From Paracoccaceae bacterium (GTDB lineage: Bacteria; Pseudomonadota; Alphaproteobacteria; Rhodobacterales; Rhodobacteraceae), in assembly GCA_012270125.1 (NCBI GenBank), contig JAAXIY010000002.1:62001-126000 (forward strand): a DNA stretch of 64,000 nt. The letters are read 5' to 3'. Position 1 is the stretch's first letter, and every line of letters begins with the position of its first letter. Below the pieces are notes generated by a model that was not told the DNA's origin, did no database searches, and saw only the letters and a program-made list of their open reading frames with translations. A program made the position numbers and the translations under genes. Of this stretch, positions 1-64,000 are shown one piece after another.

Positions 1-858
1 AGATGAGGCAATGGCGAGAATTTCACCGTTTTTACAATTCATGACTACAGCGGAGGCGCTTTCCGAACCTAGTCGTGCTTGAATATATGCTTGTAACTCA
101 GTGTCTACAGTGAGCTGGATGTTATTGCCTGGTTTGCCCTCTTTTCTGTCAAGGTTTCTCATTACACGGCCAAGTGCATTTACCTCAACTTTCATTACGC
201 CGGCACTGCCTCTCAATACATCCTCAAATTGTCTTTCTATACCTACTTTCCCAACTTGAAATCGAGGAATTTTTAGTAGTGGATTAGACTCATTTCCATC
301 CTTTAAATCATTATCGCTTACTGGACCAACATATCCCACAACATGTGCATAGCTTTCAATTAAAGGATATACCCGCGATAAGCCTTGTTCGACGGATACC
401 CCAGGAAGAATGGGTGAATTTGTAGCTATCCTGGCAATTTCTTCAAAACTTAGTTGATCTCTTACCGTAACCGGTAAAAAGGGAGCACTTCTTTCAATCT
501 CTTCAATTACTCTTTTTGCATCGTTTTGGGATATTTTGATGAGATTACTTAAAGAATACAAAGTTTGTTCAATATCTCCTGCATCTTCCTTAACAATTGT
601 AATTCTAAAGCTTTGCTCATTTCGTGCTATTACTTTGCCATTACGATCATAGATTTCCCCTCTGGCAGGAGCAATGAGCCTGATATTTATCCGGTTCTCG
701 TCTGCTAACAGTCGGTATTCGCTCGCATCTTCCACTTGTAATTTGCGCATTCTTACGGCCAGGCCAGCTATAAAAGCAGTTTGCAAACCACCAATAATTA
801 AACCTCGCCTAGATAGTTTGGCATTACTTTTTGGATTGAGCTGAATTCTATCTGCCAT
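1..858 (-). CDS. mrdA: Penicillin-binding protein 2 (mrdA), N-terminal part, cut by window edge
   Basis: Elongasome transpeptidase that cross-links lateral-wall peptidoglycan. The 286 visible codons run open to the left edge, so the transpeptidase active site lies outside. Visible are an N-terminal membrane anchor at about residues 17–36 (GLIIGGLQTAFIAGL), the PBP dimerisation-domain motif APARGEIYDRNG, and at the edge the entry to the transpeptidase domain (SASAVVMNCKNGEILAI). The ATG at 858 lies 12 bp after mreD, making it the last visible gene of the mreBCD–mrdA operon. Identity rests on these motifs and on the classical gene order. Partial only because of the window. Confidence 0.93.
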   Translation of the reverse strand, partial: MADRIQLNPKSNAKLSRRGLIIGGLQTAFIAGLAVRMRKLQVEDASEYRLLADENRINIRLIAPARGEIYDRNGKVIARNEQSFRITIVKEDAGDIEQTLYSLSNLIKISQNDAKRVIEEIERSAPFLPVTVRDQLSFEEIARIATNSPILPGVSVEQGLSRVYPLIESYAHVVGYVGPVSDNDLKDGNESNPLLKIPRFQVGKVGIERQFEDVLRGSAGVMKVEVNALGRVMRNLDRKEGKPGNNIQLTVDTELQAYIQARLGSESASAVVMNCKNGEILAIASS

Positions 859-870
859 AATACATCATCA

Positions 871-1380
871 CTAAATTTTTTTTTCGGGATTTAATGGATT
901 AAATGTATCGAAACTTCCAATGAGTGTTGAAAAAATTGGATAGAGAGCCAAGCTGACTATTATTTCCATAAGTGTTAAGCTGAAACCTGCTGAAGGTAAA
1001 AATAACAAAACGGAAATTATGTAATAAATCAGGAGAATAAGTGTTAAAGAGATTGCAACATTTACCCAAACGAATATTAAAGAATTCTCTTCCTGATTTT
1101 GAATTTTTCCTTTTAAAAAATGAAAACTAATTACAATTAAGGCCGACATCAGACCCGGTGGTCTCATAAGAAAAAAATCTTCTATCAAAAAAATCAAAGC
1201 TATGAGGAAGCTTGAAGTGTATTCAGGCCTTTTAGTAACAATAGCGGCGAAAAATACTAAAAGAACATTTGGTCCTGACCAATTTTGTGGAGTTGTTTGC
1301 AAAGGTAAAATCTGAAAAAAAATGATAAGCAAACCGATACAAAAGTACACTACTTGATGGGCAAAACTTTTAATACTCAT
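871..1380 (-). CDS. mreD: Rod shape-determining protein MreD
   Basis: Small integral membrane protein of the elongasome. About 170 residues with several hydrophobic segments (for example FCIGLLIIFFQILPL and VAISLTLILLIYYIISVLLFL), matching MreD in size and topology. MreD sequences diverge strongly, so the call leans on position between mreC and mrdA. Two starts are possible: a GTG at 1386 that overlaps the mreC stop (TAGTG), or the ATG at 1380 chosen here. Neither has a strong SD. Translation is probably coupled to mreC. Confidence 0.85.
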   Translation of the reverse strand: MSIKSFAHQVVYFCIGLLIIFFQILPLQTTPQNWSGPNVLLVFFAAIVTKRPEYTSSFLIALIFLIEDFFLMRPPGLMSALIVISFHFLKGKIQNQEENSLIFVWVNVAISLTLILLIYYIISVLLFLPSAGFSLTLMEIIVSLALYPIFSTLIGSFDTFNPLNPEKKI

Positions 1381-1385
1381 ATTCA

Positions 1386-2288
1386 CTAACCGTCAGCTTC
1401 AATATTTTGATTATCAGGTAATGAAAGACTTTTATCGATGATTAAGCTACCTGGATTATCAATTGACTCTGTTCCAAAATTTCTCAGGACTCGTAAAAAC
1501 TCAAGTCGTTCGTAGTCAGCTGCAAGTCTTACGCGTAAGCGACCTGAAGGGTCCAATGCTAATCGTCCAATTAAAAGGTCCGGTGGGAAAACTCCACCGC
1601 TTCCAGAGGTCTCAACTCGATCTCCAGGTCTTACCAATTCAGGATTTTCTAAAAATTCAATAGTTGGAGCAATAGTATTATCTCCAGCAATTAAGGCTTG
1701 TTGTCCCGAAGGTTGGATGGTTGCGGGGATAATTGAAGCTGTATCTGTTAGTAATAGTACACGGGCTGTTTTACTACCCACGCCTGAAATACGACCGACC
1801 AGTCCTAGCCCATCCATAGCTGCCCAGCCATCTTGAATACCATCTTGCATGCCAACATTTATAAGAACTGATTGGCGAAATGGAGAACCACTATCAGCCA
1901 AAACAATACTAGAAATATGGGTTAGTTTTGGATCGAGCTGTAAATTATTCAAATCTAACAAACGCGCATTTTCTTGTTCGAGTTGAAGAGCTGCTTCTTT
2001 CCAGCTTTTCATTTGCTGCAGCTCTCGTCTAAGTTCTTGGTTCTGTTCGTATAGAGATTGATAACTTCTGAAATCCTGAGAAATTCGAATAAGTCCTGTT
2101 GCAGGTGCCATTACCCATTCGAATTTCGGTAAAATAGCGTCAATTACATCTGCTCTAAGTTTTTCTACGCGTGGGTTATCAAGACGCCAAACTAAAAACA
2201 AAGCGATAAGAAAGATAACAATTATACCGGTAGCTAAATATCTAAACGGTGCTAAGGTATCAGCTTCTTTAGGATTGAGCCTAGCCAA
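1386..2288 (-). CDS. mreC: Rod shape-determining protein MreC
   Basis: Periplasmic scaffold of the elongasome, bridging MreB/MreD to the penicillin-binding proteins. The 300-aa product has one N-terminal membrane segment (about residues 16–36, TGIIVIFLIALFLVW), a coiled coil at about 75–115 rich in Glu/Gln/Leu, and the MreC beta-domain (VLLINVGMQDG-like, GLVGRISGVGSKTARVLLLTD, PGDRVETSGSGGVFPPDLLIG). The start is a TTG at 2288 preceded by a good SD (GAGGATGAC then TTG). It follows mreB by 26 bp and its stop overlaps the possible mreD GTG. Confidence 0.95.
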   Translation of the reverse strand: MARLNPKEADTLAPFRYLATGIIVIFLIALFLVWRLDNPRVEKLRADVIDAILPKFEWVMAPATGLIRISQDFRSYQSLYEQNQELRRELQQMKSWKEAALQLEQENARLLDLNNLQLDPKLTHISSIVLADSGSPFRQSVLINVGMQDGIQDGWAAMDGLGLVGRISGVGSKTARVLLLTDTASIIPATIQPSGQQALIAGDNTIAPTIEFLENPELVRPGDRVETSGSGGVFPPDLLIGRLALDPSGRLRVRLAADYERLEFLRVLRNFGTESIDNPGSLIIDKSLSLPDNQNIEADG

Positions 2289-2314
2289 GTCATCCTCTTT
2301 AATGCTGGTTCGAG

Positions 2315-3385
<1,071 letters not shown>

Positions 3386-3424
3386 TTATTTGATTCGAAA
3401 CCGTTGGCTAATACAGATTTATAG

Positions 3425-3465
3425 ACCCTACATTTAAAATACGAAAGACTGTAAATTAGTAGGGT
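3425..3465. promoter_or_regulatory. Inverted repeat in the mreB / DMGDH-like divergent intergenic region
   Basis: ACCCTAC at 3425–3431 pairs with GTAGGGT at 3459–3465, a perfect 7-bp stem. The pairing continues inward imperfectly through ATTT/AAAT. It lies in the gap that must hold both divergent promoters. It could be an operator half-site pair or a leader hairpin. I recognise no riboswitch class and cannot assign it to either gene. Confidence 0.3.
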
Positions 3466-3620
3466 ATTTTTACGATGATTTTTATGTTTTGAACTTTGGA
3501 GCAATTACAATAGGCTGAGTTTCGAAAAGTCGCTTTTTTGTGTTGTAGTGTCGACTAGGCTAATAGTTGATTTTTACTAAATATTAAAACAATCCAGAAC
3601 TTTTTGTGAGGGCTAATATT

Positions 3621-6125
3621 ATGAAATCGCATGTTAAAGCTTTAGTAGTTGGAGGAGGGGCTGTAGGCACTTCAATTGCTTATCATTTAGCTAAAGCAGG
3701 TTGGCAGGATGTCATGCTCCTTGAACGTGATGAATTAACGTCTGGCTCCACATGGCATGCAGCTGGGCTACTGCCTTTATTTAATATGTCCTATGCAACC
3801 ACACATATCCATAAATATTCCGTAGACTATTATAAAACACTTGAGGCAGAAACCGGTTTGAATGCTGGTTTTTCAGTTGTTGGTAATTTGCGTATGGCGC
3901 AAACCCAAGATCGAATGGATGAATATATGCTGTACGCGTCTACAGCAGAAACTTGTGAGGTGCCTTATGAATGGCTTTCAGCCAATGAAATCAAAGAGCG
4001 CTGGCCACTTGTAAATACCGAAGATTTAGTTGGAGCAATTTATCATCCAACCGATGGATATATAAACCCAGCCGATGTCACGATGGCTATGGCTAAGGGT
4101 GCCAGACAACTTAATGTTTCAATCGAGCGAAAATGGCAAGTTGATGGGTATTTTTGGGATGGTACGAATTGGAAGATTACATGCACAAAAATGGAAGAAC
4201 AGGGAGGAAATCTTGTAGCTTCCAAAGAGCAGAAAGTTATTACGGCAGAGCATGTTGTGACCGCTACTGGTAACCATGCACAAAGGACTGCGCAATTATT
4301 GGGTATTAAAATACCTGCAATTCCAGTCGAACATCAGTTCATAGTTACTGAGCCAGATCCTGCTCTGGTTGATTTCCGTAATGCCGGCAATTCAGAACAT
4401 CCTGTGCTGCGAGATGCAGATGCTAAATGGTATGTCCGAGAAGAAAGGGGTGGCTGGATTCTCGGGCCGTATGAAAGAAATGCCCCCGCACGCTTTGAAT
4501 ATGGCGTCCCAAATAGTTTTCGGGCTGATTTGTTTCCGTTGGATTTGGACCGGATTGAGGCGGAATATATGTCAATGATACATCGCATTCCATCATCTGA
4601 AACAGCTGGTTTGAAAGATGATTTTAATGGTCCAATATGTTATACTCCAGATGGTAATCCTCTAGTCGGCCCGGCTCCCGGTTTGCGAAACATGTGGCTT
4701 GCCGAGGGATTTTCTTTTGGAATTACTGCGGCTGGTGGAACTGGTTATTACCTGGCGCAAATGATGGTTGAAGGAGAAGCCGAAATAGATATGGCATCTC
4801 TGGATCCTAAAAGGTACGGCAGCTGGATGACAACTGAGTACGCTGCCAGAAAAAATGAAGAATGTTATGAGCATGTATTCATTTTACATCATCCAGATGA
4901 AGAAAGAGAGGCTTGCCGACCTCTAAGAACAGCACCGGCATATGAGAGACAAAAAAGCTTAGGTGCTCAATTTGGTCAGGTTAATGGTTGGGAAAGACCT
5001 AATTATTATGGACCAGTAGATGCTCCAGAAAATTTTGACACCAAATCGAGAAGTTTCCGCCGTGGTGCATGGTGGAAGTACTCATTAGAGGAAGCTAAAG
5101 CGGTACGTAATGATGTTGGTTTAATAGATGCTACAGCATTTACGAAACACGTAGTGAAAGGCCCAGGTGCAACAAATTTTTTAAATTGGTTTACGTGTAA
5201 TAAACTTCCTAAAGTGGGCCGCATAAATTTAACTTACGCATTGACCGATCATGGTACGACACGAACTGAATACACCATCGTGAGAATGGCCGAAGACAGT
5301 TATTATTTGGTGTCTGCTGGGGCCTGGAGTTCCTATGATTACGATTATCTCAAAAAAGCTGCAGAAGATAAAATGGGCGAGTTTGGTTATATTGAAATTC
5401 ATGACGTGACTTCACAGTGGGGTGTTTTTGCAATTGCCGGACCAAAATCGCGAGATTTGTTAAAAGCCGTTATAAACGATAAGGATACTAGCAGTGCGCT
5501 TTCAAATAAAATATTTCCTTGGCTTTCAGCAAAAAAGATTGAGATTGGAATGTGTCCCGTCAATGCTATAAGAGTGGCTTACACTGGTGAATTAGGATGG
5601 GAGCTTCACCATCCTATTGAAATGCAAAATTATTTGTGGGATCGATTGCTTTTAGCTGGATCTGAATATGGCTTAAAACTCGTTGGTGCACGTGCACAAA
5701 ATTGGTTGCGACAAGAAAAGTCATACCGTGCCTTTGGTACGGAGTTAGGTAGAGATGCAACACCTTTAGAAGCCGATTTATCAAGGTTTGTCGATTTAGA
5801 GAAAGAATTTCTCGGAAAAGAAAGAATGCAACAAACAGGCGTCAGGGCACAGTGTGTCACTCTTTTAATTGATGGACCAAATGATGCTGATCCATGGGGT
5901 CGAGAGGCCTTGTATTTGGAAAATGGTACAAAAGTTGGGCGCTTAACCTCAGGTGGATATTCGGTTGTATTTAATAAATCAATTGGTATGGGCTATATTC
6001 GACCTGACCTCGCCAAAGAAGGTCAAAAATTGAAAGTTAAAATGTTAAATTCATTGTGGGACGCAGAGGTTACTTGCGATAGCCCATATGATCCCTCAAA
6101 TGAGACAATCAGAAAAGACGGTTAG
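3621..6125 (+). CDS. GcvT-family FAD-dependent oxidoreductase (dimethylglycine/sarcosine dehydrogenase-like)
   Basis: Two-domain flavoenzyme expected to oxidatively demethylate an N-methyl amine such as dimethylglycine or sarcosine, passing the one-carbon unit to tetrahydrofolate. The N-terminal half is DAO-type, with dinucleotide motif VVGGGAVGTSIAYHL near the start and GSTWHAAGL, whose His is the covalent FAD attachment site in DMGDH relatives. The C-terminal half, from about residue 470, is a GcvT/aminomethyltransferase module (GELGWELHHP, LRQEKSYRAFGTELGRDATPLEA). The ATG at 3621 has a GAGG SD; the in-frame GTG at 3606 lies inside that SD. Product about 834 aa, normal for the family. Substrate is not decided by sequence alone. 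Confidence 0.88.
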   Translation: MKSHVKALVVGGGAVGTSIAYHLAKAGWQDVMLLERDELTSGSTWHAAGLLPLFNMSYATTHIHKYSVDYYKTLEAETGLNAGFSVVGNLRMAQTQDRMDEYMLYASTAETCEVPYEWLSANEIKERWPLVNTEDLVGAIYHPTDGYINPADVTMAMAKGARQLNVSIERKWQVDGYFWDGTNWKITCTKMEEQGGNLVASKEQKVITAEHVVTATGNHAQRTAQLLGIKIPAIPVEHQFIVTEPDPALVDFRNAGNSEHPVLRDADAKWYVREERGGWILGPYERNAPARFEYGVPNSFRADLFPLDLDRIEAEYMSMIHRIPSSETAGLKDDFNGPICYTPDGNPLVGPAPGLRNMWLAEGFSFGITAAGGTGYYLAQMMVEGEAEIDMASLDPKRYGSWMTTEYAARKNEECYEHVFILHHPDEEREACRPLRTAPAYERQKSLGAQFGQVNGWERPNYYGPVDAPENFDTKSRSFRRGAWWKYSLEEAKAVRNDVGLIDATAFTKHVVKGPGATNFLNWFTCNKLPKVGRINLTYALTDHGTTRTEYTIVRMAEDSYYLVSAGAWSSYDYDYLKKAAEDKMGEFGYIEIHDVTSQWGVFAIAGPKSRDLLKAVINDKDTSSALSNKIFPWLSAKKIEIGMCPVNAIRVAYTGELGWELHHPIEMQNYLWDRLLLAGSEYGLKLVGARAQNWLRQEKSYRAFGTELGRDATPLEADLSRFVDLEKEFLGKERMQQTGVRAQCVTLLIDGPNDADPWGREALYLENGTKVGRLTSGGYSVVFNKSIGMGYIRPDLAKEGQKLKVKMLNSLWDAEVTCDSPYDPSNETIRKDG

Positions 6126-6215
6126 TTTTTTAATTAAATTTTTTATTTATGGAAGCTATCAATGGTTTGTATTAGTTAGTGCCGAAGGTGGAAAATTAAA
6201 TAAAGGTTGTTTTGA

Positions 6216-7730
6216 ATGTCACAAACAATATCGAGTTTTTTGTCTGAGCATTTGTCTGACAAAAAGGCTATAGGTGCTTTAAACAAAAAGTGGCTGTCAT
6301 ATGGCGCTTTGAGAGAATTAAAAAAAGACGTACACAAAGCTCTTCGTAAAAATGGGATAGCAAAACAGGATCGTGTTGCAATTGTGCTTCCTAATGGACC
6401 AACGATGGCTACCGCCTTTGTAACTATTGCTCAGTGTACAACTACTGCACCGTTAAATCCAAATTATCGTGAGGATGAATTTAGTTTCTACTTAGATGAT
6501 CTAAAAGCTAAAGCACTCGTTGTAAATGATGGTTATGATGGTCCGGCTGCAGCGGCAGCAGAGCGTTTGGATATCAAAATTATACGTCTTATAGAAAGTG
6601 ATCAAGTAGCAGGATTATTTTCTTTAGTGGGCGACGGAGATAAAGATTTCATTGAAGATGAAGAAGTATGTGAAAATGATGTAGCCTTAATTCTCCACAC
6701 GTCTGGAACCACTTCAAGACCTAAAATAGTGCCTTTGTTACAATCAAATATAGCAGCATCAGCGTCAAATATCGCCCAATCTTTATCTCTATCTTCAGCA
6801 GATAGATGTTTAAATGTTATGCCGCTTTTCCACATCCATGGGCTAATTGCTGCAGTTTCGGCCTCATTGTCAGTTGGAGCCTCGATTTGGTGTTCATCAG
6901 GCTTCAATGCTCTTTCTTTCTTTTCTAATTTGGATGAAGCGAAACCAACTTGGTACACTGCCGTTCCCACAATGCATCAGGCCATATTGGCTCGGTCAGG
7001 ACGTAATTCTGAGATCATAAAAAATAATCCGCTTAGATTTTTGAGATCATCCTCTGCAAGCTTACCAGCCCAAGTCATGCGTGACTTGGAAGAAAGCTTT
7101 AGTGCACCAGTTATTGAGGCTTATGGCATGACAGAAGCAACTCATCAAATGTGTTGCAATCTTTTAGACAAACAGAAGCCAAGTTCAGTTGGTAAACCAG
7201 CAGGTCCTTCCGTTAGGATTGCGCACGAAGCTGATGACGTTCTAATTGATGGTACAGGTGAGGTTGTAATTTCAGGTAATAACGTAACGCCTGGTTATGA
7301 AAACAATATTGACGCTAATGAAAAAAGTTTTTTTGAAATTAATGGAAATCGTTGGTTTCGTACTGGTGATCAAGGTGCTTTTGATGAAGATGGGTTCCTT
7401 TATTTAACTGGAAGATTAAAGGAAATAATTAATAGGGGTGGAGAAAAGATATCGCCACTAGAAGTAGATAGCATTTTATTAGACCACCCTGAAATTAATC
7501 AAGTTGTTACGTTTGCGTTACCTCATCCCAAGCTTGGAGAGGAGGTTGCTGCAGCAGTTGTTCTGGCGAATAACAGTAAGTGTGATGACAAGGATATCAA
7601 AAGCTTTGCTAAAGAAAGGATGGCTGATTTCAAAGTTCCACGGCATGTTGTGATTTTGGATGAAATTCCAAAAGGTGCAACGGGTAAAATGCAGAGGATA
7701 GGAATGGCTGAAAAGCTTGGTCTTTTATAA
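6216..7730 (+). CDS. AMP-binding acyl-CoA synthetase, oxalyl-CoA synthetase (Pcs60/AAE3)-like
   Basis: Adenylate-forming ligase, 504 aa. The ATP-binding loop reads HTSGTTSRPKIVPL; the TSGTTSRPK variant is the form I associate with the Pcs60/AAE3 oxalate–CoA ligase group rather than the usual TSGTTGKPK. Other family motifs are AYGMTEATHQM, YLTGRLKEIINRGGEKISP and the C-terminal catalytic Lys in KGATGKMQR. The N-terminal stretch RVAIVLPNGPTMATAF also resembles that group. The ATG at 6216 has an AAGG SD. It lies 90 bp after the DMGDH-like gene and 9 bp before the PanE-like gene, so the three probably share a transcript. Oxalate as substrate is inference; other short carboxylates remain possible. 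Confidence 0.8.
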   Translation: MSQTISSFLSEHLSDKKAIGALNKKWLSYGALRELKKDVHKALRKNGIAKQDRVAIVLPNGPTMATAFVTIAQCTTTAPLNPNYREDEFSFYLDDLKAKALVVNDGYDGPAAAAAERLDIKIIRLIESDQVAGLFSLVGDGDKDFIEDEEVCENDVALILHTSGTTSRPKIVPLLQSNIAASASNIAQSLSLSSADRCLNVMPLFHIHGLIAAVSASLSVGASIWCSSGFNALSFFSNLDEAKPTWYTAVPTMHQAILARSGRNSEIIKNNPLRFLRSSSASLPAQVMRDLEESFSAPVIEAYGMTEATHQMCCNLLDKQKPSSVGKPAGPSVRIAHEADDVLIDGTGEVVISGNNVTPGYENNIDANEKSFFEINGNRWFRTGDQGAFDEDGFLYLTGRLKEIINRGGEKISPLEVDSILLDHPEINQVVTFALPHPKLGEEVAAAVVLANNSKCDDKDIKSFAKERMADFKVPRHVVILDEIPKGATGKMQRIGMAEKLGLL

Positions 7731-7739
7731 GGGAAAATC

Positions 7740-8711
7740 ATGAAAATTTGTATTTTTGGAGCGGGTGCAATTGGTGGCTTCATGGGCGTTAAATTGGCAC
7801 AGGTGGGTGCTGATGTCAGTTTGGTTGCACGCGGGCCGCATTTGGAAGCCATGAAAAAAAATGGCTTGCGGCTGATCGAAGAAGAAAGTGATATTACAGT
7901 CCCTGTGATGGCTTCTGAAAATCCTAAGGATCTAGGACCACAAGATTATGTCATTATTACATTAAAGGCTCACTCGGTGCCATCAGTTGTTAATAAAATG
8001 GAACCTTTGATCGATAAAAAAACTACCATAGTGTCTGGTGTGAACGGCATTCCTTGGTGGTATTTTCACAAGGTTGGTGGTGAGTTTGAAGGCACAAGAG
8101 TAAATTCAGTCGACCCAGGAAATATTCAGTGGGATGGTTTTGGTCCAGATAAAGTTTTAGGCTGTGTTGTTTATCCAGCAGCGGAAGTGATTGAACCTGG
8201 CGTCATAAAACATTTAGAGGGCAATCGATTTTCTTTGGGGGAGCCAGATGGTTCAAAGTCTGACCGAGCTCTTAAACTTTCTAAAGCATTGACTGAGGCA
8301 GGTTTGAAAGCACCCGTTCGTCCCAAACTTCGGGATGAAATCTGGGTAAAATTGTGGGGTAATCTTTCGTTTAATCCTATTTCTGCTCTAACTCATGCAA
8401 CTTTAGATGTTTTATGTACCGATATAGGCACTAGAGATGTGGCTAGAAAAATGATGATTGAAGCGCAATTAATAGCAGAAAAGCTTGGTGTCAAATTTCC
8501 TATTGATGTTGAAAGACGAATAGATGGGGGCGCTGCGGTAGGCGCTCATAGAACGTCTATGTTGCAAGATCTTGATCAACGCCGTCCTATGGAAATAGAT
8601 GCACTTATCACCTCAGTTCAAGAATTAGGTCTCATAACAAAGACACCAACTCCAACTATAGATATTGTACTTAGTTTAATAAAATTACGAGCAAGATCAG
8701 CTAACCTGTGA
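7740..8711 (+). CDS. 2-dehydropantoate 2-reductase family (ApbA/PanE-like)
   Basis: NADPH-dependent ketoacid reductase family, 323 aa. The N-terminus has the Rossmann motif IFGAGAIGGFMGVKLA, and the C-terminal domain has the diagnostic KLWGNLSFNPISALTHAT with the catalytic Lys, plus MLQDLDQRRPMEIDAL. It starts 9 bp after the CoA ligase and is the last gene before a strong terminator. Position in a catabolic-looking unit, away from other pantothenate genes, makes a role on another 2-oxoacid plausible. Classical PanE activity is not excluded. Confidence 0.82.
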   Translation: MKICIFGAGAIGGFMGVKLAQVGADVSLVARGPHLEAMKKNGLRLIEEESDITVPVMASENPKDLGPQDYVIITLKAHSVPSVVNKMEPLIDKKTTIVSGVNGIPWWYFHKVGGEFEGTRVNSVDPGNIQWDGFGPDKVLGCVVYPAAEVIEPGVIKHLEGNRFSLGEPDGSKSDRALKLSKALTEAGLKAPVRPKLRDEIWVKLWGNLSFNPISALTHATLDVLCTDIGTRDVARKMMIEAQLIAEKLGVKFPIDVERRIDGGAAVGAHRTSMLQDLDQRRPMEIDALITSVQELGLITKTPTPTIDIVLSLIKLRARSANL

Positions 8712-8742
8712 CGTTAATTTATTTTCAAAAAAATGCATCCAT

Positions 8743-8777
8743 AAAAAAACCCCAAAACAATTGCTTTGGGGTTTTTT
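8743..8777. terminator. Bidirectional intrinsic terminator between panE-like and pnp
   Basis: An A-run, then CCCCAAA pairing with TTTGGGG, then a T-run. The arms A6–CCCC–AAA and TTT–GGGG–T6 are fully complementary around a short loop, so it can end transcription from both converging units. Confidence 0.9.
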
Positions 8778-8795
8778 AGCTAACGAATTTGGATT

Positions 8796-10943
8796 TTACT
8801 CTTTATCGTCGCTTTTTTCTTTTTTATCTTCTTTTATTTCTTCACCGGTCTCTTGGTCTACTACTTTCATAGACAACCGAACTTTGCCTCTGTCATCAAA
8901 GCCAAGTAGCTTTACTTTAACTTCCTGACCTTCCTTAAGAACATCAGATGGATGATTTATGCGGCGATTTTCTATCTGACTGACATGCACCAAGCCATCT
9001 CTTTTGCCAAAGAAGTTTACAAATGCGCCAAAATCGACAACCTTAACAACCTTACCAGTGTATATTTCGCCAACTTCTGGTTCAGCTACAATTGAGTGTA
9101 TCATATCGTAAGCATTCTTTATAGCGTCCGCGTCATTGGAAGCTATCTTAATTTGCCCGTCGTCGTTTATGTCAACTTTGGCCCCCGATGTCTCGACTAT
9201 TTCTCTTATAACTTTTCCGCCGGATCCAATAACTTCTCGGATTTTATCGGTAGGGATTTGCATGGTCTCTATTTTGGGCGCATGAACAGAGAATGACCCG
9301 GCCTCAGAAATAGATTTAGACATTTCTCCGAGGATGTGCATTCTGCCATCCTTTGCCTGTGCAAGAGCATTTTTCATAATTTCTGAGGTAATCCCTGCAA
9401 CTTTTATATCCATTTGGAGTGAAGTAATGCCATTTTCAGTACCAGCCACTTTGAAATCCATATCACCAAGATGGTCTTCGTCGCCTAAAATATCGGTTAA
9501 AATCGCATATGAGCTGTCTTCTTCAAGAATTAAGCCCATCGCAACACCAGCCACTGGAGCTTTCAGTGGTACACCGGCGTCCATCATTGAGAGAGAACCT
9601 CCACAGACGGATGCCATGGATGAGGAGCCGTTTGATTCAGTAATTTCGGAAACAACACGAATAGTGTATGGGAAGTCTGTTGCAGCTGGCAAAACAGCTT
9701 GTAATGCTCTCCAAGCTAGCTTTCCGTGGCCTATCTCTCTTCGACCAGGCGAACCCACCCTACCAACTTCACCTACTGAGTATGGAGGAAAGTTATAATG
9801 CAGAAGAAAATTAGAGCGAAAGTTACCATGCAGGGCGTCGATTATTTGCTCATCGTCTCCGGTGCCCAGGGTCGTCACGACCAATCCCTGTGTTTCTCCT
9901 CTAGTGAATAGAGCTGATCCATGGGTTCTTGGAAGAAAACCTGTCTCACAAACGATGTCTCGAACATCAGTGGTCTTTCTTCCATCGATACGTTTGCCTG
10001 TTTTTACGACATCCCCTCTCAATATCGACGCTTCTAGTTTTTTCATAGCCGATCCCAAATTAGGATCTTCTAATTGCTCTTCGGTCAGGCTAGATTTTAT
10101 AGACTCTCTCGCTTCTGATACTGCAGCTACTCTTTCCTGTTTATCCTTTAAAGAAAAAGCACTTCGCATGCTCTTCTCACCGGCCTTTTTAATCGCATTA
10201 TAAAGATCCGAATAATCAGGAGCTTTGAAATCAAAGGGTTCATTTGCTGCGTCTTCGGCTAATTCAATTATGAGATCAATCACAGGTTGGATTTGTTCAT
10301 GAGCAAAATTTACTGCTCCCAACATTTCATCTTCAGTTAATTCATAAGCTTCGGACTCAACCATCATCACTGCATCTTTTGTACCGGCGACGACCAAATC
10401 TAGTCTCTGTTCGGGGTTGGTTCTAAGCTGATCCATATCTTCAACTTCTGGGTTCAAGATATATTCACCGTCGACATATCCTACCCTCGCGGCACCTACG
10501 GGGCCCATAAATGGTACACCAGAGATGGTTAAAGCAGCTGAGGCTGCAATCAAAGCTACGATATCTGGATCATTAACTAAGTCATGGGATAATACTGTGC
10601 ACATTACTAAAACTTCATGCTTGAAGCCTTCAACGAATAATGGACGCATTGGTCGATCGATCAAACGTGCAGTGAGAGTTTCTTTTTCAGTAGGACGCGC
10701 CTCTCTTTTGAAAAATCCTCCAGGTATTTTTCCTGCTGCATAATACTTTTCTTGATAGTGAACTGTCAGAGGGAAGAAGTCCTGTCCTTCTTTCATTTCC
10801 TTTGCAAACGTCACATTTGCCATTACCGAAGTTTCGCCCAAAGTTGCGATCACAGTACCATCGGCTTGACGAGCTACTTTTCCAGTTTCTAGTGTTAGGG
10901 TTTCTTCACCCCATTTCATACTTTTTTTAAATTCTTTAAACAT
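8796..10943 (-). CDS. pnp: Polyribonucleotide nucleotidyltransferase (PNPase)
   Basis: 3'-to-5' phosphorolytic exoribonuclease of the RNA degradosome. The 715-aa product has the two RNase PH-like domains ([19 protein letters not shown] in the first; [20 protein letters not shown] and [18 protein letters not shown] in the second), then a KH domain ([10 protein letters not shown]) and a C-terminal S1 domain ([18 protein letters not shown]). It ends in a charged Lys/Glu tail. ATG at 10943 has SD AGGAAG. It follows rpsO by 217 bp on the same strand, the conserved rpsO–pnp order, with a hairpin-rich leader that suggests post-transcriptional control. Confidence 0.98.
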
Positions 10944-10959
10944 CTTATCTTCCTAAAAT

Positions 10960-11037
10960 GGCCAAAAGGCCTTTAACGTAGAGGGCGGATTCCCTCTGAC
11001 CCAGTATCTTGTATTTCAGGCGCTGGGTCTGGGCGCC
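10960..11037 (-). promoter_or_regulatory. Hairpin-rich 5' leader of pnp (possible autoregulatory RNA)
   Basis: Three perfect short stems precede pnp: GGCC/GGCC with a 4-nt loop (10960–10971), AGAGGG/CCCTCT (10980–10997) and GGCGC/GCGCC (11019–11037). In addition GACCCAG (10998–11004) is complementary to CTGGGTC (11023–11029), which lies in the loop and arm of the third stem, so the two pairings compete. In Escherichia coli PNPase represses itself through an RNase III-processed leader; here that role is inferred from position and structure only. Confidence 0.5.
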
Positions 11038-11160
11038 AGATTGCAGATGAACGGCAATTATATTAGTTTTATCGAAAAGGAAATGATTTATTCAAATGCA
11101 GTAGTTGCAAATAAAAATGAACTCGATTTCTCAATAATTTTATCAGAGTGTTTTTATATT

Positions 11161-11430
11161 TTAACGCCGTATTCCGAGTTTTTTAATCACAGTTTGATAA
11201 CGCGCCTCTTCTTTACCTTTAAGATAATCTAAAAGTTTTCTTCTTTGGGCAACCATCTTCAAGAGGCCTCTACGGCCATGGTTATCTTTGTGATGTTCTT
11301 TGAAATGTTCTGTCAAAGTATTTATTCTTGAAGTTAAAATTGCGATTTGGACTTCAGGTGACCCGGTGTCGCCCTTTTTTGTTGCAAAATCACTTATGAC
11401 TTTCGCTTTTTCTTCAGCAGTTATCGACAT
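11161..11430 (-). CDS. rpsO: 30S ribosomal protein S15
   Basis: Primary 16S rRNA-binding protein of the 30S platform. At 89 aa it has the standard length and signatures [26 protein letters not shown] and the C-terminal [12 protein letters not shown] at 11430 with SD AGGAGA. It sits upstream of pnp and downstream of truB–DUF1643, the classic alphaproteobacterial order. A G+C-rich patch at about 11460–11495 lies in its leader where S15 autoregulation is known in other bacteria, but I could not derive a recognised fold there. Confidence 0.98.
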
Positions 11431-11608
11431 CTCATTCTCCTATTAGGTCAAAATTTGTAGCGTAGGCCGGGATGACGTCCAGCCAGGCTCCTTAAGGTAT
11501 TAATAAGATCACGCGCTTATCTCATTTTTTTTTGATTGGAAAGTCCAAATAGCAAAATATTCGATTTTGTCAGGCTGTATCCTAATCAAAAAACTTTTTG
11601 CGTTAAAT

Positions 11609-12139
11609 TTAATTATTGCTTAGCCATTCTGTTGGAAGGATATCATATGAGATGTAAAGAGGGTGTTTGGGTTGGCCAACTTTAGAAATGCCCAAGTGGA
11701 AAATCGGTTTGCCACATTTTTTCATTAATTCTACTACGTAATTTCCTCTGTTTAAATATAAGCCATGATTGCCCCAGGCGGCAATAGTACAATCCGCCCA
11801 CCGGCACCCATCAATAATAGCTTTGTTATTCTGCAAGCCTACAGGATCTTTCGCACGTTTCATTTTTTTTGGATCTGTATCTCTCCAAGCAAAAATATTG
11901 GTTACCCTGAAAGATCCAAAATTTAAAGTACGCGCTCTTCGTTCACATCGTTCAACTGTCGGGTCGTTTTGAATTTCTGTCGCCGTAGAAGGATTGAGCA
12001 TTACAAAATGTAATTTTTCTGCCTTCTTATTCCAAATGCGAGTAAGACTATATCTGTATTTTTCACAACTTGAATAGACAGCTTTGGAATTTATGTCTTC
12101 TTTTTGATAGTATTTGGTAATTACATTTGGATTTTTCAT
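11609..12139 (-). CDS. DUF1643 family protein
   Basis: Conserved protein of unknown biochemical function, 176 aa. It has the DUF1643 core: FVMLNPSTATEIQNDPTVERCERRA, split here as the LNPSTA and DPTVERC motifs, then FRVTNIFAWRDTDPKK and a central WGNHG. No signal peptide or membrane segment, so probably cytoplasmic. It lies 20 bp after truB and before rpsO, an arrangement familiar from Rhodobacterales, which suggests cotranscription with translation genes but does not give a function. Confidence 0.85.
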   Translation of the reverse strand: MKNPNVITKYYQKEDINSKAVYSSCEKYRYSLTRIWNKKAEKLHFVMLNPSTATEIQNDPTVERCERRARTLNFGSFRVTNIFAWRDTDPKKMKRAKDPVGLQNNKAIIDGCRWADCTIAAWGNHGLYLNRGNYVVELMKKCGKPIFHLGISKVGQPKHPLYISYDILPTEWLSNN

Positions 12140-12159
12140 GATTTGATCAAAATTTAGTT

Positions 12160-13065
12160 TTAAATATTGAGGACACGTGATGGATAAAACTGACTGTCTC
12201 TTACAGTTCCTAGAGCTAATGCTTTTCCATCACATTTAACCCAACAGGTTTTGTCTGCCTCAATCTCCGTTGAGCTGACAATAATTGATCTTCCATTTGC
12301 TATGTGACCAACATCCTTTGTGTTGCATGTTACAAAAGGTAAGTTTTGCAAGCCAACTTCTATTGGCTGTAAAAGCTGTTTCAACGAAGATAACTCTCGT
12401 ACTTCGTCAAAATTTTGAAGTGAAATAGAGTTTTTTAATTCAAATGGTCCTGACCATATGCGTTTCAGCCATTTCACATGGGCAAAACATTTTAAGTCTT
12501 TGCCAAGATCTCTAGCGATTGATCTCACATATCCACCTTTTCCACATGTTAATTGAAGTAATGCATGATCTTCATCAACTCGCTCTAAAAACTTAAGCTC
12601 TTTCACAAAGAGGGAGCGAGCCCTTAATTTTAAATGTTTTCCTGAACGGGCTAAATCATAGGCTCGAACTCCATTAACTTTGATTGCTGAATAGTTAGGA
12701 GGTGTTTGCTCTATAAAGCCTGTATATTTCGGTAAAAGAGCAGAGATCTTATCATCTTTTGGACGATTATTGCTTGTGTTAATAATTTCACCCGCTGCGT
12801 CGTCGGTGTCTGTTGCTTCACCAAATTTTACACAAAAATGATAGGATTTTATCTCATCCATTATGTGAGGAATAGTTTTTGTTGCTTCACCTAAAGCGAT
12901 TGGCAAAACACCTGTAGCATCTGGATCTAACGTGCCAGCATGTCCAACTTTTTTTGCGCTAAAAGCCCGTTTTATTTTATTCACCACACCAGTTGATGTG
13001 ATGCCGGCAGGTTTATCGATAATTATCCAACCGTTTATATTATTGCTTTTACGTTTTGAAAACAT
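12160..13065 (-). CDS. truB: tRNA pseudouridine(55) synthase TruB
   Basis: Makes pseudouridine 55 in the T-loop of elongator tRNAs. The 301-aa product has the catalytic motif GHAGTLDPDATGVL with the nucleophilic Asp at about residue 47, an early WIIIDKPAGITS, and KVNGVRAYDLAR and GGYVRSIARDLG further on. ATG at 13065. First gene of the truB–DUF1643–rpsO–pnp run. The usual upstream partner rbfA is absent; instead a dehydrogenase lies 72 bp upstream. Confidence 0.97.
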   Translation of the reverse strand: MFSKRKSNNINGWIIIDKPAGITSTGVVNKIKRAFSAKKVGHAGTLDPDATGVLPIALGEATKTIPHIMDEIKSYHFCVKFGEATDTDDAAGEIINTSNNRPKDDKISALLPKYTGFIEQTPPNYSAIKVNGVRAYDLARSGKHLKLRARSLFVKELKFLERVDEDHALLQLTCGKGGYVRSIARDLGKDLKCFAHVKWLKRIWSGPFELKNSISLQNFDEVRELSSLKQLLQPIEVGLQNLPFVTCNTKDVGHIANGRSIIVSSTEIEADKTCWVKCDGKALALGTVRDSQFYPSRVLNI

Positions 13066-13137
13066 AAGCGTCCATCATATCTAAAGCCGTGCCTGAAACT
13101 GTATCTGGTAGTTTGCTTTGTTCCAAATTTACAATAT

Positions 13138-14616
13138 TTATACCGACATGCAGATATATTTCATTTCCAAGTAGTCATCTATTCCATGATGACTACCTTC
13201 TCTACCTAATCCAGATTGTTTTACTCCTCCAAAAGGAGCGACTTCTGTTGAGATAATTCCTGTATTCACGCCCACGATCCCATATTCTAAAGCTTCTGCT
13301 ACCTTATGGACGCGGCTTAAATCTTTTGCATAAAAGTAGGAAGCTAAGCCAAATATAGTGTCGTTTGCTAATTCTATAACTTCATCTTCATTTTTAAATT
13401 CAAAAAGTGGTGCGAATGGGCCAAATGTTTCCTCTCTTGATACGAGCATATCTCTAGTTGCTTGTGTTACAATTGTTGGTGTTAAAAAATTACCTGGTCC
13501 TTGGATTGTTTCACCTCCTAAGATAACCTGCGCCCCCTTTGACTTTGCATCTTCAATATGCTCCTGCACTTTTTGTATAGCTGCGCTGTTTATTAGAGGT
13601 CCAAGTGCAGTTCCACTAGCTAAGCCATCCCCAACCTTCATTTGTGAAACAGCTAATGATAATTTTTCAGCAAACTCATTATAAACACCTGATTGAACGT
13701 AAATACGATTGGCGCAAACACATGTTTGTCCATTATTTCTAAATTTACACATAATTGCCCCTTCGACGGCCGCATCAATATCTGCATCGTCAAAGACAAT
13801 AAATGGGGCATTTCCTCCCAATTCCATTGAGCACTTCATAATTTGTTCAGAAGCTTGTTTAAGTAGAATTCTGCCGACTTCGGTTGAACCTGTAAAAGTA
13901 AGTTTTCTGATAATTGGGTTTTCGCAGAATTCTTTTCCAATTTCAGATGATCGTGAGGATGGAATGATTGATAAAATTCCTTTTGGCAGACCTGCTCTAT
14001 CTGCTAGAATGCCCATAGCCAATGCAGATAACGGAGTTTCAGCAGCTGGCCTCGCAATAAAAGCACATCCAGCTGCGAGGGCTGGCCCTGCTTTTCTAGT
14101 GATCATGGCATTTGGAAAATTCCAAGGTGTAATAGATGCTGCAACGCCAACGGGTTGTTTTAAAACAGTAATTCGTTTGTCACTTTGATGACCTGGTATT
14201 GTTTCTCCGTAAACTCTTTTTGCTTCTTCAGCAAAAAATTCTATAAAAGAAGCGCCGTAGGCAATCTCACCCTTTGCTTCCTCAATAGGTTTACCTTGTT
14301 CAGCAGTCAGAATGGTTGCTAAATCCTCTTGATTTTCCATCATCAAATTATACCAGTTTCGAAGTAAATTGCTGCGTTCTTTGGCTGGTCTAGCAGCCCA
14401 TAATTTTTGAGCTTTTTCAGCAATAGAAATAGCTTCAGCTGTCTGGGTTCTTGATATATCTGCAACATCGGTTATTACGTCACCGCGAGCAGGATTGTAT
14501 ACTGGGAATGTTTGGCCATTTTCTCCGTCGCACCACTCACCAGCTATATATCCTCTTGTGGCCAAAAGAGTTGAATCTTTCAGCAAAGCTTGCAAGTTTG
14601 TCAAATCATCTAACAT
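13138..14616 (-). CDS. gabD: NAD(P)-dependent succinate-semialdehyde dehydrogenase family
   Basis: Aldehyde dehydrogenase oxidising succinate semialdehyde to succinate, the last step of GABA catabolism. Motifs: TPWNFPNAMITRKAGPALAAGC (cofactor region), FTGSTEVGR, catalytic Glu in ELGGNAPF and catalytic Cys in GQTCVCANR. The C-terminal GLGREGSHHGIDDYLEMKY is typical of GabD. The ATG at 14616 has SD AGGAG and gives 492 aa; a longer frame to 14655 has no support. It diverges from an alpha/beta hydrolase over 75 bp. No GABA aminotransferase is nearby, so the physiological aldehyde is not fixed by context. Confidence 0.9.
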   Translation of the reverse strand: MLDDLTNLQALLKDSTLLATRGYIAGEWCDGENGQTFPVYNPARGDVITDVADISRTQTAEAISIAEKAQKLWAARPAKERSNLLRNWYNLMMENQEDLATILTAEQGKPIEEAKGEIAYGASFIEFFAEEAKRVYGETIPGHQSDKRITVLKQPVGVAASITPWNFPNAMITRKAGPALAAGCAFIARPAAETPLSALAMGILADRAGLPKGILSIIPSSRSSEIGKEFCENPIIRKLTFTGSTEVGRILLKQASEQIMKCSMELGGNAPFIVFDDADIDAAVEGAIMCKFRNNGQTCVCANRIYVQSGVYNEFAEKLSLAVSQMKVGDGLASGTALGPLINSAAIQKVQEHIEDAKSKGAQVILGGETIQGPGNFLTPTIVTQATRDMLVSREETFGPFAPLFEFKNEDEVIELANDTIFGLASYFYAKDLSRVHKVAEALEYGIVGVNTGIISTEVAPFGGVKQSGLGREGSHHGIDDYLEMKYICMSV

Positions 14617-14691
14617 TCCCAATCTCCTATTTTTATTTTGACATAACAAAACCAATTCTGCCTTATTTTGTCTATAGCGGTATTAATTATT

Positions 14692-15516
14692 ATGAAAAAT
14701 ATAAACGAAAATGACGAAGCATATGCAAACGCTGCCTTCATAGCTAATTCAGAACAAATAGTTCAAGATTGGATAGCAAAAGCTGAGCTGTTCAGAAAAA
14801 AAAAGCTCAAGAGTGGATTAGCAAATTTAGATATTGCTTACGGTAACTCACATAGACAAAAATTTGATCTTTTTTTACCTCAAAAAGAGCCATTGGGTAC
14901 GGTTATATTCATTCATGGAGGCTATTGGATTGATTTTGATAAGTCATATTGGTCTCATTTTGCATCCGGTGTTATCGCTCGTGGGTATAGATGCATAATT
15001 CCTTCGTACGACTTATGTCCAAATGTGCGAATAGCAGAAATAAATGGGCAAATAAAAGATTTGATATGTTATGTTTTGGGGAAATATGAAGGGATGATTT
15101 CAATGGCTGGTCATTCTGCCGGGGGGCATTTGGTTTCAAGAATGGTGTCAAATGATCAGTGGAAAAATTTTGAATTAAAAAAAGAATTATTGCAAAGATT
15201 GGTTCATGTTGTTGCTATCTCACCATTAGCAGATTTGCGGCCTCTTTTAGAAACAACTATGAACAAAAAACTTAAATTAAATTTGGATACTGCTAAAGAA
15301 GAAAGCCCAGTACTTCATACCAAATTAAATGTACCTTTTACCATTTTTGTTGGAGAAAAGGAGCGTCCCGCTTTTCTATCACAAGCTACATCTTTAAGTG
15401 AGGCTTGGTCTTGTTCAAAAATAATAACCAATGGACAACATCACTTTAACATTTTGGACCATCTAGAAAATAAGCGAAGTAAACTAGTTGAATTGCTGAC
15501 CAGAATTCAAGCTTAA
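14692..15516 (+). CDS. Alpha/beta hydrolase, kynurenine formamidase / carboxylesterase-like
   Basis: Serine hydrolase of about 274 aa. It has the oxyanion motif HGGYW, as in kynurenine formamidase-type esterases, and the nucleophile elbow GHSAGGHL; a late His in GQHHFNIL probably completes the triad. ATG at 14692 preferred over the in-frame TTG at 14668. No signal peptide. It diverges from gabD and faces the FCD regulator. HGGYW fits arylformamidase relatives, but no tryptophan-degradation genes are visible, so the substrate is unknown. Confidence 0.75.
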   Translation: MKNINENDEAYANAAFIANSEQIVQDWIAKAELFRKKKLKSGLANLDIAYGNSHRQKFDLFLPQKEPLGTVIFIHGGYWIDFDKSYWSHFASGVIARGYRCIIPSYDLCPNVRIAEINGQIKDLICYVLGKYEGMISMAGHSAGGHLVSRMVSNDQWKNFELKKELLQRLVHVVAISPLADLRPLLETTMNKKLKLNLDTAKEESPVLHTKLNVPFTIFVGEKERPAFLSQATSLSEAWSCSKIITNGQHHFNILDHLENKRSKLVELLTRIQA

Positions 15517-15563
15517 TTTTTTTGATATATGCTTTGGTATTTCAGCAAGTTTAATTTATGGAA

Positions 15564-16334
15564 TTAACGCCGTAGTTTTTCATGCTCAAATCGTTGTTGA
15601 GCAATTTTTTCATTTTTATCTGAGGCCCGCTGGCTTTTTTGAGCTTCTGCCACGTAGTCCAAATGTGCTTCGACGGCTTTTCTGGCAGCCTCAGGATTTC
15701 TTGTTTGGATTGCCTTATTTATGACTTCATGTTGAGTTAGAAGTTCGAAGCGGGTAGTTCTTTGTTGGAACATTTTTTGTCTATTATAGAAAACACCGTT
15801 TCGAAGTAGTTCATACATTGATCTCATCATATGTAGCATAATGACATTGTGACTCGCCTCTATTATGGATAGATGAAAATCAGCATCCAATCTTGCTTCA
15901 TCTGTGGGATCTCTTTTCTGGTGAGCTGCTTCCATTTTGTCAAAGATGGTTTGTATGACTTGTAAATCAGTACTCGAACCATATTTAGCTGTTCTTTCCG
16001 CAGCAAGCCCCTCTAAATCTCTCCGAAAAGTTATGTAGTCATCTACGGACTCTTCATGCGAACTAAAGAGTTCAATTAAAGCAGGTGAGAAAGCGTTGCC
16101 AAGTACATCAGCAACAAATATTCCTGCATTTGCTTTCGAAACAAGTAATCCCCTTGTGTCCAAATTGGCTATAGCTTCTCGTAAACTAGGTCTAGAAACA
16201 CCGAAACGCTCTGCTAATTCTCGCTCTGCAGGGAGTCGATCACCTGGTCTAAGAATTCCTCTTAATATAAGCTTCTCTATTTGGAGGGTAACAGAAGAAG
16301 ACAGTTTTTCTGTAATTATCTTTTGGAATGGCAT
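15564..16334 (-). CDS. GntR-family transcriptional regulator, FadR/FCD subfamily
   Basis: One-component regulator, about 256 aa. N-terminal winged helix: ILRPGDRLPAERELAERFGVSRPSLREAI, quoted in parts as LPAERELAERFGVSRPSLR. C-terminal all-helical FCD ligand domain with metal-type residues in FRRDLEGLAAERTA, DADFHLSIIEASHN and the distal His of VEAHLDYV. ATG at 16334. The 10-bp palindrome TAGTATACTA lies 21 bp upstream and matches the FadR-type operator pattern, suggesting autorepression. Ligand unknown; the adjacent gabD and hydrolase are candidate targets by proximity only. Confidence 0.88.
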   Translation of the reverse strand: MPFQKIITEKLSSSVTLQIEKLILRGILRPGDRLPAERELAERFGVSRPSLREAIANLDTRGLLVSKANAGIFVADVLGNAFSPALIELFSSHEESVDDYITFRRDLEGLAAERTAKYGSSTDLQVIQTIFDKMEAAHQKRDPTDEARLDADFHLSIIEASHNVIMLHMMRSMYELLRNGVFYNRQKMFQQRTTRFELLTQHEVINKAIQTRNPEAARKAVEAHLDYVAEAQKSQRASDKNEKIAQQRFEHEKLRR

Positions 16335-16355
16335 CAATAGTCCAATAAGTTTTTT

Positions 16356-16365
16356 TAGTATACTA
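16356..16365. promoter_or_regulatory. Candidate FadR/FCD-type operator
   Basis: Perfect 10-bp palindrome TAGTATACTA, fitting the TNGT-(N)-ACNA pattern bound by FadR-subfamily regulators. It lies 21 bp upstream of the regulator's ATG and overlaps the stop codon of the GNAT gene. Confidence 0.5.
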
Positions 16366-16818
16366 TGGCAAATCTCTTTTCATGAAAATAGAGAACCCAT
16401 TTTCAAAATACTTTCCAAACGGTTCACATAATTCAAAGTTAAATCGTTTATATAAGTTCAAGGCATTATCCAAACCAATACCTGTTTCTAATTTCAATGA
16501 ATTTATATTTAATTCTCTAGAAGTGCGTAATATTTCTTGCATTATTAAACTTGCTATTCCATTGCCTCTAAATTGTGGCTCTACAAAAAATGATTTTAGT
16601 TCTCCATAATCAGATTTAACTTCTAAAGCGCCACAGCCACAATATTTGTCATTTTGTCTTGCCCCTAAAAAGTGAACATCTGAGGAGCATAATTCATCAA
16701 TAGAAAGGTACGAATTTGTTTCCTCAGGGTAGAGATCCCTCATTAACTGGTGGCTTGCTAAGAGAAGTTTTTTAATATCTGGATGTCTTGGAGAAGCATA
16801 TTCTACAGAGATTTTCAT
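16363..16818 (-). CDS. GNAT family N-acetyltransferase
   Basis: Acetyl-CoA-dependent acetyltransferase of unknown substrate, 151 aa, a single GNAT domain. The acetyl-CoA loop is VEPQFRGNGIASLIMQ and the C-terminal strand ALNLYKRFNFELCEPFG is typical. It ends 28 bp before the FCD regulator on the same strand, so the two may share a transcript even though the candidate operator lies across its stop codon. Confidence 0.85.
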   Translation of the reverse strand: MKISVEYASPRHPDIKKLLLASHQLMRDLYPEETNSYLSIDELCSSDVHFLGARQNDKYCGCGALEVKSDYGELKSFFVEPQFRGNGIASLIMQEILRTSRELNINSLKLETGIGLDNALNLYKRFNFELCEPFGKYFENGFSIFMKRDLP

Positions 16819-16955
16819 TTAACTTTTACCTGGTTTATGACATTAAAATAATTGCAACATATTGTGTAAAATACTATAAGGTACACGATATGGGGTAGTC
16901 ATGCTCAAAGGCAATAACTAATACTAAGCAGGAAATTACTAAGGAATCTCTAATA

Positions 16956-19900
16956 TTGCAATTTAGCAAGCTAAGATTATCAGGCTTCAAAAGCTTTGTG
17001 GATCCTACTGAACTGGTCATTAAAGATGGTTTGACTGGAGTCGTTGGGCCCAACGGATGTGGAAAATCTAATTTACTAGAAGCTTTACGTTGGGTGATGG
17101 GTGAAAACCGTCCTACCGCCATGCGAGGTGGAGGTATGGAAGATGTTATCTTTGCAGGAGCTGCTACACGGCCGGCTCGTAACTTTGCTGAGGTTGCTTT
17201 GCATCTAGATAATTCAGAACGTACAGCACCCGGTGGTTTCAATAATGAGGACAATTTGGAAATAGTACGACGAATTACTCGTGAAGCGGGTAGCGCGTAC
17301 AAGAGTAATGGTAAAGATGTACGGGCTCGGGATGTGCAAATGTTGTTTGCGGATGCTTCTACAGGAGCACATTCTCCAGCATTAGTCAGACAAGGCCAAA
17401 TAGCTGAATTAATTAATGCAAAACCAAAGAATCGCCGTCGAATACTAGAGGAGGCGGCTGGTATATCGGGTCTTTATCAGCGCCGTCATGAGGCAGAACT
17501 AAAGTTGAATGCTGCTGAAACTAATTTAGTACGGGTTGAAGATGTGTTGGAGCAATTAGCAAATCAGTTAGGGCAGCTTGCAAGACAAGCGAAACAAGCA
17601 GCAAGATACCGGGTTCTTGGCGAGCAGTTGCGTGAGATAGAGGGCACACTTTTGTATCGCCGGTGGAAAGATGCAGACTCTGCAAACTTTGATGCTGATA
17701 ATCAATTGACAGCTCACACAAAGATTGCGGCAGAGGCAGAAGCTATTGTTGCTCAAGCGAAACGAATTAGAGAAGTTGCCAGTGAGAATGTACCTCCATT
17801 AAGAGAAGAAGCTGCTGTTATTTCAGCGATGCTTCAACGATTAATCGTTGAACAGGAAACACTAGAGGAGCAAGGTCGTCAGGCACAGGATAGAATTGAA
17901 ACATTGTCATCTCGCATAGAACAACTCGGTCAAGATATTGATCGTGAAAATAGTTTGAACAAAGATGCTGGAGAAACAATCAAAACCTTGTCAAAAGAGC
18001 AGGAGGATCTTCAAGTTTCGTTGAGCACGCATAGTGAAAAACTTGAAGCTGTCTCTTCTGATGCTCAAGAGGCGGCAACTATTTTGAAAGATAGGGAAGT
18101 TAATCTATCAGAATTAACTGAAGATATGGCTCGTTTGGCGGCACGCCATCAGTCACTAGAACGTTTTTTATTAGACAGTGAAAATGCGCTTAGTAAAAAC
18201 ACTGACGAAGCTGCTAACATTGATAAAAAAGTTTCTGAGTCATTAATTGAGCTAGAAACAGTCAAAAAACTGGTTCAAGATGTAGTAGTAGAAGTAAAAT
18301 TTGCTCAAGATCATGCTCAAAAATGCGAGGAAAAACTTTTAGATTTAGAGGAAAAACGGTCCTCTTTGCAGACTGAAGAAGAAATGGCAAATTTTGAACG
18401 CTCAGAAGTAGAGGGAGAAACTAAAGCTATCCGAGCCGAATTTGCAGCTCTAGAAAAGCTTATTGAAAAAAATTCCAAGGAAAAGTCTCATATTATTGAC
18501 GACGTTCGAGTTGAGCTTGGCTTTGAGAAAGCTTTTGGAGCAGCTTTGGCGGATGATTTGAGAGCCCCTGTATCCAAAGAAAAAAATGAGACCGGATGGG
18601 TTCAATTGAATGAATATTCTTCTATCAAAAATAAGTTACCTGCTGGTGTAAAATTGCTGTCAGACGTAGTAAAAATACCGGCTGTTCTCAGCAGGCGATT
18701 AAAATATGTTGGGCTAGTCGATCGTGACCAAGGAGATAGTTTACATGAATTACTAGAGCCTGGGCAACGTCTAGTGAGTCTAGAAGGTGATTTATGGCGA
18801 TGGGATGGTTATAAGATTTGGGCTGGTGACACGCCATCTGCAGCTGCATTACAAATTCAACAGGCAAATAATTTAAAGGATTTAGACGCTCAGTTAAATT
18901 CACTACAAAAAAAATTAGAAATTGTTCGTACTAAGCATGAAAATTTAGTTGCTGAACTATCAAAAGTTACTGAACAGGAAAAAAATGCAAGGCTAGCAAG
19001 GCGTGAAGCTGATCAGGCAGTTAACGATACAGTTAGAAAGTTGAATAGGGTAGAATCCGAACAAAGTTTAATAAATGCACAATTAGAGAACTATCAAATA
19101 TCAAAACGCCGTTATGAAGAAGAGGCTCAACAGTCTAAAAAGCAAGTTGAATCGGCAAAGAAGAGTTTTGTTGAGCTTGATGATTTAGATGCAATGCGTT
19201 CTCAAGTTGAAGATGTCAAACTTACTGTAGAAGCAGCTCGCGTAACTATGATGACAAAGCGTTCTCTTCATGACGAGGTTCGGCGGGAAGGAGAAATACA
19301 ACTAAAGCGAGCTCAAGAGGTGCAGAAAGAAATTAGTGGTTGGTCTCACAGACTGGATACAGCTGAGAAGAGAATTTCTGAATTAATTGATAGAAAAAAT
19401 AGTTCTAAATGGGAACTTGAGGAGGCCTCTAAAACACCTTCAAAAATAGAGGATAAGAGTAAAAATTTAATTTTGGCAATTTCAGAGGCAGAAAAGAAAA
19501 AAGCTGAAGCTGATGATGCACTATCTCTTGCAGAGACAAAGCTCAGTCAAGTGCTGAATGAGGAACGTGAAGCGGAGCGCGTTGCATCAGAAGCGCGCGA
19601 AGATAGAGCTAGGTGTGATGCAAAATCTGAAGCAGCACGTCAAAATTTAGAATTAGCGTCAGATCGAATAAGAGAGGCTCTTGGACTATCTGTTGAGAGC
19701 TTGCTTGAGGAATTACAAATAGATGTTGAAAATTTACCAAGTGCAGAGTCTTTAGAGACAAAAGTGGCTCAGATAAAGCGACAGCGAGAAGCATTGGGAT
19801 CTGTAAATTTAAGAGCTGAAGACGATGCAAGAGAAGTTAAGGAAGAACACGAAAAACTATATGCCGAGAAGGCAGATTTAGAACAAGCTATTAAAACGCT

Positions 19901-20414
19901 AAGGACAGGTATAGCGAGTCTAAATAGTGAAGGCCGCGAAAGACTTCTTACAGCCTTTGAGCAGGTTAACTCAAATTTCTCTATGCTTTTTAAGCATCTT
20001 TTTGGTGGTGGGGAAGCGAATTTAGAGTTTGTAGAAAGTGACGACCCTCTTGAAGCTGGGCTGGAAATTATGTGCCAACCACCTGGAAAGAAATTATCGG
20101 CTCTATCTTTGCTGTCGGGAGGAGAGCAAACTTTGACAGCATTGGCATTGATTTTTGCTGTTTTTCTGGCCAACCCAGCACCAATCTGCGTTTTAGATGA
20201 GGTTGATGCTCCTCTAGATGATGCAAATGTGTCTCGGTTTTGTGAACTTCTTGATGAAATGTGTCGTCAAACTGATACGAGATTTATGATAATAACCCAC
20301 CATGCAATTACCATGTCAAGAATGGATAGATTATTTGGAGTTACAATGCAGGAGCAGGGTGTGAGTCAATTAGTTTCAGTTGATCTAAAGAAAGCTGAAA
20401 GCTTAGTTGCTTAG
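16956..20414 (+). CDS. smc: Chromosome segregation/condensation ATPase SMC
   Basis: Structural-maintenance-of-chromosomes ATPase, 1152 aa, the usual bacterial length. N-terminal head with Walker A GPNGCGKSN at about 31–39 and R-loop region GGMEDVIFAG. Two long coiled coils flank a hinge at about 520–650. The C-terminal head has signature LSLLSGGEQTLTALAL and Walker B ICVLDEVDAPLDD. Start is TTG at 16956 with an AAGGA-type SD; the next in-frame ATG would remove the ATPase N-terminus. Its 3' end overlaps the convergent transglycosylase by 4 bp. scpA/scpB are not here. Confidence 0.97.
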   Translation: MQFSKLRLSGFKSFVDPTELVIKDGLTGVVGPNGCGKSNLLEALRWVMGENRPTAMRGGGMEDVIFAGAATRPARNFAEVALHLDNSERTAPGGFNNEDNLEIVRRITREAGSAYKSNGKDVRARDVQMLFADASTGAHSPALVRQGQIAELINAKPKNRRRILEEAAGISGLYQRRHEAELKLNAAETNLVRVEDVLEQLANQLGQLARQAKQAARYRVLGEQLREIEGTLLYRRWKDADSANFDADNQLTAHTKIAAEAEAIVAQAKRIREVASENVPPLREEAAVISAMLQRLIVEQETLEEQGRQAQDRIETLSSRIEQLGQDIDRENSLNKDAGETIKTLSKEQEDLQVSLSTHSEKLEAVSSDAQEAATILKDREVNLSELTEDMARLAARHQSLERFLLDSENALSKNTDEAANIDKKVSESLIELETVKKLVQDVVVEVKFAQDHAQKCEEKLLDLEEKRSSLQTEEEMANFERSEVEGETKAIRAEFAALEKLIEKNSKEKSHIIDDVRVELGFEKAFGAALADDLRAPVSKEKNETGWVQLNEYSSIKNKLPAGVKLLSDVVKIPAVLSRRLKYVGLVDRDQGDSLHELLEPGQRLVSLEGDLWRWDGYKIWAGDTPSAAALQIQQANNLKDLDAQLNSLQKKLEIVRTKHENLVAELSKVTEQEKNARLARREADQAVNDTVRKLNRVESEQSLINAQLENYQISKRRYEEEAQQSKKQVESAKKSFVELDDLDAMRSQVEDVKLTVEAARVTMMTKRSLHDEVRREGEIQLKRAQEVQKEISGWSHRLDTAEKRISELIDRKNSSKWELEEASKTPSKIEDKSKNLILAISEAEKKKAEADDALSLAETKLSQVLNEEREAERVASEAREDRARCDAKSEAARQNLELASDRIREALGLSVESLLEELQIDVENLPSAESLETKVAQIKRQREALGSVNLRAEDDAREVKEEHEKLYAEKADLEQAIKTLRTGIASLNSEGRERLLTAFEQVNSNFSMLFKHLFGGGEANLEFVESDDPLEAGLEIMCQPPGKKLSALSLLSGGEQTLTALALIFAVFLANPAPICVLDEVDAPLDDANVSRFCELLDEMCRQTDTRFMIITHHAITMSRMDRLFGVTMQEQGVSQLVSVDLKKAESLVA

Positions 20415-21592
20415 GCATTTAAAAGCAGTTCAAGCAGTTCTATGGTAGGCCACGCATCCGCCGGTTGATTAAGGACTCTTTGTATCTCTTGTACGGATCT
20501 TCTAGTTTTTGATCCAAGAATGCCATCAATTTCACCTACTTCATATCCAAGCTTTTTTAACTTGGTTTGTAGAAGCTTCATCTGGTTCTTGGTGAGGCCT
20601 TTTTCTGGATTGCCTGGGGTGAAAGATGGAGATCCTTCAAGTTGATTTGCAAAATGGGCAGCAGTAAGGACGTATATGAAACTTTTGTTCCATTCGAAAA
20701 ACACATTAAAATTTGAATAAGCTAGAAATTTTGGGCCCTGTCGACCCTGAGGTAAAATTAAGGAGGCGTTTTCTGATGCCTCCGGCAGATCAGTATACTT
20801 GCCGCTTACTCCCAGGCTTTTCCATTCTCTGACAGTTTTTATCCTATCAGTGCCAGTCTCAAACCAATCAATTTCCTTTGTTAAATTTACCTCTTGCAAC
20901 CAAAGCTCATTTGCTTTCCAACCTAAACTTGTAAGCATTTTGGCGGCACTAAACAACGCATCACGAGTAGAGCTTTGAAGGTTGATTTTGCCGTCACCAT
21001 CTGCATCAATTCCATTTTCTAAAATATCTTTTGGTAACATTTGAACCATACCAATTTCTCCAGCCCATGCACCCCTTGTTTCATTTGGACTAAATTCATT
21101 TCGAACAAATAATTCTAATGCGGCAAAAATTTGAGGACGAAAAATCTGTGGCCTTCTGCAATCGAAAGCTAGCGTTATTAATGCATCGCGAGTATTAAAT
21201 TTTCCTTGAACTGCGCCAAAGTCAGTCTCCAACGCCCAAAAAGACGTAAGGACACCTCTAGAAACACCATATATTTTCTCAATTTTGTCGAAGGTAGAAG
21301 AATATTTTTTTAAATTTTTTTTACCGTGCTGGATCCGATAGTCACTTATCAAACGGGGCGCAAATTCATTAAACGGTTTCAGAAAAATACCCTGTGCTCG
21401 GTCAGCTTTCAATACCTCAGAACTCAGTGAAACATTATCAAAAAATTCATTTACAGTTTGCTCTGTATACCCGATTCCTAGAGACTCTTCTTTGATATCT
21501 GAAAGGAATTGGGTAAATTCACCTCCACACTTTCCTAAAGCTGCAGAGTTTAGGAAAATCATTAGAATTAAAACTTTTATTATAAATGTCAT
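20411..21592 (-). CDS. Lytic murein transglycosylase (MltB-like) with peptidoglycan-binding domain
   Basis: Exported enzyme cleaving the MurNAc–GlcNAc bond with anhydro-sugar formation. An N-terminal signal peptide (FIIKVLILMIFLNSAALG) precedes an SLT/MltB catalytic domain; the catalytic Glu is the one in SFWALETDFGAVQG, followed by GAWAGEIGMVQMLP and DADGDGKINL. The C-terminal 60 residues form a PG_binding_1 domain (LLQTKLKKLGYEVGEIDGILGSKTRRS). There is no clear lipobox: the Cys in LGKCGG could be lipidated only in a degenerate box, so a soluble periplasmic form is more likely. 393 aa. Confidence 0.92.
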   Translation of the reverse strand: MTFIIKVLILMIFLNSAALGKCGGEFTQFLSDIKEESLGIGYTEQTVNEFFDNVSLSSEVLKADRAQGIFLKPFNEFAPRLISDYRIQHGKKNLKKYSSTFDKIEKIYGVSRGVLTSFWALETDFGAVQGKFNTRDALITLAFDCRRPQIFRPQIFAALELFVRNEFSPNETRGAWAGEIGMVQMLPKDILENGIDADGDGKINLQSSTRDALFSAAKMLTSLGWKANELWLQEVNLTKEIDWFETGTDRIKTVREWKSLGVSGKYTDLPEASENASLILPQGRQGPKFLAYSNFNVFFEWNKSFIYVLTAAHFANQLEGSPSFTPGNPEKGLTKNQMKLLQTKLKKLGYEVGEIDGILGSKTRRSVQEIQRVLNQPADAWPTIELLELLLNA

Positions 21593-21762
21593 TTCTAACT
21601 TTATTTCAGATTGCTGGTAACCGAAAGTTCGTTGAACTATAATTTAATGTGATTGAGTTCACTAGAATAATAAAGACTTAACTCTGTATAAACCAGAAAC
21701 TATTTGACAGATTTAATGACACAATTACATAGTTTTCTCAGATAATTTTAGCTAGGCGTTCT

Positions 21763-22113
21763 ATGAGTACTTTTTTATCAAAAGATGTAATTGCTGGGTT
21801 AGAAGCTGCTCAAAAGGCTGATTTAAGAAAGAAAAGCCGTCTTCGTGTCGAGTCTAATAAGAACAGTTATCCTGTACTACAGCTTAAAAAAAGTGGTTTT
21901 TGTGTTGAAGTGGAAAGGGCTCCTATGATCAGGGGTTTAGTAGATTTGTACGACGGTGATAAACATTTAAAACAGTGCTTGATTGTTGCCTCTAAGGAAG
22001 AAAATGGGATTGTTCATTTTGAATATAAGCGAAATACCAACACGCAAACAGCTGCTCCAAGGGACTTTTATCAAGAAAAAAGCGCTGTCGCTTTGATACC
22101 TCATTTATTGTAG
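21763..22113 (+). CDS. Conserved protein of unknown function (Rhodobacterales type)
   Basis: 116-aa, basic at its N-terminus, no signal peptide or membrane segment. The pattern KDVIAGLEAAQ–KKSRLRV–GLVDLYDG–CLIVASKEENG resembles a small protein I remember from Rhodobacterales genomes, without assigned function. It runs convergent with the MalY-like gene, overlapping its stop by 9 bp. The sequence looks constrained: an alternating-strand core followed by a proline-containing tail. I do not recognise a fold. Confidence 0.75.
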   Translation: MSTFLSKDVIAGLEAAQKADLRKKSRLRVESNKNSYPVLQLKKSGFCVEVERAPMIRGLVDLYDGDKHLKQCLIVASKEENGIVHFEYKRNTNTQTAAPRDFYQEKSAVALIPHLL

Positions 22114-23277
22114 ATCAGAAAAGGCATTTACTAAACGTTCGACTGCTATTTTAACATTGTCACTTGTTGTGGCAAAATTAAATCTAAGAAAATTTTGACC
22201 GTTCTTACCAAATGTTGGCCCTAAATTTGCCGCAATTTTCGCAACGTTTTTAACTCTATTTACAAATTCAGATTGGTCCATTCCAGTTTTTGAGAAATCT
22301 ACCCATGCTAAATACGTTCCTTCCAATTTCATTGTCTCTAAACCCGGAATAGTTGAAATTGCACCATCAAATATTTGTCGGTTTTTATCTAAATATTTTA
22401 TTAATTCATCAACCCAAATGGCACCTTCTGGGCTGTAAGCAGCCTTTGCCATAAATAAACCAAAGCTATTTGGGCTAAGGCCTAGTGCAGACATTTTTAT
22501 CGCAAACTTTTGCCTTAAATTCTCGTCGGGTATTATCACATTACCAGTATGTGCTCCCGCAATATTAAAGGTCTTTGTCGTCGCTGTCATCATAATCAAG
22601 CGGTCATGAATATCTTCATCCATAGATGCCATTGGGATATGATGAGATCCTGAGTAGACAATATCATGATGTATTTCGTCTGATATCAAAAGTAGATCAT
22701 GACGTTTAGCAAAATCTGCAACTTGTTGTAATTCTTTTTTCGACCAGACGCGTCCCCCAGGGTTATGTGGTGAACATAATATGACAATTCTTTCTTTGCC
22801 CGTCATTAAGTTATCGTAAGAGAAAAAATCAAATTCATATCGCCCATCATTATTGACCAAAGGGCACTCTAAAATTTCTCGATTAGCTGCTTTTATTACT
22901 TTAAAAAATGAGTGGTACATTGGTGTAAATAAGACAACACTATCACCGGGATTACTGAATGTTTCGATACATAAAGCAGCACCATTGACCAGGCCATGCG
23001 TACTAAAAATCCAATCAGGATTTATTACCCAAGAATGGCGATTTTCCATCCACCATTGAATTGCTTCTCTATAAGATGTGTCATCACCATAATAGCCATA
23101 AACACCGTGCTTTGACATGTTTTCAACTGCTTTTTGAACGCATGCTGGTGGACGGAAATCCATGTCAGCAACCCACATTGGTATTCCATCTTTAGGTGAC
23201 ACGCCGTATTTGATTTCCATCATATCCCATTTATCCGAGTGTGTTCCCCGTCGTTCGATCTTTTCATCAAAGTTCAT
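22105..23277 (-). CDS. MalY/PatB family PLP-dependent aminotransferase / C-S lyase
   Basis: Fold-type I PLP enzyme that, in the MalY/PatB family, cleaves cystathionine or cysteine conjugates. Features: WVADMDFRPP near the N-terminus, LCSPHNPGGRVW, SDEIHHDIVYSG with the PLP-ring Asp, and the Schiff-base Lys in MTATTKTFNIAG. C-terminal FLRFNFAT carries the carboxylate-binding Arg. ATG at 23277 with an AAGG SD gives 390 aa, the family norm; an ORF extension to 23322 has no support. Substrate cannot be told from sequence. Confidence 0.88.
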   Translation of the reverse strand: MNFDEKIERRGTHSDKWDMMEIKYGVSPKDGIPMWVADMDFRPPACVQKAVENMSKHGVYGYYGDDTSYREAIQWWMENRHSWVINPDWIFSTHGLVNGAALCIETFSNPGDSVVLFTPMYHSFFKVIKAANREILECPLVNNDGRYEFDFFSYDNLMTGKERIVILCSPHNPGGRVWSKKELQQVADFAKRHDLLLISDEIHHDIVYSGSHHIPMASMDEDIHDRLIMMTATTKTFNIAGAHTGNVIIPDENLRQKFAIKMSALGLSPNSFGLFMAKAAYSPEGAIWVDELIKYLDKNRQIFDGAISTIPGLETMKLEGTYLAWVDFSKTGMDQSEFVNRVKNVAKIAANLGPTFGKNGQNFLRFNFATTSDNVKIAVERLVNAFSDLQ

Positions 23278-23373
23278 AAAATAGGCCTTATATTTTTTCC
23301 CAGTCAAAATTGGCATTACCATTGTTTATTCAAATTGCACAGAGCCGTTGCGTTGCGGCCTATATTATCCTAG

Positions 23374-23907
23374 ATGAATAGGATGATCAGACCTATTGTT
23401 TTACATCCTGATGCGCGGTTGAAAAAAAAATCTGTTGAGGTAGAGGGCATAACAGACGCTCTGATTGAGTTAGCAGAAGATATGATGGAAACCATGTACC
23501 ATGCGCCTGGCATTGGTCTAGCTGCACCTCAGATCGGTGTTTTGCAAAGGGTGATTGTAATGGATTGCGCCAAAAAAGAGGATGAAGAACCCGATCCTAT
23601 TGTTATGGTAAACCCGTTAATAAAAGCCTCATCAGAAGAAAAAAATGTTTATGAAGAGGGTTGCCTTTCTATTCCTGAGCATTTTGCGGAGGTCACACGG
23701 CCAGAACTCGTTCAGGTTGAATGGATTGATTTAAATGGTAAAGAGCACTCAGAAGAGTTTAATGGTTTAAAGTCTACTTGTGTGCAGCACGAAATTGATC
23801 ATTTGAATGGTAAGCTATTTATTGACTATTTAGGGCCTATAAAACGACAAATGATAACTCGTAAAATGCAAAAATTTAAACGGGAAAAATTGCGTGGTAG
23901 TGAATAA
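23374..23907 (+). CDS. def: Peptide deformylase (catalytically complete)
   Basis: Metalloenzyme removing the formyl group from nascent N-terminal Met. All three motifs are intact: GIGLAAPQIG at about 46–55, EGCLSIPE with metal Cys97, and QHEIDHLNG with His139, Glu140 and His143. 177 aa from ATG 23374; a second ATG three codons on could also be used, and neither has a clear SD. First gene of def–def-like–fmt, with TAATG overlap to the next gene. A potential promoter lies in the 96-bp gap from the divergent MalY-like gene. Confidence 0.97.
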   Translation: MNRMIRPIVLHPDARLKKKSVEVEGITDALIELAEDMMETMYHAPGIGLAAPQIGVLQRVIVMDCAKKEDEEPDPIVMVNPLIKASSEEKNVYEEGCLSIPEHFAEVTRPELVQVEWIDLNGKEHSEEFNGLKSTCVQHEIDHLNGKLFIDYLGPIKRQMITRKMQKFKREKLRGSE

Positions 23908-24401
23908 TGGCGGTCAAAACTTTTCTGAAATGGCCTGATAAAAGACTTCGCACAAGAGCACGTGATATAGCTGAAATCACAAACGATATTAATTTAATTT
24001 GGGATGATATGATAGATACGATGAACGCTATGCCTGGCATTGGCCTAGCAGCTCCTCAAATTGGAATTGATTTGCGCTTAGCTGTTGTAGATGCGTCAGA
24101 ATCCCGTGATAAGGCAATCAAACTGGCTAACCCTGAAATTCTCCAGTCGTCTATAGAGTATAGTGAGACGGAAGAGGCTAGTCCAAATTTAAGAGGTATG
24201 TCGGCAAAAATTAAAAGACCTAAAAAAGTGACTGTCCGGTTTTTAAACAAAGATGGTTTTATAGATCGAAAAGACTTTACAGGGCTTTGGGCAACCTCTG
24301 TTCAACATCAAATTGATCATTTAAATGGGAAAATGTTTTTTGACCGTTTATCTACAGTTAAAAGAGATATTTTTCTAAGGAAGGCCAATAAGAAGAAATG
24401 A
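23907..24401 (+). CDS. Peptide deformylase-like protein lacking catalytic residues
   Basis: Paralogue of the preceding def, 164 aa. Motif 1 is kept (GIGLAAPQIG). Motif 2, aligned without gaps to EEGCLSIPEH, reads EEASPNLRGM, so the metal-ligand Cys is Ser92. Motif 3 reads QHQIDHLNG, replacing the catalytic Glu with Gln135; the two His ligands remain. It should therefore be unable to deformylate by the normal mechanism. It overlaps def by 1 bp and fmt by 4 bp, and the frame is intact, so it looks maintained. A regulatory or ribosome-binding role is possible but untested. Confidence 0.9.
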   Translation: MAVKTFLKWPDKRLRTRARDIAEITNDINLIWDDMIDTMNAMPGIGLAAPQIGIDLRLAVVDASESRDKAIKLANPEILQSSIEYSETEEASPNLRGMSAKIKRPKKVTVRFLNKDGFIDRKDFTGLWATSVQHQIDHLNGKMFFDRLSTVKRDIFLRKANKKK

Positions 24402-25306
24402 AATTAGTTTTCATGGGGACACCAAAGTTTTCTGTTCCTGCTCTTCAGGCATTGAATGAAAGCAGCCATCAAATATGCGCGGTTTATTCTCAACCACCAA
24501 GACCCGCTGGGCGTGGTAAAAAGTTAAAGGTATCCGAAGTACATCGAGAAGCCCTTGATATGGGTTTAACTGTCCATCATCCTGAGAACTTCAAATCTGA
24601 AAAAGATCAAATTATTTTTAGGAACTTAAATGCTGATGTGGCTGTTGTTGTTGCTTACGGTCTGTTACTTCCTAAGCCAATTTTATCATCGCCTAAGCTT
24701 GGATGTGTAAATATACACGCATCTCTTTTACCACGTTGGCGCGGCGCCGCTCCAATCCAAAGAGCAATTATGGATGGCGATGATGAAACCGGTGTGTGTA
24801 TCATGAAAATGAATGAGGGACTAGATACTGGCCCTATTTTATCTTCAGCAAAAATTAAAATTTTGGATAATGACACTTCAAAAATTTTATCGGAAAAGTT
24901 AAGTCTAGAAGGTGCAAAGCTTATAGTTAAAGTGCTTGACACATTCTCAAGTTATAGTGCTCAGGCTCAATCGGAAAAAGGTATCACCTACGCCAAAAAA
25001 ATTGATAAGTCTGAGGCAAAGATTGACTGGTCGCTTTCTGCGGAAACTATAGATCGAAAAATAAGAGCTTTATCTCCTTTTCCTGGAGCTTGGACTGAAA
25101 TAAATGGAGAGAGGATCAAACTGTTAAATTCAAAAATTATAGATAAAGAGAATAAGCCAGGAATGGTACTAAATGATGGTTTTTCAATTGCTTGCGGTAC
25201 TAAAGCAGTCAAAATAATTGAAGCACAGAGGCCGGGTAAATCTGCTCAAAAATCAGATGTATTTTTACTAGGATTTAAGTTACAACCAGGGATGAAATTA
25301 GATTGA
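24398..25306 (+). CDS. fmt: Methionyl-tRNA formyltransferase
   Basis: Formylates initiator Met-tRNA using 10-formyl-THF. 302 aa. N-terminal VFMGTPKFSVPAL, the formyltransferase catalytic segment VNIHASLLPRWRGAAPIQRAI and MKMNEGLDTGP, then a C-terminal OB-like domain (ALSPFPGAW). ATG overlaps the def-like stop (ATGA). Forms a formyl-Met operon with def. Confidence 0.97.
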   Translation: MKLVFMGTPKFSVPALQALNESSHQICAVYSQPPRPAGRGKKLKVSEVHREALDMGLTVHHPENFKSEKDQIIFRNLNADVAVVVAYGLLLPKPILSSPKLGCVNIHASLLPRWRGAAPIQRAIMDGDDETGVCIMKMNEGLDTGPILSSAKIKILDNDTSKILSEKLSLEGAKLIVKVLDTFSSYSAQAQSEKGITYAKKIDKSEAKIDWSLSAETIDRKIRALSPFPGAWTEINGERIKLLNSKIIDKENKPGMVLNDGFSIACGTKAVKIIEAQRPGKSAQKSDVFLLGFKLQPGMKLD

Positions 25307-25309
25307 TTT

Positions 25310-25486
25310 TCAAAAATCTATTGCTATTCCTTTTTTCTCCCAATCGCCATATCTGACTGGTTCTTTCCCTTCACGGCCACCAAGTTCTTTTGGTAAATTT
25401 ACTTCCTTTTTCTTCAAGCGCCTCTGCTCAGCTTCGGCTAATGCTCTTAATGCTTCTGGCGGTAGTTCTTTGTCTGCTTCTGGCAT
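25310..25486 (-). CDS. DUF1674 / SDHAF4-like succinate dehydrogenase assembly factor
   Basis: A 58-aa ORF with the DUF1674 C-terminal signature: LPKELGGREGKEPVRYGDWEKKG, seen as GGREGKEPVRYGDWE, ending IDF. The N-terminal half is charged and helical. In mitochondria SDHAF4 binds flavinated SdhA during complex II assembly; the bacterial role is inferred from homology. ATG at 25486 has SD AAGGAAA. It is convergent with fmt (3-bp gap) and divergent from rsmB. No sdh genes in the window. Confidence 0.88.
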   Translation of the reverse strand: MPEADKELPPEALRALAEAEQRRLKKKEVNLPKELGGREGKEPVRYGDWEKKGIAIDF

Positions 25487-25552
25487 ATAAACTTTCCTTG
25501 GTTATAATAGATTGATATAGCGGCGATAAAACTCTTTCAAGAAAGTTTCTGA

Positions 25553-26851
25553 ATGAATCTCTACAGGACTAAACCGCGCTTTGTTGCGATAGATATTCTA
25601 AACGAGATTTTAGGGAACAACAAAAGTTTCCATGAGTTAAAGGTACTTGGTGTTCTCAAAAATCTGAGACCTGCGGAAAAAGCTTTTGTTCAAAGACTAG
25701 TGATGGATACTTTGCGTAACCTAGATCACTGCGACAAACTTCTTGAAAAATACTTGCAAAAAAATCCAAAATTGCAGGTAAAAAATATTCTTCGGCTGGG
25801 TTTGACTGAACTAGTAACTGGTGGTGCATCTCATGCAATTGTAAATGAGTCTGTAAATTATGCCGCTTCAAGTGCAAAAACTCGGCCGATGAAAGGTCTA
25901 GTTAATGCAGTGCTGCGGAAGCTATCAACTTCTGCAGTCGAGGAGTGGAATAAGATTGAGGGTGCTCCGCGGTTACCTGACTGGCTTAGGGTGCCTCTGA
26001 TCAATGCCTATGGAAAGCCTGCCATTCTCGAAATTGAGCAAATACACAGTCTTACCCCTCCGATAGATATCACTCTTAAGGATCCGTCAAAAATTAATTG
26101 CTGGGCAAAAAAGCTAGGTGGTAGAATAGTCTTCCAAGAAAGCATTCGTTTGGAAAATGGGAAACAAATATCTGCCTTGCCAGGTTTTAAGGAAGGAGAC
26201 TGGTGGGTTCAAGATACAGCGGCATCCATGCCAATTCGATTATTAAATAACTTAGCTGGTAAAAAGGTACTCGACTTATGTGCTGCACCAGGTGCAAAAA
26301 CACTACAACTTGCTTCCCGCGGAGCTGATGTCACGTCTGTCGATATTTCTGCTAATCGATTGGAGCTATTAAAAGAAAATTTAAACAGGTGTGGTCTCAA
26401 AGCAAACACACTTAAAGCTGATGCTTTCGATATAACTGATAAGTTTGATGTTGTTTTATTGGATGCTCCGTGTAGTGCCACCGGAACAATTAGGCGTCAT
26501 CCTGATCTTGTTTTTTGTAAAGATGGCACCGATTTTTTTGAGTTAATCGAAATTCAGGCCAAATTACTAGATCATGCATCTTCGCTTGTAGAAGACGATG
26601 GTATCATTATTTACGTGACTTGTTCTCTCTTACCTGATGAGGGTGAGTGTCAAATTGAGGAATTTTTAAACCGTAATGAGCAATTTGAAATTAAGCGACC
26701 CTTTGAATTTGTCGAAACTATCCCTAAGGCTTGGGTTTTGGAGTCAGGAGATATTAGAATTACTCCTGCCAGTTCCGATGAAAAGTATGGTTTAGATGGA
26801 TTTTACATATGTTATTTACATAAAAAACCAAATACATTTGAAGAACGTTAA
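25553..26851 (+). CDS. rsmB: 16S rRNA m5C967 methyltransferase RsmB-like
   Basis: SAM-dependent RNA cytosine-5 methyltransferase, 432 aa. Residues about 1–130 form a NusB-like RNA-binding domain (LRLGLTEL, HAIVNESVNYA, GLVNAVLRKL). The catalytic domain has VLDLCAAPGAKTLQLA, LDAPCSATGTIRRHPD (motif IV Cys) and VTCSLLPDEGE (motif VI Cys nucleophile). ATG 25553. It starts the rsmB–heparinase–purH run. Confidence 0.93.
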   Translation: MNLYRTKPRFVAIDILNEILGNNKSFHELKVLGVLKNLRPAEKAFVQRLVMDTLRNLDHCDKLLEKYLQKNPKLQVKNILRLGLTELVTGGASHAIVNESVNYAASSAKTRPMKGLVNAVLRKLSTSAVEEWNKIEGAPRLPDWLRVPLINAYGKPAILEIEQIHSLTPPIDITLKDPSKINCWAKKLGGRIVFQESIRLENGKQISALPGFKEGDWWVQDTAASMPIRLLNNLAGKKVLDLCAAPGAKTLQLASRGADVTSVDISANRLELLKENLNRCGLKANTLKADAFDITDKFDVVLLDAPCSATGTIRRHPDLVFCKDGTDFFELIEIQAKLLDHASSLVEDDGIIIYVTCSLLPDEGECQIEEFLNRNEQFEIKRPFEFVETIPKAWVLESGDIRITPASSDEKYGLDGFYICYLHKKPNTFEER

Positions 26852-26910
26852 TTGTGCAGATCCAGAAATTTCTTAAGAACTACGATATTTTATAAAAAAA
26901 TGAGCCAAAG

Positions 26911-28617
26911 TTGAGTTTTTTTAACGTTTTAACAGATAAAATTTTTGCTTATTTGAGTTGTGTATCCACGTCAAAAACAGAATTTGTTTTAGAAACGGAA
27001 CCTCGCTCAATTGGTAAAATATCTGTTGGACGGCAGATGCTGGACGGTAAAATTAATTTGGTCGGCCAAATTATTCACCACAATGATGAAATTTGGAATC
27101 TAAAAACTGACAAAAAAAGTTTTTTTAAAAAAATACACAGTTTTGATTGGGTGGATGATTTGGCAGCCTTAGGGAGTTTAGAAGCAAGGCGCTTTGCGCA
27201 GAATTGGCTATCTTTGTGGATGGCAAAGTATAGTTCTGGTTCTGGTCCTGGTTGGGCAGCAGAATTAACGGGTATGCGGTTAGTTCGTTGGGCCCATCAT
27301 TATTTGTTTCTCACGCAAGGATTATCTGAGGAAAATCTGAAAAAGTTTAATATTTTGTTGGCAAGGCAGGCAAAGTTTTTATCAAAACGGGCAATAAAAG
27401 CTTCAGTGGGGTTGCCTAGGTTTGAGGCGCTCTTGGGTTTAATTTACGCTGGATGTTATCTCAAAAATATGGAGAAATTTATAGAGCCTGCCACTGTAGC
27501 ACTTGCTCACGAGTGTCGCCATTTAAATAATACTGATGAAATTGTTTTATCTCGAAATCCCCAAGAAATTTTGAATATATTCACAATTTTAATCTGGGCA
27601 AAACTTGCCCTCAAAGACTCGAATTGGAATCCGTCTGCCACTCACTTAGATACAATAGAAAAACTAGCACCTATTCTTCGTCATCTTAGGCATTCTGATG
27701 CTGGATTGCCAAGATTTCACGGTAGCTGTGGCGATGTGGACGGTCAATTAGATCAAGCGCTCAGTCATGCGGAAAACCGAGAGATTTTTCGTAATGAGTT
27801 AAGTGTAGGTTTTGCTAGGCTATCAAATTCTCGAACTACCATAATTATTGATGCAGCGCCTCCTCCCATTGGTAAACCAAGTTTTCTAGCCGATGCTTCC
27901 ACCTTAGCTTTTGAAATGGTTTCTGGTCAAAGAAGGATTTTTACAAGTTGTGGTCCTGGATATCTGTTTGGGTCAGACTTTAGTTCTGTCAGTCGCCAAA
28001 CGAGTTCTCATTGTACAGTTTATTTGGAAGGGCACAACAGCAGCCATTTCAGTGAAGAAAAGGTTAGGTTTCAAGCCTCAAAAAATTTTATCACTACTGC
28101 ACCTCTGAAAGTGCCCCATGAAATTTCAACTGATGAAGGAAAAGAAATATTTGAGGGTGCTCATGATGGCTATGTAAAAAGCCATGGTCTTACTCACGTA
28201 AGAAAATTGAAGCTTGCTCAAAGTGGTCAGACCTTTGAAGGAGAAGATTTGCTCATTGCAATAGACGATGTCCATAAACGCCAATTTGATAAATCTGTAA
28301 AAAGTAAGAGCAGTGGTCAATTTTTGGCAAAAGCGGCTTTTCATTTTCACCCAAATGTAGCTGTTCGCTGGGATCAGGATAAAAATCTAATAAGTTTGGC
28401 TTTAAAGAATGGCGAAATATGGATTTTTGATTATGGTCAAGATTTAAAAGTTACATTGGAGCCGACAGTTTTTTTTGAAGCTGGTTTGTTTGAGCCGATT
28501 GAGTCACAAAAGCTGATTTTATCTGCTGATATCTTGAAGTATGGAACAAGAATAGAGTGGTCCATAACTAGAGCGTTTGATAAGGATCTTTCAGTTGGGG
28601 ATCTTTTTAAAAATTGA
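26911..28617 (+). CDS. Heparinase II/III family protein
   Basis: Large protein, 568 aa, with an N-terminal alpha/alpha toroid (RFAQNWLSLWMAKY, GWAAELTGMRLVRWAHHY) and a C-terminal beta-sandwich (GYVKSHGLTHVRKLKL, FHFHPNVAVRWDQ), the heparinase II/III architecture of polysaccharide lyases. No signal peptide, so a cytoplasmic location is suggested. TTG start at 26911; there is no ATG before the conserved region. It sits between rsmB and purH, a position kept in relatives as I recall. Substrate unknown; polysaccharide lyase activity is inferred only from the family. Confidence 0.82.
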   Translation: MSFFNVLTDKIFAYLSCVSTSKTEFVLETEPRSIGKISVGRQMLDGKINLVGQIIHHNDEIWNLKTDKKSFFKKIHSFDWVDDLAALGSLEARRFAQNWLSLWMAKYSSGSGPGWAAELTGMRLVRWAHHYLFLTQGLSEENLKKFNILLARQAKFLSKRAIKASVGLPRFEALLGLIYAGCYLKNMEKFIEPATVALAHECRHLNNTDEIVLSRNPQEILNIFTILIWAKLALKDSNWNPSATHLDTIEKLAPILRHLRHSDAGLPRFHGSCGDVDGQLDQALSHAENREIFRNELSVGFARLSNSRTTIIIDAAPPPIGKPSFLADASTLAFEMVSGQRRIFTSCGPGYLFGSDFSSVSRQTSSHCTVYLEGHNSSHFSEEKVRFQASKNFITTAPLKVPHEISTDEGKEIFEGAHDGYVKSHGLTHVRKLKLAQSGQTFEGEDLLIAIDDVHKRQFDKSVKSKSSGQFLAKAAFHFHPNVAVRWDQDKNLISLALKNGEIWIFDYGQDLKVTLEPTVFFEAGLFEPIESQKLILSADILKYGTRIEWSITRAFDKDLSVGDLFKN

Positions 28618-28645
28618 TTAAAACTTACTATAAATAGGAAAATTG

Positions 28646-30235
28646 ATGAGTGATCTTTACCCAATTAAACGTGCCTTAATTTCAGTATCTGACAAGACAG
28701 ATGTTATTAAGCTCGCTGAGGCTTTGTTTAAGCGTGGCGTTGAAATTATATCCACAGGCGGTAGTGCTGCAGCGATACGAGAGGTTGATATACCTGTAAA
28801 AGATGTTTCTGAGTTGACAGAATTTCCGGAGATGATGGATGGCCGAGTAAAAACTCTGCATCCTAAGGTACATGGTGGGCTCCTAGCATTGCGGCATGAA
28901 GAAAAACACATCGCAGCCATGAAAGAACATCAGATAGCTGAAATAGATTTATTGGTCGTTAATTTGTATCCTTTTCAAAATACTGTGGCTCGCGGGGCTG
29001 ATTATGAAACATGTATAGAAAATATTGATATTGGTGGTCCGGCAATGATCCGTGCGGCAGCAAAAAATCATCAGTTTGTAACTGTCATCACGGACGCAGC
29101 AGATTATGATAAATTTTTAAGTGAATTTGAAAAGAATGACGGTTGTACGAGCCAAAACTTCAGAAAGAAAATGGCTTACAAAGCCTATGCTCATACAGCG
29201 GGTTACGATGCGTCGATTTCTTTTTGGATGAGTGAACAAGAAAAGGATGCTATTCCTAGCAAATTTATTGAAATTGGTTCTTTAGTTCAAAGTTTGCGTT
29301 ATGGTGAAAACCCTCATCAAAAAGCCGCATTTTATAAAGATGCAAGTAGTAGGGTCGGTGTGGCTTCAGCTATTCAGCATCAAGGTAAAGAGCTATCGTA
29401 TAATAATATCAATGATACGGACGCAGCGTTTGAGTTAGTTTGTGAATTTGATCCATCTTTACAGCCAGCCTGTGCTATAATTAAGCACGCTAATCCTTGC
29501 GGGGTTGCAGTAGGTCCAAATCTGAAAGAGGCCTATAAATCTGCTTTCAATTGCGATCAAACAAGTGCTTTTGGAGGAATAGTTGCTCTAAATCAAACTT
29601 TGGATGAAGAAACTGCAGAGGAGATTTGTAGAATTTTTACGGAGGTTGTTATAGCGCCAGACGCTACAAAAGAGGCTTTGAGAGTGTTTGAAAAAAAGAA
29701 AAATTTACGGCTGTTAACGACTGGTGGGTTAAATAGCCAAAAAGATGCGGGTAGGAGTATTCGTCAAGTTTCAGGAGGGTTCCTAGTACAAGATAGGGAT
29801 GATGAAGCGATACTTGAAAGTAATTTGAACATCGTGACCAAACGAAAGCCATCTGATGTTGAGTTGGAAGATATGCTTTTTGCTTGGAAAGTTGCAAAGC
29901 ACGTAAAATCTAATGCGATTGTTTATGCCAAACATCGCGCGACTGTTGGTATTGGTGCCGGACAAATGAGCAGAGTCGATAGCTGTCGGATAGCCGCACA
30001 AAAGTCCATAGATATGGCTGAAAACCTTGCTCTTGATTTGCCATTAACTAGGGGATCAGCTGTTGCATCAGATGCTTTCTTTCCATTTTCAGATGGGCTC
30101 ATGATTGCGGCTGAAGCAGGAGCCACTGCAGTTATTCAGCCAGGCGGCTCTATGCGTGATGATGAGGTGATTAAATCTGCAGATGATGCTAATTTAGCCA
30201 TGGCCTTTACAGGCATACGACACTTTAGGCACTGA
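28646..30235 (+). CDS. purH: Bifunctional AICAR transformylase / IMP cyclohydrolase
   Basis: Last two steps of de novo IMP synthesis. 529 aa from ATG 28646. The MGS-like IMP cyclohydrolase domain is N-terminal ([39 protein letters not shown]). The AICARFT domain follows ([27 protein letters not shown] with the catalytic Lys-His, [10 protein letters not shown]). Stop lies 1 bp before lspA. Confidence 0.98.
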
Positions 30236-30236
30236 G

Positions 30237-30707
30237 ATGAAAAAATTTTATTTTATATTAGTTGCTTCCTTTTTCTTTGATCAAATTTCTAAATGGTTTG
30301 TCGTCTTCTGGTTAGATCTGATTTCTTTGAATTCAATTGATGTGTTTCCTCCCTTTTTAAATTTTCGAATGGGTTGGAATTATGGCGTTAATTTTGGTCT
30401 TTTGGGGCAGCAAAGTGAGCTAAAATCTTACTTTCTTACAGTGCTGGCAATTATTATTAGTGGCTTGATTATGTTTTGGATTTACCGGACAAAAGTGACC
30501 AATTTGCAAGTTAGTTTTGGAGCCCTCTTGTGTGGTGGCGCACTAGCCAATGCTTTTGACCGAGTTATTTACGATGGAGCAGTTGCAGACTTTTTGAACA
30601 TGTCTTGCTGTGGAATTTATAATCCTTTTGTATTTAATTTTGCTGATGTTTTCATTTTTATTGGAGCAGTTGGTTTAGCCTTTTCTCCTGAGAATAAAAA
30701 AAATTAA
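30237..30707 (+). CDS. lspA: Signal peptidase II (prolipoprotein)
   Basis: Inner-membrane aspartic protease cleaving signal peptides before lipidated Cys. 156 aa, four hydrophobic segments. The catalytic Asp residues lie in ANAFDRVIYDGAVADFL and FNFADVFIFIG, and NWGVNFG-like NYGVNFGLL is present. Starts 1 bp after the purH stop, then a short lipoprotein gene follows. Confidence 0.96.
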   Translation: MKKFYFILVASFFFDQISKWFVVFWLDLISLNSIDVFPPFLNFRMGWNYGVNFGLLGQQSELKSYFLTVLAIIISGLIMFWIYRTKVTNLQVSFGALLCGGALANAFDRVIYDGAVADFLNMSCCGIYNPFVFNFADVFIFIGAVGLAFSPENKKN

Positions 30708-30766
30708 AATAATTTTGCTAAATAATGATTTTCTTTTATTTAAATTTTAGGAGGATTTAATAGGTT

Positions 30767-30976
30767 ATGCGATCGTTTCTTTTGTTGGTTACCCTTTCAG
30801 TTTTTAGTATGGCTTGTAGTTCGGATAAGGCAGAGGTGGTTGATTTGTATGATATTGATACGGGTGAAGAAATAGTGGTGCTTCCTTCTGCAGAATTAAA
30901 AATTCCAAAAAATCTTGATATTCTACCGGAGCCCACGCCTGGTGGTGAAAATCTTACAGATCCTGTTAAAAAGTAA
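30767..30976 (+). CDS. Short lipoprotein, DUF3035-like
   Basis: 69 aa. A signal peptide with a lipobox-like end (SVFSMAC) is followed by a short acidic domain and the tail LDILPEPTPGGENLTDP. That tail matches the proline-rich segment of DUF3035 lipoproteins that follow lspA in Rhodobacterales. Family members I recall are roughly twice as long, so this is a reduced version rather than a frameshift: it has a clean stop and an SD (AGGAGG) 12–13 bases before ATG 30767. Function unknown. Confidence 0.7.
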   Translation: MRSFLLLVTLSVFSMACSSDKAEVVDLYDIDTGEEIVVLPSAELKIPKNLDILPEPTPGGENLTDPVKK

Positions 30977-30996
30977 CATTTGATGTTTTGAATTTG

Positions 30997-32643
30997 TCAC
31001 GCAAACTTACCTTGGCAAAACCAGCCTGACGATGTTAATCCCCCATGTGCGTAATAAATCCATAATCGATCACCTGTATTACACTCAACAAACCAGTAAT
31101 CACGCACACCACTGCGCCATTTTGGTTCATCTAACCACCATTCAGGTGAAATTCGTTCTGGCCCGTAGCTTCTAGTAATATACCATATTTTTCCACGCCA
31201 CCTAAACTCCAATAAGGGGTTTGGTTTATCTGGAGCGCTGATGATTTCAGGCGCCCATAATTGAACGGGTCGGTAAGATTTTGGTTTTGGCCAATCTTTT
31301 GCCGGCTCAGACCATGCGGCTGATAGTGTAGTGTAAGTCTTCTCGGGTATATTACTTTTTGCTGGGTGTAGTCGTGTAATATTTTCTAGCCCAATCCTAG
31401 CCCCCAACCTGGATATTAAATCTTCCGGACTTATGTTTCGTTTGTACCGTGACTTATTGCGCTCGCTCACTAGCGAGTGTCCAATGTGTTTATGTTGAGT
31501 GAGAACTTCGACTTTTAGGGCCTCTAATCTTAAAATATCTATTCCAAACCCCACATCCAAATTTTCAAGTTTAATTATGATTAGACCACGAATGTGTTCA
31601 AAATTATTAGAAGCTTGAGCTAAACCAACTTCAATATTTTTTATTGTATTATCTGTTCGGAAGGCTTGTAATCGGACTTTCTGGGTACCAAGAGTTTTCT
31701 TTTTTAAATTAGAACAAAGGCGATCCAGTATACGATCAAGACCAGCTATAATATCAGGCTTTAATCCAATTGGATCAGGAAAGCTAATTCTTACACCAAA
31801 ATTTAACTCTGGCTGTAATGGTGAAATAGGCTCTAAGAGGCTACCGAGTGCTTGGTCTACTCGTTTTAGTAAATTACAACCAAACCGGCGATTAAGACTT
31901 GCTCTTGGTTGGTTTATAACATCACCAATTTGACGTAACCCCAGTCGGACCAATGTGTGCTCAGTTTGAATTTCTAGTCTCAGAGCTGCAACTGGTAGAT
32001 TAGAGATTGACTGTCTTATTTTGCCAGACGGTGCAATAAAATACTTGCTATTTTTAGTAAGTCTTAAGTTATCTTTTATGCTTTGAAGAGATCGCTTTGC
32101 AGAACGAGAACGTGTTGCTCTTGCTTCTTGTTCAATGGTATCGCCATTTCTATAATTTTTGACTACTTTTTCTGAATATCGAGATAAAGCCCAGGCTGCT
32201 CCTACTGTGTCTGCACATCCTATTTTACTTGTTAAGCCTATTTCATCATAGGCAAGTAAAATATGTTTTATCATTTTATTTTCACCACCAAATAGATGTG
32301 AACACCCTGTTATATCCATGATTAATCCCGTATCTCCTTCAATGGCTACCCATGGGCTAAATTTACTAGACCATCGGCAAATACCCTTTAAGAACTGATT
32401 TTCTGCATGTGAGTTTTGAATTTTTATGAATAAATTTGGGCAAATAGCGCTTGCATCACGCAAAGACTGTCCAGCAAAAATACCTTTAGACTGTGCAACT
32501 GAACACAAGGAAGTAATAATTTCACTTTGCGATTTGTTGGTCACAACAACGATTGGTTCTCTTAAATTATGCTGTGTTTTGCGCAAAATACGTTCAGCTC
32601 CCATGTATGGAAACCAGATTGCAATAATTCGACGATTAGGCAT
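30997..32643 (-). CDS. imuB: ImuB-like Y-family DNA polymerase homologue
   Basis: 548 aa; Y-family fold of the ImuB type, an accessory factor that recruits DnaE2 to translesion synthesis. The N-terminus reads IIAIWFPYMGAERIL, where active Y polymerases have an acidic metal ligand, so it should be catalytically inactive as known for ImuB. The C-terminal tail matches ImuB (GVRDYWFVECNTGDRLWIYY, SGWFCQGKFA). A perfect alphaproteobacterial SOS box lies 18–32 bp upstream of its ATG. Neither imuA nor dnaE2, its usual partners, flanks it; a cytochrome c' gene diverges instead. Confidence 0.88.
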   Translation of the reverse strand: MPNRRIIAIWFPYMGAERILRKTQHNLREPIVVVTNKSQSEIITSLCSVAQSKGIFAGQSLRDASAICPNLFIKIQNSHAENQFLKGICRWSSKFSPWVAIEGDTGLIMDITGCSHLFGGENKMIKHILLAYDEIGLTSKIGCADTVGAAWALSRYSEKVVKNYRNGDTIEQEARATRSRSAKRSLQSIKDNLRLTKNSKYFIAPSGKIRQSISNLPVAALRLEIQTEHTLVRLGLRQIGDVINQPRASLNRRFGCNLLKRVDQALGSLLEPISPLQPELNFGVRISFPDPIGLKPDIIAGLDRILDRLCSNLKKKTLGTQKVRLQAFRTDNTIKNIEVGLAQASNNFEHIRGLIIIKLENLDVGFGIDILRLEALKVEVLTQHKHIGHSLVSERNKSRYKRNISPEDLISRLGARIGLENITRLHPAKSNIPEKTYTTLSAAWSEPAKDWPKPKSYRPVQLWAPEIISAPDKPNPLLEFRWRGKIWYITRSYGPERISPEWWLDEPKWRSGVRDYWFVECNTGDRLWIYYAHGGLTSSGWFCQGKFA

Positions 32644-32660
32644 TATGAAAATCTAATTTT

Positions 32661-32675
32661 GTTCATGTTTTGTTC
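32661..32675. promoter_or_regulatory. LexA (SOS) box, alphaproteobacterial type
   Basis: GTTC-N7-GTTC exactly: GTTC at 32661–32664, seven bases, GTTC at 32672–32675. This direct repeat is the established LexA target in Rhodobacter and other alphaproteobacteria. It lies immediately upstream of imuB, as expected for a damage-inducible mutagenesis gene. Confidence 0.75.
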
Positions 32676-32767
32676 TATAATTGATTTTAATCCTAAAGAG
32701 CAATTAGAATTTTCTGTCCTAAGCTAAAAAGAAAACTATCTTGTAAGATGTAAAATTGGAGATTGTG

Positions 32768-33199
32768 ATGTTAAAAGGTCTTGTAAGCTTATCGCTTAGC
32801 TTAGTTTTTCTGTCTAGCGGAACAATAGTATTAGCTGCTGAAAGTGGATATGTTGCGCGTTCTAATCTGATGCAAAACATCAGGTCGGAGTTTTCTGTTC
32901 TTGCTCGCATGGCACAAGAAAAAATTCAGTTTGATGAAAGTTTAGCCGAGTCCACACGCTTAACCTTATTGAACCTTGCGGCTTCAGCTCCAACTATTTT
33001 TGAAGATAATGAGTTACCAATTAACTCTGAAGCTTTGCCTGCGATTTGGGAAAATTGGGAAGATTTTGTAAGCAAATCGGAAGACTTTGAATTTGCTTTA
33101 GAGGGAATTGAAACATCAACATTAATAGATTTAAGAAGTTCGCTTGGGAATGTTGGAGCAACATGTGGCTCCTGTCATCAAAAATATAGAATGAAGTAA
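32768..33199 (+). CDS. Periplasmic cytochrome c' / c-556 family protein
   Basis: 143 aa with an N-terminal signal peptide ([19 protein letters not shown]) and a single haem-binding CGSCH at the C-terminus (Cys133, Cys136, His137), the cytochrome c' / c-556 layout of a four-helix bundle. The sixth-ligand position cannot be judged from sequence alone. ATG at 32768 has SD GGAG; the in-frame TTG at 32756 overlaps that SD region. It diverges from imuB and precedes the formaldehyde dehydrogenase, but a functional tie is only inferred. Confidence 0.88.
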
Positions 33200-33293
33200 T
33201 TTTGTTTACTTACCAGCCTTAGAGAAAATTTTTCTTGGCAAGATAGCTTCAAGCGTCCATGCTGTTCGTGTTTGGATGCAATTGGGGGAAAAA

Positions 33294-34406
33294 ATGAAAA
33301 CAAGGGCGGCCGTTGCTTTAGAAGCAGGAAAACCTCTAGAGGTTATGGAAGTTAATTTGGAAGGACCCAAAGAGGGTGAAGTTTTAATAGAAATTAAAGC
33401 AACTGGTATTTGTCATACTGATGAATTTACACTTTCAGGCGCCGATCCGGAAGGCTTGTTTCCAGCCATACTCGGTCATGAAGGAGCGGGAGTTGTGGTA
33501 GAAACAGGCCCTGGAGTGAAAGACCTAAAAGTTGGTGATCATGTTATACCGCTTTACACGCCTGAGTGTAGAGAATGTGAGTATTGCTTAAACCCGAAAA
33601 CAAATCTTTGCCAGGCAATACGTGAGACGCAAGGTAAAGGACTTATGCCTGATGGGACTAGTCGTTTTAGTATGCTAGATGGAACTCCTATTTTGCACTA
33701 TATGGGATGCTCAACATTTTCAAACTATACTGTTTTACCAGAAATAGCTTTAGCGAAAATCAGCTCTGAGGCTCCATTTGAAAAAGTTTGTTACATTGGT
33801 TGTGGTGTGACCACTGGAATTGGCGCTGTAATGAATACTGCAAAAGTTGAAATTGGAAGCCGTGCCATAGTTTTTGGTCTTGGTGGTATTGGATTAAACG
33901 TAATTCAAGGCCTTAGGCTTGCAGGTGCGGATCAAATAGTCGGAGTGGATTTAAATTCTAGCAAACGCTCTATGGCTGAAAAATTTGGTATGACTGATTT
34001 TGTAAATCCATCTGAAGTCAAAGAAGACTTAGTAGCATATTTAGTTAATTTAACAGGAGGCGGAGCAGATTACACTTTTGATGCTACAGGAAATGTTAAT
34101 GTCATGAGAACTGCTCTCGAGAGTGCTCATAAGGGTTGGGGTGAAAGCATAATAATTGGAGTTGCTCCAGCAGGCGCGGAAATTTCAACTAGGCCTTTTC
34201 AGTTAGTAACGGGGCGAGTTTGGAAAGGGACGGCATTTGGGGGAGCACGCGGTCGCACAGATGTCCCAAAAATAGTTGATTGGTACATGGAAGGAAAAAT
34301 TCAAATAGACCCCATGATCACGCATAGTTTTTCCTTAAACGATATTAATAAGGGTTTTGACTTAATGCATGAGGGTAAAAGCATAAGAAGTGTGGTCGTT
34401 TTCTAG
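33294..34406 (+). CDS. frmA: S-(hydroxymethyl)glutathione dehydrogenase (class III ADH)
   Basis: Oxidises the formaldehyde–glutathione adduct to S-formylglutathione with NAD+. 370 aa. Catalytic zinc: [10 protein letters not shown] Cys and GHEGAG; structural zinc: [15 protein letters not shown]; Rossmann [12 protein letters not shown]. Class III-specific [14 protein letters not shown]-like segment reads [17 protein letters not shown] 33294 has a G-rich SD (GGGGG); the upstream TTG frame is less likely. Next gene but one is fghA, its pathway partner. Confidence 0.97.
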
Positions 34407-34455
34407 CCAAATTGCACAGCTTAAACTTTAAACGCACTTTAATAAACACAATTTA

Positions 34456-35388
34456 ATGATTGAAATTTTTTATAAGACAATACCCTTTTTTGCGCTTATT
34501 GGCCTCGGTTATTCGGCAGCCCTAACTCGGTTTTTTTCAGCTGAAGCTACAGCATATCTGACAAAGTTTGTTTTTTACTTTGCCCTTTCAGCGATGCTTT
34601 TCAGGTTTTCATCTGATTTATCGTTAGGTGAACTCTATGATCCTCAATTTATATTAGCCTATTTATCTGCTTCAATAATAATTTATCTTTTGGCTACTGC
34701 TGCTGCAATTTTTAGGAAAAAGTCACCTTCGGAAGCTGCTGTTGAAGCACAGTGTTCTGTTATTGGAAATGTAGGCTTTTTGGGTATACCTATGCTCGCC
34801 ATTTTGATGGGTCCTGAAGCTGTTGGTTTTATAATGATTATATTAGCAATCGACTTGATTATTTTTGGATCACTCATTGTTTTAATAATTGTAGCTAGCA
34901 AAGATAAAAAATTAGATATTTTTCTTATCTACCGAGTGATCATTGGATTGCTAAAAAACCCAATGATCGTTTCGATTGTTTGTGGTCTGTTGTGGTCTGC
35001 CAGCGGCTGGTCTCTTCCTGAACCTGTTAATGATTTTGTTATTATGCTAGGATCTGCAGCTACGCCTGGTGCGTTGTTTGCAATTGGAGCTTCTCTGGCA
35101 CAAAAATCAGCAGAAAGATTTGAGATTGCTGCTTGGCTAAGCTTTTGTAAGCTAGTTCTACACCCTCTGGCTATTTGTATAGCTGTCTTTTATGTGTTCG
35201 ATGTTGATTTGTATGCTGCAACTGTGATGATTGCTGCAGCTTCACTTCCTGTAGCTGGAAATATATTTATGGTGGCGCATCATTACAATGTGGCGCCAAA
35301 ACGGGCATCTACTGCCATCTTTTTATCTACGGTACTTTCAATATTTACCGTGTCTTTTACCATAGCTTGGGTAAGTACTCTCAATTAA
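34456..35388 (+). CDS. AEC (auxin efflux carrier) family transporter
   Basis: 310-aa integral membrane protein with about ten hydrophobic segments. Hallmarks of the AEC fold: the broken helix region GNVGFLGIPMLAI and the second repeat PGALFAIGASLA. Substrates of bacterial AEC members are usually organic acids such as malate or malonate. It sits between frmA and fghA, so transport of a pathway acid such as formate is conceivable, but this is inference. Confidence 0.85.
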   Translation: MIEIFYKTIPFFALIGLGYSAALTRFFSAEATAYLTKFVFYFALSAMLFRFSSDLSLGELYDPQFILAYLSASIIIYLLATAAAIFRKKSPSEAAVEAQCSVIGNVGFLGIPMLAILMGPEAVGFIMIILAIDLIIFGSLIVLIIVASKDKKLDIFLIYRVIIGLLKNPMIVSIVCGLLWSASGWSLPEPVNDFVIMLGSAATPGALFAIGASLAQKSAERFEIAAWLSFCKLVLHPLAICIAVFYVFDVDLYAATVMIAAASLPVAGNIFMVAHHYNVAPKRASTAIFLSTVLSIFTVSFTIAWVSTLN

Positions 35389-35452
35389 CTTTTTATTTAA
35401 CAACCATGCTAATAAGGTAGTAAATTTAGTTTGAATATTCCGAGGATCTTTT

Positions 35453-36283
35453 ATGAAAATACAGTCAGAAAATAGGTGTTTTGAAGGAACGCAGGGAGTT
35501 TACCAGCATTGGTCAGAATCTTGCAAGTGTGAAATGGTGTTTGGATTATTTATGCCTTCACTCGCAATCAGCGAGCCTGTTCCTTTGGTCTGGTATTTAT
35601 CTGGTTTAACTTGTACGCATGAAAACGCTATGACGAAAGCTGGTGCCCAAGCGGCTGCTGAAGAGTTTGGTGTTGCAATAGTTTTTCCTGATACATCTCC
35701 CAGGGGTAATAATTTGCCTGATGTAGAGGATTATGACCTTGGACAGGGTGCAGGATTTTATTTAAATGCCACAGAAGAACCTTGGAATAAAAATTTCAAA
35801 ATGTGGGATTATATAACTTTTGATTTAACCGATACGATAAGTAAGAATTTCAATGTGGATATGACCCGTCAATCTATAATGGGGCACTCAATGGGGGGAC
35901 ATGGCGCGTTAACAATTGGTATGGGAATTCAAGGTCGTTTTAAATCAATTTCAGCCTTGTCGCCTATTTGTAACCCAACTGGTGCTGATTGGGGTAGAAA
36001 ACAATTATCAGCTTATCTTGGTAATGACGAGCAAACTTGGCTTGAGCATGACTCTAGCATTCTTATGTTGAACAAAGGTTTTAATGGAAATGTTTTAATT
36101 GATGTGGGTAATAAAGATCAATTTATTGATCTATTGAAACCCGAAACATTAGCCAATGCGATGATGAAGCGACGCCAATCTGGCGAATTTAGAATGCAAG
36201 CTGGTTATGACCATAGTTACTTTTTTGTCTCAACATTTATTGATGATCATATCGCATTCCATGCTAATTCATTAAATGATTAG
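35453..36283 (+). CDS. fghA: S-formylglutathione hydrolase
   Basis: Hydrolyses S-formylglutathione to formate and glutathione. 276 aa, esterase D family: YLSGLTCTHENAMTKAGAQ, nucleophile motif GHSMGGHGAL, DYDLGQGAGFYLNAT, and the C-terminal catalytic His in YDHSYFFV. Completes the glutathione-dependent formaldehyde route with frmA. Confidence 0.97.
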   Translation: MKIQSENRCFEGTQGVYQHWSESCKCEMVFGLFMPSLAISEPVPLVWYLSGLTCTHENAMTKAGAQAAAEEFGVAIVFPDTSPRGNNLPDVEDYDLGQGAGFYLNATEEPWNKNFKMWDYITFDLTDTISKNFNVDMTRQSIMGHSMGGHGALTIGMGIQGRFKSISALSPICNPTGADWGRKQLSAYLGNDEQTWLEHDSSILMLNKGFNGNVLIDVGNKDQFIDLLKPETLANAMMKRRQSGEFRMQAGYDHSYFFVSTFIDDHIAFHANSLND

Positions 36284-36335
36284 TATAATAATCATCAGTT
36301 ACCATAGAAAATATTAAAATTATTTATATTACAGT

Positions 36336-36791
36336 ATGAAAATTTATGTTGATGCCGATGCTTGCCCTGTCAAACAAGAAGTAGAGCGGGTGGCTACTAG
36401 AAACAAACTTGAGGTTTTTCTAGTATCAAATGGCGGTGTGCGCCCAAGCTTGAATCCATTAATTCAAAGTATTTTCGTTTCAGCAGACGCAGATGCTGCC
36501 GATAAATGGATAGTTGATCACGGTGATATAAATGATTTGGTTATTACTTCTGATATAATTTTGGCAGATAATTGTATTAAAAAAGGTATGAGAGTTCTCA
36601 AACCTAACGGCGAGGAGTTAAATTCTGCTAATATTGGGAATTCATTGGCTTTACGAGACTTAAGTTCGGACTTGCGAGCTTCAAATCCTTTTTTGCAAGG
36701 AAGTGGGAAAGTATTCTCGAAGCAAGACAGAATTCGTTTTTTAGATAATTTCGAGAAAATAGTTCGACTCTTAAAAAAAAGAAAGTCATGA
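36336..36791 (+). CDS. YaiI/YqxD family (DUF188) protein
   Basis: 151 aa. Start MKIYVDADACPVKQEVERVA is diagnostic, with the acidic pair DADACP and later SADADAADKWIV and DIILADNCIKKG, resembling a PIN-like nuclease acidic cluster. Biochemical function not established. Followed by a terminator that overlaps its stop codon. Confidence 0.92.
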   Translation: MKIYVDADACPVKQEVERVATRNKLEVFLVSNGGVRPSLNPLIQSIFVSADADAADKWIVDHGDINDLVITSDIILADNCIKKGMRVLKPNGEELNSANIGNSLALRDLSSDLRASNPFLQGSGKVFSKQDRIRFLDNFEKIVRLLKKRKS

Positions 36792-36816
36792 GCATATAAA
36801 CTATTCATGACTTTTT
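36782..36816 (+). terminator. Intrinsic terminator after the DUF188 gene
   Basis: A 10-bp perfect stem, AAAGTCATGA at 36782–36791 and TCATGACTTT at 36805–36814, followed by a T-run. The 5' arm contains the TGA stop codon of the gene. Confidence 0.8.
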
Positions 36817-36915
36817 ATTTCGATTTAATTAAATGTATTTGGGTAAAGTGCATTTATAAATTTACAATTTTTTAATAGGTTAAAGAGATCTTACGTTTAA
36901 AATGGAGCCACCAAA

Positions 36916-37827
36916 GTGCATATGATATCGTATCAGGATTGTGATCCTATACTGAGTTGGGAAGGCTTAGTTGAAGCCATTCAATTGGGACACAAACGTA
37001 ATAAAGCCGAAATATCTGACACTTTTTTATATCGCAAAGATGATACTCTTCTTTCCAGATCAGCTTGGATAGATGGGATTGGAATTGCCATAAAATGTGC
37101 AACAATTTTTCCAGGTAATAAAGATTTTCAAAAACCAACAATAAATGGTGCAGTAAATCTGTTTGATGATAAAACTGGTGAACTCAATGCGGTTATTGAC
37201 TTTCATTTAGTTACAAAATGGAAAACAGCTGGAGATAGTGTTTTAGCAGCTAAATTCTTGGCCCGACCTTCAAGTCAAAATATTTTAATTTTGGGAGCTG
37301 GTACGGTGGCTTACAGCTTAAGGCAGGCCTATGGCAGCCTATTTCCAGATGCAAAGTTTTTTATTTGGAATAGGACACCAAGGCATGCAGAAAAATTAGC
37401 AAATGACTTTGTTAATACTCAAGCTGTCAGTGATTTAGAAAATGCTGTTTCTTCGGCTGATATAATCTCAGCTGCAACTATGTCTACAGAACCTTTGATA
37501 AATGGAAAATGGATAAAGCCAGGGCAGCATATTGATCTAATAGGAGCCTATCGTTCTGATATGCGAGAAGCAGACGACAATACGCTTCAAAAATCACGAA
37601 TTTTCGTTGATAGTTTTGAGACTACTATTGATCACATAGGGGAGTTAAAAATTCCTGTAGCTCAGGGAGTTATCAATAAAGAAGATGTAATAGCAGACTT
37701 CTATGATCTAAAGGAATTCAGTAGGAATTCAGAAGATGAAATTACCCTTTTTAAAAATGGGGGAGGCGCACACCTAGATTTGATGACATCCCATTATATT
37801 CTTCAAACTTGGTTGGAAAATAATTGA
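36916..37827 (+). CDS. Ornithine cyclodeaminase / mu-crystallin family protein
   Basis: NAD(P)-dependent OCD-like enzyme, 303 aa. Dinucleotide motif LILGAGTVAYSLRQAY at about 125–140, WKTAGDSVLAAKFLARP upstream of it, and DLIGAYRSDMREAD. GTG at 36916 has SD GGAG at 8 bp; the ATG two codons later is the alternative. Family members act on ornithine, alanine, ketimines or Delta1-piperideine-2-carboxylate; the actual substrate is not evident. Coupled (TTGA overlap) to the following hydrolase. Confidence 0.85.
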   Translation: MHMISYQDCDPILSWEGLVEAIQLGHKRNKAEISDTFLYRKDDTLLSRSAWIDGIGIAIKCATIFPGNKDFQKPTINGAVNLFDDKTGELNAVIDFHLVTKWKTAGDSVLAAKFLARPSSQNILILGAGTVAYSLRQAYGSLFPDAKFFIWNRTPRHAEKLANDFVNTQAVSDLENAVSSADIISAATMSTEPLINGKWIKPGQHIDLIGAYRSDMREADDNTLQKSRIFVDSFETTIDHIGELKIPVAQGVINKEDVIADFYDLKEFSRNSEDEITLFKNGGGAHLDLMTSHYILQTWLENN

Positions 37828-38735
37828 TTATCTCTTTCCTGTTTTTGTTTTTTCTTATTTTTTTGCCACTACTTATAGAGAATAGTAAAAAAAATATGGG
37901 AGAAACAGAGAGAGCTTATGCTCCTGGAAATTTTGTATCTTTATCCAAAGGTTTAGTTCATTATCGGTGGTTTGGGGAGAAACATAATGACTTAGTAGTA
38001 TGCGTACATGGTTTAACTACTCCAAGTTTTGTGTTTGAGAGCCTTGCTGAATACTATGTGAAAATCGGTAAGTGCGTTTTGGTTTTTGATAATTACGGAC
38101 GAGGTTATTCCGATCGACCCAAAGGAAAGCAAGACAAAGAATTTTTTATTAATCAATTAGACGAGCTTTTAGATAAGCTTGATCTCAATAAAGAAAAGTT
38201 CGAACTAGTGGGGTATTCTATGGGAGGATCTATTGCTTCTGCATACGCTGCTCGCAATCCAGATAAATTGAAAAAACTGACGCTTCTCGCATCGGCGGGG
38301 ATGATGCACAATTTAGGTTTTTTAGCAAAAGCAGCTAAGGTTCCAATATTTGGAAGGTTTTTATTTCTCCTTTTTTATGGATTATTACATAAACGCTCAA
38401 CTGAAAAGGAAAGAAAGCTTATAAGTTCAGTTCCAAATATTGTTGAACGGCAACAAAATGAGTTGAAGTTTAAGGGTTTTCTACCGTCAGTATTGGCTAG
38501 TATTACAGGCATTTTATCAAGCAATAGTTATGAAGATCATATGGCTTTAAAAGATGTAAATTTTCCTATTCTTGCAATATGGGGTGGTGTTGACTCTGTG
38601 ATACCAATTTCGTGCAAAGACATACTCATCAGTTGGAACCCAAAAATAAAAAATATTGTGATACCATTGGGTACGCATTCTATTACTTATACGCATGCAC
38701 AGGAAATTATCAAAATTGTAAAATCAAGCGGTTAA
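37824..38735 (+). CDS. Alpha/beta hydrolase with N-terminal membrane anchor
   Basis: 303 aa. The first 20 residues are a strongly hydrophobic segment (SFLFLFFLIFLPLLI), then an alpha/beta hydrolase fold: VCVHGLTTPS oxyanion strand, nucleophile GYSMGGSIASA, Asp in WGGVDSVIP and His in GTHSITYTH. TTG start at 37824 overlaps the OCD-like stop, and without it the anchor would be lost. 12-bp convergent overlap with the MFS gene. Substrate unknown. Confidence 0.82.
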   Translation: MIISFLFLFFLIFLPLLIENSKKNMGETERAYAPGNFVSLSKGLVHYRWFGEKHNDLVVCVHGLTTPSFVFESLAEYYVKIGKCVLVFDNYGRGYSDRPKGKQDKEFFINQLDELLDKLDLNKEKFELVGYSMGGSIASAYAARNPDKLKKLTLLASAGMMHNLGFLAKAAKVPIFGRFLFLLFYGLLHKRSTEKERKLISSVPNIVERQQNELKFKGFLPSVLASITGILSSNSYEDHMALKDVNFPILAIWGGVDSVIPISCKDILISWNPKIKNIVIPLGTHSITYTHAQEIIKIVKSSG

Positions 38736-39959
38736 AGTTTGTTGGCTCTTCTCTTTTATAGGTAGATGAATTATTGCACTGAAAGCACCTACTCCAACAC
38801 CTATCCACCAAACAGCGGTATAGTCACCAAACGTGTCATACATACGGCCACCAAGCCAAACCCCTAAGAAACTTCCCAATTGGTGCGAAAAGAATACAAT
38901 ACCATATAATGTTCCCATGTACCTCAAACCATATATATGGGCGATTAATCCACTCGTTAGGGGAACAGTTGCAAGCCAAAGAGAACCCATGGTAACGGAG
39001 AAAATGATAACTGTTAGCGGTGTAATTGGCATTAAAATGAAGATTGCTCCGATTAAAGTTCGCCCAAGGTATATCAAGGAAAGTAAATATTTTTTTTGAT
39101 AAAAATTTCCTAAATAACCAGCTGCTAGAGTCCCAAAAATGTTAGCTAAGCCAACCAAAGACAGAGCGAGTGCTCCTAAAGCCGAAGTGGTAGTTATGCC
39201 AATGTTATGTAATAGGGTACCTGGTAGTATTGCTCCACACATTTCCGTAACCATTGCGGGAAAATGCGCTGTTACAAAAGATAATTGATAACCACAGCTA
39301 AAGAAACCTAAAAATATCATGATATAGTTTGGATCTTTAATTGCCCTTGTTAATAAATCCCCCAAACTTTCTTCTAATTCTTTCTTTGATACTGAAGTAT
39401 CGGCTTTCATTAAGGGTAGAAAAACGAGTGTGCTAAGAATTAAAATTGAAAAAATCAAGAAAACCAATTGCCATGATAGGTCCATTAATAACCATTCGGC
39501 GAGTGGTGGTCCAAAAACTTGTCCAGCACTCCCTGCTGCAGTTACTATGGCAAGTGACATAGATCGGTTTTCATCTGACGACGCTCGACCCACTACAGCT
39601 AATATGACTCCAAATCCGGTACCTGCAATCCCAAAACCTATTAACAACGCGTTGATTTGATGTGCGCCTGGAGTGCTTGAGTATGATGAAAATATTAAAC
39701 CCGCGGCATAAACTAATGCTCCTATTACAATAGCTTTCTTATCCCCAATTTTTTCAGCGATAGCTCCAAAAATGGGTTGACCAATACCCCACGCTAGATT
39801 TTGGATGGCAATAGCTAATGAAAACTCAGCTCTAAGCCATCCAAATTCTTGGGCAATTGGAATTTGAAAAACACCAAAAGAGGCTCTGATTGCGAAACTG
39901 ACTAGAATAATTAAACAGCCAACCAGAAGTACAGGAGTTACCAAAGATGTTTTAGCCAT
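38724..39959 (-). CDS. MFS transporter (OFA/monocarboxylate-like)
   Basis: 411 aa with about 12 hydrophobic segments and the central loop splitting two halves. N-terminal SFAIRASFGVFQIPIAQEFGW and GQPIFGAIAEKIGDKKA resemble MFS members of the oxalate:formate antiporter / monocarboxylate group. No clear operon partner: it faces the hydrolase and diverges from zapE. Substrate unknown. Confidence 0.83.
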   Translation of the reverse strand: MAKTSLVTPVLLVGCLIILVSFAIRASFGVFQIPIAQEFGWLRAEFSLAIAIQNLAWGIGQPIFGAIAEKIGDKKAIVIGALVYAAGLIFSSYSSTPGAHQINALLIGFGIAGTGFGVILAVVGRASSDENRSMSLAIVTAAGSAGQVFGPPLAEWLLMDLSWQLVFLIFSILILSTLVFLPLMKADTSVSKKELEESLGDLLTRAIKDPNYIMIFLGFFSCGYQLSFVTAHFPAMVTEMCGAILPGTLLHNIGITTTSALGALALSLVGLANIFGTLAAGYLGNFYQKKYLLSLIYLGRTLIGAIFILMPITPLTVIIFSVTMGSLWLATVPLTSGLIAHIYGLRYMGTLYGIVFFSHQLGSFLGVWLGGRMYDTFGDYTAVWWIGVGVGAFSAIIHLPIKEKSQQTLTA

Positions 39960-40076
39960 TCATTTATCTCATTAGGTCATTTAGAAATGAAGGTTTCTAT
40001 TGCAGGTCAGGTGGCATGCGTTTTAAAGAAGATTGGTTGGCAGGTAGTTCATTTAAGGTAAATTGAAAATAAAAAA

Positions 40077-41153
40077 ATGACAACGCTCACAGATATATAT
40101 GACAAAATGATTTCAAATGGTTCTCTCGAGGATGATCTCTGTCAGAGAGAGATAGTAGAGCAACTGGAAAACATCAGTCGTCAGGTTTCTAATCTTAAAA
40201 AAAAATCCATTTTCTTCAGAAAACCTTCTGACATCAATGGTGCCTATATTTGGGGTGGTGTAGGGTGCGGTAAATCAATGCTTATGGATCTCTTTGTTGA
40301 GAATCTTTCAATTCCAAATCGAAGGGTGCATTTTCACGCATTTATGCAAGAAATACACAACTCACTTCATCAAGCACGCTCCTCTGGTGTTAAAGATCCG
40401 CTTGCCCTAGTCGCAAATGAAGTAATCAAAAATTTTAAAGTCTTAGCTTTGGATGAAATGCAGATTAAAGATATTACAGATGCTATGATTGTTGGAAGAT
40501 TGTTCAATTTGTTGTTTGATGGTGGAGTAGTTATCGTAACAACTTCTAACAGAATACCTTCTGACCTTTATAAAAACGGACTTAATCGACAATTATTTGT
40601 GCCTTTTATCGATTTAATAAATAATCGATTAAATATCTTAAATCTAAAGAGCAAAATTGATTATCGAAAAAGTAAACTCAGAGGAACACGTGTTTATTTC
40701 AGCCCATTAAATGCTGATACCAAAAATAAGCTACATAATCTTTGTAGAGATTTATCAGGTAATGAAAGTGAGGATTTTCATCTGATAGTAAATAAAAGAA
40801 AAATCAAATTTCCGTACTACTCAAGCGGAGTAGCTAAATTTACTTTCTTTGAGCTTTGTGGAGAGAATAGAGGTCCTGCAGATTTTTTAGCGATCGTAGA
40901 TTCTGTGAGAGTTCTCATTGTTGAAAATATACCTCAATTGGGAAGATCCAATTTTAATGAGGCCAAGCGTTTTGTTACTTTAATCGATACTGTTTATGAA
41001 GCTGGTATACTGTTTTTATGCTCTGCTGTTGCTGAGCCAGAATATTTATATCTGGAAGGTGAGGGTGTCTTCGAGTTTGAACGTACAGTAAGCCGGCTAA
41101 ATGAAATGCAGTCTGAAAGTTGGGCACAGCGGTTTAACTCTCCTAATCAATGA
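40077..41153 (+). CDS. zapE: Cell division protein ZapE (AFG1-like ATPase)
   Basis: P-loop ATPase stimulating Z-ring constriction in Escherichia coli; mitochondrial AFG1 homologue. 358 aa. Walker A GGVGCGKSML at about 60–69, Walker B LALDEMQIKD, then VTTSNRIPSDLYKNGLNR, all family-typical, and the C-terminal RFVTLIDTVYEAG. No SD of note before ATG 40077. A terminator follows immediately. Confidence 0.93.
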   Translation: MTTLTDIYDKMISNGSLEDDLCQREIVEQLENISRQVSNLKKKSIFFRKPSDINGAYIWGGVGCGKSMLMDLFVENLSIPNRRVHFHAFMQEIHNSLHQARSSGVKDPLALVANEVIKNFKVLALDEMQIKDITDAMIVGRLFNLLFDGGVVIVTTSNRIPSDLYKNGLNRQLFVPFIDLINNRLNILNLKSKIDYRKSKLRGTRVYFSPLNADTKNKLHNLCRDLSGNESEDFHLIVNKRKIKFPYYSSGVAKFTFFELCGENRGPADFLAIVDSVRVLIVENIPQLGRSNFNEAKRFVTLIDTVYEAGILFLCSAVAEPEYLYLEGEGVFEFERTVSRLNEMQSESWAQRFNSPNQ

Positions 41154-41157
41154 ATAA

Positions 41158-41180
41158 GGCTCAGTCTATAAGACTGAGCC
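41158..41180 (+). terminator. Intrinsic terminator after zapE
   Basis: Perfect 9-bp stem GGCTCAGTC / GACTGAGCC with a 5-nt loop, directly after the zapE stop. The following T-tract is short (TTTGCC), so efficiency may be moderate. Confidence 0.7.
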
Positions 41181-41309
41181 TTTGCCTGTACAAAACCGCG
41201 TTATCCCAAGTTATAATTCTTTAGGTTTAATGCAGCGTTTCACTATTAATGACAAATTGATTCGAATCAGTCAACACAGGTGATTCGTTTTTTGCGAATT
41301 TTTTTAGAT

Positions 41310-42584
41310 TTATTGGTTTTCAATAAGTATTTGACCAGCAAGGTATAACGATCCACAAATTAAAACTTTACATTTCGGAAATTGATCAGCCACAAATTGT
41401 ACTCCTTCAGCAATGGAAGTGAAACTTTTGGAGGCTATGCCTAGTTGATTTCCTATAATTGCTGTCTCATCAGCAGTTAAAGTGTTTTGTTCATTTGGAA
41501 TACTGACAGCTGCAAGAAATTTTGCTTCCTTTGATAGTGGTGAAAGGTAACCTTCAACGTCTTTGGTTCTCAGCATGCCACAAATTAAAATAGTTGGTCT
41601 TTTGTCGTCAGTTGATAAGTAGTTGGCTAGAGCTTGCCCAGCAGCAGGATTATGTCCACCATCTAGCCACACGTCTGAGTGGCCAAGAGTTTCAACTATT
41701 GGACCTGTGCTTAGCTTTTGCATTCGAGCTGGCCATTTTGCCTTAGAAATTGCCCCATGAAGGGCTTTTGGAGGTGCGGATAAATAATTCAAAGCGGCTA
41801 ACGCTATTCCTGCATTTTGAATTTGGTGAGCTCCTAAGAGATTGGGTCTTGGTAGTTTGATCGATGTATGCTGGTCTTCATAGAACACCCCATCTTCTTC
41901 CTCTTTTATGAACCATTGCTTGCCTTCAGCTATAATTGGAGAGTCCAGGCTTAAGGCTCTATCTGTTATCACTTCAAGTGCATCTTCATTCTGTTTTCCG
42001 ACAACAACAGGACAAAGAGCTTTAATTATTCCTGCTTTTTCACTGGCAATTTCTTTAATAGTCGTACCTAAAAATTGCTCATGATCGATTGAGACTGGGG
42101 TAATTATTGTTAGTGCAGGCCGCTCAATAACATTTGTTGCATCTAATCTTCCACCCAGTCCCACTTCTAGTAAAATATAGTCTGCTGGTTTGCGTGACAT
42201 TGCTAAAATAGCGGCACAAGTAGTGATCTCAAAATATGTTATAGGCTGGCCGTTATTTGCTGAATAGCATTCATTTAGAATATCAGTTAGTTCATCTTCA
42301 TTTATAAAATTTTCGTTTATTTGAATACGCTCGTGAAACCTGACCAAATGAGGTGATGTGTACGCATGGGTTTGAAGCCCAATTTCATTTAGTCCTGCCC
42401 GCAGCATTGACAACGTGCTACCTTTACCATTTGTCCCAGCAATATGAATTACTTTAGGTAGATAATTTTGTGGATTTCCTAGCGCTTCTAGTAGATACCA
42501 AACACGATCAAGAGTTAAATCAATAACTTTTGGATGCAAAGTCATCATCCGTTTTAAAATAACGTCAGAAGTCAAATTTTTCAT
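41310..42584 (-). CDS. folC: Bifunctional folylpolyglutamate / dihydrofolate synthase
   Basis: Adds glutamate to dihydropteroate and folates. Mur-ligase fold with P-loop HIAGTNGKGSTLSML, TSPHLVRFHERI, LEVGLGGRLDATN, ITPVSIDHEQFLG and WLDGGHNPAAGQAL. The ATG at 42584 gives 424 aa, with 13 bp to accD; an in-frame GTG at 42629 inside accD would extend it. Translation probably coupled to accD. Confidence 0.95.
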   Translation of the reverse strand: MKNLTSDVILKRMMTLHPKVIDLTLDRVWYLLEALGNPQNYLPKVIHIAGTNGKGSTLSMLRAGLNEIGLQTHAYTSPHLVRFHERIQINENFINEDELTDILNECYSANNGQPITYFEITTCAAILAMSRKPADYILLEVGLGGRLDATNVIERPALTIITPVSIDHEQFLGTTIKEIASEKAGIIKALCPVVVGKQNEDALEVITDRALSLDSPIIAEGKQWFIKEEEDGVFYEDQHTSIKLPRPNLLGAHQIQNAGIALAALNYLSAPPKALHGAISKAKWPARMQKLSTGPIVETLGHSDVWLDGGHNPAAGQALANYLSTDDKRPTILICGMLRTKDVEGYLSPLSKEAKFLAAVSIPNEQNTLTADETAIIGNQLGIASKSFTSIAEGVQFVADQFPKCKVLICGSLYLAGQILIENQ

Positions 42585-42597
42585 TTTGGGACAGATT

Positions 42598-43491
42598 TTA
42601 AGTTTCTTGCTTTGGTGAGGGTAAATCACCTTTTATTTGCGGTGAACTATTAGAGAGGATACGAATAATTGTAATTAACTCATCGCGCATTTCTAGTCTC
42701 GAAGTTACTCTGTCCAACATTCCGTGGTCCAAGAGATACTCTGCTCTTTGAAACCCTTCGGGCAGTTTTTCTCTTATAGTTTGTTCTATCACTCTGGGCC
42801 CTGCAAAGCAGATTAATGCGTTTGGCTCGGCAATGTGGATATCTCCAAGCATTGCATAAGAGGCAGTAACGCCTCCTGTCGTTGGATGTGTTAAAACTAC
42901 AACGTATGGTAATTTTGCTTCTTTGAGCATTTGAATAGCAACGGTCGTCCTCGGCATTTGCATTAAACTTAAAATACCTTCTTGCATTCGTGCCCCACCA
43001 GCCGCCGAAAATAAAATCAAAGGACGTTTTAGTTCAACAGCGCGTTCGGCTGCTCTAATAATAGCATTGCCAACGTACATACCCATCGAACCACCCATAA
43101 AAGAAAAATCTTGAGCCGCTATTACGACTGGGGTTCTCCCCATTTCTCCTTCTGCTAGTAACATAGCCTCAGCTTCACCTGTCGTTTTTTGAGCAGATTT
43201 CATACGTTCTGGGTATTTTTTTTGATCTTTAAACTGCAGAGGATCAATAATTGGTTTGGGGACATCTATTTCTACAAAAATTCCACCATCGAATAAATTA
43301 GCAAATCGATCTCGCGGTGAGATTGGCATATGATGCCCGCACTCGTTACAAACATTGAGGTTCTCGCTAAGTTCACGGTGGAAAAGCATTGTGCCGCATG
43401 AACTGCATTTGGACCATAAATTATCTGGGGTTTCTCGCCTTGAAAAAATCGAATTTATCCTTGGGCGAACGTAATTACTAATCCAGTTCAT
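42598..43491 (-). CDS. accD: Acetyl-CoA carboxylase carboxyltransferase subunit beta
   Basis: Transfers carboxyl from biotin to acetyl-CoA with AccA. 297 aa. N-terminal zinc finger CSSCG…CNECG (about residues 28–50), then the crotonase-like core with FSAAGGARMQEGILSLMQM and THPTTGGVTASYA. ATG at 43491 has SD AGGTGG at good spacing; the longer frame to 43566 is unsupported. Forms a pair with folC. Confidence 0.97.
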   Translation of the reverse strand: MNWISNYVRPRINSIFSRRETPDNLWSKCSSCGTMLFHRELSENLNVCNECGHHMPISPRDRFANLFDGGIFVEIDVPKPIIDPLQFKDQKKYPERMKSAQKTTGEAEAMLLAEGEMGRTPVVIAAQDFSFMGGSMGMYVGNAIIRAAERAVELKRPLILFSAAGGARMQEGILSLMQMPRTTVAIQMLKEAKLPYVVVLTHPTTGGVTASYAMLGDIHIAEPNALICFAGPRVIEQTIREKLPEGFQRAEYLLDHGMLDRVTSRLEMRDELITIIRILSNSSPQIKGDLPSPKQET

Positions 43492-43635
43492 TATTTTTCC
43501 ACCTGATAGGGCTTTAACAATTTTTACTCTTAAGCATGTTGCTTCAAAAAAGCAATTACTGTGCAAGTCCTTCTGGTAACAAATTCATAAAATTATTTGG
43601 ATTTTGTATGGACTTAATTCGAACAAGGTATTTAA

Positions 43636-44586
43636 GTGCCCTCAGGCCTGATCAAACGGACCAAAAATTTTATGAGAAGTCTTTTTTTGCCATTTATGCA
43701 TGAAATTAAGACATGGAAAATCGTAATAGGTTTTTTCATAATTTCTGTTTTTTACATTCTTGGTTCGTTTCTATTTGGCATTTTCTGTTCAAGTATAACC
43801 ATTTGCTCCTTTTCAAACGGTTTAGGGCGAACACCTTTAAATTTGCTTTTTGTTCTTTTTACTTTTGTACCGATTTGGATTGGTGTTTGGGTGGCTATGA
43901 AATTTATTCACCATATTCCAATGAAAGTGCTTTTTAGTCCTTCAGGTAAATTAGATTTACCACGTTTAATTAAAGCTTTTTCAATAATGCTTTTTTTGGG
44001 TGTCAGTATTGAAAGTGGATTCCAATTTATTCCGGTAATAAGCAAATACATCAACTATGAACCCAATAATATTTTAGCGTTTTCTGACTGGGCTAAATGG
44101 CTTCTTCCAGTACTGCTATTTATTTTTGTTCAATCAGCTGCTGAAGAGTTAGTTTTTCGTGGTTATTTGCTGCAATTGATTTGGTCAAAAAATGCAGGCT
44201 ATGTTTATGCCGTTATATTACCATCCCTTATTTTTGGTTTGCTCCATTTTGATAGCCAATCATACGGAACTAACGCTTGGTATTATTGCTTCAATACATT
44301 TGTCGTAGGATGCCTGCTATGTCTTATTACGCTTCATACAGGTAGTTTATCCCTAGCATTTGGCTTGCATTGGGGTGGAAATACAGTCTCTTTGGTTTTT
44401 TTTGGTATCTATGGAAATTTAGATGGGATGGCGTTGTGGTTAACCTACCTAGATCCGAAATCTACAGCCATGGGCGTGGCTTTAATTTTTTCTACGTTTT
44501 TAATTGTTTTAATTTACTCACTTTGGGCACTTTTTTATTTTGGTAGTTTTTTACCAGTCTTTGAGGTTAAAAAACCAAAGCAATGA
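43636..44586 (+). CDS. CPBP family intramembrane metalloprotease
   Basis: 316 aa, about eight hydrophobic segments. CAAX-protease/bacteriocin-processing motifs: EE and R in SAAEELVFRGYLL (about 168–178), His in IFGLLHFD (about 204) and HWGGN (about 252). GTG at 43636 has an AAGG SD at 9 bp; ATG 43672 is an alternative. Substrate unknown. 28 bp ahead of a lipoprotein gene on the same strand. Confidence 0.85.
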   Translation: MPSGLIKRTKNFMRSLFLPFMHEIKTWKIVIGFFIISVFYILGSFLFGIFCSSITICSFSNGLGRTPLNLLFVLFTFVPIWIGVWVAMKFIHHIPMKVLFSPSGKLDLPRLIKAFSIMLFLGVSIESGFQFIPVISKYINYEPNNILAFSDWAKWLLPVLLFIFVQSAAEELVFRGYLLQLIWSKNAGYVYAVILPSLIFGLLHFDSQSYGTNAWYYCFNTFVVGCLLCLITLHTGSLSLAFGLHWGGNTVSLVFFGIYGNLDGMALWLTYLDPKSTAMGVALIFSTFLIVLIYSLWALFYFGSFLPVFEVKKPKQ

Positions 44587-44614
44587 ATTCAAAAGAGATA
44601 ATACCTTAATTTAA

Positions 44615-45280
44615 ATGAACCGATTTCTGCTTATTATAATATTAATTATTATATCTGGATGCGCCAGTAACTTGGATTTTCAAGGCCAATCTCAGAAAAC
44701 TTTTTCCGGGTCAGAGTTTAAGTTTAGATCAGGAATTTCTGGAAATGTTCCACCAGGTCTTTGTCAAATAAAACAACTCCAATCAGAAACAAAGGATTAC
44801 GGCGTCGTTTTCTTTTCTAACTGTAATCCGCACACTAATAATAAATCACTTGTAACATTAACTTATTTGGATTTGGATCAGACACAGCATTCAGGTTTGC
44901 TTGCTGACGACGAATTTACGAGTTCATTTGCTAGTTTTTATAAGTATGATGCTTTAAATCCAATGGTTGATAAAAAGTCGCTGCGTAGCTTAAGAGTTAA
45001 AGAAAATTATATTTTTATGGCAAATTACTATGTACCGAAAGGTAGAAATCTACCTAATTTTCGTGCAAAAGCTTACCTGAATTCTATTTTGTTATCTGTT
45101 AAAGTTCCTCAAAATGTATCCACCGAAAAAGTAAATCTTTACGCTGGCATAGATCCCATTCCAAGACCAAAAAACCGACCATCGATTGGAATTCAAAAAA
45201 ATGTATCCAAGTCACAAGTGATCTTTGAAAATAGCTTAGGCTCTATCCCAAGGCCAAGAAAAAGGCCTTCAATATTTTAA
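44615..45280 (+). CDS. Lipoprotein of unknown function with duplicated Pro/Arg C-terminal motif
   Basis: 221 aa. Signal peptide and lipobox (IIIISGC, Cys16). The middle domain has four or five beta-rich stretches and two further Cys (50 and 70) that could pair. The tail carries two near-identical copies: IPRPKNRPSI at 182–191 and IPRPRKRPSI at 211–220, the second ending the protein. The 5' frame and stop are clean. I do not recognise the family. It may be cotranscribed with the CPBP protease. Confidence 0.7.
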   Translation: MNRFLLIIILIIISGCASNLDFQGQSQKTFSGSEFKFRSGISGNVPPGLCQIKQLQSETKDYGVVFFSNCNPHTNNKSLVTLTYLDLDQTQHSGLLADDEFTSSFASFYKYDALNPMVDKKSLRSLRVKENYIFMANYYVPKGRNLPNFRAKAYLNSILLSVKVPQNVSTEKVNLYAGIDPIPRPKNRPSIGIQKNVSKSQVIFENSLGSIPRPRKRPSIF

Positions 45281-45372
45281 TATTTTGTGTATTGAGGTTG
45301 TCACCTTTTACGCTGCGTTCTATTTGAAGCTCCTTTGTGGTCTGGAGTAGGCAAAAGATCAGCGGCAACTGA

Positions 45373-47418
<2,046 letters not shown>

Positions 47419-47443
47419 TAAGCTCAATTAAATTTCAATTGTT

Positions 47444-48364
47444 TTACGGTAAAATTAAAACTGCTTCGACCCGTCGATTTTTTTTCCTAGATATCTCTGT
47501 TGAGTTGTTGGTTTTAGGAGAAAGAAACCCTATTCCCTCAGCAGATATTCTGCTTTGATCAATACTATGACTGTTAATTAATCGGTCAGCTACTGCCTGA
47601 GCACGGTTTTTTGATAATTCGATATTTTGGCTTAGTTCACCAGTAGAGTCGCTATGCCCAACTAATATTATTGAGGCTGTTGGTGTTGATTTTAAAAACC
47701 TTGCTAGCTCTAACAAGCTATTGAAGGGGCCATCACCCAAAGTAGAAGATCCACTTCGATAAATTAAATCATCAAGCACAATAGCTCCCTCGTTTATCAG
47801 AGTGAAGCTAAAGCTATTTGTTTCTGATTTTATATCTGGCTGAATTAAATCATTTTCATTTATTCCAATAGAAACAACTTGAAGATATATAGTAGTTCCT
47901 AGTTTGCTTGCGATTAATGAAACGGCAGTATTATCTTTTTTTGCTGTAACTACTGAATAATTTGCAACGTTAATCAGCATGAAGGGCGGTTTGAAAATTT
48001 CAAGGTTTTTTCTAAAATTAAAGCCACCGCAAACCTGGGTATTGCAATAAAGCTCAACGCTAAATTTTCTATTTTCTAAATCATCAATTATGGGTTTAAA
48101 CATTTGATCCAGCGTTAGTGATGTGCCATCAATTTGATACACATTGGTTACGGTTTTACCCGTAATGTTAAGCCTGGAAATGCCTCTCTCCCTATCCCAA
48201 GAAGATAATGCTAGTGAAATATTTTTGGTATCTGATTGATCAGATGCCACTAATTTGGCCGAAGAAGGCAAGTCAATTGCCGCTACATTAGTGTTCATAA
48301 AACACATGAAACAGGCAACTGTAGTGAAAAATGTTTTAACGATTTTTTGAGTGGTATTCGTCAT
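47444..48364 (-). CDS. OmpA-family protein with C-terminal peptidoglycan-binding domain
   Basis: 306 aa. An N-terminal signal-like hydrophobic stretch (TFFTTVACFMCFMNTNVAA) precedes an uncharacterised region. The C-terminal OmpA domain has LVGHSDSTG, LSKNRAQAVADRL and RISAEGIGFLSP, the residues that bind diaminopimelate. Probably periplasmic or outer-membrane associated, tethered to the wall. It overlaps the 3' end of the AhpD-like gene by 29 bp, so expression is likely coupled. Confidence 0.85.
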   Translation of the reverse strand: MTNTTQKIVKTFFTTVACFMCFMNTNVAAIDLPSSAKLVASDQSDTKNISLALSSWDRERGISRLNITGKTVTNVYQIDGTSLTLDQMFKPIIDDLENRKFSVELYCNTQVCGGFNFRKNLEIFKPPFMLINVANYSVVTAKKDNTAVSLIASKLGTTIYLQVVSIGINENDLIQPDIKSETNSFSFTLINEGAIVLDDLIYRSGSSTLGDGPFNSLLELARFLKSTPTASIILVGHSDSTGELSQNIELSKNRAQAVADRLINSHSIDQSRISAEGIGFLSPKTNNSTEISRKKNRRVEAVLILP

Positions 48365-48908
48365 TGGGTTTCATATCTAAAGCACTTGCCACACGGTTGC
48401 TCATGTTAAAAAAGGCAGTAATGTTTGCTATGTCCCAGATGTCGGCATCATTAAAACCAGCTTCCCTCAAATTTTGACGGTCAGTTTCATTTACTTTGTG
48501 ACTTTCTAGTGTAACTTTTTCAGCAAATTCAAGCATAACTTTGGAACGAGAACTTAATTCGGCAGTTCTGAAATTCATCACCAGTTTTTCACCGAGTATT
48601 GGGTCTCCCGATAATTCCCTTACTGCAGCGCCGTGAGCTGTTAAGCAGTAAAAACATCGGTTGATTGATGAAACAACGACAGCGATCATCTCTCTTTCTA
48701 ATTTTGACAAATTACTATCTGCCAACATTAGTTCATTATATAGACCGGTGAATGCGTTTAATTTATCAATGTTGAAAGAGTGTGCCTTTAAAACATTTGG
48801 AATAAGACCAAGCTTTTCTTGGCATACATCAAAATATTTTCTTGTTGCGTCCGGAAGCGGACTAACAGGTTGTAAATTTAAAGATGTTGTTAGATCATTT
48901 TCTGTCAT
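48336..48908 (-). CDS. AhpD-like peroxidase-related protein
   Basis: 190 aa, carboxymuconolactone decarboxylase/AhpD fold. Redox site CFYCLTAHG gives Cys85, Cys88 and His92 of the AhpD core. Such proteins are annotated as uncharacterised peroxidase-related enzymes. Starts overlap the GNAT stop by 4 bp and ends inside the OmpA-like gene. Confidence 0.87.
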   Translation of the reverse strand: MTENDLTTSLNLQPVSPLPDATRKYFDVCQEKLGLIPNVLKAHSFNIDKLNAFTGLYNELMLADSNLSKLEREMIAVVVSSINRCFYCLTAHGAAVRELSGDPILGEKLVMNFRTAELSSRSKVMLEFAEKVTLESHKVNETDRQNLREAGFNDADIWDIANITAFFNMSNRVASALDMKPNDEYHSKNR

Positions 48909-49639
48909 ATATTGGCCTTTGGAATTCGATAGTGGTATTTATTCACAAGTTGGAATTCAAGTGAAGTGTAAAGGTTATTTGCTGCCGTATTCGCTGCTGT
49001 TGTTACTACCATTAATTTTTTGCAGTTGTGACTATAAGCCCATTGTCCCGCATGCTGCATTAGTGCCTTTCCGACCCCTTGCTGCCGGAAATTTTTATCT
49101 ACTACAAGGGCATGAAGGAATGCCACATCGCCACTTTTTGCAACAAATGCTGAAGCCACAGGGTTATCTTTCCAACGTCCCAAGATACTTGTTTTTGATT
49201 GGATTACTCTATTCATAACGGCCTGCCTTTGCTCACCAATACCATTAGAACCCCAAAGTTCTCGTTGAATTTGTAGCGGAGGCCAAATTGAAAACATACT
49301 TACAGGGGGCGGTTTGTTCTTTATTAACTCCTCCACGGCGATTTCAAAAATAAAGCTTTGATCAAAAATTTGATAATTTAGTTTTTCTAACTCTTTTTCA
49401 ATTAAACTATCAGATTGATAAATCAAAAAAATTTCTGATTTATTCATTTTTTGCAAAAGAGTTTTCAACTCTTTGAAAGAACTTTCTTCCCAGACTCCAT
49501 CTAAATTAATTGCTGATGCTCGTTTGCCGGCCCCATCGCTTGTTCGTATTGTCCAGCTACCAAATTTGATTATTTCTTTTGGTGGCCAGGTATCTGCCAA
49601 GAATTTTAAAAATTTAGTTTCTTCTAGTTTTGATTTCAT
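48905..49639 (-). CDS. GNAT family N-acetyltransferase
   Basis: 244 aa. The GNAT domain is C-terminal: acetyl-CoA loop KNFRQQGVGKALMQHA and C-terminal NTAANNLYTSLEF. The N-terminal about 120 residues are a divergent half. Substrate unknown. Overlaps the MoCF gene upstream and the AhpD-like gene downstream by 4 bp each, so the four genes 47444–50352 read as one coupled unit. Confidence 0.85.
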   Translation of the reverse strand: MKSKLEETKFLKFLADTWPPKEIIKFGSWTIRTSDGAGKRASAINLDGVWEESSFKELKTLLQKMNKSEIFLIYQSDSLIEKELEKLNYQIFDQSFIFEIAVEELIKNKPPPVSMFSIWPPLQIQRELWGSNGIGEQRQAVMNRVIQSKTSILGRWKDNPVASAFVAKSGDVAFLHALVVDKNFRQQGVGKALMQHAGQWAYSHNCKKLMVVTTAANTAANNLYTSLEFQLVNKYHYRIPKANI

Positions 49640-50352
49640 GTGAGAGAACGAACTTTATCTTCTGCTTCTTCCATTAGTTTTTTATCAGTTCCTCTGATAA
49701 CAATATTTGTGCCGTGGACGCCTTTTTCACTAAAAGGGTATGAACCAAAATTTAATTGATCGAATGTTTTTACCATCTCTTCCAAGTCTAAAGCTATATC
49801 ACCCTCGCCTTTATAAATTTTAACTGACAGTGATAAGGTTGGAAGCCCTTTTTCGAGTTTTGGTGTTACTGTTTTTAGCATAGATTGAAAAATTTTTGGA
49901 ACACCTGCCATGACGTAAACGTTTTCAATAACATACCCGGGAGCTGCAGAAATCGGATTATCAATAAGCTCTGCTGTTTCAGGAATTCTAGCCATTCGAA
50001 GTCTTGCTTCATTTAGTTCTATATCTTTACCATCATAGTATTCCTGTAAAATTTTGAGTGCGTCAGACCTGATGGAGGCTTTTTTTTCAAATGCTTCTGC
50101 CACGCAGTCTGTTGTAATATCATCATGGGTTGGGCCTATTCCTCCCGATGTGAATAAATAATCAAATCGTTTGCTTAACTCGATAATACTGGAGACGATA
50201 GCAGCTGGATCGTCTCTTATAAAACGTGCTTCTGTTAAGTTTATTCCAATTTCAGTCAGTTCTTTTGCTAGATAATGCATGTTGGCATCGTGGGTTCTAC
50301 CCGAAAGAAGTTCATCCCCGATCACCAGCATAGCGGCACTTGGCTGTTCCAT
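49636..50352 (-). CDS. MoCF/CinA N-terminal-like molybdopterin-binding domain protein
   Basis: 238 aa; a single MoaB/MogA-type domain as in the N-terminal half of CinA, without the C-terminal nicotinamide nucleotide amidase. Motifs: VIGDELLSGRTHD, TSGGIGPTHDDITTD and APGYVIENVYVMAGVP. Probably an ADP-ribose/nucleotide-handling or pterin-binding role; exact function unknown. Diverges from sfsA over 44 bp. Confidence 0.86.
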   Translation of the reverse strand: MEQPSAAMLVIGDELLSGRTHDANMHYLAKELTEIGINLTEARFIRDDPAAIVSSIIELSKRFDYLFTSGGIGPTHDDITTDCVAEAFEKKASIRSDALKILQEYYDGKDIELNEARLRMARIPETAELIDNPISAAPGYVIENVYVMAGVPKIFQSMLKTVTPKLEKGLPTLSLSVKIYKGEGDIALDLEEMVKTFDQLNFGSYPFSEKGVHGTNIVIRGTDKKLMEEAEDKVRSLT

Positions 50353-50396
50353 GATTTATCCTTAACATTTGATCCTTGGAAATATATATTTTTCAC

Positions 50397-51092
50397 ATGC
50401 AATTTAAAACCAATCTTATCAAAGGTAAATTAGTCAAACGTTATAAACGATTTTTGGCGGATGTTGTTTTAAATGATGGAAAGCAAGTGACTGTTCACTG
50501 CCCTAATCCCGGATCAATGATGAACTTAACGACAGAAGGGGCTGTCGTGTGGTTGGAACCGAACGATGATCCAAAAAAGAAGTTAAAATATGGATGGCGT
50601 TTGGTTGAGTCTAATAATCAGGCAATTTGCGTAGATACAACTGTTGCAAACCAAGTCGTTAGAGAAGCATTAGAAAAAAAAGAAATTTCTCAATTAAATT
50701 ATCAGAGTTTAAAACCAGAAGTAAAATATAGTGATAATAGCAGAGTAGACTTTTTACTAAGTTCTCCAAACCAGCATACTTATTTAGAGGTAAAAAGTGT
50801 TACTTTGGTAAGAGAAAAAGGTATTGCTGAGTTTCCTGATTCAATAACAAAAAGAGGCAGCAAGCACTTAGAGGATCTATCAAAAATGGTTACTTCTGGA
50901 CATAAAGCAGTACTTTTATTTTTATGTATGAGAAGCGATGTAGATCGAGTACGTATTGCTGCAGATCTAGATAGTATATATTATGCCAATATTAAGGCCG
51001 CTTTAAAATCAGGAATACAGGTGATTTGTTACGACTCGCAAGTAACAAAATTTGGAGTTAGTTTAGGGAAATCTATTGAATTTGAAATTTGA
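50397..51092 (+). CDS. sfsA: SfsA (DNA/RNA nuclease-like, sugar fermentation stimulation)
   Basis: 232 aa from the ATG at 50397. Family pattern KRYKRFLADVVL, HCPNPGSM, and the restriction-like acidic/Lys cluster SRVDFLLS…YLEVKSVTLV, then FPDSITKRGSKHLEDL. The true role is unsettled; nuclease activity is inferred from fold. Precedes map by 40 bp, an order familiar in Rhodobacterales. Confidence 0.92.
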   Translation: MQFKTNLIKGKLVKRYKRFLADVVLNDGKQVTVHCPNPGSMMNLTTEGAVVWLEPNDDPKKKLKYGWRLVESNNQAICVDTTVANQVVREALEKKEISQLNYQSLKPEVKYSDNSRVDFLLSSPNQHTYLEVKSVTLVREKGIAEFPDSITKRGSKHLEDLSKMVTSGHKAVLLFLCMRSDVDRVRIAADLDSIYYANIKAALKSGIQVICYDSQVTKFGVSLGKSIEFEI

Positions 51093-51132
51093 TTTTGTCA
51101 ATTTCGGAAAAATATCTTAGAGGAAATTTGAA

Positions 51133-51942
51133 GTGAAAAAAATTAATGGTGTGGGTCAAACAAAAGACGGTATTGACCTATACTCAAAAACTGATTTTTT
51201 GGGAATGCATAAGGCTGGAATGCTTGCGGCTCAAATTTTGGATGAAATTGGTGAGTTTGTTTATCCTGGCCAGTCTACGGAAAAAATCGATGAAATTATT
51301 GAAGATAAAGTCAAGCAAACTGGCGCTAAATCTGCAACGATAGGATATAGAGGTTACAAACACGCGAGTTGCATAAGTGTTAACCATGTCGTTTGTCATG
51401 GTATCCCTTCTGATAAAAAATTGAAGGATGGTGATATTCTAAATATCGACGTAACGGTCATCTATGAGGGCTGGTATGGGGATACTTCCCGGATGTTTGT
51501 CGCCGGTAGTTTAAATCGAAAAGCGGAGCGTTTGATACAGGTAACCCATGACGCTTTGTTCAAGGGAATAGAAGCTGTTAAACCGGGGTCTACTTTTGGT
51601 GATATAGGTTATGCAATTCAGGAGTTTGTAGAGAAAAATCGGATGTCTGTTGTACGAGATTTTTGTGGACATGGTTTAGGCAGAGTTTTCCACGCTCCGC
51701 CAAATGTATTGCATTATGGCAGACCTGGAACTGGCGCACAATTGGAAGAGGGTATGTTTTTTACAATTGAGCCAATGGTCAATTTAGGTAGACCTGAAAC
51801 AAAACTTCTGTCTGATGGCTGGACGGCCGTTACTCGTGATAAAGCATTGTCAGCTCAATTTGAACATTCTGTGGGAGTGACTAGTCAAGGATGTGAAATT
51901 TTTACCCTTTCGCCAAAAAATATTTTTCACCCAACATACTAA
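51133..51942 (+). CDS. map: Methionine aminopeptidase (type I)
   Basis: Removes the initiator Met after deformylation. 269 aa. Metal residues: Asp in LNIDVTVIYEGWYGDTSRMF (quoted split: NIDVTV, YGDTSR), His in FCGHGLGRVFHAPPN, Glu in FTIEPMVNLG and the last in FEHSVGVT. GTG start at 51133 with an AGAGGA SD. Functionally it follows Def and Fmt, which lie 27 kb away. Confidence 0.96.
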   Translation: MKKINGVGQTKDGIDLYSKTDFLGMHKAGMLAAQILDEIGEFVYPGQSTEKIDEIIEDKVKQTGAKSATIGYRGYKHASCISVNHVVCHGIPSDKKLKDGDILNIDVTVIYEGWYGDTSRMFVAGSLNRKAERLIQVTHDALFKGIEAVKPGSTFGDIGYAIQEFVEKNRMSVVRDFCGHGLGRVFHAPPNVLHYGRPGTGAQLEEGMFFTIEPMVNLGRPETKLLSDGWTAVTRDKALSAQFEHSVGVTSQGCEIFTLSPKNIFHPTY

Positions 51943-51950
51943 ATAAGACT

Positions 51951-52520
51951 TTATGATATGTTTAACTTTAAAAAATGGGCATAGCTACTTCCGTATCGTC
52001 GGCAATCTTTTATAGAAAAACCTTCAACGGCATTGATTTCGCAACCTTCCTCTAAAATAATCAATGTATCTGTACGTAGCATTTTGCACTCCCTAAGGTT
52101 TTGCATAGCCTTTTGCCCCAGCCCTTTTCCGTAGGGTGGATCAATAAAGACTGTATCAAAATCACTTTCTGATATTTGTGGCAGTGTTTTTGTTGCATCT
52201 GCTTTGATTACCTGAGTTATATTTTTTGCACCACAAATAGCGATATTTTTTCTGAGTAGTTGTAACGCGTGTGCCCCATTATCTACAAATACAACTGAAG
52301 TAGCGCCACGAGATAAAGCCTCTAGTCCCAGAGCTCCTGTGCCGGCAAAAAGATCGAGAATCCTACAGTTTTCTAACCGATTGCCAAACCTTCCAGCAGC
52401 TAAGAGATTAAAAATAGACTCTCTTACACGGTCACTTGTTGGTCTTAAATTTGCGGATGGGTCCCCTTTACCAAGGCTAACTAAGCTTCGTCCTTTATTG
52501 ATCCCACTGATAATACGCAC
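51951..52520 (-). CDS. rsmD: 16S rRNA m2G966 methyltransferase RsmD
   Basis: 189 aa. SAM motif ILDLFAGTGALGLEALSRGA and catalytic VFIDPPYGKGL. GTG start overlaps the stop of the flavoprotein gene (TAGTG), suggesting coupled translation. Convergent with map (8-bp gap). Confidence 0.94.
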   Translation of the reverse strand: MRIISGINKGRSLVSLGKGDPSANLRPTSDRVRESIFNLLAAGRFGNRLENCRILDLFAGTGALGLEALSRGATSVVFVDNGAHALQLLRKNIAICGAKNITQVIKADATKTLPQISESDFDTVFIDPPYGKGLGQKAMQNLRECKMLRTDTLIILEEGCEINAVEGFSIKDCRRYGSSYAHFLKLNIS

Positions 52521-53728
52521 TATTTTAACAATGCTTTTAAATTGAAACTTTTGTCCTGTAACTGGTTTTTTGGTGGCGATTTACTTGCTTCAATCAAACG
52601 CTTGCCGATCATATAAGATCGAGGATCGTTCAGTGCGTCTACTGCTAGTAGCTCATGCCCTTTGAAGTACCAATGTGAAATCTGTTCATTTTCACTTTTT
52701 CTAATGATAACTTCATCATAACCAGTGTTTAATCCAGCGATTTGTAACTTTAACTCGTATTGATCTGACCAAAACCACGGTTTGGGAATATAGCTCTGAT
52801 TTTTTTGCATTATATTTTGTGCGACTATGGCCGCCTGGTCGATAGCATTTCCAACGCTTTCAAGTCTAACCAAATTACTTTTATGCATAAAAGAAGTACA
52901 ATCGCCGGCAGCGTAGATATTTGCAATCGAAGTCTGACACTTATCGTTTACAAATATACCATTATTAATTTCTAAGTTTGCACTTTCGGCTAATTCAGTA
53001 TTTGGGAGAATTCCTATACCAACGATCACAAAATCTACCTTGATATTGGAGCCATCTGTTAAGGTGGCACTCTGGACTTTGTTGTCTACTATTTCAAGTT
53101 TGTCCAAACCTGTGGATTCTTTAATTTTAACCCCTTTTGAAATATGCAGTGAACGTATGTAATCTGAGGTTTCATAAGCAGCAACTCTTTTTAATATACG
53201 ATCGTCAATTTCAACTAAAGTAACATCTACTCCAAATTTTTGAGCCGTTGCAGCGGCCTCTAGCCCAATATATCCACCGCCAACGATTAATAAGTGCATG
53301 CCACTTCGCATATAAGGTTCTATTGAATTAGCATCATCTAAATTCCGCATGGTGAACAGATTTTTTATCTCGCTTCCAGCGTAAGGGGGAAATTCTCTCG
53401 GTTTAGAACCAGTGGCAAGTACAAGATTATCATAATCTAAATAACTATTATTAATTTCTACTTTTTGTTCTTTTGGGTCTATTTTGAGAGCAGTTTTTCC
53501 GATGTGAAGCTCAATATTTTCTTTATGGTAAAATTCTTCTGGACGAAGAAATAATCGTTCCAAAGCTATTTCTCCAGCCATATATTTTTTTGAAAGAGGA
53601 GGTCTTTGATAGGGCATATAATTTTCTTGACCAACCAAGATGATACGGCCCTCATACCCTTCGTCTCTCAACCTGGAAGCTACTTCTGCACCTGCCTGAC
53701 CAGCACCAATTACAATGGTAGTTGCCAT
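52520..53728 (-). CDS. FAD-dependent pyridine nucleotide-disulfide-type reductase (ferredoxin/rubredoxin reductase-like)
   Basis: Two dinucleotide domains, about 402 aa. FAD motif VIGAGQAGAEVASRL, GYEGRIILVGQE, NAD(P) motif LIVGGGYIGLEAA, and the C-terminal FAD motif NIYAAGDCTSF. YQRPPLSKKYM near the N-terminus is typical of P450-system ferredoxin reductases. ATG 53728 has SD GGTGA. No ferredoxin or P450 is adjacent, so the partner is unknown. Confidence 0.88.
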   Translation of the reverse strand: MATTIVIGAGQAGAEVASRLRDEGYEGRIILVGQENYMPYQRPPLSKKYMAGEIALERLFLRPEEFYHKENIELHIGKTALKIDPKEQKVEINNSYLDYDNLVLATGSKPREFPPYAGSEIKNLFTMRNLDDANSIEPYMRSGMHLLIVGGGYIGLEAAATAQKFGVDVTLVEIDDRILKRVAAYETSDYIRSLHISKGVKIKESTGLDKLEIVDNKVQSATLTDGSNIKVDFVIVGIGILPNTELAESANLEINNGIFVNDKCQTSIANIYAAGDCTSFMHKSNLVRLESVGNAIDQAAIVAQNIMQKNQSYIPKPWFWSDQYELKLQIAGLNTGYDEVIIRKSENEQISHWYFKGHELLAVDALNDPRSYMIGKRLIEASKSPPKNQLQDKSFNLKALLK

Positions 53729-53814
53729 ATAATCACCGTATTTTTCAGTAGCCAATGTCTTAAATTATTCTATATGTAGTTCTGTAAAAAATAACAACTT
53801 CTTAAAGGCTTTAA

Positions 53815-54312
53815 ATGAAAATATCAGTTGGGCAAAAAATACCTAATGCAACTCTTTCTTATGTTGGATCTGATGGAGTATCACACATTGAACTTACCGA
53901 TCTTTTAGAGAGTAAAAAAGTTGTAATCTTTGCTCTACCCGGTGCTTACACAAATACGTGTAGTAGCAAGCACCTTCCAGGATTTATTGAAAAAAGTTCT
54001 CTTCTTAGAAAAGAAGGTGTTGATGACATAATCTGCATTTCAGTAAATGATCCCTTTGTAATGTCAAAATGGGGAGAAACCACTGGGGCAAGTAGTGCTG
54101 GTATACGAATGCTTGCTGATCCTGCCAGTGATTTTACAAAGTCAATTGGAACTGAATTTACTGTTCCACCAATTGGCTTCTTTAACAGGTCAAAACGGTG
54201 TGCTTTTATCGTCGAAAATCAGACGATAGTTTATGCATATTTGGACGATGCATCTGGAGTAGTGACAGGGTCTAGTGCTGAAGCTGTTTTGCTAAAGCTT
54301 CAAGATTCATAA
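53815..54312 (+). CDS. Peroxiredoxin, Prx5-type
   Basis: 165 aa, thioredoxin fold. The peroxidatic motif is PGAYTNTCSSKHLPGF with Cys50. This Prx5-like form lacks an obvious distinct resolving Cys pair, so reduction is likely by glutaredoxin/GSH (inference). Its 3' end overlaps the convergent pterin dehydratase by 13 bp. Confidence 0.93.
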   Translation: MKISVGQKIPNATLSYVGSDGVSHIELTDLLESKKVVIFALPGAYTNTCSSKHLPGFIEKSSLLRKEGVDDIICISVNDPFVMSKWGETTGASSAGIRMLADPASDFTKSIGTEFTVPPIGFFNRSKRCAFIVENQTIVYAYLDDASGVVTGSSAEAVLLKLQDS

Positions 54313-54572
54313 ATGGTGTCCATTTTTTGAGCCAAAGTAACGTCTAAGTTTGTGATCGTTCCTTTGTCGTGAGTGGTAAGCAAAACGTTGACGGTTTTGT
54401 ATACATTATCCCATTCAGGATGGTGGTTAAGTTTCTCAGCCCAAACCCCAACTTTAACCATCCACCCTAACGCTTCTATGAAATTGGTGAAAATGAAAGT
54501 TTTTGTTATAGCATTGCCATCTTTACTTTTTTTCCATCCGTTTTTGATTAGATCATCAATACCTTCAATCAT
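54300..54572 (-). CDS. Pterin-4a-carbinolamine dehydratase
   Basis: 90 aa, typical length. Motif NHHPEW with the active-site His pair, then VNVLLTTHDKGTITNLDV. Recycles tetrahydrobiopterin/-pterin in aromatic hydroxylase systems (phhB in Pseudomonas). Starts inside the end of the DUF482 gene (8-bp overlap). No phenylalanine hydroxylase in the window. Confidence 0.95.
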   Translation of the reverse strand: MIEGIDDLIKNGWKKSKDGNAITKTFIFTNFIEALGWMVKVGVWAEKLNHHPEWDNVYKTVNVLLTTHDKGTITNLDVTLAQKMDTIYES

Positions 54573-55752
54573 GGTTCCTATCCCCTTTTTTAAATGGCGT
54601 AAAATCTGTCAATATTTCTATATCTCGCCTCACCGCGTTTTTTTCTGAAATTAAATAGTCTTGGACAGCTCTGCTAAATCTTTCCTCACCTATCCAGTGC
54701 AGAGAAAATGTTTCTGTTGGAACATAACCGCGAGCTAATTTATGCTCCCCTTGGGCGCCAGCTTCAACTTTTTTAAGTCCATTGTTTATAGCAAACTCAA
54801 TAGCCCTGTAATAACAAATTTCAAAATGTAGAAATGGGTAATCTTCGACGCAACCCCAGTATCGACCAAACAGAGTTTTTGACCCAATGAAATTTAAAGC
54901 GCCAGCAATATATTTTTCTTCTTTTTTTGCTAAAACCAAAAGTATTTTTGAACGCATGGTTTCATGGATTTCATCAAAAAATTGCCGTGTTAAATAAGGC
55001 GTACCCCACTTTCTAGCGCCAGTATCTTGATAAAACTCCCAAAAGAAACTCCAGTGCTCCTTTTTGATTTGTGTTCCACTTAATACTTCTATCTCGCCAC
55101 CAAAATTGTTTGCTTTCTCGCGCTCTTTTTTGATGTTTTTACGTTTGCGTGAAGATAATGCACTTAAAAAGTCATCAAATGTCCCATATCCTTCATTAAG
55201 CCAATGAAATTGCTGGGACACTCGCCCGAGCATTCCGAGTTCCTGCCCAAGTTCAAATTCCTGTCTGCTACAAAAGGTTGTGTGAAGACTAGATAAATTA
55301 TTTTGTTTACAGAGTCCGATTGCACTTTGAAGTAATAATGATGCTGTATTGTTAGGAGCATTTTTTGAAATAAGAAGCCGGCGGCCTGTTACTGGAGTAA
55401 AGGGTACTGAAATTTGAAGTTTTGGATAGTAACGGCCTCCAGCACGCTCAAAGGCATGAGCCCAATTGTGGTCAAATATATATTCTCCCTGCGAATTTGA
55501 TTTTAAATATAACGGGACAGCGCCAACTAACTTATTTTTGTTGAAAGCTGCTAAATGATAAGGAATCCAACCAGTGCTTTCCCCAACGGATCCACTTTTT
55601 TCAAGTGCATGTAAAAAATCATAGCATGTAAATGGATCTGCTGTTTCATTAGCGTCGTCGTCTGAATGAGATATTGCACATTCATCCCATTCTTCTCGGC
55701 CTAGCGCAGAAATAGAATTTACAACTTTTATGTTTGTTGAAGTTTCCGACAT
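54565..55752 (-). CDS. DUF482 / peptidogalycan-like GNAT N-acetyltransferase
   Basis: About 395 aa. N-terminal WDECAISH, PFTCYDFLHALEKSGSVG, then DHNWAHAFERAGGRYYPKLQ and CSRQEFELGQ, matching the DUF482 family (a FemAB-like GNAT). ATG 55752 with AGGG SD. Substrate unknown; an acyl- or aminoacyl-transfer reaction is expected from the fold. The following PCD gene overlaps it. Confidence 0.86.
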   Translation of the reverse strand: MSETSTNIKVVNSISALGREEWDECAISHSDDDANETADPFTCYDFLHALEKSGSVGESTGWIPYHLAAFNKNKLVGAVPLYLKSNSQGEYIFDHNWAHAFERAGGRYYPKLQISVPFTPVTGRRLLISKNAPNNTASLLLQSAIGLCKQNNLSSLHTTFCSRQEFELGQELGMLGRVSQQFHWLNEGYGTFDDFLSALSSRKRKNIKKEREKANNFGGEIEVLSGTQIKKEHWSFFWEFYQDTGARKWGTPYLTRQFFDEIHETMRSKILLVLAKKEEKYIAGALNFIGSKTLFGRYWGCVEDYPFLHFEICYYRAIEFAINNGLKKVEAGAQGEHKLARGYVPTETFSLHWIGEERFSRAVQDYLISEKNAVRRDIEILTDFTPFKKGDRNHD

Positions 55753-55861
55753 TAACCCTAAACCAACCACAAATTCACTTTAGAAATCCTTTCTATTAAA
55801 GTAATTGAGCGGGCAGCATTTGCCAATTTTTTATTCAAAAGATTATAGCACCTCAACGAGC

Positions 55862-55882
55862 CTGAGGGTTTTAAACCCCCAG
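55862..55882. promoter_or_regulatory. GC-rich hairpin in the 146-bp gap between the DUF482 gene and ridA
   Basis: CTG-A-GGGTTT / AAACCC-C-CAG forms a 10-position stem with one internal A·C mismatch. It is the G+C-rich island of an otherwise A+T-rich spacer. It could be a terminator for ridA, but no T-run follows on the minus strand, so function is unclear. Confidence 0.3.
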
Positions 55883-55916
55883 TCAAACCCTTTGAAATTA
55901 ATAAATTGTTAATTCA

Positions 55917-56381
55917 CTATGATATCTGAAAGATGCCATCTATTTCGACTGCTACGCCGAGTGGCAATGAATTTGCAGAAACTGCAACTCTCGCGTGCTT
56001 ACCAGCATCCCCAAGCACATTTCCAAGAAGATCAGAAGCTCCATTGATAACTTGTGGCTGCTGCGTAAAGTCGGGTGTCGAATTTACAAAACCAGTCAGC
56101 TTTATAACACGAACCAACCGGTCTAGATCTCCATCACAAGCAGACTTTACCTGAGCCAAAAGACTCATAGCACAAAATTTTGCAGCTTCAGCTCCTTGTT
56201 CAGTTGTCATATTCTCACCCAATTTACCTAAGATAAGACCGCTCTCGTTTTGTGAGATTTGTCCAGAAACATAAAGCACGTTCCCAACCTGAACATATGG
56301 AACGTAATTAGCTGCAGGAGCCGGAGCATCCGGTAATGTTATTCCTTCGTCAGAAAGTTTATTTTCAAAATTACCTTTCAT
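55917..56381 (-). CDS. RidA family (YjgF/UK114) protein
   Basis: 154 aa. RidA pattern QVGNVLYVSGQIS, LDRLVRVIKLTGFVNSTPDFTQQPQVING (quoted as VNSTPDFTQQP), and the basic active-site KHARVAVSANSLPLG. RidA deaminates reactive enamines/imines from PLP enzymes. ATG 56381 has SD GGAG. It lies downstream of no obvious partner. Confidence 0.9.
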   Translation of the reverse strand: MKGNFENKLSDEGITLPDAPAPAANYVPYVQVGNVLYVSGQISQNESGLILGKLGENMTTEQGAEAAKFCAMSLLAQVKSACDGDLDRLVRVIKLTGFVNSTPDFTQQPQVINGASDLLGNVLGDAGKHARVAVSANSLPLGVAVEIDGIFQIS

Positions 56382-56590
56382 ATTTACTCCTATTCTAAGG
56401 CTCAAAGATATAAAATTTTTCTAATAAACTAGTAACAGAAATAAATTTAGTTTTTCAAATTTTATTTCGCACGAATTATTATTTTTTGATCTTTTTGAAT
56501 AAATTCAGCGAGTATGAAAAACAAAAATAACATGGTCAATTTGAACTCTAGGAGCTGGACTATAATAAATTAGGATGTATATGTTTAATT

Positions 56591-57328
56591 ATGAAACTTG
56601 TAACCAAACTAGCGCTTTTTCTTATTGTTCCATTGTCTTTTTTATCTGCCTGTTCTTCTAGCTTTCAGCTTGGTAATTATGACGATCCTTATGAAAATGT
56701 TAACCGAAAAAGTCATGAGATAAACAAAGCGATAGATAAAAAAGTTTTAAGACCATCTTCTAAAATTTATGTAAGAGCTTTGGGTAAAAAACCTAGGTCA
56801 GCTATAGCAAACTTTTCAGAAAATTGGGGCCTCCCTAAAGATTTCGTCAATTATACGCTTCAAGGTGACCTTCGAAATGTAAGTAAAACGTCTGGTCAAT
56901 TTTTGATTAATTCGACTATAGGTCTTGCCGGTATTTTTGATCCCTCTGAAAAATTTGGAATAAGTGCGCGCGGAACGGATTTTGGTGAAACTTTACATAG
57001 GTGGGGAGTTTCTGAAGGTGACTATGTTGAAATAATATTTTTAGGTCCATCTACAGAGAGAGATATGGTCGGCAAAGTTGCTGATTTATTGCTGAACCCA
57101 GTTGGATTTGTTCTTAATCCTTGGCAGTCTCGCTTAGTAACAACAACTAACGTTGGTAATGTTTTAGGAAATAGAGCTGCATTGGGTTCCACGATAGACA
57201 GTGTTCTCTATGATAGCGCAGATAGTTATGCACAAACTAAGTTAGCATATCTGCAGGGGCGCCGTTTTCGGCTAAACCCAGAAATTTCTGAGATCTATTC
57301 AGACCCATACGAGGAAATGAATGACTAA
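56591..57328 (+). CDS. mlaA: MlaA/VacJ family outer-membrane lipoprotein
   Basis: Outer-membrane component retrieving mislocalised phospholipids. 245 aa. Lipobox LSACSSS with Cys21, then NYDDPYENVNRKSHEINKAI, a VacJ opening, and GISARGTDFGETLHRWGV. No strong promoter could be fixed in the 185-bp upstream gap. mlaC follows with an 8-bp overlap. Confidence 0.93.
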   Translation: MKLVTKLALFLIVPLSFLSACSSSFQLGNYDDPYENVNRKSHEINKAIDKKVLRPSSKIYVRALGKKPRSAIANFSENWGLPKDFVNYTLQGDLRNVSKTSGQFLINSTIGLAGIFDPSEKFGISARGTDFGETLHRWGVSEGDYVEIIFLGPSTERDMVGKVADLLLNPVGFVLNPWQSRLVTTTNVGNVLGNRAALGSTIDSVLYDSADSYAQTKLAYLQGRRFRLNPEISEIYSDPYEEMND

Positions 57329-57926
57329 AGGTTTGATTGATCGACGATGTTTTGTTTTTTCTTCAACATTGTTGGCTGCGTCAGCTTCTTCCACCTTAGG
57401 CTGGGCTGCAACCGCTAAAGATGCAGAAGTTTTGGTTGAGAAGCTGGTTGCCGAAATAAATGCGGTTATTTCTTCTGGTAACTCAGAGTCTGTAATGGTT
57501 AGGCAATTTGAAGAAATTTTCAAATCATATGCTGATGTCCCGACAATTGCGAGATATGCCTTGGGAAATGATGCAAGAGGCCTTTCACAATCCCAAATGG
57601 AAAAGTTCATAAAGGTGTACTCTGTGTATGTTTCACATAAATATGGGCGGCGATTTAGAGAGTTTATAGGGGGTAAAATTGTAGTTCAAAAGTCACGCCC
57701 GATTAAAAGTTTTTTTGAAGTGGAAACGTTGGCACACCTTAAAGGATGGGAACCTTTCACGGTCTCATTTTTGGTCTCAAACAGGTCCGGTAAATTGCTT
57801 TTTTTCAACATGTTTATAGAGGGTATAAATATGTTGTTATCTGAAAGAACTGAAATAGGTGCAATGTTGGATAAACGCCGAGGCGACGTTGAGAAAGTAA
57901 TGAAAGATTTGCAAAATTCAATTTAA
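57321..57926 (+). CDS. mlaC: MlaC/ABC-type toluene tolerance periplasmic lipid-binding protein
   Basis: 201 aa. N-terminal signal peptide with a Tat-like DRRCFVF and hydrophobic run; then the MlaC fold: DVPTIARYALGND, FIKVYSVYVSHKYGRRF. Shuttles lipids from the inner-membrane MlaFEDB complex to MlaA. Overlaps mlaA by 8 bp and the convergent PBP by 4 bp. MlaFEDB is not adjacent, so the system is split. Confidence 0.87.
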   Translation: MTKGLIDRRCFVFSSTLLAASASSTLGWAATAKDAEVLVEKLVAEINAVISSGNSESVMVRQFEEIFKSYADVPTIARYALGNDARGLSQSQMEKFIKVYSVYVSHKYGRRFREFIGGKIVVQKSRPIKSFFEVETLAHLKGWEPFTVSFLVSNRSGKLLFFNMFIEGINMLLSERTEIGAMLDKRRGDVEKVMKDLQNSI

Positions 57927-60079
57927 TTGGAATTGAACAACCTATTAAAAAATCTTCCCAGACTTTTGCCAAAAGACGAAGGTTCACCAATTGCCTTGAT
58001 ATTATTAGTTCCGAGGCCCGTATACATCTTATTTGTTAGAAGCGGTGTTGGAATTAAATTTGAGTGAATTTCCTCCATAGCAGTTCGCCAAATATCAGCT
58101 GGTAAGCCTCCCCCTGTAACTCCGCGTAGTGGCGTATTATTATCATAGCCTATCCAAACACCCGCAATGTAATTTTTTGAGAAGCCAATGAACCAGGCAT
58201 CGCGGGCCGACTGTGAAGTACCCGTTTTCCCAGCTACCTCCCAGTTCAGTAATTGTGCTCTTTTTCCTGTTCCATTTCTTATCACTTCTGACATCATAAA
58301 TATTAAATCCTCTGCAGTTTTGGAGCTGATTATTTGCTTATCAGGTGCTTCTGATTTAGCCATCAGAGGTTCACGTTTATTTTTTTTCAGTTTTAAGGTT
58401 TCCCAGCCAAATGGCTCTACTTTGTAGCCACTATTTAATATAGTTGCATATGCACCAACTAAGTCAATTAGTGTAGCTTCAGAAGTGCCGAGTGCTATTG
58501 CTGGCCCATTGCTTGGGTTTGAAAATAGGCCAAACCTCTTAGCTAACTCTGAAACAAATTCTCGCCCTATAGATTCAGATATTTTTATTGCTGGAATGTT
58601 TAATGACTCGGAAAATGCTTTAGAAAGCGTAACCTCCCCACTGAATGTGTTTGAGTAGTTTTTCGGCGTCCATGGGCCTGATCCTGGTAAATCCATTGAA
58701 ATTTGCTCATCATTAACAAGATCATTTGGGGAAAAGCCATTTTCAAAGGCAGCAGCATAAACAAAGGGCTTAAACAAAGATCCAGTTTGCCTGAGTGCCT
58801 GCGTAGCGCGATTAAATAGACCAGTTCCTCTTAAGTTCCGTCCTCCAACCATTGCTCTTACTGCTCCATTTGGAGACATAATAACAAATGCAGCTTGTGC
58901 TTTGGAATGTTGATCAACTTGGTTCCTAAAGACACTTCTCACGGCCTCTTCGGCAGCTTTCTGCACGAGTGGATCGAAGGTTGTTTTAATTACTACATCT
59001 TCAGTTGTTTCATAGGTGAGATAGTCTGGAAGACTTGCCATGACCCAGTCAGCAAAATATCCACCTGCTTTCGCCTGGGCAAATTTTGATAAAGTCGCTG
59101 GGTTTTCTCGAGCAAATTTTGCTTCGGCCTTACTCAGAAAATTTTGATTTTCCATAAGGCCTATGATCAAGTTGGCTCTTTCTTGTGACCGTTTTAAATT
59201 ATTTGTTGGAGCGTAGCGCGTGGGTGCTTTTAGTAGACCGGCTAACATTGCGGCTTCTGATGGGTTCACTATTTTAGCAGACTTTCCAAAGTATCTTTGT
59301 GCGGCTGCTTCAAAACCGCGTGTTCCAGCACCCAAAAATACGCGGTTAATATAAATTGTAAGAATTTCGTCTTTTGAGAATTTAAACTCTAAGGATAGGG
59401 CATAAAGTGCTTCCTTAATTTTTCGCCATATAGTTGAAGTTCGACAGCTATCTTCGTAATCTTTTTCGCTGTTCCAGTCAGCTTGGCTGAATGGTTTGCC
59501 TAGGCAAACAAGTTTGGCGGTTTGCTGAGTGATTGTTGATCCGCCATGCCCGGATAGCGGGCCGCGTCCCTCTCTTAAATTTATAAATACTGCGCTACCA
59601 ATTCCTCTTGGACTAATACCAACGTGTGAATAGAAGCCACGGTCTTCTGTTGCTAGTATTGCATTTTTTAAATGCGGAGAAATATTTTTAGCTGTCAGGT
59701 TTTTTGAAAAATTATCACCTCTCCACGCAAAAACTTCTCCTTTATAATCTTCCAAGGTCACTGACCCACGAGCCCGTTCGTCTAGAAAACTACTGAACTC
59801 TTTCATATTGAAATAATAATAGCTTACAGCCGACGTTATGCCCAAAAAAATTATTAAGCTTGTACGCCAAGTCAGCCCCCAAATAATTCGTAAAAAAAAG
59901 TGAGTTATTTTCTTAAAAAACTTAATTAAAAAGTTTGAGCTTGAGCTTGAGTTAGAGGCTGATTTTGATTTTTTTTTCTGTGAGGATTTATTTCTCAATG
60001 ACGAGATTGATGTTTTTTTAAAACGGTTTTCAGCAATCAAAGATTTATGATTCTTATTTCTTTTCTTAGTGCCTGCCAT
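57923..60079 (-). CDS. Class A penicillin-binding protein (PBP1A/1B/1C-like)
   Basis: Bifunctional glycosyltransferase/transpeptidase, 718 aa. A very basic N-terminus, then one membrane anchor (SLIIFLGITSAVSYYYF). GT51: ATEDRGFYSHVGISPRG, GGSTITQQTAKL, EILTIYINRVFLG. Transpeptidase: SxxK in GSLFKPFVYA, SxN in SESLNIPA and KTGTSQSA. Length and lack of extra domains fit a PBP1A/1B type. Convergent with mlaC. Confidence 0.94.
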   Translation of the reverse strand: MAGTKKRNKNHKSLIAENRFKKTSISSLRNKSSQKKKSKSASNSSSSSNFLIKFFKKITHFFLRIIWGLTWRTSLIIFLGITSAVSYYYFNMKEFSSFLDERARGSVTLEDYKGEVFAWRGDNFSKNLTAKNISPHLKNAILATEDRGFYSHVGISPRGIGSAVFINLREGRGPLSGHGGSTITQQTAKLVCLGKPFSQADWNSEKDYEDSCRTSTIWRKIKEALYALSLEFKFSKDEILTIYINRVFLGAGTRGFEAAAQRYFGKSAKIVNPSEAAMLAGLLKAPTRYAPTNNLKRSQERANLIIGLMENQNFLSKAEAKFARENPATLSKFAQAKAGGYFADWVMASLPDYLTYETTEDVVIKTTFDPLVQKAAEEAVRSVFRNQVDQHSKAQAAFVIMSPNGAVRAMVGGRNLRGTGLFNRATQALRQTGSLFKPFVYAAAFENGFSPNDLVNDEQISMDLPGSGPWTPKNYSNTFSGEVTLSKAFSESLNIPAIKISESIGREFVSELAKRFGLFSNPSNGPAIALGTSEATLIDLVGAYATILNSGYKVEPFGWETLKLKKNKREPLMAKSEAPDKQIISSKTAEDLIFMMSEVIRNGTGKRAQLLNWEVAGKTGTSQSARDAWFIGFSKNYIAGVWIGYDNNTPLRGVTGGGLPADIWRTAMEEIHSNLIPTPLLTNKMYTGLGTNNIKAIGEPSSFGKSLGRFFNRLFNSN

Positions 60080-60185
60080 TTTGCTCTCTTTTTTCTTTTT
60101 CTACAGATTTTTTTTTGAACTGTTTAGTGGAAACAGACATTTTAAAATTGGAATAAAGATTAAATTTTAATCAAAATCAAAAATA

Positions 60186-60204
60186 TGCGCAAAAAATATG
60201 CACA
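60186..60204. promoter_or_regulatory. Weak candidate NtrC-like site upstream of glnK
   Basis: TGCGCA at 60186–60191 and TGCACA at 60199–60204, 7 bp apart, imperfectly fit a TGCAC-type NtrC dyad. It lies about 100 bp upstream of glnK, where NtrC control is common. No good sigma-54 -24/-12 pair was found. Confidence 0.25.
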
Positions 60205-60241
60205 TTATCCGATTTTTGATAAATTTTTTTCGTACCTAACC

Positions 60242-60295
60242 TTCGCAATTCAAAATAAATAGATTTTTTTCATCGGGCATTAGCGAAATTGCGAA
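60242..60295 (+). promoter_or_regulatory. glnK leader inverted repeat abutting the SD
   Basis: Perfect 9-bp inverted repeat: TTCGCAATT at 60242–60250 and AATTGCGAA at 60287–60295. The 3' arm ends at the A/G-rich SD (GAAAGG), 10–11 bases before the glnK ATG. If formed in mRNA, this stem would sit against the ribosome-binding site and could control translation of glnK–amtB. Confidence 0.4.
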
Positions 60296-60305
60296 AGGCA
60301 AAATA

Positions 60306-60644
60306 ATGAATTTAATCATAGCTACTATCAAACCATTCAAACTGGAAGATGTCCGAGAGGCATTAACAGGTTTGGGGGTAAAGGGTATGATGGTAACTGA
60401 GATCAAAGGTTTTGGTTCTCAGTCTGGTCATACTGAAATTTATCGAGGCGCTGAATACGCCGTAAATTTTGTTCCAAAAATCAAATTGGAAATCGTTGTC
60501 GAACAGTCGATGACTGATCAAGTTGTCGAGACGATAAAATCATCAGCACATACTGGAAAAATCGGTGATGGTAAAATTTTCGTTTTAGATGTTCAACAAA
60601 CAATTCGTGTGCGTACCGGTGAAACCGGCGCTGACGCAATATAA
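60306..60644 (+). CDS. glnK: P-II nitrogen regulatory protein GlnK
   Basis: Trimeric nitrogen/carbon sensor, 112 aa. T-loop RGAEYAVNFVPK carries the uridylylated Tyr51; KPFKLEDVREAL and VFVLDVQQTIRVRTGETG-type C-terminus are complete (seen as VLDVQQTIRVRTGE). Cotranscribed with amtB, which it presumably blocks. Leader stem and possible NtrC site lie upstream. Confidence 0.97.
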   Translation: MNLIIATIKPFKLEDVREALTGLGVKGMMVTEIKGFGSQSGHTEIYRGAEYAVNFVPKIKLEIVVEQSMTDQVVETIKSSAHTGKIGDGKIFVLDVQQTIRVRTGETGADAI

Positions 60645-60660
60645 TAGGGGTATGTCATCG

Positions 60661-61995
60661 ATGACAAAATCATTTTTAAAAGTATTTGGGGCGAGCGGTC
60701 TGCTCGCTATGATTGCATCGCAATCATTTGCGCAAGATGCACCAGCATTAGTTCCAACAGACTCAGTGTTTATTTTAAATAGTTTGCTGTTTTTAATTGG
60801 AGGGTTTCTTGTATTCTGGATGGCAGCTGGTTTTACTATGCTCGAAGCTGGCTTAGTGCGTTCAAAAAACGTGACAACGCAATTGACGAAAAATATGGGT
60901 CTATTTTCGTTGGCAGCAATTTTTTATTACCTAATAGGTTATAACGTTATGTACCCTCTTGGTACATGGATGTATGACGGAGTTCTATCCGGCGTGTGGG
61001 GCGTAGCTGTGTTGGAAGCCGTTGGCGTCACATCTGATGGTGCTGATGATTATGGATATGCATCCACAGGATCAGATTTCTTCTTTCAACTAATGTTTTG
61101 TGCTGCCACAGCATCTATTGTTTCAGGAGCCTTGGCGGAACGGATAAAATTGTGGCCGTTTTTAATCTTTACTATCATTCTTACCGGGTTGATTTACCCA
61201 ATCCAAGCGAGTTGGAAATGGGGTGGTGGATTTTTAGACGGTATGGGCTTTCTTGACTTTGCAGGCTCAACAGTTGTGCACTCTGTCGGAGGATGGGCTG
61301 CCCTAATGGGTGCCATAATTTTAGGTCCTCGTATCGGTAAATATGCCAAGGATGGCAAAGTCACTCCAATACCAGGTTCAAATTTAGCATTGGCGACCTT
61401 AGGAACATTTATACTCTGGATGGGTTGGTTTGGTTTTAACGGAGGCTCACAGCTTGCGATGGGTTCTGTTGGTGACGTGGCTGATATTTCTAGGATTTTT
61501 TCTAACACAAATGCTGCTGCTGCAGGTGGTGCTATAGCCGCTCTGTTGTTAACGCAATTTCTCTATAAGAAACCAGACTTAACTATGATATTGAATGGCT
61601 GTTTAGCAGGGTTAGTTTCTATAACTGCCGAGCCTCTCACACCATCATTAGGTGCTGCAACGCTAATTGGCGCTGTAGGTGGTATCATTGTAGTAGTCAC
61701 TGTTCCAATGTTGGATAAATTTAAGATTGATGATGTGGTGGGTGCAATCCCAGTACACCTTTTCGCAGGGATTTGGGGTACAATGGTCGTACCTGCAACG
61801 AACGGAGACGCTTCATACGGCACTCAATTATTATCCATTATTATCGTTGGTATATTTGTTGTCGTGGCCTCAGGCATCGTATGGACAATTCTAAAATCTA
61901 CTATGGGCATCCGTGTTGGCGAAGAAGAAGAAATCGCTGGCTTGGACACATCTGAGCTAGGTATGGAAGCATATCCAGAATTTTCGAAAGGATAA
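60661..61995 (+). CDS. amtB: Ammonium transporter AmtB
   Basis: 444 aa. N-terminal signal peptide (SGLLAMIASQSFAQDA), then about 11 membrane segments. Gate/site motifs DFAGSTVVHSVGGWAAL and MGWFGFNGGSQ, with the His pair in HSVGG and VHLFAGIWG. ATG 60661 is chosen because AGGGG lies 10 bp upstream; ATG 60652 is too close to it. GlnK partner directly upstream; a terminator follows. Confidence 0.97.
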   Translation: MTKSFLKVFGASGLLAMIASQSFAQDAPALVPTDSVFILNSLLFLIGGFLVFWMAAGFTMLEAGLVRSKNVTTQLTKNMGLFSLAAIFYYLIGYNVMYPLGTWMYDGVLSGVWGVAVLEAVGVTSDGADDYGYASTGSDFFFQLMFCAATASIVSGALAERIKLWPFLIFTIILTGLIYPIQASWKWGGGFLDGMGFLDFAGSTVVHSVGGWAALMGAIILGPRIGKYAKDGKVTPIPGSNLALATLGTFILWMGWFGFNGGSQLAMGSVGDVADISRIFSNTNAAAAGGAIAALLLTQFLYKKPDLTMILNGCLAGLVSITAEPLTPSLGAATLIGAVGGIIVVVTVPMLDKFKIDDVVGAIPVHLFAGIWGTMVVPATNGDASYGTQLLSIIIVGIFVVVASGIVWTILKSTMGIRVGEEEEIAGLDTSELGMEAYPEFSKG

Positions 61996-62022
61996 AATGA
62001 CTTAGCTTGTTTTGTAATACTA

Positions 62023-62046
62023 GCAGGAGCTTATAAAAGCTCCTGC
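62023..62046 (+). terminator. Intrinsic terminator after amtB
   Basis: Perfect 10-bp stem GCAGGAGCTT / AAGCTCCTGC with a 4-nt loop, followed by CTTTAACTTTTTT. Strong termination of the glnK–amtB transcript. Confidence 0.85.
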
Positions 62047-62070
62047 CTTTAACTTTTTTGGGGGATTAAA

Positions 62071-62208
62071 ATGGAAATGTTAAGTTTTTCGGTGTCTACA
62101 CCATTTTGGATTTGGTTACTTTTTGCATTAACAACTGCTTACTATTACGATCTAATGAAACGACGAATTGCTCGCCTAGAACAAAAAATATCAGATCTTA
62201 GTAATTAA
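62071..62208 (+). CDS. 45-aa single-pass membrane micro-protein after amtB
   Basis: Starts with ATG 62071 after a G-rich SD (GGGGG, 6 bases upstream). Translation: a short N-terminus, a hydrophobic segment about residues 12–27 (PFWIWLLFALTTAYYY), then a basic stretch KRRIARLEQKI that looks like a short coiled coil. Predicted inner-membrane protein with a cytoplasmic amphipathic tail. It lies after the amtB terminator and converges on prs (20-bp gap). Family not recognised. Good SD and typical TM make it more likely a gene than chance. Confidence 0.55.
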   Translation: MEMLSFSVSTPFWIWLLFALTTAYYYDLMKRRIARLEQKISDLSN

Positions 62209-62228
62209 AAATTGATATTAACTGATAG

Positions 62229-63251
62229 TTATAAAAGCCTTTGTAATTGGCCATCATAAATGGGTTCTAAAGTTTCTGTTTCGAATAGAGATGAAACCGA
62301 TGTTCCATTCCAAATATTTAGAATGGCTTGGGCAAATATAGGTGCGGTTGGTACTATTCTAATATTCGAAGCTTTTGCCACTGGATCGGTTGCTTGAATA
62401 GAGTCCGTAATAACAAGTGACTTCATTACAGAATTACTAATCCGTTCTACAGCTGGCCCAGAAAGCACACCATGGGTTATGTAGGAATGAACTTCTGCTG
62501 CTCCGTTTTCGATCAAAACCTCAGCGGCTTTACAAAGGGTTCCGGCTGTATCACAGATATCGTCGACAATGATGCACTTTCTGCCTTTTACGTCACCAAT
62601 CACAGTCATTTCAGCTATTTCTCCCGGCTTCTCCCTTCTTTTATCAACAATTGATAGGGGAGCATTTATCCGCTTAGCGAGTTCTCTGGCTCGCGCAACT
62701 CCGCCAACATCAGGTGAAACCACCATCATGTCGTTTAGATTACCGGAAAACTGATGCATGATATCCAGCGCAAAAACTGGCGATGCGTATAAATTATCTA
62801 CAGGTATATCAAAAAAACCTTGTATCTGCGTAGCATGGAGGTCTAGCGTAAGAATTCTTTCTACTCCGGCTTCAACCAACAAATTCGCTACAAGTTTAGC
62901 ACTGATTGGTGTTCGAGCCTTTGACCGTCGATCTTGTCTCGCATAGCCAAAATATGGAATTACAGCTGTAATACGGCTTGCAGATGACCTTCGTAAAGCA
63001 TCCGCCATAATAAGAAGTTCCATAAGATTATCGTTCGCGGGGTTAGAGGTAGACTGGATTATAAACATATCCTCACCACGAACGTTTTCAAAAACTTCTA
63101 TGAAAATCTCTTGATCATTAAACCTCTCTATTCTGGCATCAACCAATTCGACATTGAGGCCCCGGTGAACGGTCATTCTCCGTGTAATTGCTTTAGCTAA
63201 ATTTTTATTTGCGTTGCCGGATATTAACTTTGGTTCATTGAGGGTGAGCAT
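62229..63251 (-). CDS. prs: Ribose-phosphate pyrophosphokinase
   Basis: Makes PRPP from ribose 5-phosphate and ATP. 340 aa. Catalytic flexible-loop [32 protein letters not shown] and PRPP loop [17 protein letters not shown] 63251, with an alternative TTG one codon earlier. Diverges from a hydrolase across a 209-bp gap. Confidence 0.97.
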
Positions 63252-63346
63252 CAATAAGAAATCCTTGTTTGCGTTTAAAGAATCATCTTGCTGACTCCGG
63301 ATAACATGGCGTTGCGATTAGGCAAAGACACAGTTTGCTCATTTGA

Positions 63347-63370
63347 ATTCATTTAATGTATAAAATGAAT
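63347..63370. promoter_or_regulatory. 8-bp inverted repeat between prs and the right-edge hydrolase
   Basis: ATTCATTT (63347–63354) and AAATGAAT (63363–63370) form a perfect inverted repeat with an 8-bp spacer in the divergent gap. Such AT-rich repeats are likely by chance here, so operator function is speculative. Confidence 0.25.
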
Positions 63371-63460
63371 ATTTTTGTTTTTTACGTTACTTTCGTGTAG
63401 TGGTTCAAAGACCAAAGATGAAACAGAGATTTGTTAGGCTCTTTGAATAATGAACTTTAA

Positions 63461-64000
63461 ATGCCAATAAACAGCCGAGCAGGAATAAAGGTTAACTCTT
63501 TCACTGTAGGCGAAGGGCAAGACCAAATTTTGTTGTTACATTGCTCTTTGGCCAGCAGCAGGGCCTGGCTGCCCATTATTGGTCATTTAAAAGATTCTCT
63601 TTCGGTAACCGCTTTTGATTTGCCAGGCCATGGAATGAGCCAGGATTGGGATTATTCATCTGATTATCAAGATTCCTGCCTCGATATAAGCGCTACATTT
63701 ATCAGTAAACCAATTCACCTTGTGGGGCACTCCTTTGGAGCTACTGTGGCCTTGCGAGTTGCGCATCGGTACCCAAATTTTGTGAAATCCTTATCACTTA
63801 TTGAGCCTGTATTTTTTGCTGCAGCATTTGCTGATTACTATAAATTGAAAGACCAGTTTATGAGTGATCACGCCGACTATTTTAAGGCTGGTTTAGATAA
63901 AAATTGGGATTTAGCTGCCAAATTGTTTCTTAAACTTTGGGGTAATAACGAAAATTGGGAGTTACTAAACGAAAGTAAAAGAAGACAATTTGTTAAAAGA
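63461..64000 (+). CDS. Alpha/beta hydrolase, partial at right edge
   Basis: 180 codons visible, running open to the edge. Strand-turn LLLHCSLASSRAW, substrate strand FDLPGHGMSQDW and nucleophile elbow GHSFGATVALRVA are clear, so this is a complete-looking hydrolase start of the haloalkane/lipase type. C-terminal catalytic Asp and His lie outside. No signal peptide. The substrate is unknown. Confidence 0.85.
   Translation, partial: MPINSRAGIKVNSFTVGEGQDQILLLHCSLASSRAWLPIIGHLKDSLSVTAFDLPGHGMSQDWDYSSDYQDSCLDISATFISKPIHLVGHSFGATVALRVAHRYPNFVKSLSLIEPVFFAAAFADYYKLKDQFMSDHADYFKAGLDKNWDLAAKLFLKLWGNNENWELLNESKRRQFVKR

Follow-up and report, generated by a model that had tools for sequence, protein, structure and literature searches.

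One of the closest described systems is the imuA–imuB–dnaE2 cassette of Proteobacteria, which is treated as LexA-regulated wherever present in one study (PMC3323433) and termed 'contiguous or split' in another (PMC3919608). According to PMC10883770, no gene pair covaries in rate more strongly than imuB and dnaE2 (R 0.800), which lie in one operon in P. inhibens. PMC12926913 presents a model in which ImuB contacts DnaE2 through PHP and (HhH)2 and binds ImuA, and PMC3919608 gives a C-terminal SRDF[H/R] motif for about 77% of DnaE2s. For D. shibae, a plasmid cassette is named (PMC9426580) and LexA sites have been predicted (PMC6473078), with imuA, imuB and dnaE absent from the main text of the latter.

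We examined a window of 64,000 nucleotides (the whole stretch of DNA analysed) from a Paracoccaceae bacterium, in which an earlier note had recognised an ImuB-type protein apart from its usual partners. We consider it probable that this imuB is one of four dispersed genes, each with a LexA-type box, that specify a complete but disassembled ImuA–ImuB–DnaE2 error-prone translesion machine, with the OB domain of DnaE2 rejoining in trans.

An imuB gene with an exact SOS box

The gene and its box (Table 1) are as the earlier note had described them: the reading frame matches PF00817 above cutoff (2.6e-14, Pfam scan), an exact GTTC-N7-GTTC stands just upstream, and neither imuA nor dnaE2 adjoins imuB among the surrounding open reading frames of the window. 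The box reads GTTCATGTTTTGTTC as given and GAACAAAACATGAAC on the imuB strand. Aligned to DinB of the same genome (contig C30), the sole other PF00817 protein there, ImuB has the D and DE catalytic acidic positions replaced, as is expected of an ImuB. DUF6504 scored weakly at residues 478–533 (13.8 bits against a cutoff of 24.2); the C-terminal region can be aligned with cassette ImuBs. ImuB had no matches in the PDB. DinB carries a cysteine-rich N-terminal extension (CRKCF...CPICRSP) ahead of its polymerase domain.

Table 1 Features at the imuB locus, in window positions
Feature	Position	Strand	Remarks
imuB, split-type ImuB (Y-family fold without catalytic acids)	30997–32643	-	548-aa ORF, ATG start
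Exact SOS (LexA-type) box GTTC-N7-GTTC	32661–32675		17 nt upstream of imuB ATG; pattern match
IMS (Y-family palm/fingers) domain	32182–32583	-	ImuB residues 21–154, Pfam PF00817
Insert between palm and thumb	32047–32169	-	Approximately residues 159–199; conserved QEARATRSR stretch; predicted disordered
Divergent cytochrome c' gene (PF01322)	32756–33199	+	Context only

On one side imuB is flanked by genes that we take, from their translations, to be lspA and purH, and on the other by the divergent cytochrome c' gene and an alcohol dehydrogenase gene. A cytochrome c' homologue occurs at 12 of 30 split-type imuB loci.

We rejected the raw number of boxes as evidence, as there was no enrichment in the window or in the genome. 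The window holds 4 exact boxes, against a shuffle mean of 1.32, with 4 reached in 4 of 100 shuffles, and the genome holds 35, against 70 for a reversed control pattern. The other three boxes in the window (at 10409, 43360 and 58824) lie inside longer minus-strand ORFs of 715, 322 and 718 aa and look like chance occurrences. The box signal is one of position and conservation, not of number.

Partner genes elsewhere in the genome

The genome that contains the window is a 2.157-Mb assembly of 85 contigs with a completeness of 96. It has no contiguous imuA–imuB–dnaE2: imuA is on contig C5, imuB on C54 (the contig of the window) and dnaE2 on C39. One of its two PolIII-alpha genes encodes a DnaE2 of 961 aa, which scored 1217.5 bits against the error-prone polymerase model NF004225 (cutoff 939) over positions 6–938 of 1047 and is preceded, 12 nt upstream, by the box GTTCTTGTTTTGTTC. 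An identical box stands 16 nt before a 197-aa gene on C5. The product of this gene scored weakly against the ImuA profile NF033429 (18.4 of 150 bits), and we call it imuA because cassette genomes have its homologues immediately ahead of imuB. This ImuA has no match to the Walker A pattern G-x4-GK[ST]; PMC12926913 describes most ImuAs as having no Walker A.

Exact boxes also stand upstream of lexA (32 nt), uvrD (40 nt) and recA (53 nt), so that in this genome the exact box is found at imuA, imuB, dnaE2, the OB gene described below, lexA, recA and uvrD. The genome-wide search for dnaE2, imuA and further boxes that the earlier note had proposed thus recovered both genes, boxed. Calling this ImuB an 'orphan' is misleading, because imuA and dnaE2 are elsewhere in the genome, each with a box. 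The first alternative offered in that note, that the partners sit elsewhere under the same regulator, gains support at the level of sequence from the presence of both genes and their near-identical boxes.

DnaE2 is encoded in two genes

The DnaE2 core of 961 aa stops at position 938 of the 1047-position model. A gene on contig C12 (4890–4540 of locus L022) encodes a protein of 116 aa, with its own box, that covers NF004225 positions 944–1037 and has the DnaE2 model as its best NCBIfam match. In Pfam it is an OB fold (PF01336, 9.7e-15), and its only match in the PDB was E. coli Pol III alpha (E 0.19). No intein model was listed in NCBIfam and Pfam scans of the DnaE2 core and the OB protein. Judged by profile coverage, this DnaE2 is split, with its C-terminal OB domain encoded by a separate boxed gene. 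The division of DnaE2 into two boxed genes is not visible from the window and so was missing from the earlier note, whose interpretation as a whole we regard as partly supported.

Conservation of the boxes

Boxes were counted at the 30 loci that scored best in each search, or 44 in the case of OB; among those for ImuA, the G034 locus belongs to a genome with a fused cassette as well. An exact box was found near the start of imuB at 29 of 30 loci (the window's own included; the exception is L060), of imuA at 30 of 30, of the OB gene at 42 of 44 and of dnaE2 at 6 of 30, with box-to-start distances being approximate because start codons were picked by script. Most dnaE2 boxes are one base off: an exact box or GAAC-N7-GAAT occurs at all 30 loci, the last base of GAAC-N7-GAAT running into a TATAAT-like element. 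Among nine named relatives the exact box was present at the OB gene in 9/9 and at imuB in 9/9, and dnaE2 had 4 exact boxes and 4 of the GAAC-N7-GAAT form; in Pseudoruegeria (L237), the stretch scanned at dnaE2 held no box even with one mismatch allowed. The background was 9 exact sites in 531 kb of fetched loci. These positions would fit LexA control of the genes.

The OB gene is divergent from a ferredoxin gene in 54 of 54 loci, and the box between them might serve the ferredoxin and leave OB outside SOS control. This explanation accounts for the invariant divergence and for the fact that, read as GAAC-N7-GAAC, the box faces the ferredoxin in the orientation seen at imuA, imuB, dnaE2, lexA, recA and uvrD. 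We consider it very unlikely, as the box is 2 nt from the OB start in 24 of 52 measured loci and 70–170 nt from the ferredoxin in 49 of 52, and the promoter-like elements fit the OB strand: the box contains TAT.TTT, and TTG or TGG stands 18 nt before it in 36 of 51 loci, with a spacer of 16 nt. In genome G076, moreover, the OB gene has its box ~5 nt before an in-frame ATG, and its 3-kb locus has no ferredoxin match. With the start codon only 2 nt past the box in those 24 loci, the layout suggests that the OB mRNA may be leaderless.

Distribution of the split

We searched the same 120 genomes of the family with one query each for ImuA, ImuB, DnaE2 and OB. OB was found in 107 of them, detached in 46 and fused in 61. 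The detached cases are 44 frames of 134–343 aa together with G083 (197 aa) and G076 (frame of 400 aa); the fused cases have frames of at least 1073 aa, or are G084 and G088, assigned after checking, or G008, which has a fused copy besides a cut one. We rejected G084 and G088 as detached because OB there is next to fragments of DnaE2, where a contig ends or the frame is broken, and the short OB of G008 because it starts at base 21 of its contig in a genome with fused copies. G030 has both a split set, on contig C1, and a fused cassette, on a contig of 126,304 bases (L187).

In the 47 split-type genomes tabulated, which leave out G076, imuA is on another contig than imuB in 38 and more than 50 kb away from it in 9. 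The distance between imuB and dnaE2 is up to 10 kb in 6, 10–50 kb in 4, larger or across contigs in 35 and not comparable in 2. OB is present in 45 of the 47 and missing in G039 and G059, both drafts with the core present. The core is missing in G046 and G056; that of G056 is cut by a contig end. G046 (7 contigs, completeness 100) has boxed imuA, imuB and OB (L186, L225 and L226), and only DnaE1 answers the DnaE2 query; either OB outlives the core there or loss of the core was recent.

A sample of the order comprised 149 genomes, all of the same family and overlapping the 120, and OB was in a separate frame of 128–330 aa in 52 of them, counted from the matches listed. In a sample of the class, OB was found in 93 of 192 genomes and was detached, once four short frames had been checked, only in the window genome and G146, both of the same family. 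A phylum sample gave OB in 150 of 299 genomes, with no relocated OB outside the family among the matches listed. Overall, the short frames are accounted for by contig ends, frames that are broken or decayed, a chimera, and a second OB copy next to a full-length DnaE2. On these grounds we rejected as detached OBs the four class frames (G291, G181, G261 and G177), the phylum frames listed (G642, G482, G493 and G679) and G382 of the order sample. In G679 (L254) the DNA that encodes OB is repeated immediately after a full-length dnaE2, a tandem partial duplication. All nine named relatives (Rhodobacteraceae MED-G52, AG-343-P20 and AG-390-A18, Paracoccaceae cluster1_bin.51, Pseudoruegeria, Pseudooceanicola nitratireducens, Seohaeicola zhoushanensis, Nioella and Psychromarinibacter) have OB as a detached gene, apart from the core.

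Genome reduction or assembly breaks could in principle have left imuB as the remnant of a decaying cassette, since the window genome, a draft in 85 contigs, is only 2.16 Mb in size. We give this account almost no credence. An assembly artefact is rejected by recurrence of the split in 46/120 family genomes, mostly much larger than this one, and in 9/9 named relatives, and the split is also seen in single-contig assemblies such as G040 and in few-contig ones like G052. Decay fits poorly with parts that are all intact and boxed and with the dN/dS of ImuB (given below). Relatives of 2.9–5.6 Mb share the arrangement, which led us to reject streamlining; with all parts present, the second alternative of the earlier note, a reduced mutasome in a streamlined genome, is not supported.

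Origin and order of events

In a quick tree of core columns (53 rows, G083 inside), split-type DnaE2s fell on one side of a branch with an SH-aLRT of 99. A careful tree of 31 of those rows without G083 gave the split-type branch 100/98, as did one of 34 rows with candidate intermediates, in which G076 was deepest. In the sampled trees, the split has one origin.

Several genomes resemble intermediates. In G004, imuA and imuB are ~10 kb apart and dnaE2 is on another contig, and in G032 the genes are on three contigs; both have a fused OB and an SRDFH tail. The detached OB of G076 ends in a tail remnant, HPRDQSKLLF, with a WPRPP motif and the box already present, and the ImuBs of G076 and G083 are without the insert motif described below. 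The probable order is dispersal, then release of OB, then gain of the ImuB insert and loss of the tail. The DnaE2 tree places G004 and G032 among the cassette genomes and not at the base of the split clade (the branch with G004 is weak, 84/53); the two may therefore represent parallel cases and not ancestors.

We take the gene beside dnaE2 in the window genome to be DUF2794. DUF2794 also stands at 14 of 30 imuB loci and is there a trace of old linkage. In four genomes with a fused OB, imuA adjoins the same aldo/keto reductase as in the split clade (L263 in G032, L267 in G023, L269 in G034 and L275 in G082); three of the four also have imuB beside dnaE2 elsewhere.

Sequence changes that accompany the split

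The C-terminal SRDF motif occurs in 21 of 22 clustered DnaE2s, in none of 31 split-type cores and in none of 45 OBs. The cores L131 (G059) and L132 (G113) end in HPRSVRHFG and HPRNVRFFS, possible remnants of the tail of DnaE2. An N-terminal WP[RK]PP is present in 38 of 44 detached OBs and 9/9 OBs of the named relatives, and in 0/22 clustered DnaE2s. Split-type ImuBs carry the insert motif Q.A.ATR.R in 27 of 30 cases, clustered ImuBs in 0 of 22. The insert is basic, and residues 159–199 are disordered in an AlphaFold model (10 sequences, mean pLDDT 68.8, pTM 0.46). Genomes G083 and G076, where OB is detached and ImuB shows no insert motif, indicate that it is not required. The insert, WP[RK]PP and the loss of the tail all arose in a single clade, so their co-occurrence effectively counts as a single event.

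Between the window genome and four near relatives, dN/dS was 0.060–0.095 for OB, 0.059–0.072 for the core and 0.118–0.155 for ImuB. By this measure OB is under purifying selection and about as constrained as the core.

A polymerase that may reassemble in trans

We propose that in one lineage the cassette genes would have become separated, each ending with its own box, and that DnaE2 would have been cut at the linker between (HhH)2 and OB, so that the OB fold came from its own gene. On DNA damage, LexA would be cleaved and the separate promoters would fire. ImuB, as a clamp-binding scaffold, would then bind ImuA and the DnaE2 core, the core contacting ImuB through PHP and (HhH)2 without OB; none of the modelled contacts is said to use OB, and the core should therefore still be recruitable. 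The OB domain of DnaE has a role with single-stranded DNA. The OB protein would rejoin in trans and handle template single-stranded DNA, and would be needed for mutagenesis. Candidate docking sites are its N-terminal WP[RK]PP or, for most species, the surroundings of the ImuB insert next to the thumb. G046, G039, G059, G076 and G083 supply the main evidence against docking at the insert or a strict need for all four parts. We lean, by a little, towards the fuller version, in which a C-family polymerase has been divided, with no sign of an intein in the scans, into two SOS genes that are transcribed independently, OB has become a regulable subunit that docks to the mutasome in trans through a new N-terminal motif, and mutagenic synthesis needs four separate SOS promoters.

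The detached OB may instead have left the polymerase to become an independent SOS-induced single-stranded-DNA-binding protein, with the DnaE2 core working without it. Several DnaE2 sequences without an OB domain are described in PMC3919608, G039 and G059 have cores for which no OB was found, G046 has an OB without DnaE2, and the OB protein is a generic OB fold (PF01336). We nevertheless regard this as rather improbable, as OB and core have similar dN/dS and are both boxed, OB accompanies nearly all tabulated split-type genomes, and the DnaE2 model is still its best NCBIfam match.

The clade offers a natural experiment on what two parts of DnaE2 do, the OB domain and the SRDFH tail, the one separated and the other dropped across the whole clade. 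It also shows that dispersal of its genes need not end a mutasome that is usually encoded as a cassette, and that surveys in which such DnaE2s count as OB-less or such ImuBs as orphans overlook parts. One probable member of the split-type group of marine bacteria is the genetically tractable marine strain Dinoroseobacter shibae, which would make the role of each piece in damage-induced mutagenesis directly testable.

Comparison with known systems

No separate DnaE2 OB gene was described in the titles and abstract openings of the open-access literature searched. Cassette dispersal was reportedly treated by Erill et al. in 2006, so the scattering of the genes may in itself be known already. The imuA–imuB–dnaE2 cassette of Proteobacteria, the usual state in the rest of the sampled family and class, has the same three proteins and LexA-type boxes; here the loci and boxes are separate and DnaE2 comes from two genes. 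In mycobacteria, too, dnaE2 lies apart from imuA'–imuB and serves one mutasome, according to PMC6511836, whereas here imuA and imuB are also apart and the OB of DnaE2 has moved to a fourth gene. The OB-less DnaE2s of PMC3919608, which could include members of this clade, likewise end after (HhH)2; in the present case OB survives as a boxed gene at another locus. The cyanobacterial DnaE split by an intein, as described in the same source, is likewise a C-family polymerase from two genes, but here the break falls between domains, the products covering model positions 6–938 and 944–1037. Finally, the DnaE2X systems of PMC12926913 have a stand-alone ImuB-C and an inactive PolY, so that a mutasome component is likewise two proteins; there ImuB is divided, and here it is the polymerase.
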